NCBI RefSeq assembly: GCF_014203395.1
Contig: NZ_JACHIW010000001.1
Coordinates: forward strand, 4,695,501 to 4,759,500
Direction: 5' to 3'
DNA length: 64,000 nt
From: Saccharopolyspora phatthalungensis
GTDB lineage: Bacteria; Actinomycetota; Actinomycetes; Mycobacteriales; Pseudonocardiaceae
The notes beneath the pieces are model-generated. The model saw nothing but the letters and a program-made list of their open reading frames with translations. It ran no database searches and had not been told where the DNA came from. The position numbers and the translations under genes are program-made. Every line of letters begins with the position of its first letter. Position 1 is the stretch's first letter. This document shows positions 1-64,000 of this stretch, one piece after another.

Positions 1-312
1 CCATCAGACATTGAGAAATTGGATTACTCGTCGCTTGGGCCCAGGCCAACGGCAGAGGCCGTTACCGGAAGACCCGCTCGTACATTCTTACAATGGGCGA
101 AGGACCACGCGCAAGATTTTTACCGTTAGCCTTGAGTGTTATTAGAACTCCGAACGTCACACCGGGTACCGCTGGAACGAAGGTTCCTTGAAAAAATTCG
201 CCGAGTCGCTATCGCGACGATTGGCGGTTCGTCATTGATATTTTGCCCGTCCTTGACGGAGTCATGCTGAATTGGCAGGGAATTGCAGGTCACTTCACCG
301 GGAGGGAAACGC
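1..312. other. leader region without a recognisable gene
   Basis: No open frame here resembles a known protein. The last bases hold a strong Shine-Dalgarno sequence (GGGAGGG, about 298-304) serving the next gene. Confidence 0.4.
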
Positions 313-1221
313 GTGCTGGCGATCGATCCATACATGGCGGATGTTCTGAACGAGGTGCGCGTTGTCGAATTTAGCACCATCACAAAGGGTGGTGATCTAA
401 ACACTCGACCTATGTCGAGCGTCTGGTCATCAGAAACCGGACAGATCATGTTGACGGTCCCGATAGCGTATCCGCAGAAGGCATACAATGTCCGGCGGGA
501 CGGCAGGGTGGCTCTTTTCTACTCGGACTTCACCGGCAGCGGTCTTGCCGGTAACCAGACGGTATTGGTGCAGGGTACCGCGAGCGCACCCACGCGTATA
601 GCGGCACCGCAGGACATACCGGAGTTCTGGCGGGAGGTTCATCGTAGGTACCCGGACGCCACCGATTGGTACGGCAGCGAGGCCTTCCGCAACACGATGG
701 ACTGGTACCTCTGGCGGCTGCGGATCATCGTTACGCCGGAGCGTGTCCACTTGGCCGATGCCGTAGACGCCGGTGGCGCCTGGGAACCTTGCCTACCCGG
801 CGCATCCACGATGCCGACACGGATCGTGGATGCTCTTGAGCGATACCCCACTGCGGTGCTGTGTTCCCGGGACGAACGCGGGTTTCCCTTCGCGACCCGG
901 GCGACTGTCATGCAGGACGGGGCCGGTCCGCTTCAGGTGCAACCCTTGCAACCATTCTGCGGTCTACCGGGCCAAGCGAACTTGCTGTGGCACCGGCACA
1001 ACGGTTGCGGTGGCGAGATGCGTACCCTGCTGGTTACCGGGAACCTGGCACAGCACGGTCGTGAATGGACTTTCGTCCCGGAACGGATGCCTGGTGAATT
1101 CGGGTCCGTGCGCGACGAGAAGTCCTGGTTCCGCGACGCCAGCGCGCGGGCGCACCGCTATCTCGAACGGCGCGGGCTCCAGCCGCCGGAGATCGACTGG
1201 ACGGTCTTCGCGGCACCTTGA
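313..1221 (+). CDS. pyridoxamine 5'-phosphate oxidase-family (FMN split-barrel) protein
   Basis: A 302-residue protein whose N-terminal part (MADVLNEVRVVEFSTITKGG, then MSSVWSSETGQIMLTVPIAY and NVRRDGRVALFYSD) has the layout of flavin-binding split-barrel proteins: a strand pair, a small-residue turn and a basic loop that would contact flavin phosphate. The C-terminal half looks like a second, weaker barrel repeat, so this is probably the two-domain variety found in actinomycetes. Substrate is unknown; family members reduce or oxidise small molecules with FMN or F420. I chose GTG at 313 because GGGAGGG lies a few bases upstream; an ATG at 334 is an alternative. It stands alone, followed by a broken IS110 element. 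Confidence 0.75.
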   Translation: MLAIDPYMADVLNEVRVVEFSTITKGGDLNTRPMSSVWSSETGQIMLTVPIAYPQKAYNVRRDGRVALFYSDFTGSGLAGNQTVLVQGTASAPTRIAAPQDIPEFWREVHRRYPDATDWYGSEAFRNTMDWYLWRLRIIVTPERVHLADAVDAGGAWEPCLPGASTMPTRIVDALERYPTAVLCSRDERGFPFATRATVMQDGAGPLQVQPLQPFCGLPGQANLLWHRHNGCGGEMRTLLVTGNLAQHGREWTFVPERMPGEFGSVRDEKSWFRDASARAHRYLERRGLQPPEIDWTVFAAP

Positions 1222-1469
1222 ACCTGCCGTAGGGGACAGCATAGTCGATCAGCCGGTGCAGTGTGCGCACTTACCAACAGTGGCTAAATTTTCTCGCCGC
1301 GACTGGTGAGCGTGGTTAGTCGGTGTGCTCATATACGGCGGGGCTGATCATGCCCGGTGCCGTCGCCGCTGGTTGTGAAAGCTCATCCAGCGCAGGACGT
1401 TGCGACGGGCCCGCTGTGCACTCCACCCACATGGATACTGTCCCGTTGGTCAAGTCAATGCCGCGGCGA

Positions 1470-1900
1470 GGTGTGATTCTTTGATCAGGTAGTAGACGCG
1501 CGCAGTAGCGCTTCAGGCACCGCATGATCTCGGGATTGGGCAGGCATTCGATGGTGTGTCGGGAGACGTAGTCCTTGGTGTGCTGGCCCATGCGCAATGC
1601 GGTTGATCACGGCCACGTGTATGGCGCTGTTGACGGCATGGTCGCCAACGCGGTTGGTCGGTGGCGTTGAGTCTTGCCCGAGGATGCGGGCAGCGGTGCG
1701 ACGCCGCAGAGCACGGCTAACAAGGTTTCGCTGTTCAGCGCTCGGGGTTTTCCCCGACGGTGCAGAGAAGTCGTGCGACGGCCTCGCGCCCGACACCGAC
1801 GGCTTGGGACAGTTCGGGCACGATCTCGTCGATCAGGGCGGCGATCTGGGCAGCGAACAGACCGACCTCGTCGTGCAAGTCCGGGATGCGCTGGCACAAC
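1470..1900 (-). pseudogene. IS110-family transposase relic (frameshifted)
   Basis: Read on the minus strand, three frames together give an IS110/IS116 C-terminal domain: AALIDEIVPELSQAVGVGRE, then LLAVLCGVAPLPASSGKTQR, then a GDxxxNSAIHVAVINR segment, and finally EIMRCLKRYCARLL, the typical end of the family. At least two frame changes separate these blocks and no N-terminal DEDD domain is recognisable, so this is a non-functional 3' relic. Conserved order of blocks makes the family call secure; exact ends are not. Confidence 0.75.
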
Positions 1901-2537
1901 GACTTGATCGCGATACGATGGGGGCAGTGACCGGATCACCGAACGCGTCGGTGTCCGGCCATCACGCCGCGCAACATCTGCATCCGTCAATCCAGAGTCG
2001 ACGTCCCGCGCGCGTACGTGCTTTACCACGAGAGTCGTGCGGCTCAATAGGTCGAGCTGACGCATTCGTTCACTCACTGATACGGCGATTCAAGTGAGTG
2101 GTCCTGCCGGTGATTACACGTTCACCCAAAAGACGGATGCTGGTGATAGTCTGGGGTACTAGGGTCAAAGTCGGCGGCGATCCGGGGAAAGCCGCTCTGG
2201 GGATAACAAGGGGAGGGGAAGTAAATATCACGCAACGTTTGGCCGTATAGTGCCGATATTGCGAAATCATCCGAGTTTATTCTCCGGCCGGTGCTCGAAT
2301 TCTCTCGATCTGCGCAACTGTATCGGGCGAAAACGGCGCAAGCTGGCAGGTGGGATCGGGTTTTCGCGTGCTCTGTACGATACTGTGCTGGCCCGCGGTC
2401 GACCGGTTATTCAGCCCGCCGGTCGTCAGTGGTATTCGGCAGATGCGCTTATGAGCGTTACTGGTGGGCCGTTCGCTCCATATTGTCGCGCATCGTTTTG
2501 CATTTCCACGCGGGCACCAGGGCGTCGCTTCGGATGG

Positions 2538-2566
2538 TTGACAGATGAATAGTTAATATTCATGTA
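2538..2566 (+). promoter_or_regulatory. putative promoter/operator of the SARP gene
   Basis: A consensus -35 hexamer TTGACA (2538-2543) is followed by a perfect inverted repeat, ATGAATA (2545-2551) and TATTCAT (2557-2563), separated by five bases. The repeat fills the -35/-10 spacer; a -10 is unclear (CATGTA 2561-2566 at 17 bp). The stretch is much more AT-rich than its surroundings and lies about 65 bp before the SARP start. A dimeric regulator binding here is an inference. Confidence 0.45.
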
Positions 2567-2629
2567 TGCTCCGGATAATTGTGTACGACATGTGAACCCG
2601 CACCCACGAGAAGTTGGGGGAAGCGTATA

Positions 2630-3538
2630 ATGCGTCTCACACGTTCGAAGGTCGCTGATCTCCGTTCGGCGGGCGAAGGCAACATTGGGGGTTCCCACAC
2701 CGTGGTGCCGCCGCTGGTGGACAGGGCAACGGCCGACGGGTCGGTAGACATCCGGATGTTGGGGCCGATCTCGATCACCTTGCGCGGAGAGTCGATCATG
2801 CCTACCGCCGGCAAGCCGAGGCAGCTGCTCGTGCTTCTGGCATTGCGGTATGGCCAGGTTGTCCCGGTGTCGACGTTGATGGAGGAGCTCTGGGGCGACG
2901 TCATCCCGCGCAGCGGGATGACGACCTTGCAGACCTACGTTATGCAATTGCGTCGGCTGATCGGCGGGTCGCTACCAGCCGATTCCCAGCGGGTTGCCAA
3001 GGAGCTGCTGGTTACCCGGTTCAATGGGTACCAACTGATGGCTACTCCGCGCTCGTGGGACCTGCACGAGTTCGAGCGGTTGGCCGCCGACGGGGAAACC
3101 GCGCTCGATTTGGGCGACGCGGTGAGTGCTTCGAAGTACCTGGGCCAGGCGCTGGACCTGTGGCGCGGCCCGGCGCTCGCGGACGTGCCCACCGGGCGAA
3201 TGCTGGCCACGGAGGCGATCGGTATGGAGGAGGCTCGGATGCGTGTGCACCAGCGGCGCATTGTTGCCGATTTCTCCCTGGGCAAGCACGACGTGGTCAT
3301 CCCGGAGCTGCGCATGCTGGTCGTGCAGAACCCGATGCACGAGAACTTCTGCGCGCTGCTGATGATCGCCCTCCAGCGTTCAGGCGCGGCATGGCGCGCG
3401 CTGGAAGTGTTCCGGAACCTGCGCACGACCCTGATCGAGGAGTTCGGCGTCGAACCGTCCGGCCGTCTGCAGGAACTGCACCAGGCGGTGCTGTCCAACA
3501 CGCCGGAGCTTTCGCTGCGGTCGTACGGACTGGTGTGA
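2630..3538 (+). CDS. SARP-family transcriptional regulator (AfsR/RedD/DnrI type)
   Basis: A 302-residue activator with an OmpR-type winged-helix DNA-binding domain at about residues 40-125 (LGPISITLRGESIMPTAGKP, RQLLVLLALRYGQVVPVSTL, YVMQLRRLIG) followed by a bacterial transcriptional activation domain of TPR-like helices to the end (LRTTLIEEFGVEPSGRLQEL is the usual BTAD closing motif). Such proteins bind direct repeats ahead of antibiotic biosynthetic genes. Length matches small SARPs without an NB-ARC module. ATG at 2630 is preferred because GGGGGAAG precedes it; a TTG 51 bp upstream is open but lacks a site. No biosynthetic cluster is visible next to it, so it is an orphan here and its targets are unknown. 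Confidence 0.85.
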   Translation: MRLTRSKVADLRSAGEGNIGGSHTVVPPLVDRATADGSVDIRMLGPISITLRGESIMPTAGKPRQLLVLLALRYGQVVPVSTLMEELWGDVIPRSGMTTLQTYVMQLRRLIGGSLPADSQRVAKELLVTRFNGYQLMATPRSWDLHEFERLAADGETALDLGDAVSASKYLGQALDLWRGPALADVPTGRMLATEAIGMEEARMRVHQRRIVADFSLGKHDVVIPELRMLVVQNPMHENFCALLMIALQRSGAAWRALEVFRNLRTTLIEEFGVEPSGRLQELHQAVLSNTPELSLRSYGLV

Positions 3539-3546
3539 CCTCGGTC

Positions 3547-3813
3547 GTGAGTGAAGAGCCGGTCTCTAAAAGTAGACCGACGACGGAGATCTCAACGGAG
3601 TGTCCGAACCTGGGACCCAAGGCGTGTTCAACACGTGTGGATCGTCGCGTGACGGGAGTGGGTTGCTATTCCGGGGCGGCGCGGCTGGCGATGGTGGCTT
3701 TCGGCATTGGCGTCACGCTGGTGCCCAACGTGCTGCTGCGCGGGATCCTGCCGTCCGTCACGCCTCGCCCCTTGCAGATCGCGCTGGGTGTGGCAGCACT
3801 GCGACATCTTTGA
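3547..3813 (+). pseudogene. possible LysR-type regulator C-terminal remnant
   Basis: The end of this 88-codon frame reads MVAFGIGVTLVPNVLLRG then VTPRPL, which resembles the last beta-alpha unit of LysR effector-binding domains (usual pattern: VAAGLGVALVP then VVVRPL). The first 50 codons match nothing I recognise and no DNA-binding domain precedes it. I read it as a fragment left by recombination; the match is short, so the call is tentative. Confidence 0.35.
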
Positions 3814-3994
3814 TGCGCGTGCGTCTCCGCAACTATTGGCTCCCAGTCCGCTTGGCTGCGAGCGTCCGCCTGGGGGAGAGAGATCGGACTGCGCACCGCT
3901 ACGGCTCCTTCGTCAGCAGGACGCTGATCTTCGCCTTGGCGCGTCTCGGGCAGCCGACCTGGCAGATGTGGGGTCTTGCTAGCCCAACGGTGAG

Positions 3995-4230
3995 GATCAA
4001 CGCCGCCTCGACGCCATTCTCGACGCCAGCCACAACTGGCCGCGCTGGCCTGCCATGTCCGGGCCTTCGCCATCATGATGTGCGGCCTGCGCGGCCACGA
4101 GCTGGCGCGATGGATTGGCCGCGGTCGACGCCGACGATCAACCAGCCTTTCACTCCTTCGTTGTCGGGCCTCCGACGCGACCAAGACGCCGTCACCGCCG
4201 GACTGACCCTATCAACCGTGCTCAAATGCT
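3995..4230 (+). pseudogene. ISL3-family transposase 3' relic
   Basis: The DNA closely parallels the intact ISL3 transposase gene at 36360-36570: the stretch encoding LDAILATSSQL, then FATMMCGLRGHELEEWMAAV, then VVGLRRDQDAVTAGLTL is recognisable, but single-base gains and losses throw it through several frames. The start of the gene and its terminal repeats are absent. A few bases near 3905-3945 may be the inverted last codons of another ISL3 copy. Confidence 0.7.
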
Positions 4231-4306
4231 GGGCCTGCGGCCGAAACGCTTCGGTCCCAGAATTGTCGGTGGCCTGAGGTAGAACTAGGTGGTCGAAGGG
4301 GATGAC

Positions 4307-4519
4307 ATGACGCACGAAATCGGACACGTGGAGCCCTTACCGAACCCCGACGGATGCCGCTGGTGCGGGATCGACCGTTACGAACATTTCCAACGGTGGG
4401 TGCCTGGCATTCGCCTACACGCCTGGACCGAACCTACCTCTGAGCAGCGGAAACGCCGGATGCTTGACCGACGAAGGATCCGACGTCAGGGGGACGATGA
4501 CGAGCTTCTAGCCTGCTAG
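4307..4519 (+). CDS. small conserved-looking protein with CxxC motif
   Basis: A 70-residue protein starting MTHEIGHVEPLPNPDG, with a CRWCG motif followed by H and a WTEPT element; the Cys pair plus histidines could bind zinc. Similar small proteins occur in actinomycete genomes and phages as hypotheticals. ATG at 4307 has GAAGGGGA just upstream. Its 3' end overlaps the convergent OLD nuclease gene by 12 bp. Function unknown. Confidence 0.5.
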   Translation: MTHEIGHVEPLPNPDGCRWCGIDRYEHFQRWVPGIRLHAWTEPTSEQRKRRMLDRRRIRRQGDDDELLAC

Positions 4520-6334
4520 CTCTCGAAGTCGCCGAAAGACGTCACGAAGAGCCTTAGGGACTTCTTCTGGCTTGTCCAGCTGAGCTGCGAGTCCGAGCAT
4601 CATCGCTGGCTTGCCTCGGGGGGCGTCCTCGCTGTGCTCCCGCAACATTTCGAGCACATCGGCGCTGAACTTTCCATCGCGCAGGGCTTTGAAGTCCTCG
4701 GGGGTCCAGTCGTGATCGCGTGGCCAGACAGTGTTCGCGGTGCGTGCCCACAACTCGTCACTGAAGAGTTCTTCAAGTTCTCTGTGGCCGTGCTCTTTGC
4801 CTAGCATCACGACCACTTCCTCATCGCGGTTGTCGAATGTGGCCTTCAGTCGGTCGGTTCGGAACATCTTGTTCGTAGATTCGCTGTCGGCGTCGACCAT
4901 GAGCAAAACCGATCGACCATGCTTGAACAGATAGCGCGCTAGATGTAGCGCGCCTTCGTTGTTGCCACATGCCCAGAGCGCCACACCTGCTGCCTGCGGT
5001 GAGAGGTCTTCCGAAAGGTTGAACAAGATTGGGATTGCAAGTTGCTCGGATTCGCCCTCGACGGCGAGGAAGCACCGTTCATGCAACAGAACCGAGTTTC
5101 GCAGGCCCACTGCCGCTGCCATGATGCCGAGGTGGCGGTCGAAATCCGCGTGCGTGCCGCTGCCAAGGCGCTCCATGACGGTACGCCGGTCGTCGTCAAG
5201 ACGAAGGAGCACGACATCATGTATATCGACGCCGTCGATCAGGTTCATCGAATGCGTAGCCACGACGACGTTCACGCGGTCCGCCGCGCTCTGCTGTCGG
5301 ATAAGCCGCATGACCTCGCGCTGGAAGTGGTAGTCAAGATGCGTGTCTGGCTCGTCGTAGACAACGATGACCTGCAGTGGAGGCTCGTGCTCTTCAGTCT
5401 CCTCTGTGTCCTTGGGCTGGTCCAGCAAAAAGTCGCTGGTCGTCTCCCAGACCGCAATTGAAATGCGGCGTGAGCTACCGAGTCCGGACCGATCTAGTCT
5501 AACCGACTCGCCTGATGATCGTTCAAGCCGAAGAGGCGTTGAGCGAAGCTGTGGTGTGAGGCTCACACTAGGATCGATGTCGACAGAGGCTATGTCTCCA
5601 CACCGCTCGACGATGTGGTCAGCCAACGGTTTCGCCTCAATCTTCAACCATTCCTGGACGTCGGTCTCAAGCTCACGTACCCGCTCTTGTACGGCGTCTT
5701 GGGCCACATAATCCTTAAGCCGCAACGAGAGCAACGATTTGATCGCGGCTTCCGGCTCCAGAGATCGCCCTTCGAACACCGCCAATTGTGGTAGTCGCGT
5801 TGTCAAGCCGGACGGGACACCAACCCAGCCGGCTTCATTGGAGTGATCTTTGGCGTATGCACGGAGAGCCGCCAATAGATACGGCTTGGTGGGCTTCTCG
5901 GGGCGCACCTCGAACTGTGTCAGCAGTTCTTTTAACTCTTGAACGGACTTGCTCGAAAGGTCTCGTAGCTCCTCGTCATCAGGTACGGGGGCCCACATCT
6001 CATATCGAGGGGCGAGTTCAGCGTCGACGCTTCGCCGCACGCGGAGCTCAGCCGGGAGATCGAATGTTTCCCGCTCCCAGGAGTCCAAGCGGAAATCGCC
6101 GATGACTTCGGTGAGAGAACATCGACTGCCCGTCTCGCCGCCGCCGTACGCCCGATCGTCGTCGGTCAGGGGGTACTCGCCAAGCAGGAACGCGAGGGCG
6201 TCCAGCGCCGTGGTCTTCCCGCCATCGTTCGGGCCTGCAAGGATCGTGGGACTACTGATGGGTATTTCCGAGACGTCGGCAAGGGAGCGAAAGCCGCGTA
6301 CGGAGTACTTCTCAAGATGCACTGACGGGACCAT
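4508..6334 (-). CDS. OLD-family ATP-dependent nuclease (ABC ATPase plus TOPRIM)
   Basis: A 608-residue protein. The ATPase half has Walker A GPNDGGKT (34-41), a signature-like GLGSSRR (284-290), Walker B VVYDEPD (324-330) and a switch histidine in VATHS (361). The C-terminal half is a TOPRIM nuclease: VEGESE with the first acidic ligand (E426), then LLMVDADS (D481, D483) and a downstream HRELEELF. This is the architecture of OLD/GajA proteins, which nick or cleave DNA and act against phages. No GajB-type UvrD helicase lies beside it, so it is more likely a solitary (class 1) OLD than Gabija. It is co-oriented with, and downstream of, the Wadjet operon and the broken gene at 6769-7453. Confidence 0.88.
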   Translation of the reverse strand: MVPSVHLEKYSVRGFRSLADVSEIPISSPTILAGPNDGGKTTALDALAFLLGEYPLTDDDRAYGGGETGSRCSLTEVIGDFRLDSWERETFDLPAELRVRRSVDAELAPRYEMWAPVPDDEELRDLSSKSVQELKELLTQFEVRPEKPTKPYLLAALRAYAKDHSNEAGWVGVPSGLTTRLPQLAVFEGRSLEPEAAIKSLLSLRLKDYVAQDAVQERVRELETDVQEWLKIEAKPLADHIVERCGDIASVDIDPSVSLTPQLRSTPLRLERSSGESVRLDRSGLGSSRRISIAVWETTSDFLLDQPKDTEETEEHEPPLQVIVVYDEPDTHLDYHFQREVMRLIRQQSAADRVNVVVATHSMNLIDGVDIHDVVLLRLDDDRRTVMERLGSGTHADFDRHLGIMAAAVGLRNSVLLHERCFLAVEGESEQLAIPILFNLSEDLSPQAAGVALWACGNNEGALHLARYLFKHGRSVLLMVDADSESTNKMFRTDRLKATFDNRDEEVVVMLGKEHGHRELEELFSDELWARTANTVWPRDHDWTPEDFKALRDGKFSADVLEMLREHSEDAPRGKPAMMLGLAAQLDKPEEVPKALRDVFRRLRELAG

Positions 6335-6768
6335 CCAAGGCGACTCGTGGCTAAAGCTGAAACCCCGACCCCCGCGCCAAGGCGGACGCGATGGTTCTTA
6401 GCAACTCTAGACTTCCGCGCCGTGTGGAGAAATCCGACACGCCGGGAGAGCGTGCCTGGGGTTGAGTTCCGGTGGCCGTGCTCCACTCGTTGCAACAGCA
6501 CGTAGGTGGGACGATAACCCCGAGAGTAAAGAGGCAGGTCGCGGTGGGGTTGAGTTGTCCTGGTTCGTGCCGATTACAGCGGGCCGATGGTTTTTCGTGC
6601 CGACACTGTGCGTCGCTGCTGAAGGATGAACAGCTCGGAGGACGCCGACTGCAGCCGTTACAGTACGATCTTCTTAGCTTAGTATGAACTCACCAACGAG
6701 CCGTTGTCCGAAGCCGTCATCGTTGCCCACTACGAACCGCAGCTCCCCCCTCGACAGCGATGCCGACC
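6335..6768. other. intergenic stretch upstream of the OLD nuclease
   Basis: About 430 bases between the OLD gene start and the end of the broken gene. No convincing gene or RNA is seen; no strong Shine-Dalgarno site precedes the OLD ATG at 6334. It probably carries the OLD promoter, which I could not pinpoint. Confidence 0.3.
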
Positions 6769-7453
6769 TCACGGACTGCATGGTCGTCCAGCTCCGTAGT
6801 CCAGGAGCTTCTTCAGGTCAGCCATGCTGTCTGGAAGGTCAAGATGCACGGGGAGCTGTTGGGTGACCACCTCCCAGCCAGTAGGATGATCGTGATGGCG
6901 CCCTCGCTTCCGGTCTCGTCGTCAAAGGCCGGGAATCTGTAAGGGTTCCCCTCCCAGAAATCTTCTTCGGTCGGCGCGGTCGGCAACGGCGGGAGAACAA
7001 CCTTCTCGAAGGCCCCATCGTCGCGCTTGTTGGAGAACTGCGCCTTCGGCCAGCCCCACTCGGCCCGCCGGCGGATCTCGTACTCTAGCTCGCTAACCGG
7101 CGTGATCCCGCTGATCAGGCCCTGTTCCTGCAGATTCATCAAGTCTTCATGCCAGATCGCGACCTGGAACGCATCGGGCGACAACGGATCCTTGGCGCGC
7201 CCGGGCTTCGTCGAGTCGTAGTTGTATGCGCTGAAGAGCACACACAGGTCAATATCGTCGATTGGAAAGAAGCGAGTACTCGCCGGAAATTGTGCCAGAT
7301 GGAACAGGCCAAGCCCCCGCCGGGCGCGCATGGGTAGGCAGGCCAGTTCGCGTGGATGCCCAGGATCATGGTGCCGTCGCTGCCACCGTAGCCCCACCCG
7401 AACCACGTCGAGTGCTCAGTGATGTCGGGGGGCTTCGGCTCCTTCTCACTCAC
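6769..7453 (-). pseudogene. unrecognised gene, apparently broken by two frameshifts
   Basis: Three minus-strand frames join into one protein of about 225 residues: GTG at 7453 (VSEKEPKPPDITEHSTWFGW), a change of frame in or near the C-run around 7313-7325 leading into RRGLGLFHLAQFPASTRFFP and IDDIDLCVLFSAYNYDST, and a second change near 6885 leading to HPTGWEVVTQQLPVHLDLPD and a stop at 6769. Each segment has normal coding character and the joints are abrupt, so either the gene is recently inactivated or the assembly has small indels in homopolymers. I recognise no family. It sits between jetD (125 bp upstream) and the OLD nuclease, on the same strand, which suggests a defence-related role by association only. 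Confidence 0.55.
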
Positions 7454-7578
7454 CTGTTCATCATCTCATTGCCTCTCCGAGATGCGAGATGTTACTTGCG
7501 TACTGGTTCAGTAGCTTTGTAACTTCCTTGACTAGTCATGGTCTTCGTGTTGTCTCGAGGTCACCGCCCGAATCGTGC

Positions 7579-8844
7579 TCAAACTTCTAGCGCCTTCAGG
7601 TCCCGGCCGAGCGTGGGTAGAACCTGGCTGTACAGGGTCTCGTGCTCACATCCCTTACCTGTTTTGGCGATGCGCGCGGCGAGCCCACGCAATTGGGCCG
7701 GGCCGTGAACCGCGAGCTCTTCGGCGAGCCCGCGTGCGCGGGACAGGCTCTCGGGGTCCTGAACCCGCTTGACTCCGTTTTCCCAGAGCGCCACGGACAT
7801 GCCGATCGCTGAGACGGTGCGGCCCAGGCGTTTTGAGAGGTCGTCGATGATCCTGATGCCGTCGACGTCTAGGTCCTGCCACGCCGCGATCGGAACGGAC
7901 AGCGGCCGCAGGAACCTGACCAGTCCCTCGCTCGCGAACCCGCCACCCCAGATGCACAACCAGGAGTCGACGACCTCTGGCATCCTGCACACCCGCTCGA
8001 ATGCGTCGCTGTTCTCGACCAGGAGGACGCCTCGCGCCGTGAAACGGCTGTACCCCAACGTGCGCAGCCCGAGAGCGGGCAGGCCGATCCACGGTGTGCT
8101 CGTGGACGCGTCCGCGACGGTGTCTTCCGCGACCCAGGTGAGCGGGCCCCGCATGCGAAGCTCGGTGTCGGCCTCGTCGACGGCGGCGTCGAACGAGTCG
8201 TGGATCAGGTTGCCGAACGCGAACCTGCGCGGCAGCGTCCACGCTGTCTTGGTATTTCTCCACGCCTTGCCCGCCAGCTCCTTGGCGGTAACTCTGCGGC
8301 CGTCGCGGTCCTCCGCCCACCAAACGACCGCCGCGCGGAGCGCGAGCTCGTACACCGCCCAGGACGTCGTGCCGCTGCGTGAACCCGGTGGCACCCGCAG
8401 CGCGGGCGACGGTGGCGAGCTAACCAGCGCGGTGTACTCCCTCTCCAGTTCTGGCACCGTTGCGGCCAGCCGCACGACCTCGTCGTATGTCTCCTGGTCG
8501 CGCACGATCCTGTCCTCCCGCTGTTGTCGCTTCCGTGCCCGCTGATCGTCGAGAGGGCCGCCGAGGAAGGCGAGCGTGCTGTGCAGGTCGACTCCGTTCG
8601 TCACGCGCTCCGCCAGCTCGCGGTCCAGGCGGCTCAACCTCACCCGGACCTCGCCGCGCCGCGTCGCGGGCACCTTGAGGAGCCAGCGGAACACCCGAGA
8701 CTCGCCGTCGGTCAACTTGTCCGTGTCGATGACGACCGTGGCGGCGCTCCCGTCCGTCTCGAGTCGGTTGCGCACCGTCGTGCGCAGCCATGCCCAGCTC
8801 GGGGTGTGCAGGACGTCCGGTACATCGGTTGGTTCGTTGGTCAT
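7579..8844 (-). CDS. jetD: Wadjet type I JetD (TOPRIM-domain nuclease subunit)
   Basis: 421 residues, from an ATG whose bases overlap the jetC stop (ATGA). The N-terminal two-thirds is the JetD-specific region; the C-terminal part is a DUF2399/TOPRIM fold with VENSD (E277), a CIWGGGFASEG loop and the metal-binding run DLDVDG (D324, D326, D328). In Wadjet systems JetD is the nuclease that cleaves plasmid DNA trapped by the JetABC SMC motor. The terminal CEHETL segment adds further acidic residues near the active site. Last gene of the coupled jet operon; a much longer upstream open frame is only a shadow of jetC. Confidence 0.9.
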   Translation of the reverse strand: MTNEPTDVPDVLHTPSWAWLRTTVRNRLETDGSAATVVIDTDKLTDGESRVFRWLLKVPATRRGEVRVRLSRLDRELAERVTNGVDLHSTLAFLGGPLDDQRARKRQQREDRIVRDQETYDEVVRLAATVPELEREYTALVSSPPSPALRVPPGSRSGTTSWAVYELALRAAVVWWAEDRDGRRVTAKELAGKAWRNTKTAWTLPRRFAFGNLIHDSFDAAVDEADTELRMRGPLTWVAEDTVADASTSTPWIGLPALGLRTLGYSRFTARGVLLVENSDAFERVCRMPEVVDSWLCIWGGGFASEGLVRFLRPLSVPIAAWQDLDVDGIRIIDDLSKRLGRTVSAIGMSVALWENGVKRVQDPESLSRARGLAEELAVHGPAQLRGLAARIAKTGKGCEHETLYSQVLPTLGRDLKALEV

Positions 8845-11800
8845 GTGTCCGAATCCATGTCGTGGTCGAGCATCTCGTGGCTCGCCTTGCCGTCCCACAC
8901 GCTGCGGGCGGCGAGCACTCCGGGCAGTGCGTCGTCGACGATGAGGTGGTAGATCGAGATCCCGTCGAGCTCGGGGTAGAGACCCAGCTCGGACTCGCTC
9001 GTGGCCACGAGATCCAGGTCCAGGCGGGTAATCAGGTCGAACAACGCGCCGCGGTTCTTCGCGTCCACACCGGCGAAGACCTCGTCGAGGAGGATGAGCC
9101 GAGGACATCCGGGAGACGTTCTGCCGTCCTCGTTCACGAGGAGCCTGCTCGCTTCGCAGTGCGTCGCGGCCGCGGCGAAGAGCGGCATGTGCAATGCCAC
9201 CGCCTTCTCGCCGCCCGACATCGACCCGTGGCGGCGGCGGTCCAGCTTCGCCCACGCGCCACCGTCCCCCTGCTTTGCCAAGAGGTCGAACCGGTGCCAC
9301 AACCGGTAGTCGAGCATCGTCGCGAGCTGGTCGCGCCATGGCGACGAAGCTGTCGTGGCGCGCGTGCTCGCGATGCGTCGCCGGTAGAACTCTGACAGGC
9401 GTTCCCGTTCGCTCCGGTAAAGCGTGCCTTCCGGTTTCTCCAGCAGCCGCAGCATGTCCGCTGGCATCTCGCAGTCGGGTGCCGCCTCCCACCGCAACTT
9501 GAACATGTAGCCGGATGACGTGGGGTGCCCTTTCATCAGTGCGTTCATCCGGTCCACGAGCGACCGCGCCGCCTGGACGCGTTGGCCCACCTCGAGACGG
9601 ACCTCGTCGGACAGGAACCTCTCGAAGAGCTCGGCCTCCTCTTTCTCCAGTAGCTTCTCGGTCTGGGTGAGGTCCTGTGCGAGCGCGGTGAGCGTGTCGT
9701 GGACTGAACGCTCGTGCCCGTTGCGGCTTCCGGAGATCGCAAACACCCCGCGGTCGACGCGTTCGTGCAGCACGACCTGACTGGCGAGGGCTGGCTCGAT
9801 TTTGTTGCGTACCCGCACGGCCATCGTCTGGGCCTTGTCCTGCTGATCGGCACTGCGGCGGGTCCGGGGGACCAGCAACCGGGCCCAGCCGCATACCGCC
9901 TCTACCTGGTCGGGACGCAGTGGCTCGGGACCGAACCGCGCGGGTTGCTCGCTAACGTCTGGGACGCGGAGCAGGCCGAGGCGGTGGACGTCGGCGAGTG
10001 TCTCGGTCATCGTGGAGAGCTTGGCGGTCGCGTCGTCGATCTTGACGCGGGCATTCCTAGCCTCGAGCGACTTCCGCTCGGTGGACCGCCCCAGCTCGAT
10101 TTCCTCCGCCGCACGCTCGTCCAGCGCCTTCGACTGACGGTCTCGCTTGGTCTGCAGCAGGCCGAGCTTGTGCATCAGCTCCTGATAAGGCTGGCCCATC
10201 TGCGTGTTGAGGTCGGTGTACTTCCGCTGAGCGAGGCTGGCGTTCTCTTCGGCCGCGGTGGCACGGTCTGCTGATCGTTTCGCGATTTCCTCGGATTTGT
10301 CGGCGTTCGCGGTCGCCACTCCTGCCGCGTGCGCGAGCCGCGCGCAATGCGCCGCCGCGTTGATCCAGTCCTCGGCGGCGGATCTGAACCGCTCGGTGTC
10401 GGCTCGCAGGCCGTCAAGCTGTTCGCCGTGCCCCGACAGTTCGGCGACCTCGAGCGCGGTCTCCGCGGCGGCGACTGCATCGTCACGCTCACCGGCCGCA
10501 GTGGTCTCCTCGTCCTGCGCCGCCTTGAGCTCGGCGACCCGGTCCTGCACGATGCGCGACTTCACGTCCGCCTCATTGGTGGCCTCCGTCAACGCCGTGT
10601 CCGAGGGTTGCTGCCGGATCTGGTCGTCGAGCTCGGAGGAGCGGTGCACGACCGAGGCGAGCGCGTCGGTCGCCCGAACCGCGATCGCCTGCCAGCCGGC
10701 GGACGCCGCGCCGACGACCTGGACGGCTGCGGCGACCGACGCTCCGGCCGGCTCCACTGGGCGGTCCGACCACACCACGTCGCGCATCGACGCCAGTCTG
10801 GCGGCGACGTCACGTGCGAGGCCGGCTAGCACCAGTTGCGCGACCGGTGGCTCACCGGGCGGCAACCCCAGGGACCCGAAGGTCCCCAGCGCACTCGTGG
10901 CGACCTGCTCTCCGGCCGTCGCCAGCTCCTCGGCGTCCTCCACGATCCTGCGTACGAGGCCGGTGGCCTGACCGATCGCGTTCGCCTGCTCCGTGTCACT
11001 GCGTTGGACGAGCTCGTCAGCCGGAACCGTGGAACGTTCCTGATCGGCACGGTCAGCGGCGTCCTCGCAGCGCTGGAGCCGCTCGCGCAGAGATGAACAG
11101 TTGAGTTCGAGCTCCTCGATTTCGGCAGCCAGCTCCGCCATCCGACGCAGCCTCATCGCCTCGCGGCTGCCTGTGCCGATGAGGTCGACGCTGTCCTTGT
11201 GGTAGGCGCCGCGCAACGGCCCGGCGGCCCAGGTGCCGTCCCACGCCACGGTGAGGCCGTCAGCCGCCCCATGCGCGGTGTCCGCGAGCTGGACGCGGGC
11301 CAGCACGGCGCGGACCACGTCGACGGGAACCGGTCCGTCGGGAGGCAACGCGGGGTCGGGGCGCAACGCGGCCGACAGGGGAGAGGGCGACCGTGGGTGC
11401 TCCGCGGTGAGCTGGACGTCGAGCAACGGGCCCCCGTCCGGACCGGCCGCGATCGTCCCGTCCGGGAACACCCAGGCGTCGGCCAGCCCGGAACCGATCA
11501 GCGCGGCCTCGAGCAAGGCACGTTGGTCGTCCTCTTGGTCGAGGTCCGTGACGAAGTCCACTAGAAGGAAGAACGGCGAGCCGGTGAGACGACCGCGGTC
11601 GGCCAGCCTCGTGTGGGGAACCGGAAGCGCGGGGAGCCCGCCCTGGGACAGACGGCTGTTTTCCGCCTGTTTGCCGTCGAGGACTTGGACGACGGATGCC
11701 AGCTCGCCGCGGACGACAGTTGACTCACGCTCGAGCGCCCGCAGCCGCGCCGTGGCGACGGTCGTTGCCCACTCAACTACCTTGGTGCGAGTCAGCGTTC

Positions 11801-13733
11801 GTGGGGCGGGCGTGCGCACGAACTCCGGCACGTCCGCGGCTCCAGGCAACTCGATCAGACTGGTGGACCAGTCCCGGATCCGGTCTGCGAAGTCGATCCG
11901 GGCGTCACGCGCGTCGCATGCCGTCGTCCATACTCTCGACAGCGACGTGCCGAGCGCGCCGCACCTATCGGACAGATTTGTCGCTTGTTGCACCAAAGGA
12001 TGGACCGCCGGAGGGATTTTCTCCAGAGCGCGGGTCTCCGTGGTAAGCGCGTTGCGACGCGCTTGTGCCGCGCGGCCGCACCAGGTGCTGACCTCACGTC
12101 CTGGAAAGTCGGGTGGCCACGTGTCCGGTGGCGGTGCGCCGAGTACGAGCTGCGGGCTTCGCTCGATCCACTCGCCGACGGCTTCGACATAGCTAGCGAG
12201 CTGCTCGCGCCGCGCGGAGCGAGCCACGTCAGCCTCCATCTCGGCGGCGGCCACGCGTTTCTTCGCCTTCGTCGTATTCCCCTGGGCGGACCTGAAGAGT
12301 TGGGCGGCCGTGCGCGCACGACTAACCAGGGCACGCAGTTGATCGATCTCCTCGAGCCGCGTTCGCACCGAGCCACGCAACTCCGTCAGGGCCGCGTCGC
12401 CGTCTGGAGACGACTTGTCGAGGCGAGCGACGAGGGTTGACACCAGCGTCGGTAAGGCGTCGTGTGACAGTCGACCGGCGACGGAGTCCACACTTGCCGC
12501 GCGCTCGCCTCGCGTGACGGTTGCCGCACCCGCCTCTTGATGGGCTGTCGTGGCAGCATTCCTGGAGCGCGTCGCCGCTTCCTGAAGCTCAATAGCCTGA
12601 GCCCGGCTGGTCTTCGCGGACTCGTGCAATGCCGCGGCCTTCTCCCGCAGCGGAACCAGTTGAGCGCCCTCCTTGTAGAGGTCGAGCTCCTTGATCGCCT
12701 CGATATCGGTGCTGAGCGAGCGCACGTCCTTCCGCATGACTTCCACCTGCTGCCGCGCCAGATTCAGCTCACCCTCGGCTTTCGCACGTTCCGCAACGGC
12801 GGTGGCGGCGAGTGCCGTGGTCTCGTCGACTTGGCGAACTGCCTCAACCACGTCGGCCGCACGTCGACCGACCAGTACGTTCAGGTAGTCGGTGTAGGCA
12901 GTGGTGAGCTCGGTCAGCGCCGCGTGTGCTGCGGTGAGCTCGCCGATCACCTCGCGGTGCCGGTCGAGCCGCTCGAAGCCGTCGGCAAGCTCGTTCGTCA
13001 CTGTTTGGCTGACCGGTGGCAAGGAGTCGCGGAGGAGCTCGTCCAGCTTGTTCTCCGAGAGCTTGTCTGAAAGCTTGGGCTTGCGCAGGTGCAGCAATGT
13101 CTTGCGCAGTGCCTCGAACTGGCGATCTTCGAGTCCGAAGAGGACGCGGTTGACCTCCTTGCGGTGTTCGTCGGGCGTCGGGTGTACCCGGCCAGCCACA
13201 CCGTTCGAGGTCAGATCAGCCAGCGTCTGGGAGAGTTGGGACGCGCTCTTCAGCTCGCTGCCCGCGGTGCCCAGTTCGAGGTCGTGTCCGACACGGCCCG
13301 ATGTCGTGAAGTACCAGGCGTTGACGCGCTTGCTCGCGCGGGTGCCGTGAAGGCCCGCGCCGACCGTGTAGAACTCGTCGCCTTCCTCTGTCACCCTGCC
13401 GAACTCGACCCACACGTAGCCGCGGGCGCTCGTGCGGTCCTGGTTCGCGTCGTGACCAAGCAGCCACACGAACATCCCGCGGTCGCGGACGCCGAACGTC
13501 GACAACCGCTCCGGCGCGAGATCGGCGTCCAGCACGTAAGGGAGCAAGACCTCCAGTGCCATCGACTTGCCTGAGCCGTTGTTGCCGCGTAACAACAGCC
13601 GCCCGCGGTGGAAGGTGAACACCTGCTCGTCGTAGCGGAAGAGGCCGGTGATGCCAGCACGCAGTGGTGCCCAGCGCCGTCGTGACGGATGGGCGGGGCC
13701 GTACAGCGACTCGGCGGGAGCGGTGGTGGTCAT
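8841..13733 (-). CDS. jetC: Wadjet type I JetC (SMC-like ATPase)
   Basis: 1630 residues, the size expected of type I JetC (TIGR02680). Walker A is GNNGSGKS at about 50-57 in the context GRLLLRGNNGSGKS; the ABC signature is MSGGEK near 1505 and Walker B LILLDEVFAG near 1546. Between them lies a very long stretch rich in Ala, Glu, Arg and Lys, predicted to form the antiparallel coiled coil with a hinge-like middle. JetC is the DNA-loop-extruding motor of the complex and works with JetA (kleisin) and JetB (KITE). Start ATG overlaps the jetB stop as ATGA and its own stop overlaps jetD, implying translational coupling. Confidence 0.93.
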   Translation of the reverse strand: MTTTAPAESLYGPAHPSRRRWAPLRAGITGLFRYDEQVFTFHRGRLLLRGNNGSGKSMALEVLLPYVLDADLAPERLSTFGVRDRGMFVWLLGHDANQDRTSARGYVWVEFGRVTEEGDEFYTVGAGLHGTRASKRVNAWYFTTSGRVGHDLELGTAGSELKSASQLSQTLADLTSNGVAGRVHPTPDEHRKEVNRVLFGLEDRQFEALRKTLLHLRKPKLSDKLSENKLDELLRDSLPPVSQTVTNELADGFERLDRHREVIGELTAAHAALTELTTAYTDYLNVLVGRRAADVVEAVRQVDETTALAATAVAERAKAEGELNLARQQVEVMRKDVRSLSTDIEAIKELDLYKEGAQLVPLREKAAALHESAKTSRAQAIELQEAATRSRNAATTAHQEAGAATVTRGERAASVDSVAGRLSHDALPTLVSTLVARLDKSSPDGDAALTELRGSVRTRLEEIDQLRALVSRARTAAQLFRSAQGNTTKAKKRVAAAEMEADVARSARREQLASYVEAVGEWIERSPQLVLGAPPPDTWPPDFPGREVSTWCGRAAQARRNALTTETRALEKIPPAVHPLVQQATNLSDRCGALGTSLSRVWTTACDARDARIDFADRIRDWSTSLIELPGAADVPEFVRTPAPRTLTRTKVVEWATTVATARLRALERESTVVRGELASVVQVLDGKQAENSRLSQGGLPALPVPHTRLADRGRLTGSPFFLLVDFVTDLDQEDDQRALLEAALIGSGLADAWVFPDGTIAAGPDGGPLLDVQLTAEHPRSPSPLSAALRPDPALPPDGPVPVDVVRAVLARVQLADTAHGAADGLTVAWDGTWAAGPLRGAYHKDSVDLIGTGSREAMRLRRMAELAAEIEELELNCSSLRERLQRCEDAADRADQERSTVPADELVQRSDTEQANAIGQATGLVRRIVEDAEELATAGEQVATSALGTFGSLGLPPGEPPVAQLVLAGLARDVAARLASMRDVVWSDRPVEPAGASVAAAVQVVGAASAGWQAIAVRATDALASVVHRSSELDDQIRQQPSDTALTEATNEADVKSRIVQDRVAELKAAQDEETTAAGERDDAVAAAETALEVAELSGHGEQLDGLRADTERFRSAAEDWINAAAHCARLAHAAGVATANADKSEEIAKRSADRATAAEENASLAQRKYTDLNTQMGQPYQELMHKLGLLQTKRDRQSKALDERAAEEIELGRSTERKSLEARNARVKIDDATAKLSTMTETLADVHRLGLLRVPDVSEQPARFGPEPLRPDQVEAVCGWARLLVPRTRRSADQQDKAQTMAVRVRNKIEPALASQVVLHERVDRGVFAISGSRNGHERSVHDTLTALAQDLTQTEKLLEKEEAELFERFLSDEVRLEVGQRVQAARSLVDRMNALMKGHPTSSGYMFKLRWEAAPDCEMPADMLRLLEKPEGTLYRSERERLSEFYRRRIASTRATTASSPWRDQLATMLDYRLWHRFDLLAKQGDGGAWAKLDRRRHGSMSGGEKAVALHMPLFAAAATHCEASRLLVNEDGRTSPGCPRLILLDEVFAGVDAKNRGALFDLITRLDLDLVATSESELGLYPELDGISIYHLIVDDALPGVLAARSVWDGKASHEMLDHDMDSDT

Positions 13734-14842
13734 GGCTTTTCCCCAGTGGTAGTGACGACGATGTCGCAGAATCGGCCGGCGGCAGGCCTGAGCTCGAAGC
13801 CGAGCTCGTCGAGCCGGATCAGGCTGAAGGCGTTCAGCACGTCCAGCACCTCGTCAGTGAGCTTGTCGAGGCCGCCCTCGACGCGGTATCCCTTGGCCCA
13901 GCGAGTGTGCTCAGCCATGACGTCGGTCAGCACGTGCCGGAGGCGTGTCCGCGGAATCCAGCCGCTGATGTCCTCTGGCCTGCTGCTGAGCCTGCTGATC
14001 ACCAGGAGCGCGGCCTGGTGCGTGATGGTGTTCGGTTGGGGGAACCGCACATCCGTCGACTCAGCAGTCGGGTCCACGGCACACCAGCCCCCGGCGCGGC
14101 GTTCAAGCAGCAGACCCGCGTCGCCGAGGCCGCGCCGGATCCACCCGGCTGAGCCACTGAGGAACTCGCGTTGGTCGCCGTCCACCTCGTCGCTGTGCAG
14201 CACGGGGTCGTGCAGGAGGCGGCGCATCACGCTGTGCCGCGCGGTCTGCTCAGCGTCGAGGTCGCGTCGCAGGAACAGCTGGGCGAGTCGGCGGTCGTCG
14301 ATCGTGTAGAGAGCGTTGGCGTGTTCGTTGTTCTCGTAATCATCGCGCCGCTCGACGGTGGTGATAACACCGAACGTAGAGAGCAGGGTGAGGACGTCGA
14401 CAAACGCGAGGCGTTCGGACTTGTCAGACGCCGTGTACTGGTCCAGTCCTTCCTCGCTACCCGTGATGTCGACGATGCGGCCGGATAGGTCCTGCAACGA
14501 CACCTGGCCGCGCGGGAACTGGCCCAGCGCCGCGACGGTCACGCAGAACAGGGTGTAGCGCCTGCGGTCGAAGGGCTTCGCCTCCGACCGGAGCGACCGC
14601 AGCGGCGGGCGCGCTGGGGAGTCCGCGTCAAGAGCCTTGTGAAGCCGGGCGAATCCCCGGCGCCGGTCGACCACCAGCTGCCAGTCACAGGTGTCGTGGA
14701 ACCACGTGCGGAGCTTGCGCTCGTGCCTGACGACGAGGTCGAACGCGTGGTTCGTCCGGTCCAGCACTGGCGTGCGCAGCAGGGCGCGGATCGCCCGCGC
14801 ACGTTCCGCGGCGTCGTGTTCCGCTGAAACTCCGGCGACCAT
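13730..14842 (-). CDS. jetB: Wadjet type I JetB (KITE-like subunit)
   Basis: 370 residues beginning MVAGVSAEHDAAERARAIRA. It follows the TIGR02678/DUF2398 pattern: an N-terminal helical start RALLRTPVLDRTNHAFDLVV, then RRGFARLHK and RRRYTLFCVTVAALGQFPRG, and tandem winged-helix-like segments toward the C-terminus. JetB is the winged-helix dimer that bridges JetA and JetC in the Wadjet condensin. It shares one base with the jetA stop (TGATG) and overlaps jetC by four bases. No catalytic motif is expected or seen. Confidence 0.9.
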   Translation of the reverse strand: MVAGVSAEHDAAERARAIRALLRTPVLDRTNHAFDLVVRHERKLRTWFHDTCDWQLVVDRRRGFARLHKALDADSPARPPLRSLRSEAKPFDRRRYTLFCVTVAALGQFPRGQVSLQDLSGRIVDITGSEEGLDQYTASDKSERLAFVDVLTLLSTFGVITTVERRDDYENNEHANALYTIDDRRLAQLFLRRDLDAEQTARHSVMRRLLHDPVLHSDEVDGDQREFLSGSAGWIRRGLGDAGLLLERRAGGWCAVDPTAESTDVRFPQPNTITHQAALLVISRLSSRPEDISGWIPRTRLRHVLTDVMAEHTRWAKGYRVEGGLDKLTDEVLDVLNAFSLIRLDELGFELRPAAGRFCDIVVTTTGEKP

Positions 14843-16365
14843 CAGCTCTCCCTGGCCCAGGCGATGTCGATCTCGTAGTCGGGAAGTATCCAGCGACCGC
14901 CGGGGGACACGATGCGCGCAGCACTTCCGGCGGGCGGGTCGTGCAGCGTGACGCGCAGCCTGCCATCGACGCTCAGCCCGACCCGTCGGCCGTTGAGCGG
15001 ATCCGCCGTGGCCTGCTCGGCACGCGCCACGAGCCGAGCGAGCAGCTCAAGCGTGGCGTGGTTCGGCAGCCGTCCTACGGCAGAGAGCCGAGTGCGGCCC
15101 AGCCGCACCAGGGCCACGCACGCGTTCTCAGCCTCGGCGAGGCGTCTGCGGGCCGCCTCGGCGAGCAGGCGCTTCGTGGCCGCGTGGTTGGGTGTCCTGC
15201 CCACACGACCGGTGTTGTCGTGCGAGGAGATGGCGCGCAGCTTGATCGTGTGGCGGGTCCCCGGTGCGTCCCACCAGTCCCGTGAGGGCGGGACGGCCTC
15301 GTTCACCGTCTCGTCACAGAAGTGCCGTGCGCCGGTCAAGCCAAACTCGTTGTGCCACATGGTGTGCGCGGCTTCGTCGGTGGGCGACCGGGCGAACCGG
15401 CCAGCCAGTGACAGCAGGTCAGCGGCACGACCGGAGCGCGCGAGATGCGCGTCGCGGATGCGGTCCAGCACCGGACCGATGCCCAGCACCGCGCGGCGGA
15501 CCATGCGATGCAGCCGTTGGCCGCCGGTCGGAGTATCGTCCGTGGGGACGAACCAGCGTCGCACACCGTCGATGCGTAGCGAGGTGAGCACGGCCCACGA
15601 CGTGGCGGAATCTGACTGGTCGATGATCTGTTCTCCGTACGACTTCGCGCCTGCTTCGAGTGCTTCCGACAGCTTGGCCGGAGCGTCGTCCACGCGAGCG
15701 AAGAGGACCACCACGTCTTCCGACACGGCCTCCAGGTGATCGGTGAACTCCGCCAAGTAGTGGATCGTGTCCACTTTGAACAGCAGGTACTCATCGATCT
15801 GGACGGCGGGCGCGTTGAGAACGTGGTTCACCCGCTGGAGGAAACGGCTGGCGTTTCCAGTGAGCGCCTTGAACGTTCGGTGGAGTTCCTCGGCCAGGTT
15901 GTGGACGGCGTCCCCATCCGGGGTGTCCACGAGAACCTGTTCCACGAGCTCCTCGAGGACGGCGCGCACACGAAGCAGAGCCACCTTCTGCAGGCTGATC
16001 GTCCTGAGGAGTGCCTCCTCGAGCCCGAGTACTGCCTCGTGCGCCGATTCCCCCTTGGCGCTGAGGTTGTAGACGTAGGCGCGGAGTTCGTAGGACCGAA
16101 GGTCTGGGGCCCAGCTCTCGTCGCGATCGCGATCGACGTTGCCCCACTTGTGGAGCTGCGTCAGCCGGCGTTCCAGCACGTCCCGGTCGAGGAGAACCGC
16201 AGGCGTACCACACCGGAGCGCCTCATCGATCACGGCGAGGGTGAGATCGGACCGGTACTCGGCGGCGGCGTCGAAGAGCACGTCGATGATTGCCCTGTAC
16301 TCAGGAGCTTCTTCAGTCGTGACGTAGGCGAACAGCGGTTGCTGGTCGCCTGACCCCCGTCGCAC
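14842..16365 (-). CDS. jetA: Wadjet type I JetA (kleisin-like subunit)
   Basis: About 507 residues in the TIGR02677/DUF2397 family, with the typical opening LFAYVTTEEAPEYRAIIDVL and the helix LRSYELRAYVYNLSAKGESA. JetA closes the JetC ring as the kleisin. I place the start at GTG 16365 because AGGAGG lies seven bases upstream; an in-frame TTG at 16410 would add 15 residues but has no site. It is first in the operon, about 115 bp downstream of the promoter-like palindrome. Gene order A-B-C-D and subunit sizes match type I Wadjet, which restricts plasmid transformation. Confidence 0.9.
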   Translation of the reverse strand: MRRGSGDQQPLFAYVTTEEAPEYRAIIDVLFDAAAEYRSDLTLAVIDEALRCGTPAVLLDRDVLERRLTQLHKWGNVDRDRDESWAPDLRSYELRAYVYNLSAKGESAHEAVLGLEEALLRTISLQKVALLRVRAVLEELVEQVLVDTPDGDAVHNLAEELHRTFKALTGNASRFLQRVNHVLNAPAVQIDEYLLFKVDTIHYLAEFTDHLEAVSEDVVVLFARVDDAPAKLSEALEAGAKSYGEQIIDQSDSATSWAVLTSLRIDGVRRWFVPTDDTPTGGQRLHRMVRRAVLGIGPVLDRIRDAHLARSGRAADLLSLAGRFARSPTDEAAHTMWHNEFGLTGARHFCDETVNEAVPPSRDWWDAPGTRHTIKLRAISSHDNTGRVGRTPNHAATKRLLAEAARRRLAEAENACVALVRLGRTRLSAVGRLPNHATLELLARLVARAEQATADPLNGRRVGLSVDGRLRVTLHDPPAGSAARIVSPGGRWILPDYEIDIAWARES

Positions 16366-16452
16366 GTGCAAGCCTCCTGCTTCCGGTTGTGAGCACGGAT
16401 GTACATGCAAGCAGCAGCGAGCCGAAGAAACGGTTGTTTTAAGAGAGTTTTC

Positions 16453-16520
16453 CTGAACAAGGGGCCGAGTTCACTCATTTATACCAATCATCCTGAACTT
16501 CAGTTCAGTCGGGCTGAACT
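16453..16520 (-). promoter_or_regulatory. putative jetABCD promoter with repeated TGAAC operator half-sites
   Basis: CTGAACT (16493-16499) and AGTTCAG (16502-16508) form a perfect inverted repeat with a 2-bp centre, and a third CTGAACT lies at 16514-16520. On the minus strand a TATAAA -10 sits at 16478-16483, so the palindrome covers the expected -35 position 17 bp away. Downstream in the leader is a looser pair, TGAAC (16454-16458) and GTTCA (16469-16473), ten bases apart. This layout resembles an operator bound by a dimeric repressor or activator. The regulator is not evident in the window. Confidence 0.5.
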
Positions 16521-16747
16521 GGAAATTTTTTGCACGCCTCCTGCCGTGGGCGATACGATTCACTGCGCTCCGGCCACCGGGTAATAAGCTGTCTCGGCAT
16601 GTTATCCACTTCAAGGGAATGTGATCGAATCGGCGAGGTTCCGGGTTTACTTCACACAACACGGACGAAACCGCATTGGCTGCCGGACGCCGCTGACGTG
16701 GCCGCCGATATCGCCCCGGCCATGGTCTTTGTGGCAAGGCCGTGAAG

Positions 16748-18073
16748 TTAGGGGCTGGGTGATGTTGTCAAGTCCTCGGTGAGGAGGTTTATGTCGAGGG
16801 TGGCTTTGTAGCTGGTTCTGTCGATGCGCAGGCTTTGGTGTGCGTAGCGGGAGAGTGGGCGTTTGACGGCACGGGGGCTGACTCGCAGGCGGCGTGGGGG
16901 CAGCAGGTTGTCCAGGACGTGGCCTCCGATGGTGCCCACGAGATCGATCACGGTGCCGGTGATGACATTGGCGGCCTGGACGAGTTGGTCGCGGGCGGTG
17001 TGCAGAGCGGTGGTGAAGCTGGCCCGGTCGGGATCGACTCCGGCCGCCTCGGCGGCGTCGGTGATCGCGATCCGCAGGACCTGGTAAACGGTGAGCAGGG
17101 CATAGATCTCCTGGGCGATGCCGTCGGGAGTCTGGCTGCGCAGCACGCGGCTGCCCAGGATGGTGGATTTCAGTTCCAGGTAGGCGGTTTCGATCTCCCA
17201 CCGCTGGTGGTAGAGAGTGATGATCTCGCCGGCGGGGTAACGGCGGTCATCGCAGAGGGTGGTGGCCAGCCGGTAGATCTCGCTGCGGCGCCCGGCGGTG
17301 GTGGCGATGGTGATCTCGCAGGTGATGACGCGGACCTTCAGGCCGCCGAGTACCGAGAGGAACGACCCGTCCGGGTAGCGGTGCAGGACCGGGGTTTTCC
17401 GGTTGCGTTTGAGCCGCACCAGCACATGCGCGCCGGTACCGGTGATCGCCGCCAGCAGCCTCTGGCAGCCGAACATCCGGTCGCCCAGTACCAGCATCCC
17501 GGTGCCCATGCTGGGCACCAGTTGCCGGGCCAGGGTGGTCTCGCCCTGGCTGCGGGGCCCGAAGACCGCATCGAGGATCGTGCGTGTCCCGCAGGCCACC
17601 AGCGCGGCCACCCGCACGTGCGGATAGCCCGCCTTACGGTGCGTGCCGCCGTGTTTGCCCAGCCAACCGGTGTTGGCGGGAGTGTCGGGCACGTCCATTG
17701 TGGTGCCATCGATCGCGGTCACCAGCAGGTTGCGCCACCGGGTGCCGGCGGTGCGGGGCCCTGCCGCGGGGCCCCGCAGCAGGTCGAACAACGCCTTCAA
17801 CGGCGCCACACCAAGGCGTTGACGGGCAAGCCTGATCGCGGTCGCGCTCGGACGCGGCACCCTCAGCCCGTCGAGCCCGGCGACCAGTCTGGCCCACACA
17901 CCCCGAAATCCCAGACCTTCGAACAATCCCGCCGCCAGCAGCAGGTACACCACGACCCGCGACGGGAGTTTGCGCACCCGCGCCTGGACCCGCCCGCAGC
18001 CGGCCAGCACGTCATCGACCATCTCAAACGGCACGATCCGGGTCAGCTCGCCCAGATGGCCGGGCGCGACCAT
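16748..18073 (-). CDS. IS4-family transposase
   Basis: 441 residues from ATG 18073. After an N-terminal IS4-type domain (GELTRIVPFEMVDDVLAGCG) come the DDE residues: AIDGTTMDVPDT, LGDRMFGC, and the YREK-like signature YHQRWEIETAYLELK. The frame appears intact. Its start codon directly touches the left end of the IS3 element (18074), so the native upstream sequence and one terminal repeat of this element have been lost or displaced. Expression may be absent. It lies upstream of, and in the same orientation as, the jet operon. Confidence 0.88.
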   Translation of the reverse strand: MVAPGHLGELTRIVPFEMVDDVLAGCGRVQARVRKLPSRVVVYLLLAAGLFEGLGFRGVWARLVAGLDGLRVPRPSATAIRLARQRLGVAPLKALFDLLRGPAAGPRTAGTRWRNLLVTAIDGTTMDVPDTPANTGWLGKHGGTHRKAGYPHVRVAALVACGTRTILDAVFGPRSQGETTLARQLVPSMGTGMLVLGDRMFGCQRLLAAITGTGAHVLVRLKRNRKTPVLHRYPDGSFLSVLGGLKVRVITCEITIATTAGRRSEIYRLATTLCDDRRYPAGEIITLYHQRWEIETAYLELKSTILGSRVLRSQTPDGIAQEIYALLTVYQVLRIAITDAAEAAGVDPDRASFTTALHTARDQLVQAANVITGTVIDLVGTIGGHVLDNLLPPRRLRVSPRAVKRPLSRYAHQSLRIDRTSYKATLDINLLTEDLTTSPSP

Positions 18074-18084
18074 TGAGGTTCCCC
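18074..18084. repeat. left terminal inverted repeat of IS3 (outer part)
   Basis: TGAGGTTCCCC, identical to the outer bases of the right end read on the other strand. The inner half of the repeat begins at 20020, after the intron inserted inside it. Confidence 0.7.
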
Positions 18085-18671
18085 GTGTGTCCTGAACGTA
18101 AAGGAGAGCTCGTGTTGTAGGTGGAGCTGTCTGGATCGGTGCTGCACGGATGATGAAGGTATGGCCCTTCGGAGTCGCCCTGCGGAGGGAGGCTCCAAAC
18201 CGCCTCATGCTGCGTTGGCTAAAGACCGTCGTGGTGAGCGATGAGGAAACGGCATCGGAAGAGATGTCAGGTGGGGACCGGAAAGACGAACGCGAGTGAA
18301 CCACTGCTGACGTGTCGAAACTCATGAGATGGCATCGAAACCGGGGCGTGGGGAAAGTCTCGGGATGAGCCTGGCGGGAGTCCGCTTACTGGCCAGGTGG
18401 TGTCCGGCATGGAGGTGGCGTGAGTCCGGTCTGCGGCGTCCGTGTGGAACAGGAGAAGGCGTGCCTGGAAACGCCCTGTCCCGGTTGGGCGGGGGAGAGG
18501 GAGCGTCTCGAACGGCCCGAAGTCGTGAGGGATTGAGTACCGTCGCCGGGCGCGCTGGCGGACCGGCCTGTAGTAGTGCTGAAGCCCTTGTAATGGGGTG
18601 GAGCGAAGGGGCCGGGCTGTCTGTGGCTGGTGTTCGTTCGATCAACCGGGCTTATGCCTGGGAGGAGTCGT

Positions 18672-19934
18672 GTGGACGAGCTGAAATCACCGGGCAAGCC
18701 GTTCGAAATCTCGAAGCAGGCGGTCTGGGAGGCGTATCAGAAGGTGAAGGCCAACGAGGGCGCGCCGGGCGTGGACGGGGTCTCGCTGGAGGACTTTGAG
18801 AAGGATCTGAAGGGCAACCTTTACAAGGTCTGGAACAGGATGTCCTCGGGCAGTTACTTTCCGCCTCCGGTGCGGGCGGTGGAGATACCGAAACCGCATG
18901 GTGGCGAATCGAGAATCTTGGGCGTGCCTACCGTGTCCGATCGGATCGCGCAAACGGTCGTGGCCGGAGTCCTGGAGCAGAAGGTCGAGCCGATCTTCCA
19001 CCCGGACTCCTATGGTTATCGGCCGGGCCGATCGGCCCTGGATGCGGTCGCAACGTGCCGGAGGCGCTGCTGGAAGACCGACTGGGTGATCGATTTGGAC
19101 ATCCGGAAGTTCTTCGACACCGTGCCGTGGCATTTGATCATCAAGGCGGTGGAGGTCAACACCGACCTTCCGTGGGTGGTGCTGTATGTGCGGCGGTGGC
19201 TGGAAGCACCGCTGCGACTGCGCAATGGCGCCTTGCGGCAACGCGACCGTGGAACCCCGCAGGGTTCGGCGGTTTCGCCCGTGCTCGCGAATCTGTTCCT
19301 GCACTACGCGTTCGATGTGTGGATGGCCCGGGAGTTCCCGGACGTCGCCTTCGAGCGGTATGTGGATGACGCGGTGGTGCACTGCGTCAGCGAACGCCAA
19401 GCACGCCGTGTGCTTCAGGCGATCAAGGGGCGTATGGTCGAGGTCGGGTTGGCGTTGCATCCGGACAAGACCAGGATCGTCTACTGCCGGGACGGAAAGA
19501 GGCGTGGCTCGTACGAATACACCTCCTTCACGTTCCTGGGGTTCACGTTCCGGACTCGGGGAGCGCGCAGCAGGGATGGGCGGATGTTCAGCTCGTTCCT
19601 GCCCGCGATCAGCAAGGACGCCCTGAAGAAGATCAGCGGTGAAGTCCGCCGTTGGCGACTGCACCGGCGCACGAACCTGTCTGAAGCGGACCTTGCCCGA
19701 GCGATCAATCCGATCGTGCGAGGTTGGATGAACTATTACGGCGCCTTCTATCGGTCGGCGCTGTATCCCCTCCTGGCGCGTATCAACGCCTACCTGGTGC
19801 GCTGGCTTCGCGAGAAATTCAAACGGTTCCAGGGACGCAAAGCGGCCCGAACGGCGTGGGAGACAGCCGTGGCCAACAGGCCCCGGTTCTTCGCACACTG
19901 GACTTGGGTCACTTGGGCCCCGGAAGTCTGGTGA
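18672..19934 (+). CDS. ltrA: group II intron reverse transcriptase/maturase (intron 1)
   Basis: 420 residues. RT blocks in order: YGYRPGRSALDAV, WVIDLDIRKFFDTV, RGTPQGSAVSPVLANLFLHY, and the catalytic box FERYVDDAVVH, where Val replaces the usual Ala of YADD. The maturase X domain follows (RGWMNYYGAFYRSALYPLL, VRWLREKFKRF) and the protein ends without an HNH endonuclease. GTG 18672 has GGGAGGAG upstream; an earlier GTG at 18630 is less likely. It would splice and mobilise its own intron. Close in sequence to the maturase at 22887. Confidence 0.9.
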   Translation: MDELKSPGKPFEISKQAVWEAYQKVKANEGAPGVDGVSLEDFEKDLKGNLYKVWNRMSSGSYFPPPVRAVEIPKPHGGESRILGVPTVSDRIAQTVVAGVLEQKVEPIFHPDSYGYRPGRSALDAVATCRRRCWKTDWVIDLDIRKFFDTVPWHLIIKAVEVNTDLPWVVLYVRRWLEAPLRLRNGALRQRDRGTPQGSAVSPVLANLFLHYAFDVWMAREFPDVAFERYVDDAVVHCVSERQARRVLQAIKGRMVEVGLALHPDKTRIVYCRDGKRRGSYEYTSFTFLGFTFRTRGARSRDGRMFSSFLPAISKDALKKISGEVRRWRLHRRTNLSEADLARAINPIVRGWMNYYGAFYRSALYPLLARINAYLVRWLREKFKRFQGRKAARTAWETAVANRPRFFAHWTWVTWAPEVW

Positions 19935-19946
19935 CCAAGACAGCAA

Positions 19947-19980
19947 GAGCCGTGTAAATCGAGAGGTTTACGCACGGTTC
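19947..19980 (+). ncRNA. group II intron 1 domain V
   Basis: A 34-nt hairpin from GAGCCGTGTAAAT through a GAGA tetraloop to ACGGTTC, the conserved catalytic domain V, placed just after the maturase stop and before domain VI. Confidence 0.85.
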
Positions 19981-20073
19981 TGTGAGAGCCGGGGGCTGAA
20001 ACGCCCCCGGCTACTCGACCGGGGTAGTGGACACCACGTTGGCAGGATTGGTTCCTGCTGGAAGGATGTCCTC

Positions 20074-20358
20074 ATGCCTCCTCGTAAGCGTCGGTCGTTC
20101 ACGGCCGAGTTCAAGGTCGAGGCTGCGCATCGTGTGATCGATTCCGGCCGCACGATCGCTGAAGTAGCTCGTGAGTTGGGTCTCAACGACGGGTTGCTGA
20201 ATAACTGGGTCAAGGATGAGCGGCGCAGGATCGCCGCGGCCGAGGTCCAGGGCGAGAAACCTTTGGAGGCGGCGGAGCGGGCCGAGTTGCTGCGGTTGCG
20301 CAGACAGGTCGCCGAGTTGGAGAAGGACAACGCGTTCCTGGTAAAAGCCTCGGCGTAC
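20074..20358 (+). pseudogene. IS3 orfA, first part (HTH transposase subunit)
   Basis: 95 codons starting MPPRKRRSFTAEFKVEAAHR with the helix-turn-helix RTIAEVARELGLNDGLLNNW and a leucine-zipper end LLRLRRQVAELEKDN. The coding sequence stops at a codon boundary after KASAY where intron 2 starts, and resumes at 24233 with FAAMQKKPNGSI and a stop. If the intron is spliced, a normal 107-residue OrfA results. An ATG at 20074 follows GGAAGGATG-type leader sequence. Confidence 0.85.
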
Positions 20359-21387
20359 GTGTGTGTCCTGAACGGAAAGGGGCTGCCGGAGTAGGACGGT
20401 AGTTTCCTGATGGTGCTGCACAAGTGATGAGGGTTTCTGGCCCCTCGGAGTCGCCTGGCGGAGGGAGGCTCCAAACCGCCTCCGGCTGCGTTGGCTGAAG
20501 ACCGTCGTGGTGAGCGCAGGAGGAAAAGGCGTCCAGGAGGGCGTCAGGTGGGGATCGGGAAGGCGAACGCGAGTGAACCACTGCTGAAGCGTCGAAATGC
20601 TTGGATGACATCGAAACCGAGGTTTGTACGCACCGAGGGATGAGCCTGGCGGATGCTCCGCTTGCTGGCCAGGTGGTGTCCGGCGTGAAGGTGGCGCGAG
20701 CCCGATCTGCGGGACTTGTGTGGAACAGGAGAAGGCGCACAAGGATTGTCTTGTGTGCCGACGGACCGGTTCGTAGTGTGCGCCGGGCGGCGCAGAGAGC
20801 TTGCTGGTGAAAGTCCAGCCGGACCGGCCCCAAGCGGGGTCCGTAGCCGAAGGCGGGGGTAATGCCTCGCTGGGCGCTGTTGGGAGGTGGATGTGATGGC
20901 CTTGGGCTGTTGGGTCGTGCTGACCAGTGGCGCAGGACAGGGCGCTCACCGTGAGGTGGGGTCTGAAGGGTTTGAGGCGAAACACCGAGCCGTAGCCGAA
21001 TATGGCGAACCGGTCGGCCCGATCCAGGTGATGCCGAGCCTGCACTATGGGGGCGAAGGAAATACTTGGGGCATCTGGACACAACAAGGTGTGTGCGGGC
21101 GGCGCGGTGGGAAAGTTCTCTGCGTTACCCCGGGAGGTCTCGTACGGTCCCGCTCGACGGGGCTGGGTAGCTGGGCGTATAAGCCGCGAGGTGAAATCGC
21201 TGGTGATGCCGTGCGAGAAGTCGGAGTGATCCACGGTACTGAGGAACCAAGGAACAACAGAAACCTTGGGATCGTCGTGGTGGTGCGACGGCGGGCGGTG
21301 ACTCAAAAGGCATCGACCTGGGGAAGGGATCACGGTGGAAATGGCGAGTCGGGGTGTGGTGTCGAGTGAGTAGGTGGCGCCGGACTG

Positions 21388-22704
21388 ATGGTTGCTGAGG
21401 CAATGACCGAGGTGGCGTTGGCTGAGGAGACTCGGAATCACGCAACGGTGGGCCAGGTAGGAAAGAAACGTATGCAGGTGCGGAAGGCGCACTCGCTGAT
21501 CGGTCAGATCCACGATCCACGCAATGTGGTGCGGGCGTGGGAGCGTGTGCGAGCGAACCGAGGTGCGGGTGGTGTGGATCGGGTCAGTATTGACCGGTTC
21601 GACTGCGAGCAGGATCGCTATCTCACGGTATTGCGACAGCGGCTGGCTGATGGGCGTTATCGTCCGCAGCCGGTGCGTCGGGTGGAGATCGATAAGCCAG
21701 GATCGACGGCCAAACGTCCACTGGGGATTCCTACGGTCATGGACCGGGTATGCCAGCAGGCGATACGGCAGGTGCTGGAGCCGATTTTCGAGCCGACGTT
21801 CTCCGAGGTCAGCTTCGGGTTTCGTCCGAAGCGGTCGGCGCACATGGCGATGCGTCGGATCTGGGGACAGTTGCAGGCGGGTGGGAGATGGATCGTTGAC
21901 GCGGACATCGCCGATTTCTTCGGGACGATCTCGCATGACAGGCTCGTATCCCTTGTGGCGGAACGAGTTGCCGACGGTAAAGTGTTGAGTCTGATACGTC
22001 AGATTCTCACGGCCGGAGCGCTGCGGGACGGCGTCTACGAAAGCACGGTCGCGGGCACGCCTCAGGGCGGAGTCATTAGTCCTTTGCTCAGCAATATTTA
22101 TCTGCACGTTTTCGACGAGCGGATGGAGCGGGCTGGATTCCAGGTGACCAGGTATGCCGATGATTGGCTGGCAGTCTGCCGGACTCGGGAGGAAGCGGAG
22201 CGGGCGCTGGCGAGCGCCTGTGCGGTGCTGGAGGAACTGGGTCTGCGGATTCATCCGGAGAAAACCAGAATCGTGCACGTCAGTCAGGGGTTCGAGTTCT
22301 TGGGCTACAAGATCGGCTTGGGCAAGGGTTTGCGCTTCAAACAAGGTGGTATTGGTTTGTATGCGATTCCCCGGCAGCAGTCGATCGACCGGTTCAAGGA
22401 CAAGGTGCGCGCGTTGACACGGCGGCGCATCGCGGTGCCTCTGGAAGAGTTGATCGACATGCTGAACCCGGTGATTCGAGGATGGGGCATGTATTACCGG
22501 CGCGCGAACGTGCGCAGGTTGTTCAATCGACTCAACATGTGGATCGTGCGACGAATCTGGGGATGGCGGTTCAAACGATGGCGAAACGCCGGATGGCGCA
22601 CGCTGCCGGAGAAACGCCTCTACGGTGAATATGGCCTGGTCAACCTGCTGCAACTGATTCCCAGCATGCGCGATTACTACCGCCAGAAGGGCTATACCCA
22701 TTGA
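21388..22704 (+). CDS. ltrA: group II intron reverse transcriptase/maturase (inner intron 3)
   Basis: 438 residues: SFGFRPKRSAHMAM, WIVDADIADFFGTI, GTPQGGVISPLLSNIYLHV, and the canonical catalytic box TRYADDWLAV, then HPEKTRIVH, the thumb, and X-domain helices RGWGMYYRRANVRRLFNRLN ending LIPSMRDYYRQKGYTH. No HNH domain. Sequence and length differ from the other two maturases here. It supports splicing of the inner intron, which may have to leave before the outer intron can fold and splice. Confidence 0.9.
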   Translation: MVAEAMTEVALAEETRNHATVGQVGKKRMQVRKAHSLIGQIHDPRNVVRAWERVRANRGAGGVDRVSIDRFDCEQDRYLTVLRQRLADGRYRPQPVRRVEIDKPGSTAKRPLGIPTVMDRVCQQAIRQVLEPIFEPTFSEVSFGFRPKRSAHMAMRRIWGQLQAGGRWIVDADIADFFGTISHDRLVSLVAERVADGKVLSLIRQILTAGALRDGVYESTVAGTPQGGVISPLLSNIYLHVFDERMERAGFQVTRYADDWLAVCRTREEAERALASACAVLEELGLRIHPEKTRIVHVSQGFEFLGYKIGLGKGLRFKQGGIGLYAIPRQQSIDRFKDKVRALTRRRIAVPLEELIDMLNPVIRGWGMYYRRANVRRLFNRLNMWIVRRIWGWRFKRWRNAGWRTLPEKRLYGEYGLVNLLQLIPSMRDYYRQKGYTH

Positions 22705-22737
22705 GAGCCGCTTGCGGGAAAACTGCACGAGCGGTTC
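22705..22737 (+). ncRNA. group II intron 3 domain V
   Basis: A hairpin from GAGCCGCTTGCG through a GGAAAA loop to CGAGCGGTTC, overlapping the maturase stop region and followed by a GC-rich domain VI hairpin ending at 22790. Confidence 0.8.
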
Positions 22738-22886
22738 GGCAGGGCGGGCGGAGGTAGCGGACCCTGGTCCGCCGCCTCCCCCGACCCGACAGTGAGGAAG
22801 CTTCTGTAACGGGAGTGGAGCGAAGGGGCCGGGTCGTTCGTGGCTTTGTTCATTCGATCAACCGGATGTTCTCCGGGAGGAATGGT

Positions 22887-24146
22887 GTGAACGGGTTGAA
22901 ATCACCGGGTAAGCCGTTCGAGATCTCGAAGTGGCTGGTAGAGGAGGCTTGGGAGAAGGTCAGGGCGAACCGGGGCGCACCGGGTGTGGACGCGGTGGAC
23001 ATCGCGGAGTTCGAGCAGGACCTTCTGGGTAACCTGTATAAGATCTGGAATCGGATGTCCTCGGGCTGCTACTTCCCTCCGCCGGTGCGCATGGTGGAGA
23101 TACCGAAACAGCATGGTGGCGTCCGGGTATTGGGCGTACCGACTGTCGGTGATCGCGTGGCGCAGACCGTGGTAGCGATGGTGCTGGAAAGGAAGGTCGA
23201 GCCGATCTTCCATCCGGACTCCTATGGTTACCGGCCAGGGCGCGGGCCGATCGATGCGGTCGGGGCGTGCCGGGTGCGGTGCTGGAAGTACGACTGGGTG
23301 ATCGATCTCGACATCAAGTCGTTCTTCGATTCGGTGCCGTGGGACCTGATGCTCAAAGCGGTGGACTCGGTGTGCGATCTGCCTTGGGTGCGACTGTATG
23401 TCAAGCGGTGGCTTGCGGCCCCGCTGGAAAACACCGACGGCGTCCTGGTGGAACGCACGAAGGGAACGCCGCAGGGTTCGGCGGTCTCGCCTGTCCTGGC
23501 GAACCTGTTCATGCACTACGCGCTCGATACGTGGCTGGATCGGAACTTCCCGCAGGTCACCTTCGAGCGTTACGCGGATGACGGTGTCGTGCACTGCCAC
23601 AGCCTTGATCAGGCAAGAGCGGTCCTGGCCGCGTTGGAGCAGCGCATGAACGAAGTCGGTCTTGACCTGCACCCCGACAAGACGCGGATCGTGTATTGCA
23701 AGGACGCGAACCGGAAAGGCTCCTTCGAGCATGAAAAGTTCACCTTCCTGGGATATGAGTTCCGCGAACGCACCGTGGATGGCCGCAACGGACTTTTCCG
23801 GAGTTTTTCACCGGCGGTCTCGCTTGCGGCGCTGAAAAGGATGGGGAAAGTGGTGCGCCGCTGGCGCATTCACCGGTGGGTGCGGGGAGACGCCCGAGAG
23901 CTCGCGGACTGGATCAACCCGGTCGTGCGAGGATGGATGCAGTACTACGGGGCCTTCAATAAGTCGGCCCTTCGTCCCCTTCTCAAACGGATCAACGCCT
24001 ACCTGGTCCGCTGGCTGCGAGAGAAATACCGGAAACTGCGGAAGAGCTGGTCAGTGACGCTTCGCGCGTGGTGGAACGGGGTAGAAAGATCGCCTCGCTT
24101 GTTCGCGCATTGGGCGTGGGTGACCGAACCTTCCCGAATCTGGTGA
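22887..24146 (+). CDS. ltrA: group II intron reverse transcriptase/maturase (outer intron 2)
   Basis: 419 residues, plainly a relative of the intron 1 enzyme: KSPGKPFEISK near the start, YGYRPGRGPIDAV, WVIDLDIKSFFDSV, GTPQGSAVSPVLANLFMHY, catalytic FERYADDGVVH, and X-domain RGWMQYYGAFNKSALRPLLK. The canonical YADD is kept. No HNH domain. GTG 22887 is preceded by GGGAGGAA; an upstream GTG at 22815 is open but unsupported. It should act on the outer intron. Confidence 0.9.
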   Translation: MNGLKSPGKPFEISKWLVEEAWEKVRANRGAPGVDAVDIAEFEQDLLGNLYKIWNRMSSGCYFPPPVRMVEIPKQHGGVRVLGVPTVGDRVAQTVVAMVLERKVEPIFHPDSYGYRPGRGPIDAVGACRVRCWKYDWVIDLDIKSFFDSVPWDLMLKAVDSVCDLPWVRLYVKRWLAAPLENTDGVLVERTKGTPQGSAVSPVLANLFMHYALDTWLDRNFPQVTFERYADDGVVHCHSLDQARAVLAALEQRMNEVGLDLHPDKTRIVYCKDANRKGSFEHEKFTFLGYEFRERTVDGRNGLFRSFSPAVSLAALKRMGKVVRRWRIHRWVRGDARELADWINPVVRGWMQYYGAFNKSALRPLLKRINAYLVRWLREKYRKLRKSWSVTLRAWWNGVERSPRLFAHWAWVTEPSRIW

Positions 24147-24158
24147 CCAGAGCGACAA

Positions 24159-24192
24159 GAGCCGTATGACGAGAGATCGTCACGTACGGTTC
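24159..24192 (+). ncRNA. group II intron 2 domain V
   Basis: 34 nt from GAGCCGTATGACGA through a GAGA loop to CGTACGGTTC, nearly the same as intron 1 domain V with compensating stem changes; a domain VI hairpin (CCCGGGGG / CCCCCGGG) follows. Confidence 0.85.
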
Positions 24193-24232
24193 TGTGGGAG
24201 CCCGGGGGTGAAAATCCCCCGGGCCACCCGAC

Positions 24233-24271
24233 TTTGCCGCGATGCAGAAGAAACCCAACGGTTCGATCTGA
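24233..24271 (+). pseudogene. IS3 orfA, second part
   Basis: Thirteen codons including the stop (FAAMQKKPNGSI) completing orfA after intron 2. The TGA at 24269-24271 overlaps the ATG of orfB (24271), the usual IS3 arrangement in which a -1 frameshift can fuse OrfA and OrfB. Confidence 0.75.
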
Positions 24272-24993
24272 TGGCCAAGTACGCCGGCCCCGACACGCTC
24301 GCCGAGACCGGCACCGACACCAACAGCGGTGGAGGCAAGGCCGGGCGGTTCTCGGTGCGTCGCATGGCGCGACTTCTGGGCGTGTCGGCCTCGGGCTACT
24401 ACGCGCATGTCAAACGCGCGGCGGCTACCGTGCTGACACCACGCGCACAGCGCCGGGCGGACCTCGAGGTGAAGATCACCCAGATACACAAGGAGTCCGG
24501 CGGCACCTACGGGTCACCCCGCATCACCGCCGAACTGCGTGCGCGGGGCGAGGTGGTCAGCGAGAAGACCGTCGCCAAGATCATGGCCGGCATCGGGATG
24601 GAGGGCATCAGCCCGCGCACATTCAAGGTGAAAACCACCGTGGCCGACCCGCATGCGTCGTTCCCACCGGACCTCATCGACCGGGAATTCGACCAAGGCC
24701 GCCTGGACGCGGTGTGGCTGACCGATATCACCTACCTGTCCTGCGGTGAGGGCGAGATGTATCTGTGCGCGGTCCGGGACGGTCATTCCCGGAAAGTGCT
24801 CGGCTACAGCATCTCCGAGCACATCGGCTCGGAGATGGTCACCGAGGCCATCGACGCCGCTGTCGCTACCCGAGGCGGCCGGTGTCGTGGCACGATCCTG
24901 CATTCCGACCGTGGCGGGGAGTACACCGGTGGCCTGACCGTGCAGGCGTGTTTCCGGCACGGGCTGCGCCGGTCGATGGGCGCGACCGGGATC
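24271..24993 (+). pseudogene. IS3 orfB, first part (DDE transposase catalytic subunit)
   Basis: 241 codons from MAKYAGPDTLAETG. It includes the HTH_21 region (VRRMARLLGVSASGYYAHVK), YGSPRITAELR, and the first two catalytic acids in VWLTDITYL and LHSDRGGEYT. The frame is cut after RSMGATGI by the Tn554-like insertion; the glutamate of the triad is stranded 3.4 kb away at 28410. OrfB therefore cannot be made as an active enzyme unless the insertion leaves. Confidence 0.85.
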
Positions 24994-24999
24994 TCCCTC

Positions 25000-25013
25000 T
25001 TAACCGGCTAATG
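25000..25013 (+). repeat. left terminal repeat of the Tn554-like element
   Basis: TTAACCGGCTAATG; partner at 28383-28396 in inverse orientation with a single A/T difference. Confidence 0.7.
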
Positions 25014-25048
25014 GTTGTGTTTGTCCAGGTCAGCGACACGCTGCGGTA

Positions 25049-26179
25049 GTGGTACTTGCCGGTTGGCTGCGTTCATGGCTGGTACGTCTGTTCCTTATGG
25101 GTATCGAGGCCGGTCTTCGGCTTGAGGAACGGGACGGTGGCTGGGCGTTGGCCGGGCCGGCCGCGTCGCGGTTCGGGTTGGTGGATGAGTACCTGGCGTA
25201 TTTGGCCGATCGGAACTATTCACCGAAGACCGTGCGTGCCTATGGATACGACGTGTTGGCGTTCTGCCGGTGGCTCGTCGTTGAGGAGCAGCCGTTGCCG
25301 GAGGTGACCACGGAGGTGTTGTTGCGGTTCTTGCGTGCCTGCCGGGAGGCTACGGTTGCGGGCAGGCCGGGGCCGAACGTGGTCACGTTGTCGGGCCGTC
25401 GGATGGATCAGTATGCCCCCACGACGATCAATCGGCGGTTGGCGGCGATCTCGGGTTTGTTCGCGTTCGCCGCGATGCGGGATCCGGACGTGAAAAACCC
25501 AGTCCCCAGAGGCAAGGAGGCCCGCTGGCTGGTAGCGGGTGAGCGCAGCGGGATGCTCGCGCACACCGTCCGTCGGCCGAAAACCCGTTCGTCGCTTCGG
25601 CTCCGGGAGCCTCGTCGTCTGCCCACGGCGCTGTCGCAGTCGGATGCGGCGGAGCTTCTGGCGAGTTTTCATGCGTGGCGGGACCGGGCGATCGCGGGCT
25701 TGATGCTGTATTGCGGGCTGCGTTCCGCCGAGGTGCTGGGCCTGGACGTCGTCGACGCCGATATCGGCGGCCGATGGCTGCGGGTGGTCGGTAAGGGCCA
25801 GCGGGAACGCCGGGTCCCGCTGGATGCCGACGTCGCTTCGGTGATCCAGGTGTATTTGCTGGCCGAGCGGCCCGAATCCGCAAGCGCCCGTCTGTTTCTC
25901 GTGGCCAAGGGGCCGAACCGGGGCCAGCCGTTGACTGCGGCCGGGTTGCGCACGATCTTCCGCTATCACCGTGGGCTTACCGGCGTCGTCGGCGGGCATC
26001 CTCACGCGCTGCGACACACCTTCGGCACCGCCCTGGCCGAAGCGGGGGTCGATCTCGCGGTGATGCAAGCGTTGCTCGGACACGCTCATGTCGACACCAC
26101 CGCCCGTTACATCCATTTGGCTCCGGCGCATGTGAAAGCAGAATTCGATGCCGCTCGCGATCGCATCCGCTCCCAGTGA
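25049..26179 (+). CDS. tnpA: tyrosine recombinase, TnpA-like
   Basis: 376 residues. An N-terminal SAM-like core-binding domain (LADRNYSPKTVRAYGYDVLA) precedes the catalytic domain with the expected pentad: Arg in CGLRSAEVLGL, Lys in GKGQRERRVPL, HALRH, then LGHAHVDTTARYIHL giving His and the nucleophilic Tyr. Length is typical of TnpA. GTG 25049 is the first start; an ATG in frame at 25097 (MGIEAGL) is an alternative. It overlaps the next gene by 32 bp. Confidence 0.88.
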   Translation: MVLAGWLRSWLVRLFLMGIEAGLRLEERDGGWALAGPAASRFGLVDEYLAYLADRNYSPKTVRAYGYDVLAFCRWLVVEEQPLPEVTTEVLLRFLRACREATVAGRPGPNVVTLSGRRMDQYAPTTINRRLAAISGLFAFAAMRDPDVKNPVPRGKEARWLVAGERSGMLAHTVRRPKTRSSLRLREPRRLPTALSQSDAAELLASFHAWRDRAIAGLMLYCGLRSAEVLGLDVVDADIGGRWLRVVGKGQRERRVPLDADVASVIQVYLLAERPESASARLFLVAKGPNRGQPLTAAGLRTIFRYHRGLTGVVGGHPHALRHTFGTALAEAGVDLAVMQALLGHAHVDTTARYIHLAPAHVKAEFDAARDRIRSQ

Positions 26180-28052
26180 TGATCTGCACGCCGCCTACTT
26201 GGACTACCTGCGGCGGACCGGACGCGGAAACACCGCCTACACGGGGGCGGCTCGGGTGTTCTTCCAGCGCTGGCCAGACCCCGGGCAGTGGGCGGTGCAG
26301 CCTTTGGAGACCCGCTTGTCGGCGGGAAGCTCGACCCGGCCGATCATCACGTTCCTGATGCTGCATCGGGTGCTGCAACCGGGCTATGACTATCTGCTGG
26401 AACGCAAGCTTTCCAGCATCTGGAGGGAGGTCAAGGATTCACCGCTGGGTCCGGATCTCGATCGGTTCATGGCCGCGGCCGCCGAGCTCGGGTTCACCGA
26501 ACGGGTCCGGTTCGCCACCGGTTCCCAAGTTCCGGTCCGGCTGCTGATCCAGACTGGACGGTCGCTGGATCTGCTCACCGTGGCCGATCTGGACGAGTTC
26601 CGGGCTGCGTGCCAGGAGCGGGAGACGCGAACTGGCAAGGGGCACAGGCACTATCTGGCGTCGGTCAGCAATGCCCAACGGGTGCTGTTTTACTTGGGAA
26701 TCGTCGATGAGCTGCCACGCTCGGGCGGGCCGGTCCCGTTCGCCGACCGGCTCGCCGACCTGCGGCCGCCGATCCGCGAGACGGTGATCGCCTATCTGGA
26801 ACGCAAGCGGGCGACCTGTCAGCCCAAAACGGTGTCGGCCTTCGCGACCCGGCTCAAGCACTTCGGGGTCTTCCTGGCCGAGGTCGATCCCGGACTCGGC
26901 TCCATCGCCGAGCTGGATCGCCGCAAGCACATCGAGCCCTACCTGAGGTCGCTGGTCGACGCGGTCAACCCGAAAAACGATCAGCCGATCACCGTCGCGG
27001 ACCGATCCCGGCGAGTGCTCGCGCTGATGGGATTCCTGACCGATATCACCGAGTGGGACTGGCCCGACGCGCCACCCCGCAAGCTGATATTCCGCGACGA
27101 TGTCCCCAAACTCCCGCACACGCTGCCCCGCTACCTGCCCCTCGACGTCGACCGCCGACTCACCGCAGTGCTGACCGAACACCCCGGCAACGAACTCGCC
27201 GCAGCCGCCCTGCGACTGCAACGCAGCTGCGGACTGCGGATCGGGGAACTGCTCGACCTCGAGCTCGACTGCGTCCACGAAGTCCCCGACCACGGCAGCT
27301 GGCTGAAAATCCCGCTCGGCAAACTGGAGACCGAGCGCATGATCCCCATCGATGACGACATCCTCGACCTAATCGACCACATCACCGCCATCCGCTCCCA
27401 CGGACGGCCGATGCCGCACCCTCGCTACCGGCGCCGGGCCCAGTTCCTGTTCACCCACCACGGCCGACGCCTCTCCCAAAGCGCGGTCCGTCACGAACTC
27501 GACCGCGCCGCCCAGTCCGCGGGACTCGACCACCTCACCCCGCACCAGCTCCGCCACACCTACGCCACCGCCCTGGTCAACGCCGGCGTCTCACTCCAAG
27601 CACTGATGGCGCTACTTGGCCACGTCTCCGCCGAGATGAGCCTGCGCTACGGTCGGCTGTTCGACACCACCGTCCGAGCCGAATACGAACGAGCCCTCGA
27701 CCTCGCCAAACAACAGGCCCGCACCCCCACCACCGGCACGATCAGCCTGCCACTGGCCGACATCACCGGCGGAGCCGACTGGAAGAACACCCCATTGCTC
27801 AAATCCCGTCTGGCCGGCGGGTTCTGCCTCCGCGCACCCGCCCAAGGCGCCTGCGCCTACGCCAACATCTGCGAGCATTGCCCCAGCTTCCACACCGAAC
27901 CCAGCTCGCTGCCCATCCTGGCCGCCCAACGCGTCGACGCCGAAGCACTCGCCCGCGACGCCGAACAACGAGGCTGGATCGCCGAAGCCCAACGCCACCA
28001 ACGACTCATCGCCCGACTCGACATTCTGATCAACGAGGCCCAAGCCGGATGA
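26148..28052 (+). CDS. tnpB: tyrosine recombinase, TnpB-like
   Basis: 634 residues, longer than ordinary integrases as usual for TnpB. Catalytic residues: CGLRIGELLDLELD (Arg), LGKLETERMIPI (Lys), HQLRH, and LGHVSAEMSLRYGRL (His and Tyr). After the catalytic domain a Cys-rich stretch (FCLRAPAQGACAYANICEHC) may bind zinc, followed by a helical tail. ATG 26148 lies inside the end of tnpA; the stop overlaps the tnpC start as ATGA. Works with TnpA and TnpC in target-specific transposition. Confidence 0.88.
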   Translation: MPLAIASAPSDDLHAAYLDYLRRTGRGNTAYTGAARVFFQRWPDPGQWAVQPLETRLSAGSSTRPIITFLMLHRVLQPGYDYLLERKLSSIWREVKDSPLGPDLDRFMAAAAELGFTERVRFATGSQVPVRLLIQTGRSLDLLTVADLDEFRAACQERETRTGKGHRHYLASVSNAQRVLFYLGIVDELPRSGGPVPFADRLADLRPPIRETVIAYLERKRATCQPKTVSAFATRLKHFGVFLAEVDPGLGSIAELDRRKHIEPYLRSLVDAVNPKNDQPITVADRSRRVLALMGFLTDITEWDWPDAPPRKLIFRDDVPKLPHTLPRYLPLDVDRRLTAVLTEHPGNELAAAALRLQRSCGLRIGELLDLELDCVHEVPDHGSWLKIPLGKLETERMIPIDDDILDLIDHITAIRSHGRPMPHPRYRRRAQFLFTHHGRRLSQSAVRHELDRAAQSAGLDHLTPHQLRHTYATALVNAGVSLQALMALLGHVSAEMSLRYGRLFDTTVRAEYERALDLAKQQARTPTTGTISLPLADITGGADWKNTPLLKSRLAGGFCLRAPAQGACAYANICEHCPSFHTEPSSLPILAAQRVDAEALARDAEQRGWIAEAQRHQRLIARLDILINEAQAG

Positions 28053-28348
28053 CCACCACCAGCACCCTGGGCCGCGTCGAACGCGCCTGCGTCCAGCTCC
28101 ACCACGACGGCCACGCCGTCACCTTCACCGCCGTCGCCGCCCACACCGGGCTGGGCCGCACCACCCTCTACCGCAACCCAACCCTGCGCGCCGTCATCGA
28201 GGAACACCGATCTCGATCCGCCACCAGCGGCACCCTCACCAGCCTCACCGACGAGATCACCACCCTCCGCGCCGCCCTCGACGCCCTCGCCACCCGAGTA
28301 CGCCGCCACGAAGAACAACTCCGACGCCTCACAGCTCGAAACGACTGA
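28049..28348 (+). CDS. tnpC: TnpC-like small protein (DUF6262-type)
   Basis: 99 residues, MTTTSTLGRVERACVQLHHD..., with a helix-turn-helix-like segment (VTFTAVAAHTGLGRTTLYRN) and a C-terminal coiled coil (LTDEITTLRAALDALATRVR). This matches the small third protein of Tn554-like elements, which sets orientation and efficiency of transposition. Four-base overlap with tnpB. Confidence 0.8.
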   Translation: MTTTSTLGRVERACVQLHHDGHAVTFTAVAAHTGLGRTTLYRNPTLRAVIEEHRSRSATSGTLTSLTDEITTLRAALDALATRVRRHEEQLRRLTARND

Positions 28349-28396
28349 AAGCGTTAACCGGCCAACAACCGGAAACCACGATCATTAGCCGGATAA

Positions 28397-28597
28397 TGCT
28401 GGGACAACAGCCCTGCGGAATCGTTCTGGTCCACGTTCAAACACGAGCACTACTACCGGAATACCTACGCCACACAAGCGGAACTTGTTGTCACAGTTGA
28501 CAATTGGGTTCGCTTCTACAATGCTGTCCGGCGGCACTCCGCGATCGGGATGCTCAGTCCCGACGACTACGAGAACTCACTTCGAGCGGCTGCCTGA
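28397..28597 (+). pseudogene. IS3 orfB, last part
   Basis: Continues orfB from CWDNSPAESFWSTFKHEHYY to the stop at 28595-28597, with the third catalytic residue (Glu in AESFWSTFK) and the usual ending RRHSAIGMLSPDDYE. It has no start of its own. Confidence 0.85.
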
Positions 28598-28610
28598 ATC
28601 CCCGTAAACC

Positions 28611-28639
28611 CCCTGTCCACCACTCGGGGGGGAACCTCA
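28611..28639. repeat. right terminal inverted repeat of IS3
   Basis: CCCTGTCCACCACTCGGGGG then GGAACCTCA; its reverse complement matches the left end (outer part 18074-18084, inner part from 20020) with a few mismatches. Confidence 0.7.
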
Positions 28640-28649
28640 GGTAGTCCCT

Positions 28650-28812
28650 CAGGCGTTTCAATGATCGTGTCAAGCCGCTTGAGCTTGGGCGGTGTGATCT
28701 GGAGCGTGCGGCCGTCGCACAGGAGCGCCCAGATGACGTCGACCAGGCGGCGCGAGAGCGCGATCAACGCCCTGGTGTGCGGTTTCCCTTCGCAGCGTTT
28801 GGCCGGGAAAAA
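28650..28812 (-). pseudogene. IS110-family transposase C-terminal relic
   Basis: Minus-strand codons read KRCEGKPHTRALIALSRRLV then DVIWALLCDGR, the typical C-terminal end of IS110/IS116 transposases. Nothing upstream continues the gene. It directly flanks the right end of the IS3 nest. Confidence 0.65.
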
Positions 28813-28971
28813 GTGCGGGAGGGGTTGTCGGGGCGGCCGGGTTGGTGCTTGTGGTGCGGGCGGTGAGATTGCGGTCGGCGCTGTCCCAGCCAAGCTGGTC
28901 GACCTATCCGTGCGCCGTGTCCGCACCTTCTCGCGAGGGCGGATGATGTTATCGGCAAGGCCATCGGCGAG

Positions 28972-29208
28972 ATGATTCTTTTCCCCGCCATGCTGGACCA
29001 TGTCAACACGATTTCTCCAGCGAAACTGAAGGCGAGGAACATAGGGTTCTACGCTGCCGGAGTCAACATCGTTGTGCTGGCCACGCCGGTCGTCTTCCTG
29101 CCGCTGTCGACCGTGCTTTCCTCGCAGGGTTCCTGGGCGGTGGTAGCGGGATTCACCGCCGTGGGCATGATCAGCATTGTCGGCTTGAGCTCTTCCCGAA
29201 AGATGTGA
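28972..29208 (+). CDS. small two-span membrane protein or membrane-protein remnant
   Basis: 78 residues with two hydrophobic segments (GFYAAGVNIVVLATPVVFLP and WAVVAGFTAVGMISIVGL). The layout vaguely recalls the C-terminal half of DUF2231 membrane proteins, but the match is weak and the N-terminal half would be missing. It lies among relics, so it may be a fragment. Function unknown. Confidence 0.3.
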   Translation: MILFPAMLDHVNTISPAKLKARNIGFYAAGVNIVVLATPVVFLPLSTVLSSQGSWAVVAGFTAVGMISIVGLSSSRKM

Positions 29209-30006
29209 TCGTCGTGTTGCGGCATCGTCGTGGACACGGTCGGCCTGGGACGGCTGCTGAAGCTGTACCGTGCGCTCTTCGCCGTGGACGGCTGCCAAAC
29301 CGTCGGCAACATCGACGTGGACGTCGAGGCGATGCCCTGACATCTACACTGGCGCAGGACGGAAGTCCTCTGCGGGCCACGCGGTACGGGTTTCGCGTAC
29401 GTTTCCGACCGGTACATCACCACTGCGGTTCCGCCGGTCGTCGATGTGCAGGCGATGACCGTCTCGCCGGACCTCGACACCACCAGCACTCGCAACGTGG
29501 CGTCCGACCTGGAACTCGCTGAACGCAACATTGCTGTATGGAGCGGGCTCGCGGGTGGACACCCGCGAGTGCCGAGCAGCACCGGACACCCACCGCCGCC
29601 ATCAATTGCTGGCCATGCTGGAGGGCAAGATCGACTCTTTAACCGGGGGTCCGTCGACTCGGCTACGGCAGCAGGAGGGCCGCACTACTGAAGCCCACGT
29701 TGCAGCCTTGGTGCGAGAGCTGAGACGGCTGCTCGGGTAGTGACCGGCCTTGGCGAGCGATTCCTGCTTGACCTGCAGAGCATGGCAAGGCGAGAGAGCG
29801 TCGCTACGGGCGTCGATCTGGATTCGCACCAGAGGTGAGTGGCTCTGCCACACCACCAGGGCACATTTATGCGGACCGAGGCGTATCCGCCTGGCATCGA
29901 CGAATAGTGCAACTTGCGATAAACACGCCTTCAGGCCAGCGCGACTACCTCACGCCTTGGCAGTCCGGAACCTGATCCGCCCAGCGTTCGGGTGACAGCA
30001 TCTGAA
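29209..30006. other. decayed region without an identifiable gene
   Basis: Several short open frames occur on both strands but none resembles a known family, and frames change within coding-like stretches (for instance a stretch reading VGLGRLLKLYRALFAVDGCQ near 29240-29310). I read it as gene debris between IS110 and the lectin gene. Confidence 0.35.
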
Positions 30007-30035
30007 GCGGGCGGGGACCGGTTGTCCCCGCCCGC
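30007..30035 (-). terminator. terminator-like hairpin after the lectin gene
   Basis: A perfect 12-bp stem, GCGGGCGGGGAC and GTCCCCGCCCGC, around a 5-nt loop, about 95 bp past the stop of the minus-strand lectin gene. No U-run follows, as is common for actinomycete terminators. Confidence 0.6.
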
Positions 30036-30131
30036 TCGGAAACCACTCGGATCGGGTACCTCATCCGGGGCAGGGTGAGCGGCGATTTCGCGCGATACCG
30101 CAGCCTGGGATACCCGATTCCGCGCGGATCG

Positions 30132-30599
30132 TCAGTTCAGCGTCCACTGCTGCGCCGGGTTCGACGGGTCGCAGCGGAACAGCTGAACTCGCTCTTGGCC
30201 GAGGTTGCCGAGGCAGCTGTCGGTGGCCGGGTGCCGGATCAGGTTGCCAGAGTCGGCGGGCTCGACCCGCCACTGCTGGGTCCTGTCGTGGGAGTCGCAC
30301 GGGGAAAGGCGCACGTCGGGGCCGTTGACCTGGCCCAGACAGTTGTTCGTGCCGTTGACTCTGAGCAGCTCGGCGTCGCTGAGGTACTCGCGCGACCAGT
30401 TCTGGGACGGGCTGCTCGAGTCGCACTGGGTCAGTGCGACCCCGTAGCCGTCCGAACTGTACAGGCACCCGTCATCGGCCACGTTGTGCAGCGCGGTTTC
30501 CCGGGCGGCGGGGTCCGCCGCGGCGAGCGGCAGCGCCCCCGAGCCGCTCAGGCACAGCGCACCCAATGCCGCCAGGGTCCAGCGGCTCAATTTACGCAA
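30132..30599 (-). CDS. secreted ricin-type beta-trefoil lectin
   Basis: 155 residues with a signal peptide (RKLSRWTLAALGALCLSGSG, then ALPLAAADPAA) and one beta-trefoil domain showing three QxW repeats: SQNWSR, TQQWRV and AQQWTLN, with paired Cys residues in each lobe (CLYSS...C, CLGQ...C, CLGN...C). It should bind sugars outside the cell; no catalytic domain is attached. I place the start at TTG 30599 because GAGGTGAG lies eight bases before it; a GTG nine bases upstream is possible. Followed by the hairpin at 30007-30035. Confidence 0.78.
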   Translation of the reverse strand: MRKLSRWTLAALGALCLSGSGALPLAAADPAARETALHNVADDGCLYSSDGYGVALTQCDSSSPSQNWSREYLSDAELLRVNGTNNCLGQVNGPDVRLSPCDSHDRTQQWRVEPADSGNLIRHPATDSCLGNLGQERVQLFRCDPSNPAQQWTLN

Positions 30600-31136
30600 T
30601 GAACTCACCTCATAGAATCGTGTAGTAGATTCATGTAGCACGCGTTGTTCGAGCACGTGCGTCACCGAGTTCACTGCTGTTCCAGCGGAAAATCCCCAAT
30701 TCACACCACTGTGGGCGAGCACTGGCCCACGACGCGCGGACCGGGTACAACCCTCGCGACCGGCGCCTTCGGCGGACTTGGAGGCGCTCCGCCGGCCGGG
30801 GGGATCCCGATCTCTCGTGGTCTTCAGAAGTATCCGAACGTGGTCGACGGTGGTGGCCATCGACACCGGATCCGGTGTCGATGATGTGCCGGGAAGTCTG
30901 GGGGGCGTGACGTAGTGGTGCTTTGAGGACGGAGCCGTCATGCCGGTGGGTGGACGTGCGTTGATTGCGGGTGCCGGGCTCGCCGGGTTCGCGACCCCGC
31001 CGCCGCTGTGGCCGCGCAAGGACCTCTTCATCTCCTCGAACGCCATCTCGTCGTGCGCGTCATGCGCCGGCTCCTTGGGCTTACGCTGCTGTCGAGGAAA
31101 CCGGTGCCGTTGAGCAGGTACAGCTCTAAAGGACTT
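30600..31136. other. region upstream of the lectin gene, no gene seen
   Basis: About 540 bases. It should contain the lectin promoter on the minus strand; I see no open frame with recognisable content and no other structure. Confidence 0.3.
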
Positions 31137-31375
31137 GCAGAGTGGGTAGCCCGGCCGCGAAGACCGTGGTTGGGCCGATGGCCATCGTCGCGATCGACCA
31201 GCACGAGGAGGTTCCGCTGGTTCGGGACAAGCTGGTCTACCGGCTCCTCCCGGCAGGTGTGAAGACGATCGCTTCGTGTACCTCGATACCGCTGATTCGG
31301 CGGTGGATGGTCGGCGTCACGAGAAGGGGGTGCCGGGGTTGTGGGGGAGCATGCTGTGCCGCAAGCGTGCCTGCG
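31137..31375 (+). pseudogene. SAM-dependent methyltransferase N-terminal relic
   Basis: Reads GSPAAKTVVGPMAIVAIDQH, then LVRDKLVYRLLPAGVKTIA and IRRWMVGVT, then after a one-base frame change EKGVPGLWGSMLCRKRACD. This is the N-terminus of the actinomycete SAM-methyltransferase group related to leucine carboxyl methyltransferases. At about 31376 the reading passes without a break into an unrelated integrase segment, so the gene is truncated and fused. Confidence 0.55.
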
Positions 31376-31590
31376 ATTTCATCGAGACCGTCACTCTCAA
31401 TGGGAAGCACCGGCACATCCTGGCCGTCATCGAGCACGCCAGCAGACGCGCCCGCGTCCTGGGCACCACCTCTCACCCGACCGCGAGCTGGGTCCTCCAG
31501 GCGATGAAGAATCCCGCGATGGACCTGGAGGACGCAGCCTGCCATGCCCGTTATCTGATCCGAGATCGGGATGGGAAGTTCCCCGGATCG
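31376..31590 (+). pseudogene. integrase-core (rve) transposase relic
   Basis: Codons read FIETVTLNGKHRHILAVIEH, ASRRARVLGTTSHPTASWVL and ARYLIRDRDGKFPG, part of the DDE integrase core of an IS481/IS3-like transposase (first Asp lost upstream, second Asp in RDRDGKFP). It begins in frame with the methyltransferase relic and ends abruptly. Confidence 0.65.
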
Positions 31591-31740
31591 TGCAGGCGTT
31601 GGTCGCCGAGTTGCCGTTGCAGGACGGTGAGTTGGTGGCGTAAGGCCAGGATCTCGATATCCTCTCACGGTCGGTCATCGGCAGTCGCAGCGCGGCGAAG
31701 GCGTGGGCGACAGTGAGGTAGGCGAAGCGGACCAGCACGG
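31591..31740 (-). pseudogene. N-terminal relic of an integrase-type transposase, inverted
   Basis: On the minus strand: VRFAYLTVAHAFAALRLPM, then in another frame DIEILALRHQLTVLQRQLGD. This is the usual N-terminus of the same class of integrase-type transposase whose core lies at 31376-31590 on the plus strand, so the two parts now face each other. Confidence 0.55.
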
Positions 31741-32277
31741 ACCGCGATCAGGCGCCGTAGGCGGAGTTTGACCCCGTTGGGTTGCAAGGCCCGGCCGCCC
31801 CGCACCGCAAGCCACAGCGCGGGCAGGTGCGCTCCGGGGTGTTTGGCCCGGGCGCGTAGGTAGCGGCTTAGCGCCCGCCCAGTTTTCGGGCCGAACCGGA
31901 CCTGCCGGTCTTTGCCTGCCTTGCCGTGGATGCGGATGGACTCGGTGGCCATGTCAATGTCCTCAAGGGACAACAGGACGATTTCGGAGAGGCGCGCACC
32001 GGCGGTGGCGTACAGGCGGATGAGCGCGGTATCGCGGATACCGGCGAAGTCACGTACTTTGCAGGCGTCCAGCAGTTTCGTCGTGTCATCCTCGGCGATG
32101 ATCGGGATCAACTTCGTGGGTGTTTTTCGGGAGCCGGGTGCGTTCCATCGGTGACCGTTGGATCTCGTTCTCGTCGGCGAGCCAGGTGAAGAATTGCTGC
32201 AGCGCTTTGTGTTTGTTGACGGCTGTGGCCGCTGACCGGCTCGCGATCATCCACGCCTGAAAGACATCCCAGGATGG
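31741..32277 (-). pseudogene. tyrosine recombinase relic
   Basis: The core-binding domain (WMIASRSAATAVNKHKALQQ, FFTWLADENEIQRSPMERTR) begins in frame with the IS110 relic at 32278. After a frame change near 32110 the catalytic domain follows (PIIAEDDTTKLLDACK, GARLSEIVLLSLEDID, IHGKAGKDRQVRFGPKTGRA). The Arg and Lys regions are present, but HxxR and the nucleophilic Tyr are missing, so it cannot work. Probably a phage-type or plasmid-type integrase remnant. Confidence 0.7.
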
Positions 32278-32800
32278 CCAGGCTGTGGTCTCGTCGTAGA
32301 GGGTGCCGGTTTTGAGGCAGCCGTGGAGGATGCCGACGAGGCGGTTGGCGAGTTGGCGCAGGGCGGCGTTGTGGCTGGAGCCGCGGGCTCGTTGCCGGTC
32401 GTAGTAGGCGCGGGCGCCTGGCGAGCGCAGCAGCGCGTTGAACGCCTGGGTCATGAGGGCGTCGATGAGCCGGTCGTTGTGGACGAAGCGGGCCAGGGCG
32501 ACCTTCTTCTTGCCCGACGCGCGGGTGATCGGGGAGGTGCCCGCGTAGTTCTTGCGGGCTTTGGCGCTGGCGTAGCGGTCGGGGTCGTCGCCGAACTCTG
32601 CGAGCACCCGGGCGCCGAGGACCGGCCCCAGACCGGGCTGGGACAGGATGATCTCTTGCCACGGCTGAAGCCGTCGGCATTTCGGCGCGTTCCGTTGGCC
32701 GCTGGCCCGGCTCGCCGGCAGGTGGCAGGCATTGGCGTGGCGGGTCCAGGTTTCGTTGACCTTGGTAACGAGTCAGGCAGCGGCCAGTAACGCCGCCGAA
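32278..32800 (-). pseudogene. IS110-family transposase relic (C-terminal part)
   Basis: Clear Transposase_20 segment: AEFGDDPDRYASAKARKNYA, GTSPITRASGKKKVALARFV, ALRQLANRLVGILHGCLKTG, TLYDETTAW. Upstream codons (beyond about 32607) continue in a different frame. Its last codons run straight into a tyrosine-recombinase N-terminus, so its own stop is lost. Confidence 0.75.
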
Positions 32801-33501
32801 ACCAGGGTGCTCACGACAACATCTGCCGACAAACTCAAGCGCCTCCACGGACCTGTCCTGCGCGCCCAGACCGGACTCGGCTCAGCCGCACTGGTTGCGG
32901 CGACGACGAAGAGCTTTGGTCCTTCATGCCACCATGATTACCGAAGCACTGGGGGAGTTGACCGCGTCCTAGCAAAACCAACGTCGGCTCCGAAATTCGT
33001 CGGTGTGGCGGCGGGTGAGGGCCGTCGGGGAGTCGGGGGCGATCGTTCGGGCGTGGCCGCTGCAGACTACAAGTTCGGGCTACTATTGCGCGCTATGGCT
33101 CTGGCGGGTAGCTGTCGTACGACGCCGCGCACCAAGTGAATGCACGGCGCGTTTCGGCGTCGGTTCATGCCGCGCCGACGGGTGCGCCGAGTGCCCGTCG
33201 GTGTAAGCGGTACTCTTGATCAAGAGAGGTGGCGCTCGATACGTTAGGCGCTGTCCGTTCGGTATTCTGAGGGGATCTGATCGGGATCGATTGGGACGGG
33301 TTTGGGCGCCTCGCACCGAAGATCTTGAGCTGGCGCACTTGATGTCGGCACAGGCGTGTTGCCGCGAATCAAAGATGATCTTTCCGGAGCTCGCTCACCA
33401 CGCGCGTTACGACTGACCGGAACGCCAGGCGCACTGACAGGGTCGGTACGCGACTAGGTGCCGTACATCGGTGACCGTGAACGGCTCATGCGATGGCCGC
33501 C
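32801..33501. other. region without an identifiable gene
   Basis: Roughly 700 bases with only short, dissimilar open frames on both strands. No RNA gene, repeat or promoter could be supported. Confidence 0.3.
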
Positions 33502-33963
33502 CTAATAGGCGGTCACTCGGTCCTGCACACCCGCTCCGGCACGGGGCCCTGGCACCTCGGCTGAAGGTGCTGTTATGAGAGCGACGCGCTTGTCAGCCAC
33601 GGCGCCGACTTCCTCGGTCAACACGCTGCAGTACGCCGCCGCATACGCTTGCCGTAGGGGCAGTGATGTTGCTGGACGGATGCCCGTTCCAGCAAGGTCG
33701 ATATCAACCCGTGCCATACGGGAATTGCAGCTAGAGGCCCGGCGCGTGCACAAGAGCCACGCCGCCACAGGGCTTCCGGGCGGGCCGACATCGACTTCGC
33801 CCCGACCACTGCGTGCCAGTTCGTAGGTGTTGCAACGGTGGACGAGCTCCCACGCTGCTAAGCGTCCGGCCGTCTCGGCTTCGCTGATGATGTCCTCCCA
33901 ATTGCCATCGAAAACTACGGCACTATCCGTTTGACATAACGGCAACACAGTTCTCACCGCCAA
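33502..33963 (-). CDS. hypothetical protein, weakly supported
   Basis: A 153-codon frame from TTG 33963 (GTG 33957 also possible) with acceptable codon use: AVVFDGNWEDIISEAETAGR near the start and LPLRQAYAAAYCSVLTEEVG later. No family is recognised, no good ribosome site precedes it and it lies amid relics. It could be a genuine orphan or a chance frame. Confidence 0.3.
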   Translation of the reverse strand: MAVRTVLPLCQTDSAVVFDGNWEDIISEAETAGRLAAWELVHRCNTYELARSGRGEVDVGPPGSPVAAWLLCTRRASSCNSRMARVDIDLAGTGIRPATSLPLRQAYAAAYCSVLTEEVGAVADKRVALITAPSAEVPGPRAGAGVQDRVTAY

Positions 33964-34046
33964 GGTGGAAATCGTTCTTGTCGTTCGACTACCCGCACCT
34001 GGGTGCTGCTATTCGCAGTATTCAGCCGGAATGAATGCCACTTAGA

Positions 34047-34199
34047 TCACATTGGCCACTTGCATATCACATCGTCTCGGTCAGAGATGTAGTCGACGAT
34101 CGCCCCGATCTCGCAGCTTCCCAGGGATGTGACCTTGAGGTCGGTTTCCGGGTCGGCGGCGAACTTGGTGCACCCGCATCTTAAGATCCGCGCAGGCAT
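34047..34199 (-). CDS. very small hypothetical protein
   Basis: A 50-residue frame, MPARILRCGCTKFAADPETD followed by SLGSCEIGAIVDYI and a stop. It has protein-like composition with several Cys residues, and an in-frame stop lies shortly upstream, so it may be complete or a fragment of a longer decayed gene. Nothing is known of function. Confidence 0.25.
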   Translation of the reverse strand: MPARILRCGCTKFAADPETDLKVTSLGSCEIGAIVDYISDRDDVICKWPM

Positions 34200-34976
34200 G
34201 CGGGCTTCGTTGTCGGGGACGCAGGAGACAGATCAACTGGCGCAATAGCGGGAGTGAAGCGATTCCCGCGTCGTCATCGCGGTGCTCAACAACGAAGATC
34301 TCACCCAGGTCACCTTTGCTCAAGGGGAGACCACTGGCCCTGGTCCCGGCTGCGCGCCCGAACTCCGAAGCGCAGGAAAATTTACCGAAGGGAAGCGACG
34401 GCCGATCCGCCCTGACGCAAGCAGGGAAGTGCAGGCCATGCCTGTACGGTTCGTACCGCGTCGGCCCGCGGTCGTAGCGTGGCTGAAGCACAGTGGCCGA
34501 GCCGCAGTTCCATGCTCGCTCCGCAGGCATTCTTGAGCCCACCCATGCCGCTGGATTGTGCACGAACTCCCCCGGGTAGCCAGCAGGCGCGTGGTACCTC
34601 CGGCGCACAGGGACGAGGAAGGCTGTAGCGACCGGGCCGGACACGTGTAAGTGCTTGGGTTCCGCCCCTTCACCCACATGGGGTGCGGGCCCAAGCCCCT
34701 CGTGCACCAGTTGGCCACAGTGTTCAGGCTGATCAAGTCTAAACTGTTTCTGATCGTCGGCGTCCTCGACAACTATGGCGGCGTAGCCGAAAAGGAAATG
34801 CACGGTCGGGTGGCTCCGTGCGTTGACCTCGTGGTTCTTACTGCTTGGCGCACTGTGGCTGGTCTGCCGCCCAGTGATATCGCAGCATGCAAGGCTGCTG
34901 CGGAGGAGGCCGCGGATTCGGCTGGATTGCCCTGGATCGCCGTGCTGCTCGTGCTTGTCAACGGCGTCTGAATTTT
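34200..34976. other. decayed region left of the ISL3 element
   Basis: Open frames on both strands are present but none shows a recognisable domain or a sensible start site. I see nothing that can be named. Confidence 0.3.
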
Positions 34977-34998
34977 GGATCTGTCCCACTTTCCGTGA
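34977..34998 (+). repeat. left terminal inverted repeat of the ISL3 element
   Basis: Begins GGATCTGTCC and ends TTTCCGTGA; perfect partner at 36698-36719. Confidence 0.85.
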
Positions 34999-35060
34999 TG
35001 GACCCGGATGCTTCCCGTCTGGCGGGTAGTTGATCATGTGCTTGGTGTGCTGATCTTGGA

Positions 35061-36683
35061 GTGCTTGGCGTCCTGTTTCCGCATCTGGCGCAGTTACGGA
35101 TAGACGATGTGCATGCTGCGGGGCCGGTGGTGCGGATCGAGGCGAGCACGCTGGCCGGCCGTGTGGCGTGTCCTGGCTGCGGAACGCTGTCCGATCGGGT
35201 GCACAGCCGCTACGAACGGCGGTTGTCTGACACCGCGATCTCCGGCCGGGAGGCACTGATTCGGCTGCGAGTCCGTCGATTGTTCTGCGATAACCCCGAA
35301 TGCTCCAAGAAGACCTTCGCCGAAGCGGTGTCGGAGTTGGCGGCTCGCTACGCCCGGCGCACCACAGCGCTGGAGCGGGTGTTGTGTGCGGTCGCGCTGG
35401 CGTTGGGTGGTCGCGCCGGGGCCCGGTTGACCCAGCGCCTGGCCGCCGCGGTCAGCCGGATGACGTTGCTGCGTATGGTTCGTGCCCTGCCCGACCCCGA
35501 ATACGCGACTCCTCGGGTGCTGGGCGTGGACGACTTCGCTCTGCGCAGGGGCCACCGCTACGGCACGATCCTGATCGATGTCGAGTCCAGCCGCCCGGTC
35601 GACGTGCTCACCGACCGCACCGCCGAGACACTGACCGCGTGGTTACATGCCCATCCTGGTGTGGAGATCGTCTGCCGGGACCGGGCCGGCGCCTACGCCG
35701 AGGGCGCCCGCGAAGGCGCACCTGATGCGCTGCAGGTGGCCGACAGGTGGCACGTGTGGAACAACCTTGCCGGCGCGGTGGAGCGCACCGTCGCCCGACA
35801 CCAGGAATGCCTGAGTGCAGCGGTGGACACGGTCACCGAGTCCGGCCCCGATCCTGACGCTGATCACCAGCACGGCCAAGACGATCAGGTCACGGCGCCG
35901 GTGCAGCCTGCCCAGCCCGAGGACAGAACGGATCGGATCGCGACCCGAACTCGGGAGCGCTACACCGCCATCCATGCCTTGCTGGCCGAAGGCGTGGGCA
36001 TCAGAGCAATCTCTGCCCGGCTTGGCCTGGCACGCGGGACCGTGCGCCGATTCACCCGCGCCGAAACGGTAGGGGAACTGCTGACCCGTAACGGCACCGG
36101 ACGACGACCGAGCCTGTTGGAGGAATTCAAGCCCTACCTGCACCAACGCTGGGGCGACGGGTGCACCAATGCCGCTGCCCTGTTCGCTGAGATCAAGGCA
36201 CGCGGCTACCGCGGTGGCCAGAAGATCGTGCGCGAGTACCTGCGCCCGTTCCGCGCCGCAGGCCGCACTCCCGAACCGCCCCCAAAGCCGCCTTCAGTGC
36301 GGCGGGTCGTGGGTTGGATCATGAGCGATCCGTCCAACATGGACGAAGAAGACCAACGCCGGCTCGACGCCATTCTCGCCACCAGCTCACAACTCGCCGC
36401 GCTTGCTGGTCATGTCCGTGCCTTCGCCACCATGATGTGCGGCCTCCGCGGCCACGAACTGGAGGAATGGATGGCCGCCGTCGACGCCGACGACCAACCC
36501 GGCTTGCACTCCTTCGTCGTCGGCCTCCGACGCGACCAGGACGCCGTCACCGCCGGACTAACCCTGCCCTACAACAGCGGCCCGGTCGAAGGCCACGTCA
36601 ACCGCATAAAAATGATCAAAAGGCAGATGTTCGGCCGAGCCAAGGCCGACCTGCTCCGCAAGCGCATCCTGCTCAGCGACTGA
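35061..36683 (+). CDS. ISL3-family transposase
   Basis: 540 residues from GTG 35061. An N-terminal zinc-finger region (VACPGCGTLSDRVHSRYERR, FCDNPECSKKTFAE) is followed by the DDE domain: first Asp in VLGVDDFALRRGHRYGTILI, second in VADRWHVWNNL, and Glu in NSGPVEGHVNRIKMIKRQMF. A helix-turn-helix insertion lies around GIRAISARLGLARGTVRRFT. Full length with intact residues, so probably active. Confidence 0.9.
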   Translation: MLGVLFPHLAQLRIDDVHAAGPVVRIEASTLAGRVACPGCGTLSDRVHSRYERRLSDTAISGREALIRLRVRRLFCDNPECSKKTFAEAVSELAARYARRTTALERVLCAVALALGGRAGARLTQRLAAAVSRMTLLRMVRALPDPEYATPRVLGVDDFALRRGHRYGTILIDVESSRPVDVLTDRTAETLTAWLHAHPGVEIVCRDRAGAYAEGAREGAPDALQVADRWHVWNNLAGAVERTVARHQECLSAAVDTVTESGPDPDADHQHGQDDQVTAPVQPAQPEDRTDRIATRTRERYTAIHALLAEGVGIRAISARLGLARGTVRRFTRAETVGELLTRNGTGRRPSLLEEFKPYLHQRWGDGCTNAAALFAEIKARGYRGGQKIVREYLRPFRAAGRTPEPPPKPPSVRRVVGWIMSDPSNMDEEDQRRLDAILATSSQLAALAGHVRAFATMMCGLRGHELEEWMAAVDADDQPGLHSFVVGLRRDQDAVTAGLTLPYNSGPVEGHVNRIKMIKRQMFGRAKADLLRKRILLSD

Positions 36684-36697
36684 GCCCCAGGCCAGAT

Positions 36698-36719
36698 TCA
36701 CGGAAAGTGGGACAGATCC
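36698..36719 (-). repeat. right terminal inverted repeat of the ISL3 element
   Basis: Reverse complement of 34977-34998, 22 of 22 bases. Confidence 0.85.
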
Positions 36720-37147
36720 AGTTTTCACCCGCCGCCGACAGTGCTCACTCCTGCGGTCACCGGAGCCGCAGTGCTGCGGGGCGGTTGCGGATCCAATTTG
36801 GTCTCGATGCGCCCGTGCGTGAGGAAGACCTTTCCGAAATCACCAGTGGGGCGCATGAGCAACCCGAGGTTCCGGACCGGCAGCTCCGTGCACCAGCAAC
36901 CTCATTGGCGGCGATCCTGGCACCCCGGCTGCTGGGCCTCGGTGGTTCCGCGGCCTCGCCACCGGATTCAGCGGTGCTGCCAGCCAGTTGCGCGACGGTG
37001 CCGCTACACAGCCGAAGTACTGAACGATGTTCGGGCACAGAAGTCACGCTGCCGATACGCACCTGGACTAGTGCCAGGATCGGTCTGGGCCTGCTGTCGA
37101 CCCGACTTCCCTCTGGTGCCGGGCGTTTTTCGGCCGATTAAGCAGGT

Positions 37148-37274
37148 AACTCAGCTCTGCGCCGACCTTCTGCGCAAGATCTACTCCGGCCACGTCGGCG
37201 ACTACATCGCCTGGTTGCTGTTCGGGGCCGCCACGCTGGCCGCGCTCCTTGCGAAACCGTGCTGGCTCAGGTGA
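37148..37274 (+). pseudogene. possible C-terminal remnant of a NuoL/HyfB-like membrane subunit
   Basis: The last 40 codons of this frame, LLRKIYSGHVGDYIAWLLFG then AATLAALLA, resemble the C-terminus of proton-translocating subunits of the NuoL/HyfB type, which often end with an SG(H/R)xGDYxAWL motif and a last membrane span. Preceding codons do not fit. Region 36720-37557 otherwise holds nothing I can name. Confidence 0.3.
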
Positions 37275-37557
37275 GTTGAATCCGATCGGCCTTCCTTCAT
37301 CGCCACCAGCACGAAACCAGTCCTGCCGCCTAGAACAGCTCGGATCACTGCGCGAAACCTGTGCAGCTGGTCCTGCCGTCAGGTTTCAGGGACGCGCTAC
37401 CGTTTGTCGCTTACGCGGCTTGGCTGTGTTGTCTGTTGCCCTGATGGCAATCATCGGTCTGGACCTGCCACTGTTTCGAGCGGCAATCGAGTGGTGTCGC
37501 CATCCAGAAGGACAAGCTCGCGGCGCGGTGTGGTTACCTCCTTGTTTTCACGGATGC

Positions 37558-38625
37558 TCAGGGGCGTTGGCCGACCCCCGTGCGGAGCTCGTGCAGACGT
37601 CCTCCAGGGATGTGGGGTTGTAGTGGTGGGCTATTTCCTCCAGCAGCTTCGTGCAAGCCGTGGAGGAAATCGTTAACGGCGTCCGTGGAGCTGCGCTGCG
37701 GGGTCCACCCCAGTTCGCCGCGGATTCGTGAGGTGTCCATGATGGGAAGCCGGAGCAAGGTGTCGAACAGGCCGGGCGAAGCGGGAACGAGGTGCAGGTT
37801 CCAAGCCGCGGAAAGGGCTGTTCGGGCCAATCGCGGGGGGATGCCCACCGTTTGCTTGCCGAAGAGGTCGCCGAGCACCTTGGAATCAATGAGAGGGTCA
37901 GCGGCGATGTTGAAAGCCCCGGTGCTGCTGGATTGCGTAGCCAGCCGGTATGCCTCCCCGGCATCCTTGCTGTGCACTGCCTGAAACCGTAGGCCTTCAG
38001 GTGTGGGCAGCGCTGGTAGCAGGTCGGGTCTGACGAGCCGGTTCATCAGCAAGGGGCCCATGAAGAGACGACGTTGCTGAGAGGCCGACTCCGGCTTGAA
38101 GCAGAATGCGGTTCGCATTCGGAGTAACCGGATGTTGGGATGTTGTCCTTCGAAGGAATCGAGGTAGCGTTCCAGATAGGCTTTTTCCCGGCTATACGCG
38201 GCAGTCGGCCACCCGTGCGTCGGCCATTTCTCGTCGATCGGCTGTGTCTTCGGCCCTGGACTGTAGGCGGCGACCGAGGATGCGTACACGAGGCTCGGAA
38301 CGCCGGCGGCGGCGACCGCTTCGAACACCCGGATGCTGCCGAGCACATTGTTGCGCCAGGTCGTGGTCGGGTCGTGAGTGGGTTGGAACAACCATGCGAG
38401 GTGGATGACGACATCTGCGGAGGCAAAGCGCGCCGCCAGATCGTCTTCGGTAATGTCGGTGCGTTCCCACCGGACCTTCGTACTGGTGACGGGAGGCTCG
38501 CGGCGGGAAAGGGAAATGATCGTGGCGATGGCCGGGTCGGTGTCGAGCGCATCGACCACACTGGTTCCGATGTTCCCGGTCGCCCCGACGACGGCAACGC
38601 GCTGAGGTTTTTGGGATGCTTCCAT
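37558..38625 (-). CDS. NAD(P)-dependent epimerase/dehydratase (extended SDR)
   Basis: 355 residues. The Rossmann motif VAVVGATGNIGTSVVDAL gives the GxxGxxG nucleotide site; DVVIHLAW, SLVYASSVAAYSPG (Ser) and AYSREKAYLER (YxxxK) complete the extended-SDR active site. Such enzymes act on nucleotide sugars or related carbonyls; the substrate is not evident. ATG 38625 has AAGGAGC nine bases upstream. The C-terminal 30 residues (SPPLQPHIPGGRLHELR) are low in predicted structure. Confidence 0.85.
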   Translation of the reverse strand: MEASQKPQRVAVVGATGNIGTSVVDALDTDPAIATIISLSRREPPVTSTKVRWERTDITEDDLAARFASADVVIHLAWLFQPTHDPTTTWRNNVLGSIRVFEAVAAAGVPSLVYASSVAAYSPGPKTQPIDEKWPTHGWPTAAYSREKAYLERYLDSFEGQHPNIRLLRMRTAFCFKPESASQQRRLFMGPLLMNRLVRPDLLPALPTPEGLRFQAVHSKDAGEAYRLATQSSSTGAFNIAADPLIDSKVLGDLFGKQTVGIPPRLARTALSAAWNLHLVPASPGLFDTLLRLPIMDTSRIRGELGWTPQRSSTDAVNDFLHGLHEAAGGNSPPLQPHIPGGRLHELRTGVGQRP

Positions 38626-38944
38626 CACAAGCTCCTTCGGTCGGCACCAGACTGTTTCCCAGCCGGATTCCCGGGCACTCCCAAGGCAAACACAGCACCA
38701 GCCGAGGGCGGGGTCTCTGCGGCAAAGCCCCTGGCACTCGGTTCGTTGGCACGGCGCGAGCATGCTTAGGAGCCAGAAGATAAACCGAATGCGTTACGTC
38801 TGCCGACGCAGGGAGTTCACTGTTGATCGTGCACTGGCTCGCGTCGATGCCGATGAGGTGGCCGCTTGATTCAGTTGTCGCGCATGGCATTGAAGACCGT
38901 TGGGGAAGGCGATGGCTGTGGCGTCGGAACTTCAGCTTCGTGGG

Positions 38945-39814
38945 TCACCGGTGCTGTTGGTGTCCGGGCGCATCCGGGTCGAGCAGGGGCGATTGAGAGA
39001 GCATGATCGTTGCGGCGATGAGGAACGCCGTACCGAGGAGAACGCCGATCAGGAACAGTCCGCCCCGGCCGTATTCGCCGAACACCGCAAGTCCCCATGC
39101 TACTGACACCAGGGGGTTGACCAGAGTGAACCCCGGCTGGGAGGCGAAGAGGTTGCCTGCGTGCAGCGCGTTTTGGAGAAGGAAGAACGACACAGGACCC
39201 AGGACTGCGATGCCGTAGGTCTGCCAGGTCGTGAGCAGGCTGCCGCCGTGGCTCAGTTCCGCGCCGACGCCTGCGATCAGGGCGGAGTTCAATCCGAACG
39301 CCGTGCCCGTGGCGATGCCGAGCAGTGCGGCCCGGTGTTCACGTCGGCCGCGGTAGCCCAGCACGACCAGTACCGCGATCGGGGCGATGGTCACTGCGAT
39401 GCCCAGTGCCCACGCCGTGGTAGATACCCGGGGGTCACCGCCTTCCGGGCTCAGGCAGGCCACGAAGGTGGCGAGGCCTACCGAGGCCATTGCGATGGCC
39501 AGCCAGTCCCGGCTCTGGATTCGCAGCCGGAACACCCAGGATGCCAGCAGGAGCGTGAAGGGAAGCTCGGCGATCAACAGTGGTTGTACGAGCGCGATCC
39601 GGGATACCGAGATCGACACGCCGTGCAGTACGAATCCGGCGGTCATGGTGGCGATGCCCAGTGTCCAGCTGGGATGACGTGCCAAGTCGAGGAGCATCGT
39701 GGGGGAGAACGCCGACAACTGAGGTAGTTTCTTGGCGGCGTGGCGTTGCAGCACGGATGCCGTTGCGTTCAACAAGGCCGCAACGAGCATCAACACGACG
39801 CCGAGCACAATCAC
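38945..39814 (-). CDS. DMT-superfamily (EamA/NIPA-like) transporter
   Basis: 289 residues with nine to ten predicted membrane spans, starting MIVLGVVLMLVAALLNATAS, then SVLQRHAAKK, as in actinomycete DMT permeases of the NIPA-like branch. Substrate unknown; metabolites or Mg2+ are suggested by relatives. A truncated, frameshifted copy of its 5' end lies at 41211-41404. Confidence 0.82.
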   Translation of the reverse strand: MIVLGVVLMLVAALLNATASVLQRHAAKKLPQLSAFSPTMLLDLARHPSWTLGIATMTAGFVLHGVSISVSRIALVQPLLIAELPFTLLLASWVFRLRIQSRDWLAIAMASVGLATFVACLSPEGGDPRVSTTAWALGIAVTIAPIAVLVVLGYRGRREHRAALLGIATGTAFGLNSALIAGVGAELSHGGSLLTTWQTYGIAVLGPVSFFLLQNALHAGNLFASQPGFTLVNPLVSVAWGLAVFGEYGRGGLFLIGVLLGTAFLIAATIMLSQSPLLDPDAPGHQQHR

Positions 39815-40190
39815 GGCTACCCGAACGCCCTCCGCTTCATTGCGGTCCGTTGTTTCGTGGTGTCGTGGGGAATCTTCGAGGCGAACGTTGTACTGCGGAT
39901 GTCGGCCAGAGTCGCGGAAAGTACTGATGTTTCTGGGACATCAGAGCACAAGGGAGTCCGATGCGTCCGAAGTGGCGACAAGTCCGGCCTCGTGCTTCCG
40001 TGCCGCCTCGACTGAACACAGCACGCCCGAACAGCGCGTAGAAAGCCGCGCTGCCATTGCACGCCGCCGAGCTCGCCCGCGTCGAGCGCACGGCGCTGCC
40101 CTTCGCACCCGCCGCACGGCCACTCGACCCGGATTCACGGTTGCTGGGGGCCGCCAGGCATCGGTGGAATGGTTCTCCTCGCCCACCCCA
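39815..40190. other. intergenic region between divergent genes
   Basis: About 375 bases between the DMT transporter start and the promoter of the plasmid-stabilisation gene. Open frames here are short and unlike known proteins. Confidence 0.3.
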
Positions 40191-40192
40191 GT

Positions 40193-40216
40193 GTTGTTTC
40201 GCTTAGGAGCGGGTAA
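40193..40216 (+). promoter_or_regulatory. sigma-B/F-like promoter of the plasmid-stabilisation gene
   Basis: GTT (40193-40195), 15 bases, GGGTAA (40211-40216), 33 bp before the start codon. Matches the GTT-N15-17-GGGTA pattern seen before other stress genes in this window. Confidence 0.5.
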
Positions 40217-40249
40217 GCAATTGGGCGAGTCAACCAGCGGGGAGGAACG

Positions 40250-40585
40250 ATGCCCCAGCAAGCATGGAACAAGAAGCAAGAGCGACAGTACGAACACATC
40301 AAGAAGCAGACCAAGGAACGCGGTTCGAGTGAGGAGCGCGCCGAGGAGATCGCCGCGCGTACCGTCAACAAGGACCGCGCACAGAAGGGGCAGGCGCGAC
40401 AGCAGAGCAAGACCTCGACGCAGGACATCCCGCCGCAGCGCCGTGGCGGAATCCGCTCGGGCAACCGGTACGGGCCGGGCGGTCGTACCAAGGAGCAACT
40501 CTACGAAGACGCACGGCGTCAGAACATCAAGGGACGCTCCAAGATGAGCAAGGAGCAGCTGGAGCAAGCTCTTTCACGAAGCTGA
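40250..40585 (+). CDS. plasmid-stabilisation-like protein with Rho-N/SAP-type tail
   Basis: 111 residues, basic and mostly disordered: MPQQAWNKKQERQYEHIKKQ, then ERAEEIAARTVNKDRAQKGQ and the conserved end YGPGGRTKEQLYEDARRQNI, GRSKMSKEQLEQAL. The tail forms the small helix-extended-helix fold of Rho N-terminal/SAP domains, which bind nucleic acid. Common in actinomycete stress clusters; function unproven. GGGGAGG precedes ATG 40250. A decayed copy is at 60725-60890 and the same tail ends the ChaB protein at 54614. Confidence 0.8.
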   Translation: MPQQAWNKKQERQYEHIKKQTKERGSSEERAEEIAARTVNKDRAQKGQARQQSKTSTQDIPPQRRGGIRSGNRYGPGGRTKEQLYEDARRQNIKGRSKMSKEQLEQALSRS

Positions 40586-40657
40586 GACTCGTGTTCGTAT
40601 CCGGCACTTGCCGCTCGGGGTGCGGAAACGCATTTCGCTGCGAGCAGCCTCGCGGAT

Positions 40658-40999
40658 GTGATCGACCTGATCCTGGACAAGGGACTGGTCATCGATGCCT
40701 TCGTTCGAGTGTCACTTGTGGGAATCCAGGTGGCGACGATCGATGCGCGCGTCGTCGCGGCCGGTGTGGACACCTACCTGCGGTTCGCCGAAGCAACCAA
40801 CAGGCTGGATTTGGAGCTAAAGGGCGGCAAGGACATCGCACAGCTGACGGAGGGCACCTCACAAAGCGGCGACGACACGAGCAAAAGGATGACCGACGCT
40901 AAGCCTCGCACCGCCGACGACGGGGAGAAGCGAGAGAAACAAGCCGCTCACCGTCGTGAACCGCGTGGGGAATCGGATAGTCGCAGGCGTGAGCGATGA
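40658..40999 (+). CDS. gvpJ: gas vesicle structural-type protein GvpJ
   Basis: 113 residues opening [52 protein letters not shown]: the GvpA/GvpJ core. The expected preceding residues SSLADV are encoded just upstream in frame, but no start codon exists between the stop at 40583 and GTG 40658. The native start has thus probably been lost and initiation falls inside the first helix. The C-terminal 45 residues are charged and disordered. No other gvp gene is present. Confidence 0.72.
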
Positions 41000-41210
41000 C
41001 CACATGCGGCTAGAGACCTACGACGTCCAATCCGAGCAGGCCCGGTGACCTCACCGTAGCGGTAGCCCGCAAGCTACTCAACCTCGTCTACTACAGGCTG
41101 CGGGGTGGGCAATCCGCGCCCTCGCCTCAGCCCAGCAGGACGTGACCGGAGGCGTGATCGTGTGTTTGTCTGCCGAAGATCGTGTTCTCGGCGCCGCACG
41201 CCGCCCATCC

Positions 41211-41404
41211 TCATTCATCCTGTGTGGACAGGGCTCGTGACGTGCCATGTCGAGGTGCATCGAGGAAGAGAGCGTTGATGACAGCCGAGTTTTTCTTGGC
41301 GGCATGGCGTTGCAGCACTGAGGCGGTCGGGTCTCAAGAACGGCCCCTACGAGCATCAACATGACGCCGAGCACAATCAAGGCTACTCGTCCCCTGTCCT
41401 TCAT
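41211..41404 (-). pseudogene. truncated copy of the DMT transporter gene
   Basis: Starts MKDRGRVALIVLGVMLMLVG like the gene at 38945-39814 and, after a frame change, continues SVLQRHAAKKNSAVINALFL, ending in a stop after STQDE. DNA similarity to 39731-39800 is obvious by eye. A 5' fragment with one indel; no function expected. Confidence 0.75.
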
Positions 41405-41540
41405 CGCGGGTGTCGCTTCCGATGTTCTGCTGCCGGTCTGTTCACATCAAAGTCGCCGGGGATCCAGAACACCCCCAAGCCGGATAGGACGATCATCACG
41501 GCCGGGGTGTGCCTACGGGTGGCCGTGATGTCGGGGGTGT

Positions 41541-42773
41541 TCATTCGATGCGGCTGATGGTAAGCAGCGCGACGTCGTCGGTTGGGGGTTCGGCGCCGAC
41601 CATTTCGTTCATGACGGTGGTGCATACGGTGGTGGCTGGTGCGGGCGTGATGGCTTTGCAGAGTCGGCGTAGGCCGTCGTCGATCGAGGTGTTGCGGTGT
41701 TCGACGAGGCCGTCGGTGTAGAAGCAGACGACTCCGTCTGGGGGGAGTTCCAGTGTGCTGGTGCGGCGGGTGCGGCGGGTGACGCCGAGGCCGATTGGTG
41801 GGTCGACTGGTACTGGGGCGAGTCGGCCGTGTTGGCTGGGGCCGGCCAGTGCGGGCGCGAGGTGCCCGGCTAGCGAGACCTGGAGCTGGCAGGTCGCTGG
41901 TTGGTACACCGCGTAGCCGACGGTGGCCATCGCGTTCGGTTCGAAGTGGGTCGCTTTGCGGTCGAGTTTGCGGAGGACTTGGGCGGGGTTCTCGTTGTCC
42001 AGGGCGTAGGCGCGCAGGGCGCTGCGCAGTCGGCCCATGATGACGGCTGCCGGTAGGCCGTTGCCGACCACGTCTCCGATGACGATGCCGATGCGGCCGG
42101 ATGGGAGTGCGAAGACGTCGTACCAGTCGCCGCCGATGCTCGGGGCGGCGCCTGGGACGTAGCGTGCGTCGAGGGTGAGGCCCGTTACGGCGGGCAGGCG
42201 GGTGGGCATCAGGCTGTGTTGGAGGACCCTGGCGGCGGTGCGTTCGGTGCGGGAGGTGCTGGCTCGGGTGGCCAGTGCGATGCGGTCGGCGACGAGTTGA
42301 AGCAGGTGGATGTCGGGTTCGCTGAAGCGGCGGTGTTGGTAGGCGCCGATGTAGAGCACGCCGACGGTCTCGCCGCCGGTGAGCATCGGGGCACCGAGTA
42401 GTGAGCGGATGCCGTGTTCGCGGAGCACGGGTCTGATCAGGGTCGGGTCTTGGGCGCTGTCCAGGATCGGTGGGCGGCGCCGGGCGGCGATCGTGCTGGC
42501 GAATGCGCTGTCGACCGGGATGCGGACGCCTTGGAGGACTTCGTCTTCGATGCCTACTGCGGCGGAGGCGATCAGTACCTTGCTGGTGGGTTCGTAGAGC
42601 ATCACTGCGGCGGTGTCGACCTCTAGTACGTCCCGGACGCGGTGCAGCAGTTCACGCAGCAGGTCGTCGGGCTCGAGGTGCGCGAGCGCGCTGTCGGTGA
42701 CAAGCTCGATGCGTCGTAGCCGCGTCTGTGTGTCGTCGGACGATTTGGCCGAAGCCCGCATGCGCAACAGCAT
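41541..42773 (-). CDS. GAF-domain PP2C (RsbU/SpoIIE-type) serine phosphatase
   Basis: 410 residues. A GAF domain at about 25-190 (LLRELLHRVRDVLEVDTAAV, IRSLLGAPMLTGGETVGVLY) precedes a PP2C/SpoIIE domain: ALLQ-like VLQHSLMPTRLPAV, GDWYDVFALPSGRIGIVIGD with metal-binding Asp, GLPAAVIMGRLRSALRAYA, and TDGLVEHR, PPTDDVALL. These phosphatases dephosphorylate STAS antagonists to release stress sigma factors. The start ATG 42773 is 58 bp from a divergent STAS gene. No kinase or sigma gene is next to it. Confidence 0.88.
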   Translation of the reverse strand: MLLRMRASAKSSDDTQTRLRRIELVTDSALAHLEPDDLLRELLHRVRDVLEVDTAAVMLYEPTSKVLIASAAVGIEDEVLQGVRIPVDSAFASTIAARRRPPILDSAQDPTLIRPVLREHGIRSLLGAPMLTGGETVGVLYIGAYQHRRFSEPDIHLLQLVADRIALATRASTSRTERTAARVLQHSLMPTRLPAVTGLTLDARYVPGAAPSIGGDWYDVFALPSGRIGIVIGDVVGNGLPAAVIMGRLRSALRAYALDNENPAQVLRKLDRKATHFEPNAMATVGYAVYQPATCQLQVSLAGHLAPALAGPSQHGRLAPVPVDPPIGLGVTRRTRRTSTLELPPDGVVCFYTDGLVEHRNTSIDDGLRRLCKAITPAPATTVCTTVMNEMVGAEPPTDDVALLTISRIE

Positions 42774-42831
42774 AGTCCGCTGGGTGTCGGGCGGCGTTGC
42801 TCTTGGTTGCGTGGGAGACCACCATGGGGGC

Positions 42832-43188
42832 ATGCCCACGTTTGCAGATTCCAGCGACCCGGCCGCCCCGTTGAGACTGAAGACCCGGTGGTTCGACCGG
42901 GTGCTGCTGGTCGAGGTCGCGGGGGAGGTCGAGTTGCTCAACGCGCCGCGGGTCGAGTCCGAGCTCATGGCGGCGCTCGACGAACGTCCTGCGGTGCTGG
43001 TCCTGGACATCATGTTCGCTGAACCTGTCCAGCGGTCGGCGCAATCGGAACGGATTGGACGATCATCGTCGACGGGAGCTTCTGGACCGGGCCCTGATCT
43101 GGAACCAGCGGCGCCTACTTCAAGCCTTGCGCACATTTCTACAATGGACACCGTCCACACCAAGGCATCGCGAACACTCGCCCGCTAA
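42832..43188 (+). pseudogene. truncated STAS anti-sigma factor antagonist
   Basis: Starts MPTFADSSDPAAPLRLKTRW, then FDRVLLVEVAGEVELLNAPR and ALDERPAVLVLDIMF, the first two-thirds of an RsbV-like STAS domain. The phosphorylatable Ser/Thr loop and last helix are replaced by an unrelated disordered sequence (EPVQRSAQSERIGRSSSTGA), so it is probably broken. Divergent from the phosphatase gene, with which it would have acted. Confidence 0.6.
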
Positions 43189-43481
43189 AACCGTTGCCCA
43201 CGCCGAGCCAATTCGCCTGGCGGGCGCGTGAAGCGACCGCTGGCCGCTCGTACGGCAACCGAGTCCGTGGATCAAGACTCAAACCGCGCTCCCAACTTGA
43301 TGTCCTCCCCAATGTGCAAACTCGCCGTCCGCCACGCATTTCGGATCACGCAAGAGTGTTACCCCCCAAGGCACTAGTAGGACTTTGTTAGGTGGTCATG
43401 GTGGTTGCTGGTGGCAGGTGGGGCATCGGCCTGTCCAGGTGGCCAGCAGGACCTGGAGGGCGTGGAGGATCTTGTAGAGAG

Positions 43482-44756
43482 TCAGGCCGCCCCAGGTGCT
43501 TTTGGGCTGGTCAACCGGAGTTCGGTGAGGAACAGATGGGCGGCGGAGGTGAGGGTGACGTGGCGGTGCCAGCCGGTGAAGGAACGCCCTTCGAAGTGGG
43601 TGAGCCCGAGCCCGGTCTTGAGTTCCCGGTAGTCGTGTTCGATGCGCCACCGGATCTTGGCCAGCCTCACCAGCTCACGCACCGGGGTGTCCTCGGGCAG
43701 GGTGGAGATCCAGTAGTCGGTGGGTTCGGGCTCGCGGGGCGGCCATTCGACCAGCAGCCAGCACACCGGCAGACTGCCGTCAGCCTCCCGGGGAATATCG
43801 CGGTTGGCCGGCCGCACCCGCAGGGCCAGGAACCGAGAGCGCATCGCAGCGGTGGGATTGCCCTGGGTTTTCTTGGTTCCCTGCCGCCAGGTCACCCACC
43901 GCAGGCCCGTGCGTCCGGCGGCGAGCACGAGATCCCGCAACGTGGCGGGCGTGTCCTGGTAGCGGGGTGCGGGCCGCCGTCCCCGGCCGGAATACGACGC
44001 GGCCACCGGCTCGGCGTCTGCGGGATGAGCGGTGGCGGCCGCCTTGACGGCCATCACATACGGCAGTCCTCGTGCGCCCAGTTCGCACCGGAAGGTCGCG
44101 TTATCGCCGTAGCCGGCATCACCGACCACCACCGGCGGAATGTGCCCCCAGGCGGCCAGTTCGTCGAGCATCTCCAACACCAGCCGCCACTTCGGGCGAT
44201 ACCCCTGATCCTCAGGAATGCCGCAACGTGCCCGCCGGGCGGCGATGCGTTCGGCCTCGGCGCCGGTCGCGCACTCATCATCCCAGCTCTGCGGGAGAAA
44301 CAACCGCCAGTCCAGCGCGGCCGAACAGGCATCGGTGACCGCGTGCACGCTCACCGCGACCTGGCAGTTGGTGACCTTGCCCGCCGTGCCGGTGTACTGC
44401 CGGGCCACCCCCGGCGAGGCCTCGCCGTCCTTGAGATGCCCGGTGTCATCCAGCACGAACGCCTCCGGGCACACCACCTGCACCGCCCGCGCCGCCAACC
44501 GCCGCCGCACCACCGCATAATCCCACGTCGAGGACGTGATGAACTGCTGCAACCGCTGATGATCCACCCCCAACCGCTCGGCCATCGGCTGCATCGACTT
44601 ACGCCGCCCGTCCAGCATCAGCCCCCGCAGATACAGCCCACCATTCGCCCGCTGCTCACTACGGACGAACGACGTGAACACCTCACCCGCGAATTCCTCC
44701 AAACGGTCACGGACAGCGTCAAGCTCAGCCGGCAGCATCCCAAGATCATCCCACAC
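43482..44756 (-). CDS. IS701-family transposase
   Basis: 424 residues: MWDDLGMLPAELDAVRDRLE, LYLRGLMLDGRRKSMQPMAE, catalytic FVLDDTGHLKDGEASPGVAR (Asp), VVVGDAGYGDNATFR (Asp), IRWRIEHDYRELKTGLGLTH (Glu in YREK-like motif). The zero frame stops after TSPKAPGAA; the -1 frame continues for about 30 residues (LTLYKILHALQVLLATWTGR, CPTCHQQPP), which looks like the proper family C-terminus. Confidence 0.88.
   Translation of the reverse strand: MWDDLGMLPAELDAVRDRLEEFAGEVFTSFVRSEQRANGGLYLRGLMLDGRRKSMQPMAERLGVDHQRLQQFITSSTWDYAVVRRRLAARAVQVVCPEAFVLDDTGHLKDGEASPGVARQYTGTAGKVTNCQVAVSVHAVTDACSAALDWRLFLPQSWDDECATGAEAERIAARRARCGIPEDQGYRPKWRLVLEMLDELAAWGHIPPVVVGDAGYGDNATFRCELGARGLPYVMAVKAAATAHPADAEPVAASYSGRGRRPAPRYQDTPATLRDLVLAAGRTGLRWVTWRQGTKKTQGNPTAAMRSRFLALRVRPANRDIPREADGSLPVCWLLVEWPPREPEPTDYWISTLPEDTPVRELVRLAKIRWRIEHDYRELKTGLGLTHFEGRSFTGWHRHVTLTSAAHLFLTELRLTSPKAPGAA
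43500..43506 (-). promoter_or_regulatory. slippery heptamer CCCAAAA in the IS701 transposase
   Basis: In the zero frame the minus strand reads C CCA AAA GCA; a -1 slip here gives AGC ACC TGG GGC and opens the conserved C-terminal extension. It fits the X XXY YYZ rule for programmed -1 frameshifting, though a one-base mutation or assembly error in the A-run is equally possible. Confidence 0.4.
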
Positions 44757-44821
44757 GATGATCTACAAGTAACAAAGCCCTACTAGCGTCACCCCGTGCA
44801 CAGCGGCTTACGCTTCAAGCT

Positions 44822-45466
44822 ATGCGCGAGGAATTTTACGGGGAGTTGGCGCAGCTAGCCGACCAATTGAGCAACCTCAGCGACATGGCCGCCGTGGCGA
44901 TGCGCCAGGCCACTCATGCGATGCTCGCCAACGACATCGTGCAGGCCCGGGAAGTCATCGCCGCTGACATCAACGTGGACCAAGCAGCCAACGAGTGCGA
45001 GGAACACGCACAATCGCTGCTAGCCCTGCAAGCCCCAGTCGCCACGGAGCTGCGCACCATCCTGGCAACTCTGTACTGCACCTCGAATATCGAACGCATG
45101 GGCGATCTAGCGGCGCACGTTGCCAGTAGCGTCAAGTTCAGCCACCCTAAGCCCGCAATCCCTCCCGAGCTACGCGGCAACTTTTCAGAACTGGGCCAGC
45201 TCACAATCGGCATGGCTGAACACCTTCGCGATCTCATCACGGGTTCGGCCGTCGGCGGGTTCACTGAACTCCAACGCACCGACGACACGGTCGACACACT
45301 CTGTGCCGATGTCCTGACCACCGTCACCAGCCAAACATGGCCACATGGGGTGCGCATGGCGACGAATGCGGCGCTGCTGGTCCGGTTCTTTGAACGCTTC
45401 GCCGACCAGGCCGTCGACACAGCGCGTCGCCTCGAATTCGCCGCCACAGGCATTCTCCCAAGGTAG
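44822..45466 (+). CDS. phoU: phosphate-signalling complex protein PhoU
   Basis: 214 residues: MREEFYGELAQLADQLSNLS, DMAAVAMRQATHAMLANDIV, NSxxR-like CTSNIERMGDLAAHVASSV, and RFFERFADQAVDTARRLEFA. Two three-helix bundles carry the E(R)xGD and ERxxDQ metal-binding motifs of PhoU. It normally links the Pst transporter to PhoR and dampens the phosphate response. No pst genes are adjacent and an IS701 copy lies directly upstream, so expression may be altered. Confidence 0.9.
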   Translation: MREEFYGELAQLADQLSNLSDMAAVAMRQATHAMLANDIVQAREVIAADINVDQAANECEEHAQSLLALQAPVATELRTILATLYCTSNIERMGDLAAHVASSVKFSHPKPAIPPELRGNFSELGQLTIGMAEHLRDLITGSAVGGFTELQRTDDTVDTLCADVLTTVTSQTWPHGVRMATNAALLVRFFERFADQAVDTARRLEFAATGILPR

Positions 45467-45548
45467 GGAAAGCCCGGACCAGGACGTGTCATCGCGGGTC
45501 ACCCCGGCTACGCACACCAAGGACTCGCCCTGCATCGCGCCGCGAGAT

Positions 45549-45720
45549 TCAGTGAAGCCGGTTGACGCCCGCCATCAAACCGTTCATCGCGGGCTCCAGT
45601 GCAGCGGGCAGCTGATCGAGCAAGGGGGCGTCGCGACCGGCGAGGTAGTTGGACAGGCCGCGCAGCAAACCCGTGGTCGAGTCGAAAGAGGCCACTGCCC
45701 GCCCGGGCCTCACCGATCCA
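45549..45720 (-). pseudogene. C-terminal fragment of an unidentified protein
   Basis: Minus-strand codons read AVASFDSTTGLLRGLSNYLA, GRDAPLLDQLPAALEPAMNG, LMAGVNRLH and a stop. It has the look of a real protein end, but nothing upstream continues it and I cannot name the family. Confidence 0.35.
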
Positions 45721-46050
45721 CCTCCGAGACGAATTCGTCGAGCGCTTCGGCGAGACCGGCTGGGTCGGCGAAGGGAACCATGTGGGCGGTGCCCGGCCAG
45801 GTTCGTAGTCGTCCCCTGGGGAGCAGGCGGGTGACTTCCTCCGCCCAGGCGTTGGGCACCATCCTGTCGTGCTCGCCACGACCAAGGTCGGCAGTTGGAC
45901 CTTCGGCAGCTTTTCCTCGACCGGATCGTGGAGGGCTGCGGTGAATGCCGCCGCTACCCGTCGTGGTCCGGCGTCCCGATAGTCGCGGAGGACCAGGGCG
46001 CCCAGTCCCCGTGGCTCGTGCGTACCATTTCGCAGCCACCGCCAAAGTCT
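45718..46050 (-). pseudogene. alpha/beta-hydrolase C-terminal relic
   Basis: Minus-strand frames join as RDAGPRRVAAAFTAALHDPV, EEKLPKVQLPTLVVxGEHDR, MVPNAWAEEVTRLLPRGRLR, TWPGTAHMVPFADPAGLAEA. The catalytic His lies in GTAHM and the acid in GEHDR, but a frame change falls in TLVV and the nucleophile half is absent. Non-functional remnant. Confidence 0.6.
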
Positions 46051-46136
46051 CCAGAAAGGCGGGGCCGCTAACCAGCTGGATAGTGCTCAGGGCATGAGGT
46101 CGAGGATCGTGAGCTGTTGAGATCGCGGCGGAGTCA

Positions 46137-46775
46137 TCAGGACTCGCTGGTGGCGTTCTTGACCTTCTCGGCCAGTCCTTTCTCCAGCGTTACCCGGACG
46201 CATGCGGCGGCGAGCCGGGCGAGGTCATCGCCGGACACGGACTCCGAAAGTTCGTGTGAGTTCTTCGGCAAGCCGATCTTGGCCGCGCCGTCCAGCGCTT
46301 TCTTGTCGAAGTACGGGCGCAGTTCGGGCCAGACGGCTTGCGCCTCGCGACAGAATATGTCGGCGCCGACGGGGCCGAGCTTCGGAAACTCGGTGAGAAG
46401 CCGCTTGAGTTTCCGGACATCACCACCTGCCTGTGCACGCAGATTCCGGAGATCGCCTTTGTAGCGTTCCAGGAGCAGTTCCGCGTCCTGCCCCAGCGCG
46501 GTCGCGGTGCTCTCGTCGTAGCGCACGTAATGCCCTCGTCCCAGCGCGTCTACTCGTTCCTGCCACCGGGCTTCGTACATCTTGCGTGGCGTGCTGAACT
46601 TGCTGAGTTCCCGCGCCGCCGCTACCGCGATGTCAGCCTTGATCCGCGCGGACAGCAGGACGGAGAGTACCAGGAGCCTGTGCAGCGCCGTTGGTTTGTC
46701 GGCAAGCTTGATCCCGGCCTCCGCCGCATATGTTGTGCCGGCCTGGTCGAGCAGTGTTTCGATCTTTCCGGACAT
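46137..46775 (-). CDS. HhH-GPD-type endonuclease/DNA glycosylase-like protein
   Basis: 212 residues starting MSGKIETLLDQAGTTYAAEA. Helical throughout, with LHRLLVLSVLLSARIKADIA and a helix-hairpin-helix-like segment LLTEFPKLGPVGADIFCREA followed by WPELRPYFDKKALDGAAKIG. This resembles the small endonuclease III-like proteins common near actinomycete stress genes. The catalytic Lys and iron-sulfur Cys of EndoIII are not evident, so activity is uncertain. GGGGAA precedes ATG 46775. Confidence 0.65.
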   Translation of the reverse strand: MSGKIETLLDQAGTTYAAEAGIKLADKPTALHRLLVLSVLLSARIKADIAVAAARELSKFSTPRKMYEARWQERVDALGRGHYVRYDESTATALGQDAELLLERYKGDLRNLRAQAGGDVRKLKRLLTEFPKLGPVGADIFCREAQAVWPELRPYFDKKALDGAAKIGLPKNSHELSESVSGDDLARLAAACVRVTLEKGLAEKVKNATSES

Positions 46776-46982
46776 CTCGAAAGTTCCCCTGTAAACCTTG
46801 GACGGTGAATTCGGGCGTTGCGACTGCCTCGGCGACGTCAACGGCTGCGACGCCGGGCAGCAGGAAGCTGTCCTGATCGTTGGGATCAGGACACCGGCCG
46901 TTCTTCCGTGATTCATGCATCCACCGGAGAAGCTTCCCCAGCGCTTGCCCACTCGGAGCCGCCAGGCGCCCGACGACGGCCC

Positions 46983-47210
46983 TCAGCCGTTCTCCTTTTG
47001 CAAACGCTCCTTGAGCATCTGCTTTCCCTGCTCGCCCGCCTTCTGGTTGTTCTCCTGGATGCGGCGGAACCACTTGGCCAGTTCCTCGTCACCCTGGGAC
47101 TCGGCATCTTGCACGTACTGCTCCAGCATCCACACGTTGTTCAGAGACAGCTGAAGGACGGTGATCAGGTTGTAATTCTTGTCCTTGACCGGACTGCTGG
47201 GTGCCGACAT
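46983..47210 (-). CDS. small conserved helical protein
   Basis: 75 residues, MSAPSSPVKDKNYNLITVLQ, then LSLNNVWMLEQYVQDAESQG and charged helices to the end. An actinomycete hypothetical, seemingly all alpha. GGAGG five bases before the ATG gives a good start. Upstream, GTTT-N14-GGGTTA loosely resembles the stress promoters elsewhere. Confidence 0.6.
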   Translation of the reverse strand: MSAPSSPVKDKNYNLITVLQLSLNNVWMLEQYVQDAESQGDEELAKWFRRIQENNQKAGEQGKQMLKERLQKENG

Positions 47211-47353
47211 CGAAGCCTCCTGGGAAGAAAACTACCTTCAGCCCCAGGGATTAACCCCGCACGAGGCTCTTAAACCCGAATCACTTCTCGCTCAGGTGAA
47301 CCCGTCCAACAACAACGCTGAAGCCGGTGGTCACCGCCTGCGGGTGTCCCGCT

Positions 47354-48811
47354 TCAGCCTTGCTCGTTCTCCTCTTCTCTTACGCGTTTCCGCGCTTCGC
47401 GGCGGCTGGTCGCGGTCGGCCCTGAACCGGGCAACGAACGTCCTGCGGGCTCGTGTGTGAAGTACACGGCTACCAGACCGACTGCACCGGCCGCAACGAG
47501 CAGGAAGGCGGGGGCCGACTTCATGCCGGTCGCGGCGACGAGCGCCTCGGCGACCAACGGGGTGGTACCGCCGAACAAGGCGACCGAGATGTTGAACCCC
47601 ACGGACACCGCGCCGTAGCGAATGTCCGTGGGAAACAGAGCGGGCAGGGTCGATGGCATCGTGCTGCTGAAGCAGACCAGCGTCAGGCCAAGAACGAGCA
47701 GACCGCCGAGCACCGCGGCCACGGTGCCCTGGCTGAGCAGCAGGAATGCGGGAAAGGTCAGCGCGATCAACGCAACGCTGCCGACACCGGCGATCGGCAG
47801 TCGGCCGATGCGGTCGGAGTACCGGCCGAGGATCACGATCAGGCCCATCATCAGCACCATCGTCACCAGCACCAACGTGAGCGAGCTGGTGTGCTGGAAG
47901 CCGAGGACGGAGGACAAGTAGGTGGGCATGTAGGCGGTCACCATGTAGTTGGTCACGTTGAAGACCAAAACCAGGCCGAGGCATTTCAGCATGGGGCGCC
48001 AATGGCGGCCGAAGATGGTGCGGAGGTCGCGGAAGGTCGCCGCGGTCCGCGGCTGCTCGCTTTCGGAGGACTTGCGGTATGCCGGGGTCTCTTCGAGCCG
48101 GAAACGCAGGTACAGGCCGATGATTCCCAACGGCCCGGCCACCAGGAACGGGATCCGCCATCCCCAACCGGTCAGGTCCTGCGGGGTCATGGTGACAGTC
48201 AGCACGGTCACGAGCGCGGCACCTAGCGAGTACCCGGCCAGCGTGCCGAACTCCAGCCAGCTCGCCATGAACCCGCGCCGCCGGTCCGGCGAGTACTCGG
48301 AGACGAACGTCGCCGCCCCGCCGTACTCGCCACCGGTGGAGAAACCCTGCACCAGCCGAGCCACGAGCAGGAGTACCGGTGCCCAGAGCCCGATCGTCGC
48401 GTAACTGGGGATCAGCCCGATCGCCAATGTCCCCAGCGCCATGGTGACCATCGTGGTGGCCAACACCTTGCGTCTGCCGATGCGGTCGCCCAGCGGGCCG
48501 AAGAAGAAGCCGCCCAACGGCCGCACCAGAAACGCCACGGCGAACGTGGCGAAGGTGGACAGCAATTGCGCGGTTGAGCTCGTCGGAGGGAAGAACACCT
48601 GGCTGATGACCACAGCGATGTAGCTGTAGACACCGAAGTCGAACCATTCCATGGTGTTGCCGATCGCGGCGGCTGCAACGGCGCGTTTCGCCTGCCGCTC
48701 GTCCACCATGGTCACGTCTGACTCGTCTACACTCCGTAGACCTCGACCGGGCAGACCTCGCCCGGGTGCGCGGCGCCGCCCGGCGCCGCTTTTCCCTTCA
48801 GACGATTTCAT
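47354..48811 (-). CDS. MHS-family MFS transporter (ProP-like)
   Basis: 485 residues with 12 predicted spans. Signature segments: ATAIGNTMEWFDFGVYSYIA, PLGGFFFGPLGDRIGRRKVL (between spans 2 and 3), LVARLVQGFSTGGEYGGAAT, and RRGFMASWLEFGTLAGYSLG. These define metabolite:H+ symporters such as ProP or KgtP, importing osmolytes or organic acids. ATG 48811 has GAGGAG seven bases upstream. A short decayed copy of its C-terminal part is at 62341-62460. Confidence 0.87.
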   Translation of the reverse strand: MKSSEGKSGAGRRRAPGRGLPGRGLRSVDESDVTMVDERQAKRAVAAAAIGNTMEWFDFGVYSYIAVVISQVFFPPTSSTAQLLSTFATFAVAFLVRPLGGFFFGPLGDRIGRRKVLATTMVTMALGTLAIGLIPSYATIGLWAPVLLLVARLVQGFSTGGEYGGAATFVSEYSPDRRRGFMASWLEFGTLAGYSLGAALVTVLTVTMTPQDLTGWGWRIPFLVAGPLGIIGLYLRFRLEETPAYRKSSESEQPRTAATFRDLRTIFGRHWRPMLKCLGLVLVFNVTNYMVTAYMPTYLSSVLGFQHTSSLTLVLVTMVLMMGLIVILGRYSDRIGRLPIAGVGSVALIALTFPAFLLLSQGTVAAVLGGLLVLGLTLVCFSSTMPSTLPALFPTDIRYGAVSVGFNISVALFGGTTPLVAEALVAATGMKSAPAFLLVAAGAVGLVAVYFTHEPAGRSLPGSGPTATSRREARKRVREEENEQG

Positions 48812-49157
48812 CGGAGCACTCCTCAAACCGTGCTGCCTCAGTCAGGAGGGGTCTGTCTTCGCGGCCGCTGTCTTCCTACGGCGCGGTTTTTAATAAAGAC
48901 CTGGTGCAAAATGTCTTACCTGTGCCCCGGAAGCAGTAGGCGGTCACGGTTTCAACCACGCTCCGAAAGCGTGCATTCCGCACTGAGTTTCGCGTGGAGG
49001 TCCTTCTGCATCTGGCCTGCTGTCCATTTCACACCGTCCACGGGCCGGACAGTTCGCTACAGGTACGTAGCTACCCATCGAGCACCAGCCCTACACCTCA
49101 TGCCCGAGGCCGCCGACGAGCAGGGCCAGACTCACCGCGTAAAGGGTAGCGCAGCCG
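48812..49157. other. intergenic region between the MFS and ATP-grasp genes
   Basis: About 345 bases upstream of the MFS gene. AT-rich near 48890-48910, probably holding its promoter. No gene is recognised. Confidence 0.3.
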
Positions 49158-50432
49158 TCAGGACTCAAGCGTAAACGGCAGAATCTCCACGCACCGGCGG
49201 TACTTGTTGCAAAGGTCGTCCTCGTTCTGCCCTGCCAGGTAGAGGGCCATCAATTCGAAGCTGTAGCTGTCCTGCGCGGGTAGCTCGGACAAGCGACGTC
49301 CCTCCTCCGCGACGATATCCACGGTCGCCTCGGGGATCTCGTGCCGAACGCGCTCGACATCCGCCTCGGACGGGACACCTCGAACCAATGCGTCCGAGAA
49401 GACACGCCGGAACCACTTCGCCCCCATGGCGAATGCACCCAGGCGGTGCGGCATGTCCGGTTCTTCGCCGAGCGCGAGCTGCACCATGCACAGGAGGTTC
49501 GATGCGCCGTCGACGAACTCGAACAGCGGGGCGTGGGATTGGGACAGTCGCGGGTTGATCTCGAGGATCCGCAACTTGTCCTCGTCCGAATCCCAGAAGT
49601 ATTCGATGTTGAAGGTGGAGAGATCCAGCCCAAGCTGTCGGATGACCTTGGTGGATACGTTCCTGATCCGCTCTTGGACCCCGATCGGAAGCGTGGAGGG
49701 GTACTGGTAGCGGAGAAAACTGGCGGAGTCCGGATAGCACACGGAGTCGACGATGCCGTAGACGTGCGGCTCCGAGTCAAAGCAGTAACCTTCGGCGGTG
49801 ACCTGCACCCCTCCCACTGCTTCTTCGGCGAGACATGCTTTGCCACCGGCCGCAACGATCTCCGGCGGTAGCTCAAGCATCGAGAGTAGATAATCGAAGG
49901 CTTCGCCGATGCGACCCACGCCCTCCCGTATCTCGGCGACCGCGCGCTCCAGGTCCGCGGGCCCCTCGACCTTGAAGGCAAGATCAGATGAGTACGACTT
50001 GACCGGCTTGACCCACATCGGGAAGGCCAGGCCAGGTGGTGGATGCGGCTCGTCGAGATCGATCAGGCCGAATCCGGGGTGAGCGTCGGTCACCTTGCGC
50101 TGTTCGACGCGACTCCAGTACTTGTGCTCGCACTTGACGACCGATTCCAGGCTTGGCCCAGGCAGGCCGAGGCGGGTGGAAAGGATGGGCACCATAGAGC
50201 TGACAGGGAAATCCCAGTAGCCTGTGATCGCATCCACCTGGCCCGCAAAGGATTCGAGCCGGTGTTGGGCCTTGTCGAGTAGTTGCGCGAGCGAAACATC
50301 GCCCATCATCAGTTCCGCCTTGTCCAGCAAGGCGTGGAACCGATAGGGTCCGAGATGCTGTAGTTCTCGCAGCAGCGAAACGTTGCGTTCGTCGAGCCCG
50401 AGGGTGAACACGTTTCTCGTTCTATCCGCCAC
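49158..50432 (-). CDS. ATP-grasp domain ligase-like protein
   Basis: 424 residues: N-terminal preATP-grasp region, then ATP-binding segments FPMWVKPVKSYSSDLAFKVE, EEAVGGVQVTAEGYCFDSEP and the metal-binding LRILEINPRLSQSHAPLFEF (E and N of the ATP-grasp site). Family members join a carboxylate to an amine or thiol with ATP; the substrate cannot be told. Stands alone. A GGGTAG box lies about 20 bp upstream of the start on the minus strand, with only a poor -35. Confidence 0.8.
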   Translation of the reverse strand: MADRTRNVFTLGLDERNVSLLRELQHLGPYRFHALLDKAELMMGDVSLAQLLDKAQHRLESFAGQVDAITGYWDFPVSSMVPILSTRLGLPGPSLESVVKCEHKYWSRVEQRKVTDAHPGFGLIDLDEPHPPPGLAFPMWVKPVKSYSSDLAFKVEGPADLERAVAEIREGVGRIGEAFDYLLSMLELPPEIVAAGGKACLAEEAVGGVQVTAEGYCFDSEPHVYGIVDSVCYPDSASFLRYQYPSTLPIGVQERIRNVSTKVIRQLGLDLSTFNIEYFWDSDEDKLRILEINPRLSQSHAPLFEFVDGASNLLCMVQLALGEEPDMPHRLGAFAMGAKWFRRVFSDALVRGVPSEADVERVRHEIPEATVDIVAEEGRRLSELPAQDSYSFELMALYLAGQNEDDLCNKYRRCVEILPFTLES

Positions 50433-50616
50433 GTCTGGAAGCTACCCAGTCATCACGTCGTTTATCCCCACGGTCCCGCATCGCAGGCCACCTCGACTGC
50501 GCAGTCGAAATTCACCAACATCGATGCCGCGTCCGGAATCACGCGTGCCAACCCGCACCATGCGAGGGCGCAGAAGGTGCACCCGCATGCACGGGTACCT
50601 CGTGTCCACACCAGGG

Positions 50617-50802
50617 TCAGCCGGACTCTCCTCGTTCCGGCGGTGGGGGCCGAACATCGGTTTCCCGGTCATCATCGGCAGGAGGTTCGGCTTCGAGCGA
50701 CTCGTCGGCCCGCGTCGGGTGGCTGCTTCGGAGATACCCCTCCATCTCCTTCTCGAGTTCGTCGTCCTTCCTCGGTCCGTGCTTGTCCGACCCGCGTCTC
50801 AT
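50617..50802 (-). CDS. small charged disordered protein
   Basis: 61 residues, MRRGSDKHGPRKDDELEKEM, then EGYLRSSHPTRADESLEAEP and an acidic, proline-rich tail. Small proteins with this start are frequent near DUF2795 genes in actinomycetes. GAGGAGGG lies eight bases before ATG 50802. Function unknown. Confidence 0.6.
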   Translation of the reverse strand: MRRGSDKHGPRKDDELEKEMEGYLRSSHPTRADESLEAEPPADDDRETDVRPPPPERGESG

Positions 50803-50958
50803 CTGTAGCCCTCCTCAGGGTGCGGCATTATCGGCTTCCACGTGGGCGTGGTGCTTGGCAGTCGGGTGGGAATCGATGTTGGGAGTCCGGGATACATGCT
50901 GTGCGGAGCTTTCGGGCATTGGTAAGACCAGACGGTCGCCGACTCCGCTTCGACCCAG

Positions 50959-51156
50959 TCAGCCCGGTTGCTGCGGCACCGAATCCGCGACTTCCTCGCT
51001 GTCGTCGTAGATGCCCGCCGGAAGGGACCGCAACGCGATCATCGTCTTCACATCGGCGCCGCGTTCTTGCGCGTAGCTGACGAGATCCTCCTCTGTCGCC
51101 GGGAAATCGGCTCCTTGCAGTGCTTTCCGGACACGTCGCTTATCGGCCTTCGTCAT
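50959..51156 (-). CDS. DUF2795 domain protein
   Basis: 65 residues, MTKADKRRVRKALQGADFPA, TEEDLVSYAQERGADVKTMI, ALRSLPAGIYDDSEEV: the DUF2795 small helical domain found in actinomycete stress clusters. ATG 51156 is chosen because GGAGGAG precedes it by five bases; an in-frame ATG 12 bases upstream lacks spacing. Confidence 0.78.
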   Translation of the reverse strand: MTKADKRRVRKALQGADFPATEEDLVSYAQERGADVKTMIALRSLPAGIYDDSEEVADSVPQQPG

Positions 51157-51450
51157 CGTCTCCTCCATTGCCGAGCTCGGTGCGGAACCGCTTGACGAGT
51201 TCTCGCCGTCCGGGTACCCGCCTGCGGCGGGGTCACCACCGGGTGGGTTCTTCCGGCCCGCACGGGTACTGCCGAGCTGTCGCAGTTACCGGTGGAGGCG
51301 GCCTCGGCGCATGGCGCGGGACCGGCGCGCTCAGCTGGCACCGCGATGGCTTGGCGCGATGAAGGTCGAGCCATGGTCGTGGGCGGGAAGCGGCCGTCAG
51401 CGGTTCCGCCGCTCGGGCTCGCGCGTCCACCGCTCGTCCCGACGCCGCGG

Positions 51451-53475
51451 TCAGGTGTGGTCGCGCGGTATGCGCCGCTGCCAGTTTCGGGAGTACACCC
51501 GCGTATTTCCTTCGAAGGCGTCGAGTTCGGCGTGCAGGTCGAAGTCGACCTCCGTGGAGGTGAGCACGGTGCGGGTTCGGGTGCGCACCGACCAGTCACC
51601 GCGTTCGAACGCCATGTTCCATTCGACTTCGCCCCGCGTGGAGCCGAAATCGTCGGCGGTCCAGCTGTAGCGCTCGTAGGCGCGTCGCGTCACGGCGAGG
51701 TCGATGCCCTCGAAGCGAACCACGCCCAGGTCCTTGACCACCTCCAGCATCGATTCGTATCCGACGAGATCGCGCGAGACCGTCCACTGCCCTTCTCCGG
51801 GTTGCAGCTGGGTGCTTGCCAACGGAGGCGTGCCCTCGGGCGCGCCGAACGGCGCTGACGGCAGCTCGTCGGGTTCCCGGATCGACCGTATCGGCAAGAT
51901 CAACGCGCTGGCCTGTGGGTGCACCGTGAGGCGTACCGGTTCGGGTGGCGGCCAGGCCAGCGGCCAGTACGAGCTCGACAGGGCCATGCGGATCTTGTGA
52001 CCGGGCGGGAACGCCTGCGCAACGCCGTTGAGCTGCACCCGCACCTGGTAGCGGTTGCCCGGCTCCAGCGGTCGCGGCTCGGCGTGCCCGTCGCGGTGGC
52101 AGAGGTTGAGCAGCCCGTAGGTGACGCGGGTCGCGCGCCCGTCCGGATCGATGTCGGAAAGCCGCACGGCCAGCATCGCCACCGGGCGATCGACTTCCAG
52201 GTTCAAGTCGGCCACGGGCCCACCCAATAGCTCGCAGCGCTCGGCGAGCGGGTCGGTGTCGAAGACGAGTGCGCCGCCGTCCTCCTCCCGCTGGTCGTAG
52301 GGCAGGTCAGGTGGGGCGTTGTAGGAGCACCACTTCCCGGCGAACTGGCCCAGCGACAGCGGGGACTTGATGGACAGCGGCCGCGATTGCGGCTTGTCGC
52401 CCGGACGGGCTATGAGGTTCTGGCCCAGCGGGCAGCGTACTCGGTCCACATGCGGAGAAGGCCAGGACGGCTCGCCCACCCAACGACCCGGGCGCTCCTC
52501 GTAGGAGGTGGAGGGCGGCATGCTCTCCTGCATCCAGGTACGCAGCATCGGGCCGTCCATGACACCGGTGTCGACGTTCTTGAGCCAGTGGTCCCACCAG
52601 CGGACGAGCTCCTGCAGGAACCCGATCGGCGGCCCCGGCTCGCCGAGGTGCGGGTACTTGTGCGACCAGGGGCCGATGAGGCCGAGCCGAGGCACGTTGA
52701 GGTGCTCCATCAGCCGGAAGACCGCATTGGAGTAGCCGTCGGCCCAGCCGCTGACAGCGAAGACTGGGCATTGGATGCGGCCATAGTCCTCGCACACCGA
52801 ACCGTGCCGCCAGTAAGCGTCCCGGCGCTGGTGGCGCAGCCATTCCTCCAGCCACAGGCCGCTGCCGGCCAACCGCTCGAACCACTGCGCTCGCCAGCCT
52901 CCGCCGACACTGGCCGGGTCCGGCGGGCAGGAGGTGTAGGCGAACATCGTCGAGGCCCAGGAGAGGTTGTCGCTGAGCAGGCACCCGCCCATGTAGTGCA
53001 CGTCATCGGCGTAGCGGTCGTCGCTACAGCTCAATGCCGCGATCGCAGCCAAACTAGGCGGTCGGCGAGCGGCTATCTGCAGTGCGTTGAAGCCACCCCA
53101 GGAGATACCCATCATGCCGGTTCGTCCGTTGCACCACGGCTGCTCGGCAAGCCACGCTAGGACCTCTTCGCCGTCCTGCAGTTCCTGGTCCAGGTACTCG
53201 TCACTGAGTACACCCTCGGAGTCGCCGCTGCCGCGCAGGTCGACACGGGCGCACGCGTAGCCGTGCCCGGCCAGGTACGGGTGATTGATGGAATCCCTGC
53301 GTGCGGTGAGGTCCCGCTGCCGATAGGGAATGAACTCCAAGATCGCCGGGACCGCTTCGGCGTCGGAACTCGCGGGCCGCCAGATCCGCGCAGCCAGCCT
53401 GGTCCCATCCGAGAGCGGTATCCAAACCTGCTCCTCCTCCTTTATGGAATGGGCCAGCTCGGTCACAACCTGCAT
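51451..53475 (-). CDS. CocE/NonD-family hydrolase (S15 X-Pro peptidase-like)
   Basis: 674 residues. The alpha/beta-hydrolase core carries the oxyanion region ARVDLRGSGDSEG, nucleophile elbow MMGISWGGFNALQ (Ser) and acid in VFAVSGWADGYSNA, with GPWSHKYPHLGEP supplying His. A C-terminal jelly-roll (LEVDRPVAMLAVRLSDIDPD, FPPGHKIRMALSSSYWPLAW) matches S15/CocE proteins. It hydrolyses esters or peptides; the substrate is unknown. No signal peptide, so cytoplasmic. Confidence 0.87.
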   Translation of the reverse strand: MQVVTELAHSIKEEEQVWIPLSDGTRLAARIWRPASSDAEAVPAILEFIPYRQRDLTARRDSINHPYLAGHGYACARVDLRGSGDSEGVLSDEYLDQELQDGEEVLAWLAEQPWCNGRTGMMGISWGGFNALQIAARRPPSLAAIAALSCSDDRYADDVHYMGGCLLSDNLSWASTMFAYTSCPPDPASVGGGWRAQWFERLAGSGLWLEEWLRHQRRDAYWRHGSVCEDYGRIQCPVFAVSGWADGYSNAVFRLMEHLNVPRLGLIGPWSHKYPHLGEPGPPIGFLQELVRWWDHWLKNVDTGVMDGPMLRTWMQESMPPSTSYEERPGRWVGEPSWPSPHVDRVRCPLGQNLIARPGDKPQSRPLSIKSPLSLGQFAGKWCSYNAPPDLPYDQREEDGGALVFDTDPLAERCELLGGPVADLNLEVDRPVAMLAVRLSDIDPDGRATRVTYGLLNLCHRDGHAEPRPLEPGNRYQVRVQLNGVAQAFPPGHKIRMALSSSYWPLAWPPPEPVRLTVHPQASALILPIRSIREPDELPSAPFGAPEGTPPLASTQLQPGEGQWTVSRDLVGYESMLEVVKDLGVVRFEGIDLAVTRRAYERYSWTADDFGSTRGEVEWNMAFERGDWSVRTRTRTVLTSTEVDFDLHAELDAFEGNTRVYSRNWQRRIPRDHT

Positions 53476-53924
53476 AGGGGCCTCACCGCGTGTGCTTCGT
53501 CACCGTCTTGCCCCGTCGCCTACCCAGTTGAACTACCGACCATGCTCATCCGCTCGCGGGCAGCCGGGAGGCAGGCGGCGCCGCGCCCCTTGGCGCGAAC
53601 GGGTCGAAACTCGCATACGGCAGCCGTGGTCGGCCGGCTCGGCGCGCCTCAGGGACGCGGCATAACGACGCAGCGGATTCAGATCGCAAGCGTGGAGATC
53701 GTTTTCCTGATCGACGACTGGTTCGGCGTTGCGGTCGCCAACCGCCTGGCCGAAGCACCGCCAACCGGCTCGCGGATCGAAAACTTCGGCATTCGCGTAC
53801 ACAGGGTGGACTAGGGAACGATAACGGCCCGTCCAAGTTCATGAAGCCAGGCGCGGGCTATGCGTCGGCGGGGCTGTGGGTTCCGGCTCTCTCCGGCCTC
53901 CTTCCAGCCCGTTGACCATCCCGT
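53476..53924. other. region without an identifiable gene
   Basis: About 450 bases between the hydrolase start and the end of the next minus-strand gene; only overlapping short frames of no recognisable family. Confidence 0.3.
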
Positions 53925-54263
53925 TTAACCGAACCTCGCCACTGCGGTCTCGGCTCGTCGCTGGTCCTTCAGAGCCACTACGCCTTCGGCGTCGCTACCC
54001 ACCGGTTTGGCCGCGCCCTCCAGCAACTCGCCCATCACCCGCACCGTCTTGGGCAGCGCGCTGTTGGTCAGCGCCTTGAACGCCGGTACCGCCGCGATGC
54101 AGATGGCCAGCGGCGGTTCGATCAGGCCGAGTCCCACGGCCGCGACCAAACCGCCGAAATACCCGACCGACCGAGGCACGTCCACCCGCACCCTGCCCAC
54201 CTCGACGGCCAGCACGCTGCCGGGCGCACCGATCCGGACCTCAACCATGCTCGTGCTCGCCAT
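53925..54263 (-). CDS. small protein with a hydrophobic hairpin
   Basis: 112 residues: MASTSMVEVRIGAPGSVLAV, EVGRVRVDVPRSVGYFGGLV then AAVGLGLIEPPLAICIAAVP and a soluble tail AKPVGSDAEGVVALKDQRRA. The middle could insert into the membrane as one or two helices. It resembles actinomycete hypotheticals of stress clusters. Start ATG 54263; an ATG 15 bases inside is possible. Confidence 0.6.
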   Translation of the reverse strand: MASTSMVEVRIGAPGSVLAVEVGRVRVDVPRSVGYFGGLVAAVGLGLIEPPLAICIAAVPAFKALTNSALPKTVRVMGELLEGAAKPVGSDAEGVVALKDQRRAETAVARFG

Positions 54264-54303
54264 CGCTATCACTTCCCGTTGTGCGGCGACCTGTCCATTC
54301 GGA

Positions 54304-54328
54304 ATACCCGGTGGGAGGTTCTGGTACG
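54304..54328 (-). promoter_or_regulatory. weak sigma-B/F-like promoter
   Basis: On the minus strand CGTA, 15 bases, GGGTAT (-10 at 54304-54309), about 40 bp before the gene at 54263. The -10 is good, the -35 poor. Confidence 0.3.
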
Positions 54329-54502
54329 GCCGGAGCGGCTTATCCGTCTGCGCGCCCGCCGAAGCGTCGAGCGAGGAAGTTCCCACCAACGGTGCTGCGA
54401 TGTTCGAGCGACGTAGTTCCGGGTACATGAGGGCAAAGGCTTCGGCCGACCGGTGTGAAGCGCACGAGCAGGCTGCACCCGACGCAACCTGACGGCATAT
54501 CG

Positions 54503-54527
54503 GGTTCTTCATTGCCTTTGCGGGTGT
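54503..54527 (+). promoter_or_regulatory. sigma-B/F-like promoter of the ChaB gene
   Basis: GGTT (54503-54506), 15 bases, GGGTGT (54522-54527), with an 86-bp leader before chaB. One mismatch to the GGGTA form. Confidence 0.35.
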
Positions 54528-54613
54528 TGTGACGTGGCCGTGAGTTCCGCACCGCGCGTCGCCCGAAACGCGGTCGCCAGAAGAGAACAGGCGAGCACAA
54601 GGAGGCAACGGTC

Positions 54614-55012
54614 ATGCCCGCTCGTGAAGAAATCCCTTCGACGTTGCGCCGCTCGTCGAAGGAAGCGCAGGAGACCTGGATCAAGGCACACGACAGCGCG
54701 GTCGAATCGTATGGCGAAGGACGACGAGCCCATCAGACGGCTTACTCGGCCTTGAAGCACAAGTACGAGAAGCTCGGCGACCGGTGGATGCCCAAACAGC
54801 GCAAGGGTCCGTCGGACGAACAGGCCAAACGAGGAGCAGGGCAACCGGAGATGCCGACCAGCGGGGGCGTTGACGAGAAGGCAAGCAAGAAGCATCTGTA
54901 CGACAGGGCTCGGGAGCTCGATATCTCCGGACGCTCGAAGATGACGAAGAGCCAGCTGGTCGACGCCTTGCGCGGGGAAAGCGGTCGCGAGACCAAGCGC
55001 GCGCGGTCGTGA
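54614..55012 (+). CDS. chaB: ChaB-family protein with Rho-N/SAP-type tail
   Basis: 132 residues. The ChaB domain occupies about 1-60 (MPAREEIPSTLRRSSKEAQE, TWIKAHDSAVESYGEGRRAH, QTAYSALKHKYEKLGDRW). A linker leads to KKHLYDRARELDISGRSKMT, KSQLVDALRG, a short nucleic-acid-binding-type helical module shared with the protein at 40250. ChaB is linked to cation transport in E. coli by name only. AAGGAGG precedes the ATG. Confidence 0.83.
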   Translation: MPAREEIPSTLRRSSKEAQETWIKAHDSAVESYGEGRRAHQTAYSALKHKYEKLGDRWMPKQRKGPSDEQAKRGAGQPEMPTSGGVDEKASKKHLYDRARELDISGRSKMTKSQLVDALRGESGRETKRARS

Positions 55013-55184
55013 TGGCGGCAGTCGTTAGATCAGAAAGAGCCGCCCACGAGCACAGCCCCGGACTGGCCGCGTGATGTGGTGGCGGTCCGGGAGGCACTCA
55101 GCCGCGAGCCGCGCGTCCTCTTCGAGGCGGGTGGTCCCGGCAGATGGCGGTTTGAAAGGTACGCAGTCGATCTAGGAGGAGCCT

Positions 55185-56372
55185 GTGAAGGCGCTGACTT
55201 GGCAGGGGCCGCGGGACGTCCAGGTGACCGAAGTGCCTGATCCGCGGCTCGAAGCCGACACCGATGCGATCATCGCGGTGACCACCACCGGAATCTGCGG
55301 CTCCGACCTGCACCTGTATGAGTTGCTCGGTCCGTTCCTGGAACCGGGTGATGTGCTCGGGCACGAGGCGATGGGCATCGTGCAGGAGACGGGCTCGGCG
55401 GTCGACGCCATCAAGCCGGGCGACCGCGTCGTGATTCCGTTCAATATCTCCTGCGGGCACTGCTGGATGTGCGACCGCGGCCTGTTCGCTCAATGCGAGA
55501 CGACGCAGGTGCGTGAGTACGGGAGTGGAGCGGCGCTGTTCGGCTTCACCAAGCTCTACGGCAGCGTGCCGGGTGGTCAGGCCGAGCTGCTTCGGGTCCC
55601 TCAGGCTCAGTTCGGGCCGGTCAAGGTGCCCGACGGGCCGCCGGATGAGCAGTTCGTCTACCTTTCCGACGTGCTGCCGACGGCTTGGCAGGCGGTTGAG
55701 TACGCCGCGGTCCCGGAGGCGGGGACGGTGGTGGTCTTCGGGCTCGGCCCGATCGGGCAGATGTGCGCGCGGATCGCCGAGTTCCGAGGCGCTCGCGTGA
55801 TCGGGGTCGATCTCGAACCGGATCGTCTGGAGATGGCGCTCCGCAACGGCATCGAGGTGGTCGACGTGCGCGGTCAGGACGATGTGCCGGCCCAGGTCCG
55901 GGACATGACCGGTGGCCGTGGTGCGGACTCGGTGATCGATGCCGTGGGCATGGAGGCGCACGGTTCGCCTGGGCCAGAGTTCCTGCAGAAGCTGGTCAGC
56001 GCCCTACCCGGCGCCGTGGCGGAGCCGATGATGACGAAGGCGGGAGTGGACCGGTTGGCGGTTCTGCACCAGTGCATCGACGCGGTGCGCAGGGGCGGAA
56101 CGATTTCGGTCAGCGGGGTGTACGCCGGGACCGCTGATCCCATGCCCATGCTGGCGATGTTCGATAAAGGTGTGCGGATCAGCATGGGGCAGGCCCATGT
56201 GAAGCGGTGGATCGGCGACCTCCTGCCGCTGGTCCAAGACGAGTCGGATCCGCTCGGGGTGCGGGATCTCGCCACCCACTGGTTGCCGTTGGACGAAGCG
56301 CCGCACGGTTACGACATCTTCCAGCGGAAGGAGGACGGCGCGGTGAAGGTGCTGTTGCGACCCGGCGGCTAG
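55185..56372 (+). CDS. zinc-dependent alcohol/formaldehyde dehydrogenase (MDR)
   Basis: 395 residues. Catalytic zinc residues: Cys in TTGICGSDLHLYE and His-Glu in LGHEAMG. Structural zinc: CGHCWMCDRGLFAQC. The nucleotide site is VVVFGLGPIGQMCARIAEFR with VIGVDLEPDRL favouring NAD+. Length and the long insertion match glutathione-independent formaldehyde dehydrogenase-like enzymes. GTG 55185 is set by the strong AGGAGGAG just upstream. Not obviously in an operon. Confidence 0.88.
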   Translation: MKALTWQGPRDVQVTEVPDPRLEADTDAIIAVTTTGICGSDLHLYELLGPFLEPGDVLGHEAMGIVQETGSAVDAIKPGDRVVIPFNISCGHCWMCDRGLFAQCETTQVREYGSGAALFGFTKLYGSVPGGQAELLRVPQAQFGPVKVPDGPPDEQFVYLSDVLPTAWQAVEYAAVPEAGTVVVFGLGPIGQMCARIAEFRGARVIGVDLEPDRLEMALRNGIEVVDVRGQDDVPAQVRDMTGGRGADSVIDAVGMEAHGSPGPEFLQKLVSALPGAVAEPMMTKAGVDRLAVLHQCIDAVRRGGTISVSGVYAGTADPMPMLAMFDKGVRISMGQAHVKRWIGDLLPLVQDESDPLGVRDLATHWLPLDEAPHGYDIFQRKEDGAVKVLLRPGG

Positions 56373-56488
56373 CGAGTATTCCGGAACCGGTGCGAGCGGA
56401 GTCTCACACCGCAAGGAGTTGTGCCGGAGCGGCAGAATGATCAGCGCTGCCTGCTCGCCAAGGACAACGACTTCGCCGAACCCCGCGC

Positions 56489-56680
56489 CTATTCGCCACC
56501 TTTCTGGACGTAGGAGCGGACGAAGTCCTCGGCGTTGCCCTCCAGGATGTCATCGATCTCATCCAACGTGGCTTCGGTGTCCTCGTTGAGCTTGTCCCGC
56601 CGCTGGCCGCCAACCGGTGTCGGCTCGGGGTCTTCGTCCTCGTGCTCCCGGTGCCGCTGGTGATTCTTCTCGTGGCGCAT
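56489..56680 (-). CDS. pup: prokaryotic ubiquitin-like protein Pup (paralogue)
   Basis: 63 residues ending TLDEIDDILEGNAEDFVRSY, VQKGGE. This is the Pup consensus: a disordered acidic N-terminus (RHEKNHQRHREHEDEDPEPT), QRRDKL, the helical recognition segment for Mpa/ARC, and a C-terminal Gly-Gly-Glu. With Glu already encoded, ligation to lysines by PafA would not need deamidation by Dop. The proteasome operon (prcBA, pafA, dop) is not next to it, so it may be a second, stress-induced Pup. ATG 56680; a sigma-B-like promoter lies 40 bp upstream. Confidence 0.82.
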   Translation of the reverse strand: MRHEKNHQRHREHEDEDPEPTPVGGQRRDKLNEDTEATLDEIDDILEGNAEDFVRSYVQKGGE

Positions 56681-56720
56681 GAGCGACCTCGCTCGCAGTG
56701 TCCTCCAAACATTTACCGCA

Positions 56721-56745
56721 TTACCCCCGTGGCGAAGCCGAAAAC
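56721..56745 (-). promoter_or_regulatory. sigma-B/F-like promoter of pup
   Basis: On the minus strand GTTT (56745-56742), 15 bases, GGGTAA (56726-56721). One of the best matches in the window; leader about 40 bp. Confidence 0.5.
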
Positions 56746-56844
56746 GCGCTTGCCAGCACCGAGGGGGTCGAAGCCGTTCCACCCGAAGCCGGTGTCGTCA
56801 CCACTCGTCCGCAGGTGCTCGCCGAGGCGATCGCCGCTTTCGTG

Positions 56845-57066
56845 AGCTCGAAGCCGACATCGCGTGCGGCGGACGCGGTGACCGCGACCGGTTCCGACGA
56901 GATCTCCGAACTCGCGGAGATGGGGCTGCCCGCCGATCGAACCGCCATCGTGCCCTGCGGCATCGACCTCGGACGGTTCCGCCCGTTTCCACGGGGCGGT
57001 CCGGAGCACGACCGGCCCAAGATCCTCTGCATCGGTCGACTCGTCGAGCGCAAGGGTGCGGAAGTG
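56845..57066 (+). pseudogene. GT4 glycosyltransferase internal fragment
   Basis: Reads ADAVTATGSDEISELAEMGL, PADRTAIVPCGIDLGRFRPF and RPKILCIGRLVERKGAE, the middle of a family-4 glycosyltransferase at the domain linker. Both ends are missing. At about 57066 it abuts the opposite-strand end of a TPP enzyme. Confidence 0.65.
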
Positions 57067-57067
57067 C

Positions 57068-57390
57068 TCAGGTGTGCTCGGTCAGGCGGTCTGCCACGTT
57101 GCCGACCGCGGGGGACAGGTTGCGGCGGCGCGGGTCGAGCAGGCTTCGGGACATCCGCCGGCGTGCGGGTTCCCCGTTGTCGTAGGCGGTGACGATGTTG
57201 TCGGCGTGGGCCGGTTTGAGGACGTCGCCGAACGGCGTCTCGTAGGGGTCGACGACGCATTCGACGAGCGTGGGCCCGTCGTGCTGCAAGGCTTGGCCGA
57301 GCGTGTCGCGGGCCTGGTCGGCGTCGTCGATGCGGTCAGCCCGCAGCCCTCGGCCACCCGCACTGGCGAACATGTCCCACCACTCGCGGA
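57068..57390 (-). pseudogene. TPP-dependent enzyme C-terminal fragment
   Basis: Minus-strand codons GGRGLRADRIDDADQARDTL, GQALQHDGPTLVECVVDPYE, TPFGDVLKPAHADNIVTAYD to a natural stop at 57068. This is the C-terminal end of pyruvate oxidase/dehydrogenase-like (quinone) TPP enzymes. The rest of the gene is absent. Confidence 0.65.
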
Positions 57391-57500
57391 GGCGTCCGGA
57401 TTGCCGTCGTTGACCGGGAAAGAGGCTGTGGCTTGTCAATCCGGAGGTGTTTTTCACCCATTATCGTGAGGCGACTCTTTGATGCGGCCTTGGCAGTCGC

Positions 57501-57526
57501 GTTAGCCGATTGTCGTCGACGGGTAG
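57501..57526 (+). promoter_or_regulatory. sigma-B/F-like promoter of the SDR gene
   Basis: GTT (57501-57503), 17 bases, GGGTAG (57521-57526), 39 bp before the ATG at 57566. Confidence 0.45.
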
Positions 57527-57565
57527 GCCCGTCTAGAGCGCCGAATGTCAAGGGAGGGACGTGCG

Positions 57566-58432
57566 ATGTCGGAGCTGCCTACCACCGCACCAGGCCAACA
57601 GCAGACACCGCCCGGTACCACGGCTCCGATGGAGCCCAGCCCCCGCGACGAGATGGCTGGTTATGTCGGTGCTGGGCATCTTGCCGGGAAGAAGGCTCTG
57701 ATCACCGGTGGCGATTCGGGCATCGGCCGGGCTGTGGCGGTGGCGTTCGCCAAGGAAGGAGCCACTGTCGCCATCGCCTATCTCGACACGAGCGAGGACG
57801 AAGACGCCGAACACACCGCAGCGCTGGTGCGTGAGCAGGGCCGTGACTGCTATTTGATGCGGGGCGACCTCAGTGACGAGCAGTTCTGCACACATGTGGT
57901 GGAGGAGGCTGCCGATCGAATGGGCGGCTTGGACGTCTTGGTCAACCACGCGGGCACACAAGCTCCGCAACGGGACCTCGATGCCATCAGCACCGAGCAG
58001 TTCGACCGGACTTTCAAGGTCAACGTGTATTCGCTGTTCTGGCTGTGCAAGGCCGCGCTGCGGCATCTCGGCAGCGGAGGAGCGATAGTCAACACCGGCT
58101 CGGTGAACGGCCTGCGCGGCAACGCTGGCTTGATGGATTATTCGGCCAGCAAGGGAGCCGTGCACGTGTTCACGCAATCGCTGGCTCAATCGCTTGCCGC
58201 AACGGGCATTCGGGTCAACTGCGTAGCGCCTGGGCCGGTGTGGACGCCGCTGATCCCGTCCACGTTCGGCGAGGAAAAGGTGGAGGGCTTCGGGAACCAG
58301 ACGCCGATGCAGCGCATGGGGCACCCGGATGAGATCGCACCGTCGTATGTGTTCTTCGCTTCGGAACGCTTGTCGAGTTATTACACGGGCGAAGTGATCG
58401 CGCCGGTCGGCGGTGAGACGCACCCCGGCTGA
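57566..58432 (+). CDS. SDR-family oxidoreductase (glucose 1-dehydrogenase/YghA-like)
   Basis: 288 residues with a 35-residue disordered N-terminus (MSELPTTAPGQQQTPPGTTA), as in general-stress SDRs of the YghA/YhdF group. Nucleotide site KKALITGGDSGIGRAVAVAF, NHAG in DVLVNHAGTQAP (Asn-Ala-Gly variant with His), catalytic Ser in IVNTGSVNG and YxxxK in DYSASKGAV. Substrate unknown. ATG 57566 is chosen for AGGGAGGG seven bases upstream rather than ATG 57545. Confidence 0.87.
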   Translation: MSELPTTAPGQQQTPPGTTAPMEPSPRDEMAGYVGAGHLAGKKALITGGDSGIGRAVAVAFAKEGATVAIAYLDTSEDEDAEHTAALVREQGRDCYLMRGDLSDEQFCTHVVEEAADRMGGLDVLVNHAGTQAPQRDLDAISTEQFDRTFKVNVYSLFWLCKAALRHLGSGGAIVNTGSVNGLRGNAGLMDYSASKGAVHVFTQSLAQSLAATGIRVNCVAPGPVWTPLIPSTFGEEKVEGFGNQTPMQRMGHPDEIAPSYVFFASERLSSYYTGEVIAPVGGETHPG

Positions 58433-58595
58433 CGGGTGCTAGATGCAGAACGCGAGGGTGGTGTTCTTGACCGGCGACACCCGTGGTCGCAGTCCTCAAC
58501 ACGGAGCACCGGGTCGGATTGGCCCTGGTGCGGCCACGGCCTCCTCGTCCACAATCTCGTCAAGATCACCACTCTGGCTCGCCCCAAAGGTTCGC

Positions 58596-59403
58596 GCTGG
58601 TGTCCGTGCACTTGTTGTTGGTGTGGTATCAGAAGCGCTCCCACTTCCGTGGCCCCGGAGCTCGCGAGACCAACGTGGTCGGCGACCGGGCCGCCCCGGG
58701 GTTCATGGCCAGGACGCTGGCCAACGGAGTGGCCGTGGTCGGGGTGGTCTCGCTGCTCGGGGCGGTCTTCCAGATCAACCCGGTGTTCCTGTGGGGGCCG
58801 TACACGCCGTCGGATAGCTCGACCGGGGTGCAGCCGGACTGGTACATCGGGTTCCTGATCGGCGCTTTGCGGCTTTTTCCGCCGTGGGACATCAACATTG
58901 GGCCGTTCGCCGTGCCGGCCCCGTTCTGGCCCGGTATCGCGCTGCCCGCGGTCATGTTCCTCATCGCCGGGATCTATCCGTTCCTGGAGCGGCTGGTCAC
59001 CCGAGACAGGGCGCGCCACAATATTCTGCAGAGGCCCCGGGACAACGCGGCGCGAACCGGAATCGGTGCCATGGCTATCACCTTTTATCTCGTGCTGCTG
59101 GGTGCGGGAGGAGACGACGTACTCGCAGCCGCGTTCAGCATTCCGTTCGAGTGGTTGGTGTGGGCGGGACGCATCGCAGTATTCGTCCTGCCCGCGATCG
59201 CTTACGTCCTCGGAGATCAGCATGCGCTTGACCGCGCTACGGGAACCGACTGCCCACTGCCACCCAACGGCAAGGCGCCCAGAATACTGACCGCTCCGCT
59301 TGACGCCCCAACCCCGCCAGCTCCACCACCGCAGCACTGCTCGTCACTACCGTGGGGAGCGGCCCGACGCACCGCTGGGCGAGGCCAAGCCTGCCGCTGG
59401 TGA
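58596..59403 (+). pseudogene. qcrB: QcrB (cytochrome bc1 cytochrome b) C-terminal half
   Basis: Reads LVSVHLLLVWYQKRSHFRGP, GARETNVVGDRAAPGFMART, then QPDWYIGFLIGALRLFPPWD (the conserved ef-loop neighbourhood), YPFLERLVTRDRARHNILQR and PRDNAARTGIGAMAITFYLV. This equals roughly the second half of actinobacterial QcrB; the heme-binding N-terminal helices are missing and the codons before about 58596 are unrelated. Four or five spans remain. A fragment, not a working respiratory subunit. Confidence 0.78.
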
Positions 59404-59617
59404 GCGATGCACTTGTCGTTGGGCGCCTCTCCGCTCGCCCTAATCCGCTGCTGGCGGTGAAAACAACGGACCCGAATCCGGCGGCACACCCGCCAAGTGG
59501 CCTGTTGGCAGAAGAAAGCGCGAAGTTCTCGCGGGAGCCGAACAGGTTTTAGCTGCTCGTCGTCGGGAACTGTGGCGGCGTCTCGCGGAGGACACGTGAT
59601 TCGACTGCTGCCCTCGA

Positions 59618-59848
59618 TCAGCCGGGCGGTGGGTAGGGATCGTGGCCAGGTGGCACGGTGCGCTTGTCGCGGACCTTGCCGTCGGTGCCGTGGATGACGA
59701 GTTCACCGCCACCGTCGCGGACGAGTTGCTCGTGCGCCGTTGCGACCGCTTCTTCTTGGGTGGTGGTGTGCCCCGGCGAGTCGTGGCCGACCGGGTCGGT
59801 CACCTGCCACCCACCATCTGGATGCGGAGCTACGTGCCGGGTAGCCAT
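59618..59848 (-). CDS. DUF2188 domain protein
   Basis: 76 residues: MATRHVAPHPDGGWQVTDPV, HTTTQEEAVATAHEQLVRDG, GGELVIHGTDGKVRDKRTVP, PGHDPYPP. This is the small DUF2188 fold (beta-beta-alpha-beta-beta) with the usual GGWQV and ELVIH...GKVR motifs, common in actinomycete stress clusters. GAGGGGG precedes the ATG and a sigma-B-like promoter lies 45 bp upstream. Confidence 0.83.
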   Translation of the reverse strand: MATRHVAPHPDGGWQVTDPVGHDSPGHTTTQEEAVATAHEQLVRDGGGELVIHGTDGKVRDKRTVPPGHDPYPPPG

Positions 59849-59892
59849 CGCCGATCCCCCTCACCTTGCATGTGCGGCCACTGGTTCCCGGC

Positions 59893-59917
59893 ATACCCGG
59901 TCGCGCCGACTCCGAAC
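59893..59917 (-). promoter_or_regulatory. sigma-B/F-like promoter of the DUF2188 gene
   Basis: On the minus strand GTTC (59917-59914), 15 bases, GGGTAT (59898-59893). Confidence 0.5.
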
Positions 59918-60139
59918 CACCGGCGTTCGCCGCGCAAGTGCCCCGCAGGGGCATGCACAGCGGCGGGGGCGCGGTTGAGGGCGTAGCTGATCAGGTCCGG
60001 CGTTCTGATCCTGGCAGGATGGTGCTGAGATCGCTCAGCCGCCGACAACCAGTCGGCTACATCATCGTGATCAACGGCTGCCCCCCACCTCGCCACGTGG
60101 TCCAAAGAGGACGTCGCAAGCTTCTGCGACGCCGAGTGG

Positions 60140-60598
60140 TCAGCGGCCTGTTTGTGCGGACTCCATGAGGTTTTTGAACGAGTCGAGGGCTCGCTCGATC
60201 TTCTTCTGCGGGTCGGCGAACAAGGTGGCAGCCACTTCGCCAGCAGTTCCACCGGGCGCGTCGTACTGCAAGCTCACCTCGACACCGGTCGTGTCGCCGT
60301 GGTCGTCGAAGCGCACAACGCCCGCGTTGGCCACGGTGGTGCTCTTCGCCGTCCCTTCCTCCATCGATTTCCAGGCCACCTTGCGGCCCGGTTCGTCCTC
60401 GACGATCCGGGCGTCCCACTCGACCTTCTTGCCTGCCGGGCCGGTCACGACCCAGTGAGTGTCGCCGGCCTGGCCGGTGATCGGCTCCACCCGCTCGACG
60501 TCAGGGAAGATCTCGGGAACGTGCGTCAACGGCCGCCACCAGTCGTAGCACCGTTGGGCAGGTGCGTTGATTTCCAGATAGTGCGCTGCCGATCCCAT
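60140..60598 (-). CDS. SRPBCC-family (polyketide cyclase/dehydrase-like) protein
   Basis: 152 residues: AAHYLEINAPAQRCYDWWRP, LTHVPEIFPDVERVEPITGQ, THWVVTGPAGKKVEWDARIV, VSLQYDAPGGTAGEVAATLF. The START-like SRPBCC fold has a deep ligand pocket; actinomycete members are often annotated as cyclase-like stress proteins. ATG 60598 is chosen for GGAGAA eight bases upstream. Promoter at 60641-60665. Confidence 0.84.
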   Translation of the reverse strand: MGSAAHYLEINAPAQRCYDWWRPLTHVPEIFPDVERVEPITGQAGDTHWVVTGPAGKKVEWDARIVEDEPGRKVAWKSMEEGTAKSTTVANAGVVRFDDHGDTTGVEVSLQYDAPGGTAGEVAATLFADPQKKIERALDSFKNLMESAQTGR

Positions 60599-60640
60599 CG
60601 GACGTTCTCCGCTCTGTCGGAAGGTGTGACCCCACATTGA

Positions 60641-60665
60641 CTACCCATCAGCGTCGCGGAAAAAC
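60641..60665 (-). promoter_or_regulatory. sigma-B/F-like promoter of the SRPBCC gene
   Basis: On the minus strand GTTT (60665-60662), 15 bases, GGGTAG (60646-60641), 43 bp before the start. Confidence 0.5.
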
Positions 60666-60724
60666 CAGAATCGGCCCCCTACAGGATCACGCGGTCGGAG
60701 CCACGGACGTCACGTCATGGTCAT

Positions 60725-60890
60725 GGGATTGATGTTCTACCGTCGCGCATCCTGGTACAGCTGCTTCTTGGTCCGGCAACCGGGCCCGTACCGGCCGGAT
60801 CCGTCTTGCTCTGCTGTTTCGCCCGACCGCGTTGAGCCGGTCCTCGTCGAAGGTTCGTGCGGCGATCTACTCGGTGTGCCGGGCACGTCC
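60725..60890 (-). pseudogene. decayed copy of the plasmid-stabilisation gene
   Basis: Minus-strand segments in different frames, AARTFDEDR, GRAKQQSKTD and GRYGPGCRTKKQLYQDARR, parallel the protein at 40250. After DARR the codon CAG of the intact gene has become TAG, followed by AAC ATC as in the original, so the SAP-like end is cut off. At least two frameshifts plus this nonsense change. Confidence 0.65.
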
Positions 60891-61068
60891 CCTTTCGAAG
60901 CACCACGTTTCCGAGATCGCCTCCCCGCCAGGACGGTTCGGTGCCTCGATCCCTGCTTCGAAGGCCCGCAGCGGCGAAGTCCTGCTGGCATGGGCGATGA
61001 ACCACGCTTGGCTGCCGGCCGTGCACGGGGCACCCTGCCCTGCGAGACCCGTTGCGGGGGCGCAGGCT

Positions 61069-61091
61069 GGAGGCGCGCCCGAAGCGCCTCC
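61069..61091. terminator. hairpin of uncertain role
   Basis: GGAGGCGC and GCGCCTCC form a perfect 8-bp stem with a 7-nt loop, in a gene-free stretch (60891-61379) before the catalase gene. Could be a terminator; no U-run. Confidence 0.3.
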
Positions 61092-61379
61092 GGTCAGGGC
61101 GTCGTGCGGAGTCCTCGTGGGAGCTCGATGAGATTCAGCGCGGCGTGGTCTGCGGGATGCAGCTGTTGAACACGAGCCGGCCGGCGCGTGAACGTGCCCG
61201 GAAGCACCGAGGTGGCTCGGAGCGCACTGGGGCGAGGTGAGGCCTGATGGCGGTGAGGCGGTCTCGCACGGACCGGCTAGCCCTGCCTGATCGGCGCCTT
61301 CGCCATCAATAAACAACCATGCACAGGCGCCTGTGCCGATGCGCAGTGCGCTCCGCGCAAGGCGCGAGGGAGGATGGTC

Positions 61380-62330
61380 ATGTTCTTTCATGTGCAACGC
61401 ATGATCAATGAGATCGTGCCGGACGAGCCCGACCCGGGCGCGGCCAATGCCCTGCAGGAAGGCTTGGGTGGCCAGTTCGGCGAGATGCGGACGATGTTGC
61501 AGTACCTGTTCCAGAGCTTCAACTTCCGCAATGCGGAAGCAAAACCATACCGTGACCTGTTGCACGGAATTGGCACCGAGGAGATCAGCCATGTAGAGCT
61601 GATCGCGACCACCATCGCGCGGCTCACCGACGGATCTCCGCGCTACCAGGGGTCACCGACCGCCCTCGACGAACCTGCCGCCGGGGGTGTCACCCCGCTG
61701 TCGAATGCATTGTCCCAGGGGAACATCCATCATTTCCTCGTCGGGGCCCAAGGGGCCTTGCCAGTGGATGCCGTGGGCAACCCATGGTCCGGTTCCTACG
61801 TTTACAACAGCGGGAACCTGGTGCTGGATCTGCTGTACAACTTGATGCTCGAGTCGACCGGGCGGTTGCAGAAGTGCCGGATCTACGAGATGAGCTCGAA
61901 TCGCACGTTGCGCTCCACGGTGGCCTATTTGATCGTGCGTGACCAGGCCCACGAGAACGCCTACGCCCGAGCCCTGGAAACCTTGGGGGTCGACTGGGGG
62001 AAAGTGCTGCCGATCCCCAAGACGCGGGCGGAGCGATACCCGGAAGTTGCGGCGTTGCTGGAGCAAGGTCTGGAGAACAAGCAGTACACCTTCGACCTCG
62101 ACCACCTTTCCGAGGCGGGCAAGATTTTCCGGGAGGCGTCGCCCTCGGATGATGATGGCACGCTGACCACGGCACAGGCTCCGGAAGGCGTTCCCATCGA
62201 GATCGCCGACCCTCGTCCCGAGGAGTTCGCCCCGGGCCTTGATCCCGCGCTGCTCGAGCTTGTGCAGGCCACGGCGGAACAGGAACTCGCTGAGGCCGAC
62301 GAGCCGTGGCGCTACGGGCCCACCAGCTAG
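61380..62330 (+). CDS. manganese catalase
   Basis: 316 residues. Dimanganese ligands fit the family pattern: Glu in GGQFGEMRTM, Glu and His in TEEISHVELI, Glu in YNLMLESTGR and His in RDQAHENAYARA. Segments PYRDLLHGIG, SGNLVLDLLYNLMLES and VLPIPKTRAERYPEV are typical of actinomycete members. It destroys hydrogen peroxide in the cytoplasm without haem. ATG 61380 sits six bases after GGGAGG; ATG 61374 would touch it. Confidence 0.92.
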   Translation: MFFHVQRMINEIVPDEPDPGAANALQEGLGGQFGEMRTMLQYLFQSFNFRNAEAKPYRDLLHGIGTEEISHVELIATTIARLTDGSPRYQGSPTALDEPAAGGVTPLSNALSQGNIHHFLVGAQGALPVDAVGNPWSGSYVYNSGNLVLDLLYNLMLESTGRLQKCRIYEMSSNRTLRSTVAYLIVRDQAHENAYARALETLGVDWGKVLPIPKTRAERYPEVAALLEQGLENKQYTFDLDHLSEAGKIFREASPSDDDGTLTTAQAPEGVPIEIADPRPEEFAPGLDPALLELVQATAEQELAEADEPWRYGPTS

Positions 62331-62340
62331 CCGGTATGAC

Positions 62341-62460
62341 GCCGTAACCACCTCCAAGAACGACTGCCAACCGAAGCGCGCGCCGACCGGCTGGGCCGCA
62401 TGGCCCCGAATGTCGGCGGGAAACACAGCGGGCAGGGTTGACGGCGCGCTAGTGCGGAGT
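62341..62460 (-). pseudogene. fragment of an MHS-type MFS transporter gene
   Basis: Minus-strand codons STLPAVFPADIR match the intact protein at 47354 (STLPALFPTDIR), and the DNA GGAAACACAGCGGGCAGGGT closely follows that gene near 47630. Only about 40 codons are recognisable. Confidence 0.55.
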
Positions 62461-62641
62461 CGGGGAGAAGAAACGCCAACCTCTGCGACGTAGGGCATAG
62501 ATCAGCCGTACCAGACCGGCCTCGCTGTTGCTCTGGAGCGCAGCAGTGCCGCTATGGGCGGACCCTGAGGTTTAGCCGGTGTGAGAGCAGGAAATCGTTA
62601 ATACGCGAGGGTCCTGAGCCGATTTCCTCGGAGGAAGCATC

Positions 62642-63211
62642 ATGTCACCCGAAACACGGCAGCGTGGCGACCTGATCGACGAACTGGTCACCGACCACCG
62701 CGAGGTCGAGCAGGCGTTTGCGGACTACGAACGTGGCGGCCTGTCCGATGAGCAACGTCGCAGCTTGGTCGATCACATCATCACCGAGCTCGTACGCCAT
62801 TCCGTCGCAGAGGAGCAGTACCTCTACCCTGCCGCGCGGCAAACTCTGCCCGACGGCGCCGAACTCGCCGACCATGAGATCGCCGAACACGCAGAGGCCG
62901 AGGAGTTGATGAAGCGCCTGGAGGGGCTGAACCCCACGGACGCGGATTTCGACCACCTGACGCGGCAGTTGATCGACGAGGTCCGCCATCACGTCGAGGA
63001 GGAAGAACGCGATCTGTTCCCACGTCTAAAGCAGGCGTGTACGCGGGAACAGCTAGATGAGCTGGGCGACAAGATAACGTCAGCGAAGAAGGTCGCACCC
63101 ACCCGTCCGCACCCCTCCGCGCCAGATCGTCCGCCAGCCAATATGCTGCTTGACCCTGGAGTAGGTTTGATCGACCGAATGCGGGACGCCCTTTCCCATC
63201 GCGGTCGATGA
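62642..63211 (+). CDS. hemerythrin HHE domain protein
   Basis: 189 residues: LIDELVTDHREVEQAFADYE (first His), HIITELVRHSVAEEQYLYPA (His and Glu), LADHEIAEHAEAEELMKRLE, and IDEVRHHVEEEERDLFPRLK (His and Glu). The four-helix HHE bundle would hold a di-iron centre sensing or binding O2 or related species. The last 50 residues are a flexible tail. GGAGG precedes ATG 62642 by seven bases. Confidence 0.88.
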   Translation: MSPETRQRGDLIDELVTDHREVEQAFADYERGGLSDEQRRSLVDHIITELVRHSVAEEQYLYPAARQTLPDGAELADHEIAEHAEAEELMKRLEGLNPTDADFDHLTRQLIDEVRHHVEEEERDLFPRLKQACTREQLDELGDKITSAKKVAPTRPHPSAPDRPPANMLLDPGVGLIDRMRDALSHRGR

Positions 63212-63459
63212 CGTCGAAGGACGTAGACACCGGGATACGTTCCTCGGTGCGCGGGCTCAGCGATCGGCAGAGAGTGGCGATAGACACCTTGCTCACGCCG
63301 GATGTGTTGCCCAGGACGATTCCAAGGCAGTTTGATGAGATGACCGCTGCCACTGGTATTTGGCATTGCAGGGGAGCGGGAACGGCTCGAATGCGTCCTT
63401 GCCAGCAACGTCGGCTCTGGGCAGTCCGCCTGCGGGAACGCCTGTGAGGAGTGGTTGGC

Positions 63460-63945
63460 GTGAATGAGTCGCACATGGTGTGGCTGACTCGGGAGGCTTA
63501 TGAGCGGCTGCAATGCGAGCTGCACGAGCTGCTCGCGCACCGCCCGATCATCGCCGCGGAGATCGACGCGCGTCGGCAGGAAGGCGATCTCCGGGAAAAC
63601 GACGCTTACCGTGCGGTCAGGGAGGAACAGGGCAATGAGGAAGCCCGGATCCGGCAGCTGCAACAGCTGTTGCGGGACGCGAAGGTCGAGGAGCGTCCGA
63701 CGGCTGGTGGTGTCGTCGAGCCGGGGATGGTCATCACGGTGCGCTACGAGGACAACGACACTGAAACGTTTCTTCTGGCGACGCGAGCGGCGGGCATGCA
63801 CGGCGACCTGGAGGTCTACTCACCGGAGTCGCCGCTCGGCCACTCGTTGCTGGGAGCGCGGAAAGGGGAGACTCGGGAGTATGAGCTTCCCGACGGGCGC
63901 AGCATGCGGGTGAAACTGGTCGATGCGGTGCCCTACCAAGCCTGA
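63460..63945 (+). CDS. greA: GreA/GreB-family transcription elongation factor
   Basis: 161 residues: VWLTREAYERLQCELHELLA, EGDLRENDAYRAVREEQGNE with the acidic tip residues (D, E) of the coiled coil that enters the RNA polymerase secondary channel, EARIRQLQQLLRDAKVEERP, and the C-terminal FKBP-like domain ending SPLGHSLLGARKGETREYEL. Likely a stress-associated paralogue since it sits in the stress island. GTG 63460 has GAGGAG eight bases upstream. Confidence 0.88.
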   Translation: MNESHMVWLTREAYERLQCELHELLAHRPIIAAEIDARRQEGDLRENDAYRAVREEQGNEEARIRQLQQLLRDAKVEERPTAGGVVEPGMVITVRYEDNDTETFLLATRAAGMHGDLEVYSPESPLGHSLLGARKGETREYELPDGRSMRVKLVDAVPYQA

Positions 63946-64000
63946 TCCGTTCGACCCGGTGCGCCGTTCGCGTCGGTTGTTTCAATGGACCAGACCATGG

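Follow-up and report, generated by a model that had tools for sequence, protein, structure and literature searches.

An IS3-family element of Saccharopolyspora phatthalungensis opened at three places by group II introns and a Tn554-like unit

The window (the complete stretch of 64,000 nucleotides from Saccharopolyspora phatthalungensis that was analysed) contains an IS3-family element, here called IS3-A, with three insertions, one of which holds a further insertion inside it (18074-28639). All components of the nest are of already known kinds. Very probably IS3-A was colonised by three kinds of site-specific invaders, two of them from lineages living on other mobile elements, and one of these, a Tn554-like unit, appears to live on the transposases of other elements. 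The interesting part of the locus is the repeated target choice made by this unit and by the nested intron (intron 3).

Composition of the nest

18074-18084, +: outer part of the IS3-A left terminal repeat (TGAGGTTCCCC); its last six bases, TTCCCC (18079-18084), are IBS1 of intron 1
18085-20019, +: group II intron 1, 1935 bp, within the left terminal repeat (Rfam D1D4-2 and domain V)
18350-18355, +: EBS1 of intron 1, GGGGAA (6/6 with IBS1)
18675-19934, +: reverse transcriptase/maturase of intron 1, start codon uncertain (Pfam RVT_1 and GIIM; TIGR04416)
20020-20358, +: rest of the left repeat and orfA (20074-20358; Pfam HTH_Tnp_1; NF033516 1-82)
20353-20358, +: GCGTAC, IBS1 of intron 2 (EBS1-IBS1 pairing)
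20359-20777, +: group II intron 2, 5' part, in orfA (Rfam D1D4-2)
20626-20631, +: EBS1 of intron 2, GTACGC (6/6 with IBS1)
20778-22790, +: group II intron 3, 2013 bp, lying inside intron 2 between CGTAGT and AGTG (filled/empty host pair; Rfam)
21044-21049, +: candidate EBS1 of intron 3, ACTATG (pairing with CGTAGT)
21388-22704, +: reverse transcriptase/maturase of intron 3, 438 aa (profile matches)
22791-24232, +: intron 2, 3' part, with reverse transcriptase/maturase (about 22881-24146) and domain V (24157-24232) (Rfam, Pfam, TIGR04416)
24233-24993, +: last part of orfA, then orfB as far as the codon preceding the C-W-D-N-S-P-A-E motif (NF033516 99-309 of 369)
24994-28396, +: Tn554-like unit, 3403 bp, left end TCCCTCTTAACCGGCTAATG, right end CATTAGCCGGATAA (natural empty sites)
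25049-26179, +: tnpA-like tyrosine recombinase, 376 aa, start uncertain (Pfam Phage_integrase)
26148-28052, +: tnpB-like long tyrosine recombinase, 634 aa (Pfam Phage_integrase at 336-504)
28049-28348, +: tnpC-like small protein (Pfam DUF6262 on 28052-28348)
28397-28639, +: remainder of orfB from TGC TGG GAC AAC (C-W-D-N..E), and right terminal repeat (Pfam rve_3/rve_2; NF033516 311-369 of 369)

Insertion boundaries were fixed with uninterrupted natural copies from the same genome and from relatives. At the empty site of intron 1, the copy at C1:3808791 reads TGAGGTTCCCC running directly into CGGGG and the C2 copy TGGGGTTCCCC into CGGGG; the left repeat is uninterrupted in L004 and L005. For intron 2, the same genome has the 339-bp and 758-bp pieces joined without a gap at C2:1630135-1631231 and at C1:3808791-3809887, and the intron-less orfA junction (TCGGCGTAC followed by TTTGCC) is present in 11/24 loci (including one own copy, on C2, and three copies from one genome, G123), the remaining 13 having no match to the search word. 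The empty site of the Tn554-like unit (GGGAT[C/T/G] running into TG[C/T]TGGGACAAC) occurs in eight of the 24 loci, three of them from G123, so the unit spans exactly 24994-28396 and has no target duplication. The boundaries of the three introns and of the Tn554-like unit are precise: the insertions that an earlier note on this DNA had placed at 18085-20019, 20359-24232 and 24994-28396 hold, with intron 3 at 20778-22790, and each uninterrupted IS3 junction that it had proposed to search for was found intact in own-genome copies or relatives. Its picture of one IS3 opened three times, with one invader nested, agrees with these natural empty sites and with the EBS1-IBS1 pairing.

We assign IS3-A to the IS3 family on its proteins, terminal repeats and sister copies. 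The proteins are those of the family, orfA with an HTH and orfB with an rve-type DDE core (Pfam HTH_Tnp_1, rve, HTH_21, rve_3). On the NCBIfam IS3 profile (NF033516, 369 positions) 20074-20358 matches 1-82, 24280-24993 matches 99-309 and 28397-28594 matches 311-369, the two short pieces scoring under the whole-protein cut-off; since the pieces end at 309 and begin at 311, the Tn554-like unit splits the profile between those positions. Terminal inverted repeats are present (TGAGGTTCCCC on the left, GGGGAACCTCA on the right), and the 20020-20358 piece is 100% identical in three copies of the genome. A 3-bp target duplication is absent at the window copy (flanks CAT and GGT); other IS3-A copies have one (GTG/GTG at L004; GCT on the left of L005 and the right of L006). 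The two other own-genome copies of the orfA-orfB part contain the Tn554-like unit and lack introns 1 and 2. Within that unit (24994-28396) no cargo gene is seen, and the tnpC-like label follows published gene order rather than a sequence comparison with TnpC of Tn554. Because its terminal repeat and orfB are beyond repair in DNA, the window copy of IS3-A has presumably lost the ability to move autonomously.

Group II introns and the order of events

Group II intron domains, including domain V, score above the Rfam gathering score in introns 1, 2 and 3, and each intron has a reverse transcriptase/maturase ORF (RVT_1 and GIIM, with TIGR04416 above its cut-off). Pairing of EBS1 with IBS1 in the 5' exon is complete (6/6) for intron 1, intron 2 and the host intron at L004. 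Introns 1 and 2 would have entered the left terminal repeat and orfA via retrohoming, EBS1 of the RNA pairing with IBS1 of the DNA, and splicing could restore orfA in RNA. Both introns fall in Rfam class D1D4-2 and their reverse transcriptases are 66% identical, so that the "four mobile lineages" counted previously become three kinds of invader.

The ends of intron 3 were taken from another host intron in the same genome (L029 filled against L030 empty, 99.8-99.9% identical), and its empty site is also present in intron 1. The single candidate EBS1, ACTATG, would pair with CGTAGT including one G-U pair; the L029 site, AGTAGT, would drop one pair. All three complete copies in the genome lie within another group II intron and are at most one base away from the window copy; their hosts are window intron 2 and an intron at L004 (both class D1D4-2) and L029 (class D1D4-4), with L030 as the empty sibling. 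A relative in G191, dropped as a fourth nested copy, is a 5' fragment (1293 of 2013 bases) on a 3.4-kb contig that runs into a different reverse transcriptase frame; it weakly supports nesting. Intron 3 would have reached intron 2 by retrohoming to a short sequence (GTAGT before the junction, AGTG after it) common to different group II intron classes, and it appears to be a second specialist, i.e. a group II intron living within other group II introns.

Regarding the order of events, the insertion of IS3-A certainly came first. That intron 3 entered after intron 2 is well supported, since near-identical copies of it occupy three different host introns. Both steps had been proposed in the earlier note, which had overlooked the repeated target choice of the Tn554-like unit and of intron 3. 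The other IS3-A copies contain the Tn554-like unit and lack the introns, but the unit is site-specific and may have entered each copy separately, so that it could be older or younger than the introns. The stacking itself had been called unusual, but a comparable nest exists in G226, from another genus: here a relative of IS3-A also carries a group II intron in orfA, which is itself broken by a 2.7-kb insert with frames that by eye resemble IS3 and IS110 transposases.

Target choice of the Tn554-like relatives

Classic (staphylococcal) Tn554 uses radC as its target. The units analysed here mostly hit DDE transposase genes instead, and we therefore speak of Tn554-like units rather than of Tn554. 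In the own genome, five of five near-identical copies split an IS3-family orfB at the same codon, just before the motif with what we take to be the catalytic Glu of the host transposases. These copies occupy three different IS3s (compared with the left flank of IS3-A, that of B shows 35% identity and that of C 23%), and thus do not stem from one inherited insertion. G280, of the same genus, has five copies, four with IS3 on both sides and one where only the right side is IS3; the four two-sided copies have identical TnpA rows in the tree, and their hosts differ.

It is very improbable that the shared position was inherited, the unit having entered one ancestral IS3 and the composite having spread and diverged. 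Loaded IS3-A does stand at two sites with 3-bp duplications (L004; L005/L006), and a move with transposase supplied in trans is possible in principle. Nonetheless, almost identical units are found in different IS3s inside one genome, and relatives sit in IS256-type, IS21 and IS481/IS21-like genes, for which one inherited insertion is insufficient. Spread of a loaded IS3 as a unit is rejected for the clade by these differing hosts, though not for IS3-A alone.

The search seeds derived from one TnpA, around which the clade was sampled, and the TnpA tree holds 61 rows (53 different), or 58 once three Xer outgroups are excluded. A DDE transposase is present on at least one side in 48/58 rows (IS3 40, IS256-type 5, IS21 1, IS481/IS21-like 1, IS701 1); the other 10/58 gave no transposase target. 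When flanks were read separately against Pfam (E<=0.01), a match was found in 32/46 on the left (27 rve, 5 Transposase_mut) and in 35/40 on the right (31 rve_3, 4 Transposase_mut). Scanned singly, the left rve stops at 97-101 of 102 and the right rve_3 begins at 13-15 of 67, while Transposase_mut is broken between 337 and 338-344 of 379. Among the 14 left misses, L055, L071, L085, L098 and L127 were rescanned and called IS3 by eye from the S-[MIV]-G-x-x-G motif only; among the five right misses, L005 and L075 were called IS3 by eye. Two left flanks matched other Pfam families (E1-E2_ATPase and TetR_C_15, one each).

In the tree, a 43-row clade unites all 38 IS3 rows with two one-sided IS3 rows and three undetermined rows (support 93/94, under the tool's mark of 95), and the four IS256 rows form a clade with support 100/100. 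The 35 right flanks given for IS3 hosts (31 distinct) show 25 different hexamers adjoining the element, after which GACAAC follows in 23. In G280, the copies within IS3-A have AGCTGG at the place of TGCTGG or TGTTGG in intact relatives, which could be a donor footprint. At L052 and L092, only the right side is IS3. Of the 10 rows with no transposase target, L076, L087 and L089 have a left flank that is readable but unrecognised, and L088 and L090 such a right flank. L145, L146, L148, L144 and L134 lack a readable flank, a clear end or a call, or have a neighbour that is uninterrupted (at L134 a tnpA/tnpB pair lies beside an IS630-like frame that is uninterrupted by eye). Some of these exceptions may reflect later recombination, as with the L005/L006 halves in the own genome.

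It is very unlikely that this is plain nesting in mobile-element-rich "junk" DNA, in which insertions strike common, well-tolerated IS3s with no recognition of the position itself. Mobile-element islands do gather insertions, G226 represents an independent orfA intron with a further insert, and some Tn554-like relatives lie outside any recognised transposase. However, the break falls at one codon position in most readable flanks whereas random insertion would scatter, and for introns 1 and 2 all six EBS1-IBS1 pairs (6/6) form at the insertion site; tolerance may be a reason for the persistence of such sites. An assembly error from wrongly joined repeats is highly improbable even though most parts of the nest are repeated in the genome and the window IS3 lacks a target duplication: every nest boundary is a natural empty site, the genome is in 6 contigs, and the 6/6 fit of introns 1 and 2 favours true retrohoming over misassembly, so that the nest, as far as its sequence can tell, is no assembly product.

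Frames of flanks chosen by the longest open run misassigned several of them, and a fixed frame was used instead. Distant own-genome TnpA matches L135, L136 and L138 look like chromosomal Xer recombinases and were kept as outgroups only; L137 was inspected and left unused. Also outside the tree are L057, L059 and L060 (duplicates of L062, L070 and L097), L037, L097, L100 and L101 (partial), L066, L068 and L083 (lacking a flank to read), L079 (near L080), L096 (IS3 on the right, but <230 aa) and L139-L143 (short loci, replaced by L144-L148). Excluded from Pfam were pieces <20 aa (L056, L093, L062, L079 and L090 right; L082 left), L145 left, L096 right and L004 (its IS3-A flanks duplicate those of the window).

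Proposed mechanism and comparison with known systems

Insertion of Tn554-like units at a conserved site is observed. If IS3-A was colonised by site-specific invaders, as we hold, a cargo-less tnpABC transposon would have entered orfB downstream of the second catalytic Asp and ahead of the catalytic Glu. Its tyrosine recombinases (with TnpC) would recognise the DNA of the conserved codons as attB. Strand exchange would take place at a 6-bp spacer, whose conservation would not be required, so that the right side would keep host sequence and the left side would receive a fixed hexamer from the element; the AGCTGG of the G280 copies is a point against this spacer model. Since the codons are fixed by host transposase catalysis, one recombinase could fit many different IS elements, hosts that are abundant, dispensable and mobile themselves. 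Every insertion breaks the host transposase, and subclades appear to specialise on IS3, IS256-type, IS21 or IS481/IS21-like transposases. We consider it fairly probable that the actinobacterial clade consists of specialised hunters of DDE transposases, with the conserved codons before the catalytic Glu as attB, which switched host families (IS3, IS256-type, IS21, IS481-like, perhaps IS701), kept the equivalent spot, and both disarm and ride the insertion sequences of the host genome.

Such a target rule would complement a transposon class that we found described by its genes only, and would explain its multicopy state by an attachment site within conserved catalytic codons of insertion sequences, which are abundant. 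A case is thereby offered for testing in which some mobile elements keep others in check, and where codons that a transposase cannot change can turn into a landing site; Tn554-like insertions may also lie behind some of the split IS3 "pseudogenes" annotated in actinobacteria. Among the matches listed in our literature search (subscription journals and preprints lay outside its scope), titles and abstract beginnings did not name a DDE transposase as target of Tn554-like elements, and none was found that joins Tn554, the IS3 family and tyrosine recombinases.

Tn554-related actinobacterial elements have two tyrosine recombinases, one long, and a small third gene related to TnpC, and some genomes contain more than one identical copy of them (Van Houdt et al. 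2012, PMC3414803); Tn554 itself has imperfect terminal inverted repeats and makes no target duplication (quoted in PMC10214605). The window unit resembles this family in its two recombinases (one long), its small third gene, its multicopy state and its insertion without a target duplication, and differs in that no cargo gene is seen and DDE transposase genes are the target. Strand-biased circularising integrative elements (SEs) combine two tyrosine recombinases and helpers with a 6-bp spacer and a site preference, and SE-6945, inserted in insJ of IS3 in E. coli, is an isolated precedent for IS3 targeting (PMC10214605). SEs, however, possess four core genes, and most reports of them concern Gammaproteobacteria; moreover, the left hexamer of the Tn554-like units, fixed within a lineage while the right one varies with the host, runs contrary to the SE rule quoted there (PMC10214605). 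RIT elements are also tyrosine-recombinase units, one type being reported inside the transposase gene of a Tn6049-related transposon, but they have three recombinases, and the composites of that type are noted to be almost identical, at the same genomic location (PMC3414803).

For intron 3, the nearest counterpart is the TeI3-in-TeI4 twintrons of Thermosynechococcus elongatus, where identical inner introns occupy one site in diverged outer introns (PMC2882425). Unlike these, intron 3 carries its own reverse transcriptase, lies upstream of the host reverse transcriptase gene, and occurs in hosts that belong to two Rfam classes (G191 would add a third, weakly). Inserting at sites conserved in other mobile elements is proposed in the TeI3/TeI4 paper as a means of spread (PMC2882425), and we read both intron 3 and the Tn554-like unit as elements homing on the conserved catalytic sequence of other mobile elements.

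Extent and order of the nested elements

The nest consists of the following parts, as recognised by Rfam and by protein profiles:

18074-28639, IS3-A, the IS3-family element
18085-20019, group II intron 1, in the left terminal repeat
20359-24232, group II intron 2, in orfA
20778-22790, group II intron 3 (2013 bp), nested in intron 2
24994-28396, Tn554-like unit (tnpA-, tnpB- and tnpC-like genes; 3403 bp), in orfB

The boundaries of intron 1, intron 2 and the Tn554-like unit, proposed in an earlier note together with a search for uninterrupted copies, are borne out by natural copies. Pieces of IS3-A are present elsewhere in this genome, which comprises 8.54 Mb in 6 contigs and has the window at C1:4695501-4759500: 20020-20358 and 24233-24990 are joined without a gap at C2:1630135-1631231 and C1:3808791-3809887 (99-100% identity), so that intron 2, absent from both, ends at 20359 and 24232. 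The left terminal repeat of the same two copies is also unbroken (with one substitution on C2), which delimits intron 1. Among 24 IS3-A loci scanned, the intron-2 site is empty in 11 (one being our C2 copy, three from the genome G123) and the Tn554-like site, ..GGGAT[C/T/G]|TG[C/T]TGGGACAAC.., in eight (again three from G123), which delimits the Tn554-like unit exactly and shows that it lacks a target duplication.

The order of events claimed earlier holds in part: IS3 is first and intron 3 is later than intron 2. Both other copies of the orfA-orfB part contain the Tn554-like unit and neither contains the introns, which favours an earlier Tn554-like unit but does not prove it, because a site-specific element is able to enter each copy separately. 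The window copy of IS3-A has no target duplication (flanks CAT/GGT), hence its outer flanks have probably been altered since insertion.

Around the nest, a frame resembling the transposase of a different IS type (16748-18073, minus strand; ATG 18073-18071) begins at the left end of IS3-A, 28640-28790 to the right of IS3-A resembles (by eye only) the C-terminus of an IS110-type transposase, and 32560-32641 (plus strand) matches the actinobacterial sRNA family Ms_AS-4 in Rfam (71.4 bits).

Probable retrohoming and repeated nesting of group II introns

Intron 1, intron 2 and a related host intron at L004 each carry, at a shared position in the 5' domain, a hexamer exactly complementary to the last six exon bases (GGGGAA/TTCCCC, GTACGC/GCGTAC and TCAAGT/ACTTGA, respectively). 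At sequence level such a match is the signature expected of retrohoming, and its presence at the insertion points argues against misassembly. Since intron 1 sits in a terminal repeat, splicing cannot repair the DNA there. Scanned by eye, 30 related-intron loci, many without a located end, gave a match in five besides intron 1 (L152, L156, L160, L170, L172) and an incomplete one in L159 and L162.

Intron 3 has three copies in this genome, and relative to the window copy that in L029 is identical and that in L004 differs by one base. No two of them share a host intron, the hosts being window intron 2 (Rfam class D1D4-2), the L004 host (D1D4-2; 78% identity to intron 2 in the 5' part, 68% in the 3' part) and the L029 host (D1D4-4). 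An unbroken copy of the latter (L030, 99.8-99.9% identity) retains the intact site GTAGT|AGTG, which is also present, empty, in intron 1. Nearly identical inner introns in differing outer introns imply recent, separate insertions. A search of 297 family genomes (E<=1e-100) matched one further genome, G191, where bases 1-1293 of intron 3 (L049, G191:C212; 86% identity) follow CGTAGT, with D1D4-3 group II sequence upstream. This 5' fragment continues into a different RT frame and is not counted as a further nested copy; the locus may be another nest, or else the product of recombination or of a chimeric contig.

In an IS3-A relative from another genus (L179, G226:C1:7818500-7826500), orfA holds a group II intron eleven bases from the site of window intron 2; this intron itself holds a 2.7-kb insert whose frames resemble (by eye) IS3 and IS110 transposases.

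Targets of the Tn554-like unit

Our genome contains five near-identical Tn554-like copies and a sixth, fragmentary one (L037). Each of the five interrupts an IS3-family orfB, always at one codon, with a right flank reading C-[WYH]-D-N-x-x-x-E, and together they occupy three different IS3 hosts (left flanks of IS3-B and IS3-C show 35% and 23% identity to IS3-A). The element itself supplies the bases TCCCTC, fixed on the left, as well as the inverted repeats at its ends, TTAACCGGCTAATG / CATTAGCCGGATAA. Two copies have chimeric hosts: in L005 (C1:3.81 Mb) a left half of IS3-A faces a right half of IS3-B, and L006 (C1:0.44 Mb) has the opposite arrangement. As the outer IS3-A flanks share three bases (GCT), the IS3-A halves probably derive from a single insertion that was broken in two when inverted Tn554-like copies recombined, and this event would be a probable inversion of about 3.4 Mb; because the IS3-B halves have no matching duplication (TCA/CGA), we go no further than to infer it.

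Relatives were searched with TnpA, one of the two tyrosine recombinases of the unit, in 297 family genomes (seven with a match at E<=1e-60) and 396 phylum genomes (five at E<=1e-45), our own included in both counts, as well as in named genomes (40 loci) and 29 plasmid records (eight examined). Translation of both flanks in a fixed frame repeatedly gave the picture of a split transposase. With Pfam run on each side separately (E<=0.01), transposases were matched by 32 of 46 left flanks (27 rve, 5 Transposase_mut) and 35 of 40 right flanks (31 rve_3, 4 Transposase_mut). NCBIfam matches, all below whole-protein cut-offs as expected of fragments, assign right flanks to IS3 (window, L063), IS21 (L095), IS481/IS21-like (L147) and IS256 (L130, weakly L061), and the left flank of L099 to IS701; no transposase was matched by NCBIfam for L076, L087 and L088. 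Where the host is of IS256 type (L130-L132), ..IWSNNP closes the left flank and [I/T/K]ERLN[K/R]E opens the right; right flanks in IS21 and IS481-like hosts start PESKGKVE or PEGRGKIE. Judged from these translations, the break lies just N-terminal to what we take to be the catalytic Glu of each family, in IS3, IS256-type, IS21 and IS481-like hosts alike.

The 35 right flanks compared from IS3 hosts comprise 31 distinct sequences, in which the hexamer touching the element takes 25 forms and the next six bases are GACAAC in 23. Such a pattern is consistent with a tyrosine-recombinase site in which a 6-bp spacer is free to vary and the adjoining arm is recognised. The right hexamer of our IS3-A copies is TGCTGG, as in most intact relatives, against AGCTGG in the congeneric G280, where it may be a donor footprint.

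The TnpA tree has 61 rows (53 different), three being Xer outgroups; the other 58, our copies included, were labelled by host from their flanks (Pfam or motif) as 38 IS3, two IS3 on the right side only, four IS256, one second Mutator type, one IS21, one IS481/IS21-like and 11 unlabelled (among them L099). IS3 users group in one 43-row clade (support 93/94) and the four IS256 users form a separate one (100/100); deeper joins are unsure, as long branches meet (tool warning). Ten of the 58 rows lack a recognised transposase in their flanks, five of them (L076, L087, L088, L089, L090) with a readable flank that is not a transposase. The unit of L077, from Nocardia sp. BSTN01, may carry cargo, as its right end is near 4571 and thereby some 1 kb farther from tnpA than usual.

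Comparison with known elements

The nest is ordinary in its parts. Intron 3 resembles the case of Thermosynechococcus, for which PMC2882425 reports that diverged outer introns hold nearly the same inner intron. For the Tn554-like clade, the target rule appears to be new, since no description of systematic DDE-transposase targeting was found among the matches listed in the open literature. Actinobacterial Tn554-like elements were published in 2012, with the remark that several similar attB sites are possible in multicopy genomes (PMC3414803). In E. coli, SE-6945 is reported to insert into insJ of IS3 (PMC10214605), and one RIT type is reported from within a transposase gene (PMC3414803).
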